25,372 nt of DNA from Synergistaceae bacterium UBA1037 (GTDB lineage: Bacteria; Synergistota; Synergistia; Synergistales; Synergistaceae), in assembly GCA_002316795.1 (NCBI GenBank), contig DCEE01000049.1, positions 15,437 to 40,808 on the forward strand. The letters run 5' to 3'. The translations under genes and the position numbers were made by a program. Below, one piece after another: positions 1 through 25,372 of this stretch (within the stretch, counting starts at the first letter, position 1; each line of letters begins with the position of its first letter). Under the pieces are notes generated by a model. It saw only the letters and a list, made by a program, of their open reading frames with translations, did no database searches and was not told where the DNA came from.

Positions 1-117
1 TTTAGAGCGAGTGATAACGACGCAACGCGCAGTGGAGCCTTCCGAAGGCGTATATTAATACGTCGAAGGAAGGCTCCGCAAGTGTTGCTAAGTCAGCACC
101 GCTATAAATCCCAATTG
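1..117. repeat. Palindromic 126-bp element, copy 1 (left end cut by window)
   Basis: This copy is about 93% identical to the copy at 2372-2497 (8 differences in 117 bases, counted by eye). The window edge removes its first 9 bases. It holds the 5' box GCGAGTGATAACGACGCAAC at 7-26, a perfect 10-bp inner stem (GGAGCCTTCC 34-43 with GGAAGGCTCC 68-77), an apical hairpin CGTAT-ATTA-ATACG, the 3' box CTAAGTCAGCACCGC at 88-102, and the right outer arm ending in CAATTG at 117. It ends 3 bases downstream of the stop codon of the diguanylate cyclase gene. No ORF inside it is credible. Confidence 0.9.
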
Positions 118-120
118 CTG

Positions 121-1647
121 TTAGAGGGAGAGTTCGACCCTATTCCTACCTCCGCGCTTCGCCCTATACAAAGCTTCGTCGGCACGGGCGATGACATCGG
201 TGCTATCCTTATCGTCGGGCCTGAAGTAGGAAATGCCCATCGACACGGTCGTGCTTATTCTGTTGCCCTCGTGGTCTATCCCGCTCTCTTCAACAACTTT
301 GACCCATCTCTCACAGATAAATCCTACGCTCTCGCTTTTCAGACCGCGGCAGGCTATGACAAATTCATCCCCGCCCCAGCGGAAGATCTTATCTTCGTAA
401 CGGATCTGGGATCTTAAAGCTTCAATTGTATTTTTGAGTATTTCGTCCCCGACATCGTGACCATATGTGTCGTTTATTGTTTTGAGGTTGTCCATGTCCA
501 CCATAATGAAGGCAGTCTCTGAACCGCCCCGGCCAAACCGGTCAAGTTCCTCTGCCAGGAATTGCTCTGCGGTCCTCCTGGTCAGGGCCCCTGTTGTTGT
601 ATCGATGCTTACCGCATCTTCTAACTCCTTTTTCATTCGCATGTGATATCTGTTTTCAAGACAGACTACAGCCGCATGGCTTGCAAAAATCAGGGCGGCT
701 ATCATTCCGGCTATTACAAGGGCAAGCTTTGTTATGATGCCTTCGCTTGCCTCTTCTGCCCTCCGTACATATGCCGCCATGTCCTCCTGATGCATCCCGA
801 AGGCAATTATCCAGTTGTATCTCTTGTAGAGTTTGGCGTAAGTGAGCTTTTCGGCTATCCTGTCCTCGGTTTTCTTCTTAAAGTGATAGGTAAAGAAGAT
901 CTCTCCGTCTTTTTTGACACCTTCAAGTTCTTTCAGATAAGGCCGGGCGCCCATTATGTCCTTCATTTCGGTGGATAGGTACATTCCCTCCGTCTCTTTG
1001 AGGTTCGGGTGCACTCTCCTTATCGCATAGTCGTCCCCGCCTTCGTAGTTGACGACCTCATTCACCCATATGTAGGAATCAAGCGGAAACTTTGAGTTGT
1101 GTATCTCCGCTGCTATCTTTTTCTTGACCTTCTGATCTATCACATCGGCTTTCACACCATAAAAAAGTGCTGAACCGGCAAATTCTTTTATTCCGTAGAC
1201 GGGGAACATTTCCTTTGCCTTCTCGATCTCTGCTGCCGCGTTTTTCCCTTTTATAAGTCCCTCAGGGTCATAGAGGGTCTTTGATGTTTTTTTGTCCCAT
1301 ACTACAAATGTCAATACACCTTCATGGACTCCCTTTTCCGCATATCTTCTGCAGAAGTTTATCAGCTCTGTGCTGTTCGCCGGAGGAAGGGTATCAAGAA
1401 TAAGTGAGAGTTCGTCTTTAAGATCTTTAAAGAGGCTCTCTTGATAGGCTATTTCTTCTTCGATGCGGATGATCTGGTTCTCTACAGTAAATTTGAGGAA
1501 ATCCTTTTTTGACTCAAGTATCGAGAGCTCCGTGTTGTGCTTGTAGACATCATTAAAATATTTCTCAAAAGCCCCATATATGATGAAGACAGCAATAGCG
1601 GCTATAAGTGCCGTTACAAGAAATATTATTTTATACCTGCCCCTCAT
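121..1647 (-). CDS. Membrane-anchored Cache-GGDEF diguanylate cyclase
   Basis: Predicted to make the second messenger c-di-GMP from two GTP in response to a periplasmic ligand. Numbering from the ATG at 1647, a membrane segment spans about residues 6-26. A periplasmic Cache-like sensor follows (about 30-300, with HPNL and YNWIIAFG stretches common in such sensors), then a second membrane segment (about 303-330). The C-terminal GGDEF domain has an intact GGDEF active-site motif (425-429) and an RxxD inhibitory site (RYED, 416-419) five residues upstream, so it should be active and product-inhibited. The frame stays open to a GTG at 1680, but AGGAG lies about 10 bases before the ATG at 1647, so I prefer that start. 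A GTG directly before it is also possible. The gene appears monocistronic. Its ligand is unknown. Confidence 0.93.
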   Translation of the reverse strand: MRGRYKIIFLVTALIAAIAVFIIYGAFEKYFNDVYKHNTELSILESKKDFLKFTVENQIIRIEEEIAYQESLFKDLKDELSLILDTLPPANSTELINFCRRYAEKGVHEGVLTFVVWDKKTSKTLYDPEGLIKGKNAAAEIEKAKEMFPVYGIKEFAGSALFYGVKADVIDQKVKKKIAAEIHNSKFPLDSYIWVNEVVNYEGGDDYAIRRVHPNLKETEGMYLSTEMKDIMGARPYLKELEGVKKDGEIFFTYHFKKKTEDRIAEKLTYAKLYKRYNWIIAFGMHQEDMAAYVRRAEEASEGIITKLALVIAGMIAALIFASHAAVVCLENRYHMRMKKELEDAVSIDTTTGALTRRTAEQFLAEELDRFGRGGSETAFIMVDMDNLKTINDTYGHDVGDEILKNTIEALRSQIRYEDKIFRWGGDEFVIACRGLKSESVGFICERWVKVVEESGIDHEGNRISTTVSMGISYFRPDDKDSTDVIARADEALYRAKRGGRNRVELSL

Positions 1648-1711
1648 CACAGCACATCTCCTTTTCCCTTTTATCCGCACGAAAAACGCGCGGTTTTATT
1701 AATCGTATGTG

Positions 1712-1720
1712 ATTATATCA
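1712..1720 (-). promoter_or_regulatory. Extended -10 promoter for the diguanylate cyclase
   Basis: Read on the minus strand, this is TGATATAAT, a perfect TATAAT preceded by the TGn extension. No good -35 hexamer lies at 16-18 bases, which is usual for extended -10 promoters. Transcription would start near 1705, giving a leader of about 58 bases. Confidence 0.55.
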
Positions 1721-1767
1721 CCACTTGCAAGAATTTATTTAGAATTAAAATTGTTTTAGTTCAATAA

Positions 1768-1966
1768 GGGCCGGAGAGGCAGTCATGAGGGCAGCCGGGA
1801 AAAGCACGGCGGCAAACAATGGGCAAGCAGTCGTAGGAGTCAAAGGGCGGGGAATTGCGGCCAAGGGCCGCGGAGGTTCAAAAGCACCGTCGCTGCCTGC
1901 ATTGGACCAGCTCTCCGTCTTTCCCGGATGCTTCTAAACGGGAATCCAGCGGCTTTGGGTTTAGGG
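1768..1966. other. Intergenic stretch with two small hairpins, no gene
   Basis: No credible coding frame is visible. Two inverted repeats stand out. GCGGCC at 1857-1862 pairs perfectly with GGCCGC at 1866-1871 around a 3-base loop. TTCCCG at 1921-1926 pairs with CGGGAA at 1939-1944, followed by TCCAGCGG. The second resembles the widespread ATTCCC...GGGAAT dispersed repeats (dRS3-like), but this is only one copy and the match is loose. The rest holds nothing I recognise. Confidence 0.5.
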
Positions 1967-2220
1967 CCTAAAAAGCCAGTCATAGCAAGGATCCAAAGAC
2001 CCTTTCACGATTGAGGCACTCGGGGAAGAGGGTTAAAGAGACTTTGATTTACCGCCGGATGGCTCTCCCGGCAAATTCCCCGCAATGCGAGCATCGCAAA
2101 GCGTTGCAAATTCTCCGCAGCGTTTCTCAGCTGCAAATTCACCGCGAGTGCATTCCTCGCAAATTCTCCGGCGGACGACCTCGCCGCCAACCTTTCTAAG
2201 TCAGCGCCGCGCTTTTAAGG
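1967..2220. repeat. Degenerate fourth palindromic element enclosing a hairpin array
   Basis: The ends CCTAAAAAGC (1967-1976) and GCTTTTAAGG (2211-2220) are complementary at 9 of 10 positions. Just inside the left end, 1975-1990 resembles the 5' box of the 126-bp elements with about five bases missing. Just inside the right end, 2196-2210 is an exact copy of their 3' box, CTAAGTCAGCGCCGC. The inner stem region of the other copies is here replaced by about 65 bases of unrecognised sequence and the five-hairpin array. The exact 3' box is solid; the left half is weak, so the grouping is partly inference. Confidence 0.5.
2054..2188. repeat. Array of five hairpins with a constant linker
   Basis: Five short inverted repeats follow one another. 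They are GCCGG/CCGGC (2054-2058, 2068-2072), GCAATGC/GCGTTGC (2082-2088, 2101-2107, one T-G wobble), GCAGC/GCTGC (2117-2121, 2130-2134), GCGAG/CTCGC (2144-2148, 2156-2160) and GGCGG/CCGCC (2170-2174, 2184-2188). Each of the first four right arms is followed at once by AAATTC and then CCC, TCC, ACC or TCC, leading directly into the next left arm. After the fifth the linker decays to AACCTTTC. Loops of 7-12 bases are unrelated to each other. The unit spacing is 26-28 bases with one of 35. Stems differ in sequence yet remain complementary, so pairing rather than sequence is conserved. Confidence 0.8.
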
Positions 2221-2242
2221 TTTTACGATAGTACCAATATCG

Positions 2243-2368
2243 CAATTGGGGCAGATCGCGAGTGATGACGACGCAACTTGTGATGCTCCGAACCGAGGCG
2301 TATATCCATACGTTGAGGTGATGGAGCATCGCATGTTGCTAAGTCAGCGCCGCGAGATGCCCCAATTG
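2243..2368. repeat. Palindromic 126-bp element, copy 2 (divergent stems)
   Basis: This copy is bounded by CAATTG at both ends and is exactly as long as copy 3. The outer arms pair over about 18 bases (CAATTGGGGC with GCCCCAATTG, plus GCG/CGC, around a 3-base mismatch). The 5' box is at 2258-2277 and the 3' box at 2339-2353. The inner stem GATGCTCC (2282-2289) with GGAGCATC (2323-2330) is perfect, yet its sequence is unrelated to the inner stem of copies 1 and 3. The apical hairpin CGTAT-ATCC-ATACG is shared. Only 3 bases separate this copy from copy 3. Confidence 0.9.
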
Positions 2369-2371
2369 CCG

Positions 2372-2497
2372 CAATTGGGATTTAGAGCGAGTGATAACGA
2401 CGCAACACGCAACGGAGCCTTCAGAAGGCGTATATCAATACGTCGAAGGAAGGCTCCACAAGTGTTGCTAAGTTAGCGCCGCTATAAATCCCAATTG
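2372..2497. repeat. Palindromic 126-bp element, copy 3
   Basis: CAATTG marks both ends. The outer 18-base arms (2372-2389 and 2480-2497) pair at 17 of 18 positions. The 5' box is at 2387-2406 and the 3' box at 2468-2482 (one base changed). The inner stem GGAGCCTTCA (2414-2423) pairs with GGAAGGCTCC (2448-2457) with one mismatch. The apical hairpin is CGTAT-ATCA-ATACG. The element ends 2 bases before the mutS2 stop codon (2500-2502), so it would form the first part of the mutS2 3' untranslated RNA. No T-tract follows, so a standard intrinsic terminator is unlikely. Confidence 0.9.
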
Positions 2498-2499
2498 CA

Positions 2500-4857
2500 C
2501 TATTTGCGGAAGCGGACGATGGTAACCCCATACCCTCCGTCATGAGGCCCACCTAGGTTATGCTCGATAACATACGGGGTTCTTTTACAGAGTTCCTGTA
2601 CCTCTCTCCTTAATATGCCCTCGCCGCGGCCGTGGATGACCGCTACCGAATCATATCCTGCCCTGTAGGCCTGGTCAAGGTATTGCTCGACCAATGGTAT
2701 CGCTTCGTCTATCGTCATGCCCCTTACCATTATCTCGCTTGGAACTCCGACCGGGCGGGAGACCTTGACCTGTACCGACGGAGCTGCCTGAGGGATCTCC
2801 TTCTCCGGAACAATGCTGAGTTTGGTCAGAGGGACCTCCACCTGTGCTGCGCCGGCCTGGACAAGGACCTTTTTGCCCCTGATCTCCAGAACAGAGGCAA
2901 CGCCTTTTGTCCCGATTATCCTGACGGCATCTCCCGGTTTGAGGGTCTCCTTTTTGGCCGCCACAGACTGCTGGGTGATCTTTTTCTCTTCCCTTTCGAC
3001 GACAGACTTCTCTATCTTGTGGAAGTGGCTTCTCTTCTTTTCGAGTTCGCGCCTTGCGGCCGACTCCGCCTCTGCGGATCCAAGGTTCTTGATGAGAGCC
3101 CTCGCCGATTCCTCTGCGTTTTTGACTATGCTGAGGGCTTTTTTGTCAGCCTTTGCTATAAGGGCATCCCGTTTTTCCTCGATCTCCCTGACCCTCTCCT
3201 CATAATCCTTTTTCAGTTTTTCAAGTTTCCTGAGCGAGTTCTCGACCTCGGTGCTCTCTTTTTCAAGCTTTGAACGTTTTCCGTGAAGCTCCGCAATGAG
3301 GTCTTCCATTGATATTTCCTTGCCGCTTATGGCCTGCTCAGCCCTTTTTATTACTTCACGGGGCATCCCGAGCTTGCCCGCTATGAGAAGGGCGTTGCTC
3401 CTTCCCGGGATGCCGGTGAGTATTTTGTAAGTCGGAGAGAGGGTCGCAATGTCAAACTCAACGCTCGCGGTCTCTATTGAGGCCGTTGCGAGTGCAAAGC
3501 GTTTTATCGGGTTGTGGTGGGTCGTGGCAAGGACAAGAGCTTTTTTCTCCCTTAGCCAGTCAAGGATCGCTATCCCCAGCGCGGCTCCCTCCTCCGGGTC
3601 AGTACCGGCTCCAAGTTCGTCAAGCAGGACAAGGGAATCGGATCCGACTCTGTCCAGTATCTCGGTCACATGCTTCACATGGGCGCTGAAGGTGGATAGA
3701 CTCTGTTCAATGCTCTGTTCATCGCCAATATCCGCGAAGAGCTCACCGATCACACCAAGGACCGATCCCTCGGCAGCAGGTATCGGAAATCCCATCCATC
3801 CAAGGATCGCACATACACCGGCTGTCTTAAGGGCAACGGTCTTGCCGCCCGTGTTGGGTCCCGTGATAACAAGTATTCTGTATTTGTCGCCGCACCCGAT
3901 GTCGATGGGCACTGCCTTATCAAAGAGAAGGGGGTGACGGGCCTTTTTGAAGCTGAATATGGCCTTCGAAGACAACTCAGGCATCGTCCACCTGTCCAGA
4001 CGCTTTTTTTCCGAAAGCGCATAGAAGAGATCTATGGTGCCAATTATTTTTTCTGCATCCAGTATCCCTTTTGTCTTTTTTTGGATCCTTGAGGTCAGTT
4101 CGCGCAATATCCTCTGTTCCTCATATATCTCCGAGTTTCTGCAGGATGTGAATTCGTTGTTGAGCCTGATCATCGAGTTCGGCTCCATGTATACGCTGTT
4201 GCCGGACACAGAACGGTCTACCACGGAACCGGGGAAGATGCTAAGCGCATCGGGGCGGACAAGAAATGTATACCTCCCGTTCCTTATCGTCATGACCCTC
4301 TCCTGGAGCATCCCCGATATCGAAGGATCGTTGATAAGTGCGTGCCCTTTTCTTCGTATGGTCTCCCTAAGTTCCTTTATCTTCTCCCTGACTGTTTTGA
4401 GCTTTTCGGACGCAGAATCGTAAAGCCTTCCGTCGTCATCTATGACGGAGAGTCTTTCCAGTTCATCGGTGAAATCCCTTATATCCCTGGTCATCAATGA
4501 AAATACCGGGTATTTTTCCTTCTCCGAACCGAGTACATCTTTTAGCTTCATGGAAAGCTTGATCAGGTGACGTATCTTAAGGAGCTCTTCCCCTGTGAGG
4601 AGGCCTGTTTCGTCCGCTTCGGCAAGCATGGGTGAGACGGGGGCGAGCCCGTTCTGCCACGGCAGCTCACCCTTTCTCTCCCTGTAATCCTCTATTGACA
4701 GAAAAAGTTCGTGTCTCGTTTTGAGTTCATCGGGATTTTGGGCAGGCACCGCCGATAAGGCAGCTTCCTCGCCTATTTCGCTCCTGCAGTATTTTGATAT
4801 CAGGGGGATTATCTTTTTTATCTCAAGGCTGCTGTATGATGAACTTTCTGCGATCAT
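2500..4857 (-). CDS. mutS2: MutS2-family ATPase/endonuclease with Smr domain
   Basis: MutS2 proteins bind branched DNA and suppress homologous recombination; in some Firmicutes they also rescue collided ribosomes. At 785 residues this is the usual family length. It has a MutS core and clamp region (about 1-320), Walker A GPNTGGKT (333-340), Walker B LVLLDELGAGTDP (409-421) and a THH switch (about 446-448). A long charged coiled coil (about 515-625), a KOW-like beta region (640-685) and a C-terminal Smr domain (about 705-785) with HGRGEG (742-747) follow. The Smr N-terminal motif, normally LDLR/HG, reads IMVRG here, so the usual Asp is absent. The ATG overlaps the cvpA stop by 4 bases (ATGA), suggesting translational coupling. 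It is the last gene of the long minus-strand operon. Confidence 0.97.
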   Translation of the reverse strand: MIAESSSYSSLEIKKIIPLISKYCRSEIGEEAALSAVPAQNPDELKTRHELFLSIEDYRERKGELPWQNGLAPVSPMLAEADETGLLTGEELLKIRHLIKLSMKLKDVLGSEKEKYPVFSLMTRDIRDFTDELERLSVIDDDGRLYDSASEKLKTVREKIKELRETIRRKGHALINDPSISGMLQERVMTIRNGRYTFLVRPDALSIFPGSVVDRSVSGNSVYMEPNSMIRLNNEFTSCRNSEIYEEQRILRELTSRIQKKTKGILDAEKIIGTIDLFYALSEKKRLDRWTMPELSSKAIFSFKKARHPLLFDKAVPIDIGCGDKYRILVITGPNTGGKTVALKTAGVCAILGWMGFPIPAAEGSVLGVIGELFADIGDEQSIEQSLSTFSAHVKHVTEILDRVGSDSLVLLDELGAGTDPEEGAALGIAILDWLREKKALVLATTHHNPIKRFALATASIETASVEFDIATLSPTYKILTGIPGRSNALLIAGKLGMPREVIKRAEQAISGKEISMEDLIAELHGKRSKLEKESTEVENSLRKLEKLKKDYEERVREIEEKRDALIAKADKKALSIVKNAEESARALIKNLGSAEAESAARRELEKKRSHFHKIEKSVVEREEKKITQQSVAAKKETLKPGDAVRIIGTKGVASVLEIRGKKVLVQAGAAQVEVPLTKLSIVPEKEIPQAAPSVQVKVSRPVGVPSEIMVRGMTIDEAIPLVEQYLDQAYRAGYDSVAVIHGRGEGILRREVQELCKRTPYVIEHNLGGPHDGGYGVTIVRFRK

Positions 4858-5495
4858 GAAGTTTGTTCCTGTTTCCGTAAGTTGGTTCCTATCGAAGTTC
4901 TGCCGCTGTTGGGGACATAGCCCTCAGGCCCTGATTCGCCGGTCCTGTATGGCCTGAGTATCTGCTCGAGCGTCCCCTCGGGCAGTGACCCTGCATTGGG
5001 GAGTATGTCAAAATCAAGAAGTATCTGCTTTACCTCAGGCCACTGTCTTCCCGCATAACGGATTATGTCGCTTTGGGTCATCCATGTCGGTTCGACTACG
5101 GGAGCAAGCAGAAGTCCCCCTATGAGTACGACATAGACTGCTATAAAGGTTTTGAGAAGGCCGGAGAATATGCCGAGCACCCTGTCAAAGCCGCTCAGGC
5201 TTATCGCAGAGAGAAGTCCCTTCATGACTTTGCGGATGAAGGCGACGACAAGAGCTATGATCAACCAAACAAGGATTATTGCTATGAGCTGGGACACCGA
5301 TTCGTTTATGCCAAGAAAGGCATTAATGAAACCTCCAAATTTACCGGAGAACTTGAAGGAGACATAAAGAGAGCAGAAAAAACCTGCAAGGGTCAATATC
5401 TCCCCGACAAAACCTCTGAAGCAGCCGCGGATCACAAAATAGCAGCCAAGGATGATGAAAATGAAGTCTATCATGTGCCAGCCAACAAGGTTCAA
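4854..5495 (-). CDS. cvpA: CvpA family membrane protein
   Basis: A 213-residue CvpA/colicin V production family protein, which often lies just before mutS2. Four hydrophobic segments fit membrane helices at roughly residues 8-25, 30-50, 65-90 and 108-130. The glycine-rich RGCFRGFVGEIL loop after the first helix is typical of the family. A hydrophilic tail of about 80 residues follows. The family is linked to purine metabolism, colicin V export and envelope stress in enterobacteria, but its biochemical role is unsettled. Two starts are possible: the TTG at 5495, overlapping the zapA stop, or the ATG at 5474, which gives the more usual M-I-D N-terminus. Neither has a clear ribosome binding site. 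Confidence 0.85.
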   Translation of the reverse strand: MNLVGWHMIDFIFIILGCYFVIRGCFRGFVGEILTLAGFFCSLYVSFKFSGKFGGFINAFLGINESVSQLIAIILVWLIIALVVAFIRKVMKGLLSAISLSGFDRVLGIFSGLLKTFIAVYVVLIGGLLLAPVVEPTWMTQSDIIRYAGRQWPEVKQILLDFDILPNAGSLPEGTLEQILRPYRTGESGPEGYVPNSGRTSIGTNLRKQEQTS

Positions 5496-5767
5496 CTATC
5501 AGACCCGCTTTCTTTAAGCGTTTCGCTGATCGAATCGATCCTGCATTTAATGTCGTCAAGTTCATGAGAAAAAGACATAAGTGCAAGGAACAGCCTTTCC
5601 TCCTGCGAAAGCGTCGGGGGGAAGGAGCTCACCAGGTCCCGGATCGCGGTAACGATACGGACGAAGCGCTCCTCGTCGAGTGCGGTAGTAAGAGTATATC
5701 TCTGTCTCCCGACAAGGAAAGAGTATCTTCCTTCACCAAGGTTTCTGATCTCAGGCGCTTCGTCCAT
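5492..5767 (-). CDS. zapA: ZapA-like cell division protein
   Basis: A 91-residue protein with the ZapA plan: a short N-terminal beta region (YSFLVGRQRYTLTT), a segment matching the conserved DEERFVRIVTAIRDLV helix, and a C-terminal helix predicted to dimerise. ZapA binds FtsZ and bundles protofilaments at the division ring. The ATG follows AGGAG by 9 bases. It lies 30 bases after the small coiled-coil gene and overlaps cvpA, matching the common zapA-cvpA-mutS2 order. The identification rests on size, pattern and context, because ZapA proteins diverge strongly. Confidence 0.7.
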   Translation of the reverse strand: MDEAPEIRNLGEGRYSFLVGRQRYTLTTALDEERFVRIVTAIRDLVSSFPPTLSQEERLFLALMSFSHELDDIKCRIDSISETLKESGSDS

Positions 5768-5797
5768 AGCAAAAAACTCCTTTATCCGGATTTGGCT

Positions 5798-6070
5798 CTA
5801 TTGTGCTTCGCTCTTTCCCGCAGCCATGGAAGAGACCCTGCCAAGAAGTCCCTCCAGTTTGTGTTCGATTTCATTTTTTTCTGTATCGTATGCTGCTGAT
5901 CTCTTTTGCAGGTCTTCCTGGAGCTGAAGTATCTCCAGATCTCTGTCGTCTATGACGCCTCTGAGCTCATGGGCTTCCTTTTTCAGCCTCTCGTTTTCTT
6001 TTTTCATTTCTTCTATGCCCGCTTCAAGGCCTGCTATTGCCGCTTCAAGCTTTTCAAACTGTTCTATCAT
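5798..6070 (-). CDS. Small coiled-coil protein, ZapB-like
   Basis: A 90-residue protein that is almost entirely predicted coiled coil (EKLEAAIAGLEAGIEEMKKE and onward, with hydrophobic heptad positions to about residue 80). Size and composition resemble ZapB, which links the ZapA-FtsZ ring to other division factors, and it sits directly before the zapA-like gene. The frame opens at 6085, but GGAGG lies 7 bases before the ATG at 6070, so the protein most likely starts MIEQFEKLEA. Low complexity makes the family assignment tentative. Confidence 0.65.
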   Translation of the reverse strand: MIEQFEKLEAAIAGLEAGIEEMKKENERLKKEAHELRGVIDDRDLEILQLQEDLQKRSAAYDTEKNEIEHKLEGLLGRVSSMAAGKSEAQ

Positions 6071-6112
6071 ACCGGCACCTCCCAATCGTTCTTCCCTTAT
6101 TTTACCAGAGCT

Positions 6113-8542
6113 TTAGACTCCGCGGACCTCTCCGCCAAACTTCTTTGACATCTTCTTCATCATCTGCTTCGTTATCATGTCTATCTTTTCAGATGTCAGG
6201 GTACCTTCGTCAGAACCTATCCTTGTGCGGAACGATACTGATTTCTTCCCTTCTCCTGCCTGCGGGCCGCGATATTCGTCGACAAACCGCACTTCTTTCA
6301 CCAGTTCGACCTTGACGGCTGTTTCGTAGATATCCGCCCATGTTACTTTTTCATCGAAAACTACCGAAAGGTCGAAATCTACGCACGGATATTCCGGAAG
6401 CCGCGAATACCTGTTCTGTCTTGATGCCAGCGGGACGAGACTTTCAACGTCGATCTCTGATATGACCGTCATGCTTCTCTTTATTCCGGCCTTGCGGGCA
6501 GATTTAAGCGAAAGAAGGCCTATGCAGCCTATCGGCTCGCCTTTATAAGTAACATTGAGCCAAAGCTTGTCGTCAGCCCACAGAGGCTTGCTTACCCTGG
6601 CAAAACCGAGAGGCTCCATATGGACCGCCCTGTGCATGTGTTCCAGTACACCTTTTGCCTCCCTGAAGAGAAGCCTGGGATCTGTTCCCACAAAGGCTCC
6701 GCCGAGATGCCTCGCTATCCCCGGAAGCTTCTCTGACGGATCGTTGATGCTGTGGTAGTCCTTATCGGCAAAGACCTGTGTAAGCTCAAAAATACGGAAA
6801 CTTTCAAAATACCTGAGGTTCGTGAATACAGCCTTTATCATGCCCGGCACAAGAGTTGAACGAAGCCTGCTCTCATCGGGAGAGGGAGGTGTACTGAGAC
6901 AGAGCATCTCTTCGGTATCAGCACATGATGCCTCAATATATTCGTCCTCTATCCAGGGATAGGTAAAGATCTCCTGCATGCCGCACCTGAATGCAAGGTA
7001 TTCCCTGACCGCTCTCTCCATGTCGGCATTTCTCTGGTTTACCGGCTTTTCGAGAATGACCTTTGGAGGGATGAAATCAAAATTTTCGTAACCCATCAGC
7101 CTTGCGACCTCTTCAAGTATGTCGTCCGGAAGCGAGATGTCACCCGTAGACCTCCATGAGGGGGCCGTTACGTGGAGCATTCCGTCCTTCTCCTCTGTTT
7201 TGAAACCGAGGTTGTCCAGTATCCTTATAACTTCTTCCGCAGTCAGTTCCTTGCCGAGCCTTCTTGAAAGGAAGGAGAGCGGTACTTCAACTTCCGAGTT
7301 TTTAAGGGGCAGCGGATAAGAATCGACGAATCCAGCTATCTCCGAATCAGGGAAATATTCTTTGAACATATTCAAAGCTACTGATATAGCGCCATCAACA
7401 CGCTGGGGTTCAACGCTCTTTTCAAAACGGGAGGAGGCTTCGGTCCGGATGTCAAATCTCTGAGCGGTACGCCTTACTCCCATTGCTGTAAAGTTGGCTA
7501 TCTCCAGTATTATTTCAGTGGTATCTTCGAGGATCGAGTCCAGTTTACCTCCCATTATGCCTGCAAGGGCAACCGGATTTTTCTCATCGGCGATGACAAG
7601 GTCGGAGGTCGTCAGGTCGAGGGTCTCTCCGTCAAGCAGTTCGAGTTTCTCTCCTGCTTTTGCGGTCCTGATATGGATATTGCCCTTGATATGATTTTTG
7701 TCAAATCCGTGCGTAGGCTGTCCTGTGGCCAACATCACATAGTTCGTTATGTCAACAGGAAGGTTGATCGGTCTCATACCAACGCGCCAGATCATGCTTT
7801 TGAGTTCGAATGGGGACGGGACATTTTTGATCTTTTTGAATGTGACCGCCGCATAGCGGGGACACCTTTCAGGATCTTCTATAACTATCCCCAGATCGCC
7901 GAACTTCTCCGGCATGCCTCCGATTTCAAGGGGTTTGAGTTTTCGGTCGTAAATTGCGGCGAGTTCACGGGCCATGCCATAGTGTCCCCAAAGGTCGGGC
8001 CTGTTTGTCAGTGACTTGTTGTCTATCTCAAGTATGATGTCATTCAGCCCCAGAGCCTCCGCGACGGGACTTCCGGGTCCGGCGTCAAGAAAGGTAATGT
8101 CCATGATCTCCGCTTCGCGGAATGTCGGGAAGAGTTCTCCCAGGCCTATCTCTCCTGAGGAGCATATCATCCCGTAACTCATAATTCCCCTGAGCTTGGC
8201 CGGTTTTATCTCGACGGGATCGCCCACCCCGTGCCAGCGCACCATCGCACCAGGTTTTGCTACTACGGTAAGCTGTCCGGGTGCCAGGTTGATGCCTCCG
8301 CACACTATCGTGCTCGGCGCCATGTCCCCGACATCCACCGTGCATATCCTAAGCTTGTCAGCATCGGGGTGCGGTTCCACCGTAATTATCTTTCCAACGA
8401 CAAGCCCTGCGAGGCTCTCCGAAAGGTCGGCCGCGTCCTCGACTTCAACGGTGCACATCGTAAGGTCGTAGGAGAGTTTCTCCATCGTGAGATCTTCGGG
8501 AAGGTCGACATATTTTTTTATCCAGTTTAGTGAAAGTTTCAT
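6113..8542 (-). CDS. pheT: Phenylalanyl-tRNA synthetase beta subunit
   Basis: The beta chain of the heterotetrameric PheRS, which charges tRNA-Phe and edits Tyr-tRNA-Phe. At 809 residues it has the full bacterial domain set. An EMAP/tRNA-binding OB fold lies near 40-150, and the B3/B4 editing domain near 210-390 (PINLPVDITNYVMLATGQPT is typical). The B5 domain is near 405-475 and a catalytic-like core follows (SRLRSTLVPGM). The C-terminal FDX-ACB anticodon-binding domain occupies about 712-809 (YPCVDFDLSVVFDE). The ATG has GGAG 9 bases upstream, and that site overlaps the pheS stop codon, so the two subunits are probably translated together. Confidence 0.98.
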   Translation of the reverse strand: MKLSLNWIKKYVDLPEDLTMEKLSYDLTMCTVEVEDAADLSESLAGLVVGKIITVEPHPDADKLRICTVDVGDMAPSTIVCGGINLAPGQLTVVAKPGAMVRWHGVGDPVEIKPAKLRGIMSYGMICSSGEIGLGELFPTFREAEIMDITFLDAGPGSPVAEALGLNDIILEIDNKSLTNRPDLWGHYGMARELAAIYDRKLKPLEIGGMPEKFGDLGIVIEDPERCPRYAAVTFKKIKNVPSPFELKSMIWRVGMRPINLPVDITNYVMLATGQPTHGFDKNHIKGNIHIRTAKAGEKLELLDGETLDLTTSDLVIADEKNPVALAGIMGGKLDSILEDTTEIILEIANFTAMGVRRTAQRFDIRTEASSRFEKSVEPQRVDGAISVALNMFKEYFPDSEIAGFVDSYPLPLKNSEVEVPLSFLSRRLGKELTAEEVIRILDNLGFKTEEKDGMLHVTAPSWRSTGDISLPDDILEEVARLMGYENFDFIPPKVILEKPVNQRNADMERAVREYLAFRCGMQEIFTYPWIEDEYIEASCADTEEMLCLSTPPSPDESRLRSTLVPGMIKAVFTNLRYFESFRIFELTQVFADKDYHSINDPSEKLPGIARHLGGAFVGTDPRLLFREAKGVLEHMHRAVHMEPLGFARVSKPLWADDKLWLNVTYKGEPIGCIGLLSLKSARKAGIKRSMTVISEIDVESLVPLASRQNRYSRLPEYPCVDFDLSVVFDEKVTWADIYETAVKVELVKEVRFVDEYRGPQAGEGKKSVSFRTRIGSDEGTLTSEKIDMITKQMMKKMSKKFGGEVRGV

Positions 8543-8554
8543 CTTATTTATCTC

Positions 8555-9643
8555 CTATTTGAACTGATCGAGGAAGCGAAGGTCGGCGCTGTGGAAGAGG
8601 CGCACGTCGTCCACACCGTATCTCATCATTACGAGCCTGTCCAACCCTATGTTGATGTAAAAGCCGGACCAGACAGCCGGATCCAGGCCCGCAGCCTTCA
8701 GGACGTTCGGGTGCGGAGTGCCCCCCGGCATTACCTCGATCCACCCTACGTGCTTGCAGACTTTGCAGCCCTCTCCGCCGCATACGAGACAGCGCATATC
8801 TATTTCAAAACCAGGTTCAACAAAGGGGAAGAAGCCGACCCTCATCCTGACCTCAACGTCTCTGCCGAATATCTTGTCAAGGATAGTTTTGACAAGCACC
8901 TTGCCGGAAGCGAATGAGAAATCTTTGTCTACTATCAGAGCCTCATATTGGAAGAAGGCCCTTTCATGTCTTGCGTCGGTCGTTTCGTTCCTGTATACCC
9001 TTCCCGGATATACAAAGCGGGCAGGAGCCCCGTGTTCCTGCAGGTAGCGTACGCTGGCTCCCGTCAGGTGCGGCCTGAGGCATAGGCGCCTGGCGCCCCT
9101 CTCCTCGTCGTGCCCCTTCAGCCAGTATGTGTCCATGCTCTCACGGGCGGGGTGTTCGGGTGCAAAATTGAGGTTGTCAAAGGCATAAAGCTCACTGGTT
9201 ATCTCAGGTTCCGAAAAGACCTCAAAACCCAGTGAGCGGAATGCGTCATTCAGGTCATAGCACATCTGTGTAATAGGATGAAGACCCCCGGCTGTAAAAT
9301 TTACGCCGGGAAGCGTTATGTCCGCTTCACCCTCGAAACATGAGGCGCAGTTTATAAGTTCTTCGTTCCTCTGTTCGATCGCCTGGGTCAGTATCTCTTT
9401 GACCTCATTTGCCGCCTGTCCGAGAACTTTCCTCAGCTCAGGCGCAGCCTGCCCGACGCTTTTTAAGACCTCGGTCACTTCGCCCTTGCGTCCCAACAGG
9501 TTGGCCCGCACTGTCTGGAGATCCTGAGGCAGTGATGTCTCGGATATCTTATCCATACCTGCTTTCCTGAGCTTATCAAGCTTCTCAAGAAGTCCGGACT
9601 CAGCCAGCTTTTGCATTCCCTCTTCCTTCAGTTCCTCAAACAC
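8555..9643 (-). CDS. pheS: Phenylalanyl-tRNA synthetase alpha subunit
   Basis: The catalytic chain of PheRS, forming an alpha2-beta2 enzyme with PheT. It has an N-terminal tRNA-binding coiled coil (about 1-90) and a class II core with LNFAPEHPARESMDTYW, the motif-2 region PGRVYRNETTDARHERAFFQ, and the C-terminal GLDRLVMMRYG motif 3. A CX2CX4CX2C cluster (CLVCGGEGCKVC) sits between motifs 2 and 3, as in many bacterial PheS proteins, and may bind zinc. The start is GTG at 9643, preceded by a G-rich ribosome binding site. The gene follows ktrA after 52 bases without a clear terminator. No T-box motif was seen upstream. Confidence 0.98.
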   Translation of the reverse strand: MFEELKEEGMQKLAESGLLEKLDKLRKAGMDKISETSLPQDLQTVRANLLGRKGEVTEVLKSVGQAAPELRKVLGQAANEVKEILTQAIEQRNEELINCASCFEGEADITLPGVNFTAGGLHPITQMCYDLNDAFRSLGFEVFSEPEITSELYAFDNLNFAPEHPARESMDTYWLKGHDEERGARRLCLRPHLTGASVRYLQEHGAPARFVYPGRVYRNETTDARHERAFFQYEALIVDKDFSFASGKVLVKTILDKIFGRDVEVRMRVGFFPFVEPGFEIDMRCLVCGGEGCKVCKHVGWIEVMPGGTPHPNVLKAAGLDPAVWSGFYINIGLDRLVMMRYGVDDVRLFHSADLRFLDQFK

Positions 9644-9695
9644 TTTCTTATTCCCCCATTGTATGCAGCTTTAAAGGATCCGGCATGTGCAATGA

Positions 9696-10373
9696 TCATA
9701 TCCCGTCCAAACTGCTTTTATTCAGTAGTCTGTCCATGTCCGACCTGTGCCCCATTACCCAAATACCGTCTGTTTCCAGGAAAGCCCTGGTCGGAGAAGG
9801 TGATTCCTGTTTGCCTTCATGTTCGATCAGTATCACGATAACTTTATAGCGCTGTGAAAATTTCAGCTCTGCGATCGTTCTCCCTATCATCTCGGGGAGC
9901 GGCCTCATCTTTCCGAAGCAGAAATCGCCTCCGTCTATCTTGGAAAATCCTGAGTACCATGGATAGACAAGATTTTCTGCTATTTTATGCCCCATATCCC
10001 ACTCAGGAAATACTATCCTGTGAGCACCCACTCTGGCAAGTATCTTTGCGTGAAGCGCGGTGTTTGCTCTTGCCACTACGAGCGGGACCTGCAGGTCGAC
10101 GAGGATGGATGTGCACAGTACGCTGTTCTCGAGACTCGAACCGATCGTTACTATGGCGATGTCTACCTCTTTCGCGCCGATCTTTGTCAGTGCGCTCTCG
10201 TCTGTTACATCAAGCTGCGCCGCCACATCGATCTTGTCAGACATCTCGGATACAGGTCCGGCCAGCTGATCAACGCCTATGACACTCTGCCCCAGCCCTA
10301 CCAGCTTTTCGCACAGTGAACTCCCGAAACGTCCCAGTCCGACTATAAGAAAGCTCTTTTTCTCTTTGCTCAT
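9696..10373 (-). CDS. ktrA: KtrA/TrkA-type potassium uptake regulatory subunit
   Basis: The cytosolic gating ring of a Ktr/Trk potassium channel-transporter, sensing ATP/ADP or NAD(H). The 225 residues form one RCK unit: an N-terminal Rossmann domain (about 1-130) with VGLGRFGSSL and the acidic end of strand 2 in VIGVDQ, then an RCK_C domain (about 140-220). A single RCK unit is the KtrA arrangement; TrkA has two. The ATG has GAGGAGG about 7 bases upstream. The gene begins 24 bases after the ktrB stop, so the two are almost certainly co-expressed. Confidence 0.93.
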   Translation of the reverse strand: MSKEKKSFLIVGLGRFGSSLCEKLVGLGQSVIGVDQLAGPVSEMSDKIDVAAQLDVTDESALTKIGAKEVDIAIVTIGSSLENSVLCTSILVDLQVPLVVARANTALHAKILARVGAHRIVFPEWDMGHKIAENLVYPWYSGFSKIDGGDFCFGKMRPLPEMIGRTIAELKFSQRYKVIVILIEHEGKQESPSPTRAFLETDGIWVMGHRSDMDRLLNKSSLDGI

Positions 10374-10397
10374 CTTTTTCCCTCCTCAGAAGGAACT

Positions 10398-11723
10398 TTA
10401 TCCAATGGGGATGTTTACCTCAGTGTAGCGTATCTCCACTTTTTTTTCCTCTCTGATCAGTGTGGCAAAGAAAGAAAGTATACCCACCCTGCCCCAGAAC
10501 ATGAGGACCACGAGTACCATTTTACCAGCAACCGAGAGTTCCGGTGTAATGCCGAGGCTGAGTCCTACCGTACCTATTGCCGATACAGCTTCAAAGAGCA
10601 GTTCTTCAAACGGGAAGTCTTCGGTCATAGAAAGGATCACCGCGCCGACAAAGAAAGTAAGAACGTACAAAAATGCAAGAGCAAGAGCCCTTCTCACTGT
10701 CGAATAGCCGACCTTCCTGTGCCAGAAAACATTTTCATCTCTTCCGAGTATTTCGTTCCAAGCGGATACGGCAAGCACTCCAAGCGTGGTCGTCTTGATG
10801 CCGCCTCCCGTTGATGCCGGAGAAGCCCCTATCACCATCAGTGCTATCATCAGCACCTTGCCCAGTCCGGAAAATGAATACGGTTTGATCGTATCGAAAC
10901 CGGCAGTCCTAGTGGTAACGCTTGCAAAGAAAGCGTTCAGTACCTTCGCCCGGTCCGGGAGCCCGGCAAAGCCGCGATCCCACTCTGAAACCATGAACAT
11001 CAGCGCCCCAGCAGTTATCAGCCAGAAAGTAATAAATAGAACAAGTCTGGAATAATGCGATATTCTCCCTTTATTCTTAATTGCTTCAAGGCAGTTCATA
11101 AAAACGGGGAATCCGATACCTCCCAGTATTATGAGCACCATCACTGCCGATGGCACTATGACGGAAAGAGAAAAGTCGTTGAGTCCTCCCGGGACCGTTG
11201 AAAAACCGGCGTTGCAGAATGCGCTCACAGAATGGAAAACTGCATTATAGGCAGATCTCCCTGCAGGCAGCCCATGACGGGCAAATCCCCAGTAAAGGAC
11301 GACTGCTCCCACAAATTCCGAAGCAAAGGTGAATTTTGCGACAGCTTTGAGAAGCCTGACAGCTCCGCTCACTCCCTCAAGACCGAAACCTCCCAGGAAG
11401 AAGATCCTGCTCTTGATGCCCATCCTTCTGCCTACCGCGATCCCAAGCATCATAACGGCAGTCATGAAGCCAAGACCTCCTGTCTGGATGAGCGCAAGCA
11501 ATATAAGCTGCGATGCCATGCCCATCTGTGTGGCCGGATCAACAGTAGCGAGGCCGGTCACGCATACCGCAGACGCAGACATGAAAAGGGCGTCGGCTAT
11601 CCCTATAGGCATGTTGCAGAGATACCTGCCGGAAGACCATAGCATAAGGGCTCCTGCCAGTATGACCAGCAGGAACCCTAAAACTATCACTTGCTCAACT
11701 TTATAGGAAGTATGTACCTTCAA
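10398..11723 (-). CDS. ktrB: KtrB/TrkH-type potassium channel-transporter subunit
   Basis: The membrane pore of a K+ (possibly Na+-coupled) uptake system partnered by KtrA. The 441 residues contain four membrane-pore-membrane repeats, and each pore loop carries its filter glycine: SAVCVTGL, SAFCNAGF, TTRTAGFD and SAIGTVGL. Length and glycine pattern fit KtrB rather than the longer TrkH. The start codon is TTG at 11723 with only a weak ribosome binding site. No better start is upstream, and the N-terminus fits the family. The gene begins 19 bases after the rplT stop, so it may be read through from the infC operon. Confidence 0.95.
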   Translation of the reverse strand: MKVHTSYKVEQVIVLGFLLVILAGALMLWSSGRYLCNMPIGIADALFMSASAVCVTGLATVDPATQMGMASQLILLALIQTGGLGFMTAVMMLGIAVGRRMGIKSRIFFLGGFGLEGVSGAVRLLKAVAKFTFASEFVGAVVLYWGFARHGLPAGRSAYNAVFHSVSAFCNAGFSTVPGGLNDFSLSVIVPSAVMVLIILGGIGFPVFMNCLEAIKNKGRISHYSRLVLFITFWLITAGALMFMVSEWDRGFAGLPDRAKVLNAFFASVTTRTAGFDTIKPYSFSGLGKVLMIALMVIGASPASTGGGIKTTTLGVLAVSAWNEILGRDENVFWHRKVGYSTVRRALALAFLYVLTFFVGAVILSMTEDFPFEELLFEAVSAIGTVGLSLGITPELSVAGKMVLVVLMFWGRVGILSFFATLIREEKKVEIRYTEVNIPIG

Positions 11724-11742
11724 TTTACCGCACTGCGGAAAC

Positions 11743-12099
11743 TTATGATTTCAGTGCTGACTGGGCCTTTTCAACAAGTTTCGAGAATGCAGGCATGTCG
11801 TTCACCGCAAGGTCAGCAAGCATCTTGCGGTTGATGTTGATCTCAGCCTTCTTCAGTCCGTTGATAAGCGCACTGTAGGCAATACCGTTCGCACGGGCAG
11901 CTGCGTTTATACGCATGATCCAGAGCTTCCTGAAATCACGCTTTTTGAGCTTACGCCCGGAAAAAGCGCTTGTAAGAGCATGCAGATAAGCTTCACGTGC
12001 CCTGCGGTATACGTTCTTTTTGCGTCCCCAGAATCCCTTTGTGATGCTGTATAGTTTTTTAAGTTTATTGCGGCTTGCGCTTGATCCCTTTACTCGCAT
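11743..12099 (-). CDS. rplT: Ribosomal protein L20
   Basis: A primary 23S rRNA-binding protein needed for early 50S assembly. The 118 residues match the family length, with the long basic N-terminal helix (KLYSITKGFWGRKKNVYRRA) and the globular C-terminal domain (LWIMRINAAARANGIAYSAL). In E. coli and Bacillus L20 represses its own operon, so it is the likely regulator of the leader structures upstream of infC and rpmI. The ATG has GGAG 9 bases upstream. Confidence 0.98.
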   Translation of the reverse strand: MRVKGSSASRNKLKKLYSITKGFWGRKKNVYRRAREAYLHALTSAFSGRKLKKRDFRKLWIMRINAAARANGIAYSALINGLKKAEININRKMLADLAVNDMPAFSKLVEKAQSALKS

Positions 12100-12145
12100 T
12101 GAATGTCACTCCTCAGTATTATTTCTCGTTAAAAGAGCCCCGGCC

Positions 12146-12343
12146 TCATGCGTAGGGCATAACTTTCTTTATGTGAGCCTCTACCGCTGCCGGCAGGATA
12201 CCCTTTTTCCTAAGTGAACGGAGCCGTTTTGAGTTCTTTGAAGAAAGAAGGTGTGAACGGCCGCTCTTCTTGAAGGTGACCTTGCCTGTACCGCTGATCT
12301 TAAAGCGCTTTTTTGTTGCGGAGTGGGTCTTCATCTTGGGCAT
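12146..12343 (-). CDS. rpmI: Ribosomal protein L35
   Basis: A small basic 50S protein of 65 residues beginning MPKMKTHSATKKRFKISGTG, typical of L35. It lies between infC and rplT in the order conserved across bacteria. GGAGG sits 9 bases before the ATG. A nearby out-of-frame ATG 5 bases further upstream would give no useful product. Confidence 0.98.
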   Translation of the reverse strand: MPKMKTHSATKKRFKISGTGKVTFKKSGRSHLLSSKNSKRLRSLRKKGILPAAVEAHIKKVMPYA

Positions 12344-12370
12344 TGCATAGTTCCTCCTCTTGCTTTTATA

Positions 12371-12385
12371 TCTCTGTGACAGAGA
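12371..12385 (-). promoter_or_regulatory. Hairpin in the infC-rpmI spacer
   Basis: TCTCTG pairs perfectly with CAGAGA around a 3-base loop, about 30 bases upstream of the rpmI start in a 95-base spacer. In E. coli, L20 represses rpmI translation through structures in and before this spacer. A comparable role here is inference. No T-tract follows on the minus strand, so it is not a terminator. Confidence 0.4.
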
Positions 12386-12438
12386 CGATCACGTATTGTT
12401 ATTTACTGCTGCTTTCGGGCGCTGCCGGATAAATAAGC

Positions 12439-13098
12439 TTACTCGCCCTCAGTTGTTGCCTTAGGCTGCTTTTCCTCTTTTTTAGGGGCAGCTTCCGCTT
12501 TCTTAGGCGCGGATTCTTTCTTTGCCGGCTTATCCGCTGCGTTTTCCTTCGGAGCCGAAGGCTTCTTGACGGGTTCTGCCTGGACGGCAGGAGCTATCAT
12601 TATTCTCATGTAAGCGCCTTCCATCCTCGGTTCCATCTCCATCTTCCCAAAGTCGGATATCGCATTCATGACCTTGTTAAGTACTTCTCTGCCGCGGTCA
12701 AGAAATGCCATTTCTCTTCCCCTGAAGAAGACAGAGACCTTAACACGATGACCGGCCAGAAGGAAGGTCTTTATCGCCTTTACCTTGAAATCATAGTCAT
12801 GCTGGTCGATCTTGGGGCGCATCTTGATCTCTTTTACTACCTGATTTTTCTGTTTCTTGCGGGCATCCTTGTCGCGCTTCTGCTGCTGGAAACGATACTT
12901 TCCGTAATCCATTATCCTGCACACCGGCGGGGTCGCCTGGGGAGCTACCTCCACCAGGTCAAGTTCAGCCGCTTCAGCCATTGCGAGTGCTTCTTTCGTG
13001 CTTATTATGCCGCGCTTGGCGTTTTCTTCGTCGATGAGAAGAATTTCAGTTGCCCGAATGTCGGAATTCACGCGGGGCTCGTCGTCCCTGTTTGCTAT
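12439..13098 (-). CDS. infC: Translation initiation factor IF-3 (AUA start, Lys/Ala-rich tail)
   Basis: IF-3 binds the 30S subunit, prevents early 50S joining and proofreads the start codon. Upstream of an internal in-frame GTG at 13071, the frame continues for nine codons to an ATA at 13096-13098, with GGAGG 9 bases before it. These codons read ANRDDEPR and lead into VNSDIRA, the expected IF-3 N-terminus, so I take the ATA as the start (219 residues). Rare start codons on infC are known (AUU in E. coli) and allow IF-3 to repress itself. The N and C domains end near residue 177. A further tail of about 42 residues rich in Lys, Ala, Pro and Glu is unusual and probably disordered. Confidence 0.95.
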   Translation of the reverse strand: MANRDDEPRVNSDIRATEILLIDEENAKRGIISTKEALAMAEAAELDLVEVAPQATPPVCRIMDYGKYRFQQQKRDKDARKKQKNQVVKEIKMRPKIDQHDYDFKVKAIKTFLLAGHRVKVSVFFRGREMAFLDRGREVLNKVMNAISDFGKMEMEPRMEGAYMRIMIAPAVQAEPVKKPSAPKENAADKPAKKESAPKKAEAAPKKEEKQPKATTEGE

Positions 13099-13130
13099 GG
13101 CGTTACACCTCCTGAGTTAATATATTGCTC

Positions 13131-13167
13131 AAATTAAAATGAGCCCGGCACAGAACGCGCCAAGCCC
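13131..13167 (-). terminator. Attenuator-like hairpin in the infC leader
   Basis: On the minus strand GGGCTTGGC (13167-13159) pairs with GCCGGGCTC (13149-13141) through nine pairs including three G-U wobbles, followed by ATTTTAATTT. It lies between the predicted promoter and the infC ribosome binding site, where a terminator would act as an attenuator. In Bacillus the infC-rpmI-rplT leader is controlled this way by L20. Confidence 0.55.
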
Positions 13168-13262
13168 ATTGGAAATCTCTTCCCGGGTAGACCTGACAAC
13201 TTGCAGCGTCGGCAGGCGAGAGGCGCACCCTCTGCTTGTAAACCCGTTGATATAAATCAACC
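13168..13262 (-). promoter_or_regulatory. infC operon structured leader (possible L20 or similar control)
   Basis: The leader begins at or near the predicted start of transcription with a hairpin, GTTGAT-TTAT-ATCAAC (13261-13246). AGAGG-GTGCG-CCTCT and further GC-rich self-complementary stretches follow before the attenuator-like hairpin. Such length and structure ahead of infC fit an autoregulatory ribosomal-protein leader. I could not match it to a specific described L20 leader class. Confidence 0.45.
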
Positions 13263-13267
13263 TGTGT

Positions 13268-13296
13268 ATGCTAGCACATATTCCTGCTTTTCGCAA
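13268..13296 (-). promoter_or_regulatory. Promoter for the infC operon
   Basis: On the minus strand TTGCGA (13296-13291) is followed after exactly 17 bases by TAGCAT (13273-13268), preceded by a TGC extension. Each hexamer matches consensus at 4 of 6 positions. The predicted start of transcription is near 13261, giving a leader of about 160 bases to the AUA codon. Confidence 0.55.
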
Positions 13297-13528
13297 CAGT
13301 AACGATTTTTTAACGCCTTTTAACAGCTCCAAAGAAATATACTTCATGATGAAAATTGCGGATATAACTTTACTCTGTGCTTTGTATAGCCCGTTATTGT
13401 CACTATTTGATTATAATAGCAATCGACCTTATGTGTACAGCAGAAAGCAGATGACTTTCGGCCCGCTGTCTCAATATCGCATAGTGGCGGGCATGCACAC
13501 TTAATAAGGAAAAAGGAGAAAATATCAC
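13297..13528. other. Intergenic region upstream of the metallophosphoesterase
   Basis: No credible gene. The stretch is AT-rich and contains TATAAT at 13412-13417 on the plus strand without a good -35 partner. A later inverted repeat pairs GCCCGC with GCGGGC (about 13462-13493). GGAG lies 9-10 bases before the ATG at 13529. A long leader for the downstream gene is possible but the promoter is uncertain. Confidence 0.4.
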
Positions 13529-14875
13529 ATGAAAAAAGTATTTGTCCTGTTGCTTTTGACTATTATTTTATCAGTTTCACCCTCCCGCCCCGGATACGCT
13601 CCCGCTTATGGAGCAGATGCGAAAGAGGACGCTTCGTTTAAAGAAGTTTTCACACTTGGCAGCAGAGGCATTTCGGAAATTGATAATGAGCGCAAACTCA
13701 TTATATTCATAAGTGATATTCATCTTGGAGCAGACGACAGCTATAGCGAAATCAATAAGAACAGGGAACCTCTCGTAAAGTTCCTCGAACAGATCAGAAA
13801 AGCCCCAAATATCAAGGAACTGGTAATAGGGGGAGATTTGATAGATCTATGGTTTGTTCCAAGCTCAACGGAAACGTTCAAAGGAAAAACACAGAATGAC
13901 TTTGTCCGCGTTGTTGCAAAAAACAATAAGCATGTGATCACCGCATTCAATAATATTATCCGCGACGGGAAGATCAAAGTGACATATATTCCGGGTAATC
14001 ACGATTTAACTGTAACTGCAGAGGACATTGAGAGCATACTTCCCGGAATCGATCAACAGCGTGATGTGCAGGGACTGGGAAGCTATTCACCCGAGGGACA
14101 TCCTGAAATTATAATGGAGCACGGACATCGCTATAATTTTTTCTGTGCACCTGACCCTATCTCAAACAGGGATATAGCTCCGGGTTCTATATTACCGCCC
14201 GGATATTTCTTTACAAGAATAGCCACGACCTCTGTTGTTGAAGGATTCCCAGAGGCTGCAGGCAAAATCCCGGAAGTGACCTTAATTTCCTACGGAGAAG
14301 AGCAGATATTTGCGTATATTTACTGGAAAGCCTGGTATGGATTAATGACAGATTTTCCGGTAAACGAGGGCTTTGATGAGAAGATCATAAAAACAAACAT
14401 CGACGGCTTCACCGAAAACTATTCAATAAGCGATTTAATGCCCTACCAGCTGTCAGCCGGAGGATACATCAACATTAAGTTGTATAAAAAGATCCTTGGC
14501 ACATGGGATGAACGACAGGCACTCAACCGGGTCTTCGTCAAAATACCGCTGAAAGAAGCCATTATGGAGGCAGGTTCCGGAACCGAAACTGATGCCCAGG
14601 CTGAAGTCCAATATTTTAAAAACCCAGATTCTGATAAGCGGATAGTTGTTTTCGGGCATACCCACGAGCCCAGGATCATTGCTTCTCAAAATCTCAGAGG
14701 ACAAAAAACTATTTATGCCAATTCAGGAACATGGATCGATCAAAACCCCAAATTCCCCACGATGACTTTTGTGGTGATCACTCCGCAGGGGAACAGCTCT
14801 CTTCCTCTGTCTCTCTCCCTTTATCACTATTCACCCGACGGGACCATTACAAAAATAGATACTCGATCGCTGTAG
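13529..14875 (+). CDS. Exported calcineurin-like metallophosphoesterase
   Basis: A two-metal phosphoesterase of unknown substrate. The N-terminus is a signal peptide (KK, hydrophobic core VFVLLLLTIILSV, possible cleavage after about residue 28 in AYGA-D). All calcineurin-like blocks are present: SDIHLG with D63 and H65, GGDLID (D103), GNHD (157-159), MEHGH (H198/H200) and GHTH (376-379). About 175 residues separate the last two metal motifs, much more than in the related lipid A enzyme LpxH, so a large lid or inserted domain is likely. It is the only plus-strand gene between two minus-strand operons and looks more AT-rich than its neighbours, which may indicate separate ancestry. A periplasmic phosphodiesterase or pyrophosphatase is plausible, but I cannot name the substrate. 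Confidence 0.88.
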   Translation: MKKVFVLLLLTIILSVSPSRPGYAPAYGADAKEDASFKEVFTLGSRGISEIDNERKLIIFISDIHLGADDSYSEINKNREPLVKFLEQIRKAPNIKELVIGGDLIDLWFVPSSTETFKGKTQNDFVRVVAKNNKHVITAFNNIIRDGKIKVTYIPGNHDLTVTAEDIESILPGIDQQRDVQGLGSYSPEGHPEIIMEHGHRYNFFCAPDPISNRDIAPGSILPPGYFFTRIATTSVVEGFPEAAGKIPEVTLISYGEEQIFAYIYWKAWYGLMTDFPVNEGFDEKIIKTNIDGFTENYSISDLMPYQLSAGGYINIKLYKKILGTWDERQALNRVFVKIPLKEAIMEAGSGTETDAQAEVQYFKNPDSDKRIVVFGHTHEPRIIASQNLRGQKTIYANSGTWIDQNPKFPTMTFVVITPQGNSSLPLSLSLYHYSPDGTITKIDTRSL

Positions 14876-14905
14876 CTGAAAAAGGTATATATTGAAACAT
14901 AAAAA

Positions 14906-14937
14906 TTGAGCCCAAAGAACAGATCCTTTGGGTTCAA
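14906..14937. terminator. Convergent terminator between metallophosphoesterase and thrS
   Basis: TTGAGCCCAAAG (14906-14917) pairs with CTTTGGGTTCAA (14926-14937) over 12 positions with one G-T wobble around an 8-base loop. Minus-strand transcripts coming from thrS then read TTTTTATG, a good U-tract. Plus-strand transcripts read TTATTATA, which is weaker. It can therefore serve both convergent genes. Confidence 0.8.
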
Positions 14938-14951
14938 TTATTATACAACAG

Positions 14952-14987
14952 TCGATCGGACTGGCAAATTGTCAAATCGCCGATCGA
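14952..14987. repeat. Inverted repeat in the thrS 3' region
   Basis: TCGATCGG (14952-14959) and CCGATCGA (14980-14987) are perfectly complementary around a 20-base AT-rich loop. It lies 14 bases after the thrS stop codon and before the main terminator. No T-tract follows on either strand, so it may stabilise the 3' end of the mRNA. Confidence 0.45.
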
Positions 14988-15000
14988 AAAAGATCTGTTT

Positions 15001-16890
15001 TTAAAGCGGATCGAACTCCGATTTGAGATGTTCCAGGAAGCCCTCAAAGGTCATGGATCCAAGGTCTCCCTTAGACCTTTCCCTTACCGCAACTGTGCCC
15101 TCTTCGGCCTCCCTGGCCCCTATGACCAGCATATACGGGATCTTCTGCATCTGCGCGTCGCGTATTTTCTTGCCCAGTTTCTCATCCCGCGCATCAGTCT
15201 CGACCCGGATGTCCGCATCCCTAAATTTCTTTGCAAGCTCATCGGTGTATCCGGCGAAATCCGAACTTACCTGAAGCAGCTTTACCTGCACAGGCGCCAG
15301 CCAGTAGGGGAATGCGCCGGCGTAGTTTTCTATCAGTATCCCCATGAACCTCTCGAGGCTCCCGAGGACCGTCCTGTGGAGCATGACAGGGCGGTGTTCC
15401 GCGCCGTCGCTGCCGATGTATGTCATGTCGAACTTCTCCGGCATCTGGAAGTCAAGCTGTATCGTCCCGCACTGCCAGGTTCGGCCGATGCAGTCCTCAA
15501 GGTGGAAGTCTATCTTGGGGCCGTAGAAGGCTCCGTCGCCCGGGTTCAGCTTGTAGGCAGTCCCGGTCTCTTCAAGAGCTTCCTTTAGCCTCTGCTCCGC
15601 TATATCCCAGAGATGGGGATCTCCCATGGAGTTTTCAGGCCTTGTCGAGAGCTCGACATAGTACTTGAAGCCGAAGACATCCTGATAGACATACCTGTCA
15701 AGCTCCATGATGGCCTTTATCTCATCCTTGATCTGCTCCGGGGTGCAGTAGATATGGGCGTCATCCTGGGTAAATGCCCTCACCCTCATCAGTCCGTGGA
15801 GGGCCCCCGACCTCTCATGGCGGTGTACAAAGCCCAGTTCCGCCATGCGCAGAGGAAGTTCCCTGTAACTGCGTATCGCGCTGTTGTAAACAAGTATTCC
15901 TCCGGGGCAGTTCATCGGTTTAACCGCAAACGGGGCTTCATCTATCTCTGTGAAATACATGTTCTCCTTGTAGTGATCCCAGTGGCCCGAACGCAGCCAG
16001 AGAGACCTGTCGAGGATCATCGGGGTCTTGATCTCGACATATCCGCGTTTGGTATGTTCCTTCCTCCAGAAAGAAATGAGGTTGTTCATAATGACCATTC
16101 CCTTTGGGTGGAAGAAGGGGAATCCGGGGCCTTCCGCGTGTACGCTGAAGAGGTCGAGCTCTTTTCCCAGTTTCCGGTGATCCCTCGCCTTGGCTTCTTC
16201 GACCCTGCGGAGATACTCCTTAAGCTCCTCCTCAGACCCGAATGCCGTTCCGTATATGCGGGTCAGCATTTCGTTCTTCTCATCACCGTGCCAGTACGCA
16301 CCGGCAAGGGAGAGGAGTTTGAAGAACTTGCAGCATCCGGTATGCGGAACGTGGGGGCCGCGGCAGAAGTCAATGAAGTCACCCTCACGGTAGGTCGAAA
16401 GGATCTCACCCTCGAGGGCGTCGATCATTTCGACTTTCAGGTCTTCTCCAAGTTTCGAAAAAAGCTCCTTAGCCTGCTCTTTTGTGTGTTCTTCCCTGAC
16501 CAGGGGGATCTTTTCCTGGGCGATCTTTCTCATTTCCGATTCGATTTTGGGAAGATCCTCGTCTGAGATGGGATCAGGGAACCTTATGTCATAGTAGAAA
16601 CCGTCTTTGATCGCCGGTCCAATGCCAAACTTCGCCTCAGGCCAGAGCCGCAGGACAGCATGGGCCATTAGGTGCGCCGTTGAATGGCGCAGGAGGTCAA
16701 GTCCCTCTTCAGAATCCGGGAAGACCGGTTCCACTGCTGTATCTGAAGTGAACAGTACATCGCAGTCGACCATTTTCCCGCCGACCTTTCCTCCTATTGC
16801 TTTTTTAAGGTGCCAGACATCAAGAAGCTGACGTACAGAGGCGCTGTCTGCCTCATAAACTTTACCATCGGGTGTTGAAAAACGTGCCAT
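15001..16890 (-). CDS. thrS: Threonyl-tRNA synthetase
   Basis: Charges tRNA-Thr and hydrolyses mischarged Ser-tRNA-Thr. Numbering from the ATG at 16890 (629 residues), a TGS domain covers about 1-60. The editing domain holds the zinc-like cluster H69/H73 (HSTAH) with C176 and H180 (CRGPH). The class II core has motif-2 region VHRHERSG and zinc ligands C328 (PMNCPGG), H379 (DDAHIY) and a late His in MLHRTVLGS. An anticodon-binding domain occupies about 530-629. The open frame extends to 17007 inside dut, but GGAGG lies 8 bases before the ATG at 16890, and the TGS domain begins there. The gene follows dut by 46 bases. No T-box motif is visible. Confidence 0.98.
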   Translation of the reverse strand: MARFSTPDGKVYEADSASVRQLLDVWHLKKAIGGKVGGKMVDCDVLFTSDTAVEPVFPDSEEGLDLLRHSTAHLMAHAVLRLWPEAKFGIGPAIKDGFYYDIRFPDPISDEDLPKIESEMRKIAQEKIPLVREEHTKEQAKELFSKLGEDLKVEMIDALEGEILSTYREGDFIDFCRGPHVPHTGCCKFFKLLSLAGAYWHGDEKNEMLTRIYGTAFGSEEELKEYLRRVEEAKARDHRKLGKELDLFSVHAEGPGFPFFHPKGMVIMNNLISFWRKEHTKRGYVEIKTPMILDRSLWLRSGHWDHYKENMYFTEIDEAPFAVKPMNCPGGILVYNSAIRSYRELPLRMAELGFVHRHERSGALHGLMRVRAFTQDDAHIYCTPEQIKDEIKAIMELDRYVYQDVFGFKYYVELSTRPENSMGDPHLWDIAEQRLKEALEETGTAYKLNPGDGAFYGPKIDFHLEDCIGRTWQCGTIQLDFQMPEKFDMTYIGSDGAEHRPVMLHRTVLGSLERFMGILIENYAGAFPYWLAPVQVKLLQVSSDFAGYTDELAKKFRDADIRVETDARDEKLGKKIRDAQMQKIPYMLVIGAREAEEGTVAVRERSKGDLGSMTFEGFLEHLKSEFDPL

Positions 16891-16936
16891 TGTATCGCCT
16901 CCTAATTTGCCTGAACGGCAAATCCTGACAAAATAT

Positions 16937-17374
16937 CTATTTTCTTCCGGTGCTCCCGAACCCTCCGGAGGACCGCTCTGTTTCATCAAGCTCCCCGGCC
17001 TTCTCAAGCTCGACCTGGGTCACTTGTGCAAATACGAGCTGAGCTATCCTGTCTCCGGGTTCTATCCTGAAATCCTCTTTGCCGTGGTTAATGAGGATCA
17101 CCTTAATTTCACCGCGGTAGTCCGAGTCGATAGTTCCGGGTGAATTCAGGACCGTTACCCCATGCTTAAGAGCCAGGCCACTCCTTGGCCTGACCTGGGC
17201 TTCGCACCCTGGCGGCATCTCAAAGTATAGCCCGGTGCCTACGCAGCCCCGCTCCCCGACCGGTATCAGAGCAGCATCCGAAGCCCTCAGGTCCATGCCT
17301 GAAGAGCCCGGTGTGGCATAGCCTGGAAGTGTTATGCCTTCATCAGCTTTTATCCTGACTTTTACAGCTGACAT
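16937..17374 (-). CDS. dut: Deoxyuridine 5'-triphosphate nucleotidohydrolase
   Basis: Trimeric dUTPase, converting dUTP to dUMP and pyrophosphate, which keeps uracil out of DNA and feeds thymidylate synthesis. The 145 residues contain all five motifs: GSSGMDLRA (1), [11 protein letters not shown] (2, residues 62-72), [14 protein letters not shown] (3, with catalytic-site Asp83 and Tyr86), PGDRIAQLV (4) and [10 protein letters not shown] (5). It starts 8 bases after the pnp stop and has only a short AGG-type ribosome binding site, suggesting coupling to pnp translation. Confidence 0.97.
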
Positions 17375-17382
17375 TTTGAAAC

Positions 17383-19686
17383 CTACTTTTTACGTTCTCT
17401 TTCAAAGCGCCTGACAGGACGATGATCCGAGCCTCTGTCAGAACCGAAGTCCCTGCGCGGAGGCCTTCCGCCGTCATCGTGCCTCGGACCTCCCTCGCGC
17501 CTAGGGCCTCCCTCGCTCCTTGGGAAATGCGAGAAACGCTCTTCACGCTCTTTTTCTATTGCGGCCTGCTCTGCAAACTCGGGATCCTTCGCAAGATCAT
17601 CAAGCTGATCAAGAATGCGCTTGCGGCTCAGGTTGACCCTGTGCATTTCATCAATTTCCTTGACTGTTACAAGGACCTTATCTCCTGTATTTATCGCATC
17701 CTCAAGCCTGGGGATATGATAGTTGCTGATCTCGCTTACGTGGAGGAGTCCCTCCTTGCCCGGGAGCACCTCTACAAAGACGCCGAAATTCATCATCCTT
17801 GTGGCTGTCCCGACAAATGTCTCCCCCGCCTTGACTTCGCGGACGAGATCGTTGATTATCCTGACCGCTGCCTGAGCTGAATCATCGTTGACGGCTGCAA
17901 TGTATACGCGTCCGCTGTCATCCACATCTATCTTTGCTCCTGTACGCTGTACTATCGAACGGATCATCTTGCCGCCGGGGCCTATGACTTCACGGATCTT
18001 TTCCGGATCGATGTTTATCGTAATTATCTTAGGCGCTGTCGATGAAAGTTCAACGCGAGGCGCAGAGATCGTCCCATCCATGATATCGAGTATCTGGAGC
18101 CTGCCTTTTTTGGCCTGTCCCAGCGCCTGCGTCAGTATATCCCTCGTTATGCCTCCGGCCTTGTTGTCCATCTGAAGTGCAGTCACTCCGTCCCTTGTGC
18201 CTGCGACCTTGAAGTCCATGTCGCCGTAATGATCTTCCAGACCCTGTATGTCGGTCAGTATCCCGAACTTTCCGTTGTCTGCGATAAGTCCCATAGCGAT
18301 CCCGGCAACTGCCTTTCTGATAGGGACGCCTGCTGCCATCATCGAGAGGCTGCCGCTGCATACGCTTGCCATCGAGCTCGAGCCGTTTGATTCAAGAATA
18401 TCGGATACCTGGCGGACCACATAGGGGAATTCCTCTTCGCTCGGGAATACGGCGCTAAGAGCTCTTTCTGCAAGTGCTCCGTGGCCGATCTCCCTGCGTC
18501 CGGGGCCGCGCATTGGCCTGATTTCACCCACAGAGTACGGCGGAAAATTGTAATGGAGGATAAACTTCTTGGGAGGCTCGTCAAGTTTCAGCCCGTCCAG
18601 GATTTGATCATCCGTGCCCATCATTCCGAGGGTCGTGACCCCCAGAGATTGTGTCTCGCCCCGTGTAAAGAGTGCCGATCCGTGGGTCATTGGGAGCACA
18701 TCTGTCTCGCAGGTGATCTTCCTGAGTTCATCCATGCTCCTGCCGTCAGATCTGCGCCTGTCGTCAAGGAGGAGTTTCCTGACGCACTTCTTGACCATCT
18801 CGTCCATTTTTGCCGCTATGTAGTTCGCTGAATCCGGATGGGACTCGGAGAAATACTCTTCCGCCCTCTTCTGTGCCTCTCCTATAGCTGCGCCGCGCGG
18901 CTGCTTTTCATGGATCTGAACAGCTGCGTAAATGTCATCATAGATTTCCTTCTCCATCCATTCATCTATCTCTGTGATAACTTCAGGTGCGGGCAGCTCC
19001 GCCTTCGGCTTTCCGACCTTGGCACAGACAGCATCAATGAAGTCAACTATCTTTCTGATGGCCTCATTTGCCAGTTCCATTGCATCGACAAGAAGCTCTT
19101 CCGAAACTTCCTTAGCTCCAGCCTCTACCATAGTCACACCGCCCCTGTGTCCTGAGACTACAAGATCCATTGTGCTTCGCGGCATGTCTGTCTCATCGGG
19201 ATTAACTACAAGTTCCCCATCAATGCAGCCGATGCGCACCGCCCCTATCGGACCGTCCCAGGGAATGTCCGACATGGAAAGGGCAAGCGAGGCTCCGTTT
19301 ATGGCCAGGATGCTGGCCGGGTTGGCCTGGTCGACAGACATGACTGTTGCGACGACATGGACATCGTTTCGCATCCACTCAGGGAAAAGCGAGCGGATCG
19401 AGCGGTCTATCATCCTCCCGCTCAGTATAGCGGTATCGGAGGGGCGTCCCTCTCTTTTGATGAATCCTCCGGGCACTTTTCCCGCAGAATAGAACCTCTC
19501 TTCGTAGTCTACAAGGAGAGGGAAGAAGTCTAGCCCCTGCCTTGCTTTTTCCGCAAGCACTGCAGTGACCAGCACTGCAGTCCTGCCGTGCCCCGCAAGA
19601 ACTGCGGCATTCGCCTGTTTTGCAAGACGCCCTGTTTCAAAGGACATGGTCTTGCCGTATAATTCCAACTCAAATATCTCTTTCAT
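17383..19686 (-). CDS. pnp: Polynucleotide phosphorylase
   Basis: Phosphorolytic 3'-5' exoribonuclease of mRNA decay, acting as a trimer. The 767 residues contain two RNase PH-like domains separated by an all-helical linker, with the [21 protein letters not shown] and later [10 protein letters not shown] stretches. A KH domain (about 553-617, IGPGGK loop) and an S1 domain (about 618-690) follow. The last 52 residues form a tail rich in Arg, Gly, Asp and Pro, which probably adds RNA contacts. GGGAGG precedes the ATG by about 11 bases. The rpsO-pnp order is widely conserved. A hairpin and terminator-like structure upstream suggest control of its expression. Confidence 0.98.
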
Positions 19687-19711
19687 TTTTTCTTTTCCTC
19701 CCGTTTTCTGT

Positions 19712-19726
19712 CTTCAACTGTTGAAG
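19712..19726 (-). promoter_or_regulatory. Hairpin in the pnp leader
   Basis: CTTCAA pairs perfectly with TTGAAG around a 3-base loop, about 25-40 bases upstream of the pnp start codon. In enterobacteria PNPase represses itself after RNase III cuts a leader hairpin, though that hairpin is longer. A similar role here is only a suggestion. Confidence 0.3.
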
Positions 19727-19729
19727 AAT

Positions 19730-19773
19730 AGCACAAAATAACAAAAATGGCGAAGGTATTCACCCTCCGCCAT
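19730..19773 (-). terminator. Intrinsic terminator between rpsO and pnp
   Basis: On the minus strand ATGGCGGAGG (19773-19764) pairs with CCTTCGCCAT (19756-19747), ten pairs with one G-U, around a 7-base loop. TTTTTGTTATTTT follows. E. coli has an equivalent leaky terminator between rpsO and pnp, so partial read-through into pnp is likely. Confidence 0.8.
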
Positions 19774-19815
19774 GCATAAGTTGCCTGTTTTTTCAGTAAC
19801 TTTACCAACCTGTGA

Positions 19816-20082
19816 TCAGTGACGCAGTCCGAGGCGCTGGATAAGCGACTGATAACGGTTGAAATCACGGTCCTTTAGATACTGAAGAAGCTTGCGGCGC
19901 TTCCCTACCATGATGAGAAGACCGCGGCGGGAGTGGAAATCCTTCTTATGGATCCTCATGTGGTCTGTAAGCTCACGGATACGCGTCGTGAGGATGGCCA
20001 CCTGCACCTCTGTGGAACCGGTGTCTGCCCCGTGTACTTTGAATTCTTCGATCAGCTGCTGTTTCTTTTCCTTGTCGATCAT
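19816..20082 (-). CDS. rpsO: Ribosomal protein S15
   Basis: A primary binder of the central domain of 16S rRNA. Starting at the ATG at 20082 the protein has 88 residues, the standard length, beginning [20 protein letters not shown] and containing [21 protein letters not shown] and the [20 protein letters not shown] helix. AGGAG lies 8 bases upstream. The open frame extends to 20169, but those residues have no counterpart in S15. The gene opens the rpsO-pnp-dut-thrS run. Confidence 0.98.
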
Positions 20083-20168
20083 GTCGATCACTCCTGTCTG
20101 AGCCTGTTGCGCCCGATATTCCCAAAACTCAGGCCAACGTCGCTGTGCGCCGGTCCGTGTGAAGGGCA
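20083..20168 (-). promoter_or_regulatory. rpsO leader with alternative pairings
   Basis: About 86 bases separate the predicted transcription start from the ATG. Within it GCCTG pairs with CAGGC, while the overlapping CTGAG pairs with CTCAG just before the ribosome binding site. The two helices exclude each other. S15 autoregulates through structurally different leaders in several phyla, so such a switch is plausible, but I cannot assign it to a known class. Confidence 0.4.
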
Positions 20169-20174
20169 ATGGAA

Positions 20175-20203
20175 ATAATAGCAGAGAGTATCAGATATGA
20201 CAA
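20175..20203 (-). promoter_or_regulatory. Strong promoter for rpsO
   Basis: On the minus strand TTGTCA (20203-20198, 5 of 6) is followed after 17 bases by TATTAT (20180-20175, 5 of 6), with a TGC extension before the -10. The predicted transcription start is near 20168. Confidence 0.75.
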
Positions 20204-20243
20204 GCCGTCCCCGAAAGATCATTATAGCCTTAAACGTTTTTGC

Positions 20244-20840
20244 CTATGAGTCTTTTTTGCTCTCCCGCGACTCTGCCCTCTTCTTCATCCTCTTGTTGAC
20301 AGCAGAACAGTAGACTGCAGCAAGCGGATTGTGCCCCAGGACTCTGTCCTTCACAGCAAGAGGGACCACATAGGTGTGTGAGTGCTTAATGAAGAGGGCA
20401 TCATGACCTACGCATAGTCCAACAACAAGGTTCAGGTCTGTATTCTTTTCTTCAAGCATCCTCGCCTGCTCTATAGGGTTGCAGCTGACCGGCCCCACCC
20501 TGTCGCTTGTCGGAGCTCCCATATCGGATTTCGGGATACCGCACACCTTGCAGCAAACTGCCTCGATATCAAAGAAATCGGAAAGGTAGTCGGCAATTTT
20601 TGCGGCCTCTTCCTGCAATCCCACACAAAAAGCTAAGCCGAGCTTTTTATATCCCATCCTTGCGGCAAACTCCACCACTTCTTCTATCCTGTTGAGGTCG
20701 CCGTAGAACTCTGACTCTACCACGGCTGCGGTCTGCATCATCATTTTTTCGTGAGGGTCCGAGTAGAGTTCGATGCTGTTTCTGACTACGCATGGCTCCT
20801 CATCCCTGCACCTTTTGTCGCCGCAAAGATCACATCTCAT
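20244..20840 (-). CDS. DUF1847 family cysteine-rich protein
   Basis: A 198-residue protein of unknown function matching what I know of DUF1847. The N-terminus has an evenly spaced cysteine cluster, C3-X2-C6-X4-C11-X5-C17 (MRCDLCGDKRCRDEEPC), likely a metal site. More cysteines follow in AFCVGL, VCCKVCG, VSCNP and GLCVGHDALF, hinting at redox or metal chemistry. The tail is basic. The ATG at 20840 has GGAGG 9 bases upstream; longer in-frame starts lie inside the preceding gene. It overlaps the pseudouridine synthase gene by 11 bases, so the two are probably translated together, but this does not reveal its job. Confidence 0.85.
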   Translation of the reverse strand: MRCDLCGDKRCRDEEPCVVRNSIELYSDPHEKMMMQTAAVVESEFYGDLNRIEEVVEFAARMGYKKLGLAFCVGLQEEAAKIADYLSDFFDIEAVCCKVCGIPKSDMGAPTSDRVGPVSCNPIEQARMLEEKNTDLNLVVGLCVGHDALFIKHSHTYVVPLAVKDRVLGHNPLAAVYCSAVNKRMKKRAESRESKKDS

Positions 20841-21738
20841 TAAAATATTCCTCCATATCCTTTGGCAGGGGAGCCGTGAATTCCCTGTTCTTGATGTTTT
20901 CCGGAAGTCCCTCATCGTCAGGGAATACCAGTGAATATGCGTGGAGCAGCGGCCTTTTCGCTTTTTTCACGTCACCGCCGTATTTTATGTCTCCGATTAT
21001 AGGATGTCCGACTGCGGCAAAATGGACCCTCGCCTGATGGGACCTTCCTGTAACAAGTTCAGCTTCGACTCCGCTCCAGCCGTTGCCGTAGGATATGCTT
21101 CTGTATCTGGTAAGAGCCTTCTGTCCGTCCGGGTCTATCCTTACGGTGTTCGAAGGGGGATCTTTGAGGACCGGCAGGTCTATCTCTCCCGACTCCTCTG
21201 TCCTGCCCTGAACAACGGCCAGATAGATCTTCCTGATCCTTCTCTCCCTTATCAGCTCCGAGAGGTGTCTCAGAGAAGGGCCGGTAAGGGCAACTATTAC
21301 GGCACCCGATGTATTCCTGTCAAGGCGCTGTACAGTGGAGGGGCGAAAGTCGCTCCTTGTCCAGGCAAGTTCTGTCAGCACCCTTGTAATGAGGGAATCG
21401 CCCCCTTTTGTATCGGGTTGGGTGAGCAGTCCCGCAGGCTTGTTGATGATCCAGAGATATTCATCCCTGTATATCGTTTCCAAGCTGTTCCTGACCGGGA
21501 TCCTGACATCCCGGTCCGCCGTCCTCTGATCGGGCATGGCGTCCTCCCATGGGACCTGGAGGAACTGTCCCTCTTCGACCCTTGTATCCGGTCTGACCTT
21601 CCGGGCATCCAGACGGACTTCCCCGGTCCGGATTGCCTTCATCACTGCCCCGAGGGGGACCCAGGGCCACATGCCCCTAAGGAGCCTGTCTATGCGTCTG
21701 CCGGACTGATCTGCCGTAACATAAAACTCTTTTGACAT
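20830..21738 (-). CDS. RluA-family pseudouridine synthase
   Basis: Converts uridine to pseudouridine in rRNA or tRNA. From the ATG at 21738 the protein has 302 residues: an S4 RNA-binding domain (about 1-70, GRRIDRLLRGMWPWVPLGAV), then the catalytic domain with VQRLDRNTSGAVIVA carrying the catalytic Asp, and RSHQARVHFAAVGHPIIGD. The S4 domain points to the RluC/RluD branch, but the target position cannot be decided. The frame is open to 21864, overlapping the upstream gene. AGAGG before the ATG and the start of the S4 domain favour 21738. Confidence 0.93.
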   Translation of the reverse strand: MSKEFYVTADQSGRRIDRLLRGMWPWVPLGAVMKAIRTGEVRLDARKVRPDTRVEEGQFLQVPWEDAMPDQRTADRDVRIPVRNSLETIYRDEYLWIINKPAGLLTQPDTKGGDSLITRVLTELAWTRSDFRPSTVQRLDRNTSGAVIVALTGPSLRHLSELIRERRIRKIYLAVVQGRTEESGEIDLPVLKDPPSNTVRIDPDGQKALTRYRSISYGNGWSGVEAELVTGRSHQARVHFAAVGHPIIGDIKYGGDVKKAKRPLLHAYSLVFPDDEGLPENIKNREFTAPLPKDMEEYFNEM

Positions 21739-21799
21739 CGTTTTTCCTCTCTGTCGGAGTGTGCCCTGTACCTTGCCCGATCCGGAAACGGTACTGGCG

Positions 21800-22825
21800 C
21801 TACCTTTTCCAGAAACGGCGTCCCGTGGCTGCGTGCCACTGCGATATCGGCTGGTCGTCAGCAAGGTCTTTTACGGAGTCATTCCAGCAGAAGACCCTGA
21901 AATCGAGTTCGTCGGCCGCAGAAACTATCATGGCCTCGGGTGTGGCAGGGACAACAGGAGAACCGAACTCCCTCTGTCCGTGATGGCTCAGCAGAATATG
22001 AGCCAGCTGGAGCCTGATGGAGCTGTCAAGCTGTGCGCTCTCTGCAAGTTCCACAAACATTGAATACCCTATCGCTATATGGTCAAGAACAGCCCCTTCA
22101 AGGGTCATCTCCGGGATCGAACCCATCTTGTAGGATCCGAGTTTGCCGAGGTCGTGAAGGAGTCCGCCAGCTGTTACTATGTCGACGTCTATGTCATAGC
22201 CCGATGTCCTGAATGAAAGTGCCATCGCCCTGGCACACTCGGTAACTGACAGCGTATGCTCAAGAAGTCCGTTCGCGTACGCGTGGTGGTGGCTCACAGC
22301 TGCGGGCCAGTCACGGAACTGCTTCCATGTCTCGCCTTTATATACATATCTGATGAATTCCGCCACTTCCGCACGGCAGGAGGATACGAGCTCCTCATAT
22401 CTTTTCAGAAGTTCCTCCAGTGCTATCGGCGATCTCGGGAGATACTGCGAAGGGGGAAACTTCTCCTGGTCCAGCAGAGTCAGCTTGTTGAAGTTGAACT
22501 GTATCTGCCCCCTGAATTCAGTTGTTTTGCCCTCCACTCCCATCGTACAGCCGGCAACATTCCTAAGCTTCCCGTCATCCAGCCTTTTTGCCGGAGAAGA
22601 TGGGTCCAGTTCGGGATCAGACCTGTCAAACCAGACGGCATCCGACCATATCTTTGCCTCAAGCGTACCGGACTGGTCCGTCACAGCCATCTCGAAGTAG
22701 GGTTTTCCGTTTTTGTCATTTTTCTGAAAAAGCGAGGATACAACGAATATTGCCTTAAATGATGACCCAGAGGTCATTTTGCGGATATCTTGGCTGTTTT
22801 TCAGTGCAGATTGTGTTTCTGGCAT
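21800..22825 (-). CDS. yhaM: YhaM-like OB/HD-domain 3'-5' exoribonuclease
   Basis: Bacillus YhaM trims RNA 3' ends and can act on single-stranded DNA. This 341-residue protein has the same plan: an OB-fold nucleic-acid-binding domain (about 20-120, KPYFEMAVTDQSGTLEAKIW), then an HD hydrolase domain with His190 (LLEH), His224-Asp225 (LLHDLGK), His249, His281-282 (SHHG) and Asp305 as likely metal ligands. The ATG follows GGAAGGAAG. It is the first gene of a three-gene run with the pseudouridine synthase and DUF1847, and may link RNA processing and modification. Gene symbol by family resemblance. Confidence 0.88.
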   Translation of the reverse strand: MPETQSALKNSQDIRKMTSGSSFKAIFVVSSLFQKNDKNGKPYFEMAVTDQSGTLEAKIWSDAVWFDRSDPELDPSSPAKRLDDGKLRNVAGCTMGVEGKTTEFRGQIQFNFNKLTLLDQEKFPPSQYLPRSPIALEELLKRYEELVSSCRAEVAEFIRYVYKGETWKQFRDWPAAVSHHHAYANGLLEHTLSVTECARAMALSFRTSGYDIDVDIVTAGGLLHDLGKLGSYKMGSIPEMTLEGAVLDHIAIGYSMFVELAESAQLDSSIRLQLAHILLSHHGQREFGSPVVPATPEAMIVSAADELDFRVFCWNDSVKDLADDQPISQWHAATGRRFWKR

Positions 22826-22870
22826 ATTTATCTTCCTTCCGGTGCATGTTTGCTTCGAAATTCCAATTTA

Positions 22871-22899
22871 ATAATAGACGCTTAAGCCAACTATTGAAA
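22871..22899 (-). promoter_or_regulatory. Weak candidate promoter for the yhaM run
   Basis: On the minus strand TTTCAA (22899-22894, 3 of 6) and TATTAT (22876-22871, 5 of 6) are 17 bases apart. The -10 is good and the -35 poor. The predicted leader is about 40 bases. Confidence 0.35.
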
Positions 22900-22942
22900 G
22901 GGGCAATGCGTTGTTCGTACCGCTGATATATCATTTTTCTCA

Positions 22943-22970
22943 GTGACAATCTGCTTTTTTTGTGTATAAT
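22943..22970 (+). promoter_or_regulatory. Promoter for the aminotransferase
   Basis: GTGACA (22943-22948, 5 of 6) and a perfect TATAAT (22965-22970) are separated by 16 bases. Transcription should start near 22977. A 7-bp hairpin, CTCTTTC-ACAA-GAAAGAG (22982-22999), then forms almost at the 5' end of the message and may stabilise it. Confidence 0.75.
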
Positions 22971-23038
22971 GACAATGCGGTCTCTTTCACAAGAAAGAGG
23001 CAATTATGTTATGTTAATATTTTTTGGAGGGATTTGCT

Positions 23039-24247
23039 ATGAGTTCGGTAAACTGGAATGCAAGGCTTTCGGATATAGCCCTTAACGTCAAACCTTCACC
23101 CATCAGGGCTCTTATGAAATACACAAAGACCCCGGGCGTGATATCTTTTGCAGGAGGCAACCCCGACCCTGCTGTTTTCCCTGTAACTGAGTTTTCTGAA
23201 GCTTCTGCCATACTGGCCCGAGAAGGCAAAGATGTCCTTCAGTACGGGGCTACAGACGGTTATGCGCCGCTTAAGGAATACATCGCAAAATGGATGGCTC
23301 CGAGGATGGGCCGTGAGACAAAACCGGAAGAGATGCTGATCACAACGGGATCACAGGAAGGTATGGACCTTCTCTGCAGCGTTCTTCTGAACGACGGTGA
23401 CACAATAATAGTAGAGGGTCCCACATACCCGGGAGCGATCCATGCAATGAGAAACCGCGGAGCCCGCTTCATCTCCGTCCCGTGCGATAAAGACGGCATG
23501 TGCGTTGATCTTCTTCCCGGCATTATCGAACAGGGGCGCAAGGACGGACACGTGATCAAGTTCATCTACACGATAGTGAACTTCCAGAACCCATCCGGAT
23601 CCACCCTTTCTGAGGAGCGCAGGGCGAAGCTGCTTGATATCGCCGAGAAGTATGATCTTATAATCTTCGAGGACGACCCCTACGGACACCTGCGCTACAC
23701 GGGGAACCACGTACCGACTATCTTCTCTATGGATAAAAAACAGAGCGGAAGAGTCGTCTACGCTTGCTCTTTCTCCAAGATACTGGCCCCGGGAACACGT
23801 GTGGCATGGATAGTCGGAGATCCCGAGCTTATGCAGAAACTCGTCATGATCAAGCAGGGTACGAACCTCTGCTCGAGCGTCGTAGCACAGGCACTGGTCT
23901 ATGAATACTGCAGACTTGGACACCTTGACGGCTTCCTCCCCAAGATCATCGCCCACTATGCGAAGAAACGCGATGCCATGGAGGCCGGATTCAAGAAATA
24001 CCTGCCGTCCAACACGATCTACAACACCCCGGAAGGCGGCTTCTTCTTCTGGCTGCAGGTCCCCGGAGTCGACTCGACAGCCCTCTTCATGAAGGCGATC
24101 GAGCATGGAGTCGCGTTCGTTACCGGTCCCTCCTTCTTCGTAGATGGTTCCGGACTTGATTTCATGCGCACCTGCTTCACATTCGCGCAGCCGGAAGAGC
24201 TCGAAGAGGGCGCAAAACGCCTCGGCGAAGCAATAAAGGCTCTTTAA
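23039..24247 (+). CDS. PLP-dependent aminotransferase, class I/II
   Basis: A fold-type I aminotransferase of 402 residues. The PLP lysine is Lys247 in SFSKILAPGTRVAW. Other cofactor residues are in NFQNPSG (Asn184) and EDDPYG (Asp212, Tyr215), and GSQEGMDLL is the phosphate-binding loop. The FAGGNPDPAVFP N-terminus resembles the 2-aminoadipate/kynurenine aminotransferase group (LysN-like), with a branched or aromatic amino acid as other possible substrates. Fermentation of amino acids is common in Synergistota, so a catabolic role would fit. GGAGG lies 9 bases before the ATG at 23039; a TTG 15 bases earlier overlaps this site and is unlikely. The gene is monocistronic with its own promoter and terminator. 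Confidence 0.95.
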   Translation: MSSVNWNARLSDIALNVKPSPIRALMKYTKTPGVISFAGGNPDPAVFPVTEFSEASAILAREGKDVLQYGATDGYAPLKEYIAKWMAPRMGRETKPEEMLITTGSQEGMDLLCSVLLNDGDTIIVEGPTYPGAIHAMRNRGARFISVPCDKDGMCVDLLPGIIEQGRKDGHVIKFIYTIVNFQNPSGSTLSEERRAKLLDIAEKYDLIIFEDDPYGHLRYTGNHVPTIFSMDKKQSGRVVYACSFSKILAPGTRVAWIVGDPELMQKLVMIKQGTNLCSSVVAQALVYEYCRLGHLDGFLPKIIAHYAKKRDAMEAGFKKYLPSNTIYNTPEGGFFFWLQVPGVDSTALFMKAIEHGVAFVTGPSFFVDGSGLDFMRTCFTFAQPEELEEGAKRLGEAIKAL

Positions 24248-24273
24248 ATAAGCGTTCTGACAGCATAAACGGG

Positions 24274-24300
24274 GCGGCCTCTCTTAGGAGGCCGCTTTTT
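24274..24300 (+). terminator. Strong terminator after the aminotransferase
   Basis: GCGGCCTC (24274-24281) and GAGGCCGC (24288-24295) form a perfect 8-bp GC-rich stem around a 6-base loop, followed by five T residues. It separates the aminotransferase from mnmE. Confidence 0.92.
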
Positions 24301-24332
24301 CCATGCTCCCGCGATGTTAAAGCAAACGGCCG

Positions 24333-24362
24333 TTGATACAACGATCGAAGGAAGATTATAAT
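24333..24362 (+). promoter_or_regulatory. Promoter for mnmE
   Basis: TTGATA (24333-24338, 5 of 6) and a perfect TATAAT (24357-24362) are 18 bases apart. The predicted start near 24369 leaves a short leader of about 18 bases, with the ribosome binding site close to the 5' end. Confidence 0.75.
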
Positions 24363-24386
24363 GGAGAGGCAAAGGGAGGCGGGACC

Positions 24387-25372
24387 ATGGAGGACATCAT
24401 CACCGCGATGGCTACAGCGTGGGGAGAGGGCGGCATCGCAGTCGTCAGGCTTTCAGGGGAAGGTTCAGTAGATATGGCCGACAAAATATTCGCGGGAAAG
24501 AAGAATCTGGCCGACCTGCCTGCGCGTTTCCTGACACTGGGGAAACTTCGCTCGGCTGAAGGCGATTTTTTTGACGAGGTGCTCGCTGTAAGGTTTGACA
24601 AAGGCGCAAGCTACACGGCAGAGGAGTGCGTGGAGTTTCACTGCCACGGAGGACTCCTGCCCGCACAGAAGTGCATCGAACAGCTGTGTTCTGCAGGTGC
24701 CAGGCTGGCACAGCCGGGGGAATTCACCCGCAGAGCCTTCGTAAACGGGAGGATAGATCTGCCCCAGGCTGAAGCGGTGCTCGGGATCATCCGTGCAGAG
24801 AGCGATGAAGCGCTTTACGCCTCATCAAGGACCCTTCAGGGGACCTTTGCAGAAAAGCTGAGTATACTGCTTGACAGAATGACCGGGCTTGCCGCATTTT
24901 TAGAGGTGGATCTGGATTTTCCCGAAGAGGACGATGGTTACATAGCAAGGGACGAATGCGAAAACCGCCTTGATGACCTGATCAGGGAAAGTGGGGCCAT
25001 ACTGGACGGCTGCCGTTCCGGACTGATCCTCCGAGAGGGCATAAGGACTGCCATAATAGGCCGGCCCAACGTTGGCAAGTCATCCTTGCTCAATGCGCTT
25101 TTAAAGGAAGAAAGGGCTATTGTCACCCCAGTTCCAGGGACTACCAGGGACAGGATCGAGGAGACCTTGATCCATAGGGGGATACCGATCAGGATCATAG
25201 ACACCGCCGGCATTCGCGATACTGAAGATGAGGTAGAGTGCATCGGGGTGAACCAGTCAATAAGGTCAATGGCGGAGGCAGATCTCCGTGTCTGGGTAAT
25301 AGACGCAGGCGACGATCTGACAGAGGAAGAGACGGAACTCGGCAGAAGGGTCTCTTCGATGAAACACATAAT
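24387..25372 (+). CDS. mnmE: tRNA modification GTPase MnmE (5' part, runs off window)
   Basis: MnmE with MnmG makes the 5-carboxymethylaminomethyl group on U34 of certain tRNAs. The frame is open from the ATG at 24387 to the window end (328 codons), so the C-terminus is missing. The N-terminal formyl-folate-binding domain begins MEDIITAMATAWGEGGIAVV and includes QPGEFTRRAFVNGRIDLPQA. A helical domain follows, then the G domain with G1 GRPNVGKSSL, G2 PGTTRDR and G3 DTAG. GGAGG lies 7 bases upstream of the ATG. The C-terminal Cys motif and G4/G5 lie beyond the window. Confidence 0.97.
   Translation, partial: MEDIITAMATAWGEGGIAVVRLSGEGSVDMADKIFAGKKNLADLPARFLTLGKLRSAEGDFFDEVLAVRFDKGASYTAEECVEFHCHGGLLPAQKCIEQLCSAGARLAQPGEFTRRAFVNGRIDLPQAEAVLGIIRAESDEALYASSRTLQGTFAEKLSILLDRMTGLAAFLEVDLDFPEEDDGYIARDECENRLDDLIRESGAILDGCRSGLILREGIRTAIIGRPNVGKSSLLNALLKEERAIVTPVPGTTRDRIEETLIHRGIPIRIIDTAGIRDTEDEVECIGVNQSIRSMAEADLRVWVIDAGDDLTEEETELGRRVSSMKHI

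Follow-up and report, generated by a model that had tools for sequence, protein, structure and literature searches.

The covariation of stems is usually taken as proof of a functional RNA. The locus described here raises the question of whether that interpretation holds for a row of adjoining hairpins whose stems all differ yet are all self-complementary, and which are joined by a constant linker, or whether the pairing is instead kept at the level of the DNA, either by selection or by a copying process. The array lies in the window, by which we mean the whole stretch of 25,372 nucleotides from Synergistaceae bacterium UBA1037 that was analysed, within about 820 bases of non-coding DNA between mutS2 and a GGDEF-type gene. 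Read from the sequence, the array consists of five adjoining hairpins at 2054-2188, with stems of 5, 7, 5, 5 and 5 bp, joined by AAATTCNCC. The features of the locus are listed below, with the evidence for each given in brackets.

1-118, plus strand: second B2-type copy of the family-B repeat, truncated at the window start and lying beyond the GGDEF gene (repeat comparison).
121-1680, minus strand: GGDEF-type gene (named from translation).
1811-1834, minus strand: tail at the outer end of the left arm, made of GGCAAAC / GGCAAGC short direct repeats (sequence; tails in relatives).
1849-1856: inverted linker remnant GGGGAATT, preceding the left-arm remnant hairpin (sequence).
1857-1871, minus strand: left-arm remnant, hairpin GCGGCC-AAG-GGCCGC (sequence; similar module in relatives).
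1872-2053, no strand: element centre, palindrome TTCCCG...CGGGAA at 1921-1944 (sequence; genus comparison).
2054-2072, plus strand: hairpin unit 1, stem GCCGG/CCGGC at 2054-2058/2068-2072, 5 bp, 9-nt loop (sequence).
2073-2081, plus strand: linker AAATTCCCC, AAATTC + CCC (sequence; motif count).
2082-2107, plus strand: hairpin unit 2, stem GCAATGC/GCGTTGC at 2082-2088/2101-2107, 7 bp with one T-G pair, 12-nt loop (sequence).
2108-2116, plus strand: linker AAATTCTCC, AAATTC + TCC (sequence; motif count).
2117-2134, plus strand: hairpin unit 3, stem GCAGC/GCTGC at 2117-2121/2130-2134, 5 bp, 8-nt loop, missing from G127 (sequence; G127 comparison).
2135-2143, plus strand: linker AAATTCACC, AAATTC + ACC (sequence; motif count; G127 comparison).
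2144-2160, plus strand: hairpin unit 4, stem GCGAG/CTCGC at 2144-2148/2156-2160, 5 bp, 7-nt loop, missing from G127 (sequence; G127 comparison).
2161-2169, plus strand: second occurrence of linker AAATTCTCC, AAATTC + TCC (sequence; motif count).
2170-2188, plus strand: hairpin unit 5, the end of the array, stem GGCGG/CCGCC at 2170-2174/2184-2188, 5 bp (sequence).
2193-2211, plus strand: truncated end of a family-B repeat (repeat comparison).
2241-2369, plus strand: copy B1 of family B, a 129-bp repeat whose ends are palindromic (repeat comparison; alignment).
2370-2498, plus strand: family-B repeat copy B2 (repeat comparison; alignment).
2500-4857, minus strand: mutS2 (named from translation).

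When CAAATTCNCCG was searched for with at most 1 mismatch, 8 matches were found in the window, 4 of which are the exact linkers of the array, and none of 100 shuffled sequences reached 8. Arrays were also sought by a rule that requires at least 3 perfect hairpins in direct succession, their linkers identical and their stems different; under this rule the window holds one array, which comprises units 3-5 (2117-2188), unit 2 failing the perfect-stem requirement. An earlier note on this DNA had reported five adjacent, differing, self-complementary hairpins with a constant linker, and that description was confirmed by reading the coordinates and stems and by 40 dinucleotide shuffles (1.01 Mb), in which there were 0 such arrays. 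A further 674 kb of loci from outside the genus, which were preselected by the linker pattern and are hence not a random sample, yielded 1 array that proved on reading to be a plain tandem repeat of one hairpin.

The linkers are overrepresented when counted against reversed patterns: in the window's genome AAATTCNCCGC occurs 33 times compared to 3, and GCAAATTCNCC, with at most 1 mismatch, 222 times compared to 53, while in the 2.1 Mb genome G126 CRAATTCNCC occurs 161 times compared to 20. Because of the excess in G126 and the existence of close genomes, the rates of unit gain, unit loss and stem change are measurable. Linker pairs, counted when 10-30 bases separate the two linkers, are present in 7 of 8 genomes from one Synergistaceae genus, with 2-48 in each and 0 throughout for the reversed control; in 177 other genomes of the phylum there are 6 with a single match, and none of the six is a hairpin. 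A wider scan of contigs with the linker pattern matched at least 113 stretches. Among the matches listed, both bodies are hairpins in 28 of 102 two-unit contexts in the genus compared to 0 of 129 outside it, and one body is a hairpin in 64 of 102 compared to 2 of 129. A wider taxonomic spread was rejected, because no context listed outside the genus has hairpins in both bodies. The linker pattern also matched 25 viral stretches, with no hairpin in any of their 32 two-unit contexts, and a phage or plasmid origin was discarded when a blastn search with window 1760-2500 gave no match in either collection. Linker-spaced hairpins similar to those of the window, for which the earlier note had proposed a search, are therefore present elsewhere, and the outcome that the note had named as refuting its idea did not occur. 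The neighbouring genes at 57 loci, assigned by a crude ORF call in which orthologues are counted twice, are in tandem at 23, convergent at 17, divergent at 10 and unassigned at 7; a gene-orientation bias was dropped from consideration because the ORF call is too crude.

Fuller copies read in relatives identify the array as the right arm of a composite intergenic repeat, so that the array does not stand alone but is one arm of a composite and often two-armed element. From one end to the other, a full copy has short direct repeats as its outer tail, then a left arm with GGNGAATTYG between the hairpins, the centre with its TTCCCG...CGGGAA palindrome, a right arm with CRAATTCNCC between the hairpins, and a second tail; the portion of the centre at about 1912-2029 was found by sequence search to recur elsewhere in the genus. 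Where neighbouring linkers on opposite strands lie no more than 500 bp apart, their order is minus-then-plus, which is to say outward, in 5 of 5 cases among 62 exact G000 matches and in 8 of 8 cases among 100 of the 161 G126 matches, and these 13 of 13 pairs among the matches listed represent about 9 distinct loci, four of them shared between genomes. The linkers of opposite arms are mutually complementary, so either strand can fold back on itself, and cross-arm pairing of linkers is predicted with a probability of 0.65-1.0 in 8 of 8 two-arm copies by folding with RNA parameters and no shuffled control, a result that follows largely from the linkers being inverted. Such pairing is inapplicable to the window copy, which retains one left-arm hairpin only and lacks most of the left arm. 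In two copies (L188, L211) the recurrent unit GCGATGCGAAGCGAG stands opposite its own reverse complement, which lies in the second arm. The tails at L177, L210, L022 and L114 are made up of the short direct repeats GTTTGAC, GCTTCAC or GCTCAGC, which are mostly uniform inside one tail and different between elements.

Arrays of the same design with other linkers, of the ACTTCTC and AGTTTCAC classes, also exist, and an ACTTCTC-linker array lies on the opposite side of the GGDEF gene. These classes bear on the proposal that the linkers or hairpins are putative sites for a nucleoid or repair protein, in a protein-binding or chromosome-architecture array. A constant linker of 9-10 bp, the near-regular spacing of the units and their dispersal over intergenic slots would all suit such a role, but linkers that differ between arrays are unlike the site of one protein, and we consider the proposal highly improbable.

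Between close genomes the arrays differ in the number of their units, as a comparison proposed by the earlier note was meant to reveal. The locus in G127, which matches that of the window at about 90%, is without exactly 53 bases, which correspond to two units measured linker to linker, and retains hairpin unit 2. A second array differs by one 25-base unit, plus one 11-base repeat in the tail, a third differs by one unit, and a fourth, in a left arm (G126 C6 compared to G127 C50), has the same four units in both, so that 3 of the 4 arrays compared differ, always by whole units at linkers. In more distant relatives the same gene neighbourhoods carry different copies or mixes of modules; all of the 10 orthologous slots read, of 12 listed, are filled with some member of these repeats, and among them there was neither a clean empty site nor a duplicated target. 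Identical linkers would allow recombination or replication slippage to add or remove whole hairpins, and would also allow copies to exchange modules. The observed unit changes match recombination or slippage of this kind, and the addition of cassette-like units stepwise by a dedicated system, as had been suggested, is therefore unsupported. The integron integrase TIGR02249 scores over the cut-off in 0 of the 8 genomes, with all 8 and all 14 control genomes giving sub-threshold scores only, and integron-like cassettes or an attC array were rejected on this basis.

Pairing was evaluated in a sample of 125 loci, which gave 247 unit contexts and 171 distinct bodies; 9 bodies were left out by length and 12 by hand (those spanning the element centre, or non-units), while the 15 bodies of the recurrent GATGCGAAGC type were tallied apart, so that 135 core bodies remain. 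At variable stem pairs 3-5 of these bodies, 344 of 405 cells are Watson-Crick, compared to a mean of 158.4 (sd 9.4, maximum 193) when the 3' arms are redealt in 2000 shuffles. Along 56 nearest-neighbour edges, changes occurred at 67 of 319 loop sites and at 19 of 634 stem sites, which is 7.0-fold faster per site in loops, and 5 stem pairs were altered on both sides; the units are related by descent, so these loop and stem counts are not independent trials. The Watson-Crick counts and the rates of change bear out the argument that stems which differ and yet remain paired reflect either selection for pairing or a copying process.

The further statement that the loops are unrelated holds for the five in the window but not across the family, in which three-base loops are biased to GNA. 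In a loop table restricted to bodies with a perfect stem of at least 5 (80 of 170 after trimming), a three-base loop is carried by 19 bodies, and it reads GNA in 10 of them on the linker strand and in 0 of 19 on the opposite strand, the background being 59 of 972 hairpins in loci outside the genus, and six GAA loops are carried on six different stems. Among four-base loops 1 of 22 is GNRA; 1 of 22 is GNNA, and imperfect bodies of odd length have a GNA centre in only 7 of 35 cases, two counts that speak against the stable DNA type. The most frequent unit, GCGATGCGAAGCGAG, is poor as a long hairpin but has GCGAAGC inside, and 39 of the 247 contexts contain it. According to the available part of PMC4686876, GNA and GNNA loops with at least two G-C pairs form extraordinarily stable DNA mini-hairpins, and the GCGAAGC DNA mini-hairpin melts near 78 degrees.

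Stem mismatches counted on the linker strand comprise 25 G-T/T-G and 21 A-C/C-A, with no RNA-like wobble excess, although this test is weak, because two-arm copies have their arms on opposite strands and an RNA G-U signal would be averaged out. Taken together, the loop type and the mismatch counts lean towards folding as single-stranded DNA rather than as RNA, as far as sequence can indicate. If the array were a multi-hairpin RNA, it would be transcribed with the neighbouring gene and its hairpins would act in the RNA, serving as a sponge or in stability or processing. Covariation in stems is a signature classically associated with RNA, and the adjacent family-B repeats covary with 104 G-U/U-G compared to 26 A-C/C-A on the strand on which their structure is predicted, 67 of the 104 coming from four recurring pairs. 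We nevertheless regard a multi-hairpin RNA as unlikely, given the lack of a G-T excess in the array, the scarcity of GNRA among four-base loops and the leaning of three-base loops to the stable DNA type, the mixed gene orientation over the 57 loci under the crude ORF call, the 0 Rfam matches at gathering score in the whole window, and the failure to find promoter- or terminator-like sites, intrinsic terminators included, in 1690-2500.

Alternatively, the stems may be made and re-perfected by template switching or quasi-palindrome correction, as a mutational by-product in which the hairpin is unselected. Template switching can create and maintain perfect stems (PMC8794818, in the part available), the G-T and A-C mismatches are symmetric, and the stems GCAGGAC-GAA and GCCTGAC-GAA have the same loop with two whole pairs different. 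Against this, no inverted loop, a template-switch footprint listed in the same part of PMC8794818, is present among 193 same-stem pairs, and the occurrence of GNA loops on one strand and of two outward arms would be left unexplained, which makes a purely mutational origin quite improbable in our judgement.

The reading that we think probable makes the array the right arm of a composite repeat between genes, which is found in one Synergistaceae genus and resembles REPIN/BIME and BOX elements, with linker-mediated exchange of units, a maintained single-stranded DNA fold and the character of mainly selfish or mosaic DNA. Pairing would then be maintained because it matters that the linker strand folds as single-stranded DNA, most likely so that a putative host enzyme can recognise or mobilise it; repair that copies one arm of a stem to its partner might help. 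The element would have no dedicated gene-regulatory role. Stems that covary in dispersed repeats, where loops are of the DNA type and wobble pairs are not in excess, provide a natural test of structure selection or copying at the DNA level.

REPINs and BIMEs, as described in the accessible portion of PMC3116915, are intergenic, many-copy elements in which a spacer separates two inverted palindromic ends; they are predicted to fold as single-stranded DNA or RNA and show compensatory hairpin changes. The present element similarly has inverted palindromic arms around a spacer at about 9 distinct loci (the window copy having a left-arm remnant only), but an arm here carries several different hairpins in a row, spaced by a constant linker. 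The REPIN palindrome tag GTAG or CGTC (PMC3733652, available part) is absent from the four window linkers, AAATTC(C/T/A/T)CC. Also unlike the REPIN case, Y1_Tnp (PF01797, RAYT) is found in only 2 of 8 genus members; among the six that lack it, several are incomplete drafts, but G128 and G129, each 99% complete, also lack it while arrays are frequent in them. RAYT-driven REPs are unsupported by this distribution of Y1_Tnp. That no mobilising enzyme was found counts against the preferred reading, as do the filled slots and the fourth array with its unchanged units.

Pneumococcal BOX elements are composite, modular and folded, with a variable number of tandem boxB between end modules (PMC3049150, in the text available), and the present repeat is likewise composite, modular and variable in unit number when architecture alone is compared; boxB copies, however, are one sequence family, whereas here the linkers are constant and the hairpins vary. 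The neisserial mosaic elements (dRS3 + RS) are intergenic repeat arrays linked to gene gain and loss in the available part of PMC3898611, and the repeat resembles them as a mosaic intergenic array with a TTCCC...GGGAA palindrome in its centre, but differs from dRS3, ATTCCC(N8)GGGAAT, in spacing and first base, the window centre being TTTCCC-14 nt-GGGAAT at 1920-1945. In comparison with MITEs, which have terminal inverted repeats and a target-site duplication, the arms here are inverted, but no empty site appeared in the 10 slots read. No published account matching the hairpin-array repeat was found in a literature search that included the available part of the survey PMC2267715, and such an account may exist. 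Double-hairpin elements occur in fungal mitochondria; the literature search on them gave nothing relevant. On the sequence evidence we take the hairpin-array repeats to be a putative new REPIN/BOX-like family that would fold as single-stranded DNA, and would file the element among the small interspersed palindromic repeats.

The alternation of a constant with a variable part also recalls CRISPR, but the design is the reverse one, since here the palindromes are variable and the linkers constant. A more far-reaching and rather doubtful reading would treat the constant linkers as joints for shuffling hairpin modules, with a conserved linker-strand single-stranded DNA fold capped by super-stable GNA loops, a putative enzyme that reads the fold and not the sequence, and, in the two-arm form, opposed hairpins on a linker:linker helix. 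If this is true, the repeat would represent a structure-coded class of mobile or recombinogenic element.

Two 129-bp family-B copies follow the array and one lies at the window start. Family B is a 129-bp palindromic repeat with the constant boxes GACGCAAC, GGCGTATATCNATACGT and TTGCTAAGTYAGCGCC, and with outer and inner stems that covary; in 35 oriented copies aligned, 1244 of 1400 stem cells are Watson-Crick. Among the 8 genus members, 7 have a match to copy B1, as do 3 of 44 other genomes of the family. In G164, which belongs to another genus, the family-B core lies inside different repeated elements (L267-L279, 10 of 13 loci fetched), and these elements again combine constant boxes with varying paired stems.

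The repeats bracket gene gain and loss, here of the GGDEF gene, which was not found anywhere in G126, a genome placed in the species of the window's genome. At the corresponding locus (L214) G126 has the same neighbour gene, and the element and the B copies run straight to mutS2; its B2 copy combines the window's two copies in a clean mosaic, in which six sites match one type and the next two match the other. In G127 the end of the GGDEF gene lies at the contig edge, and because G127 carries this end, the simplest reading is that the gene was deleted in G126 by recombination between the direct B repeats, the alternative being an insertion. Elsewhere, alignment offsets indicate one B copy more in G126 than in the window's genome.

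Away from the array, the GC content of window 13001-15000 is 0.43-0.44 compared to about 0.5 in most other kilobases (1001-2000 having 0.45). This stretch holds a plus-strand gene at 13529-14875 that is metallophosphoesterase-like by translation, and it may possibly have been acquired.
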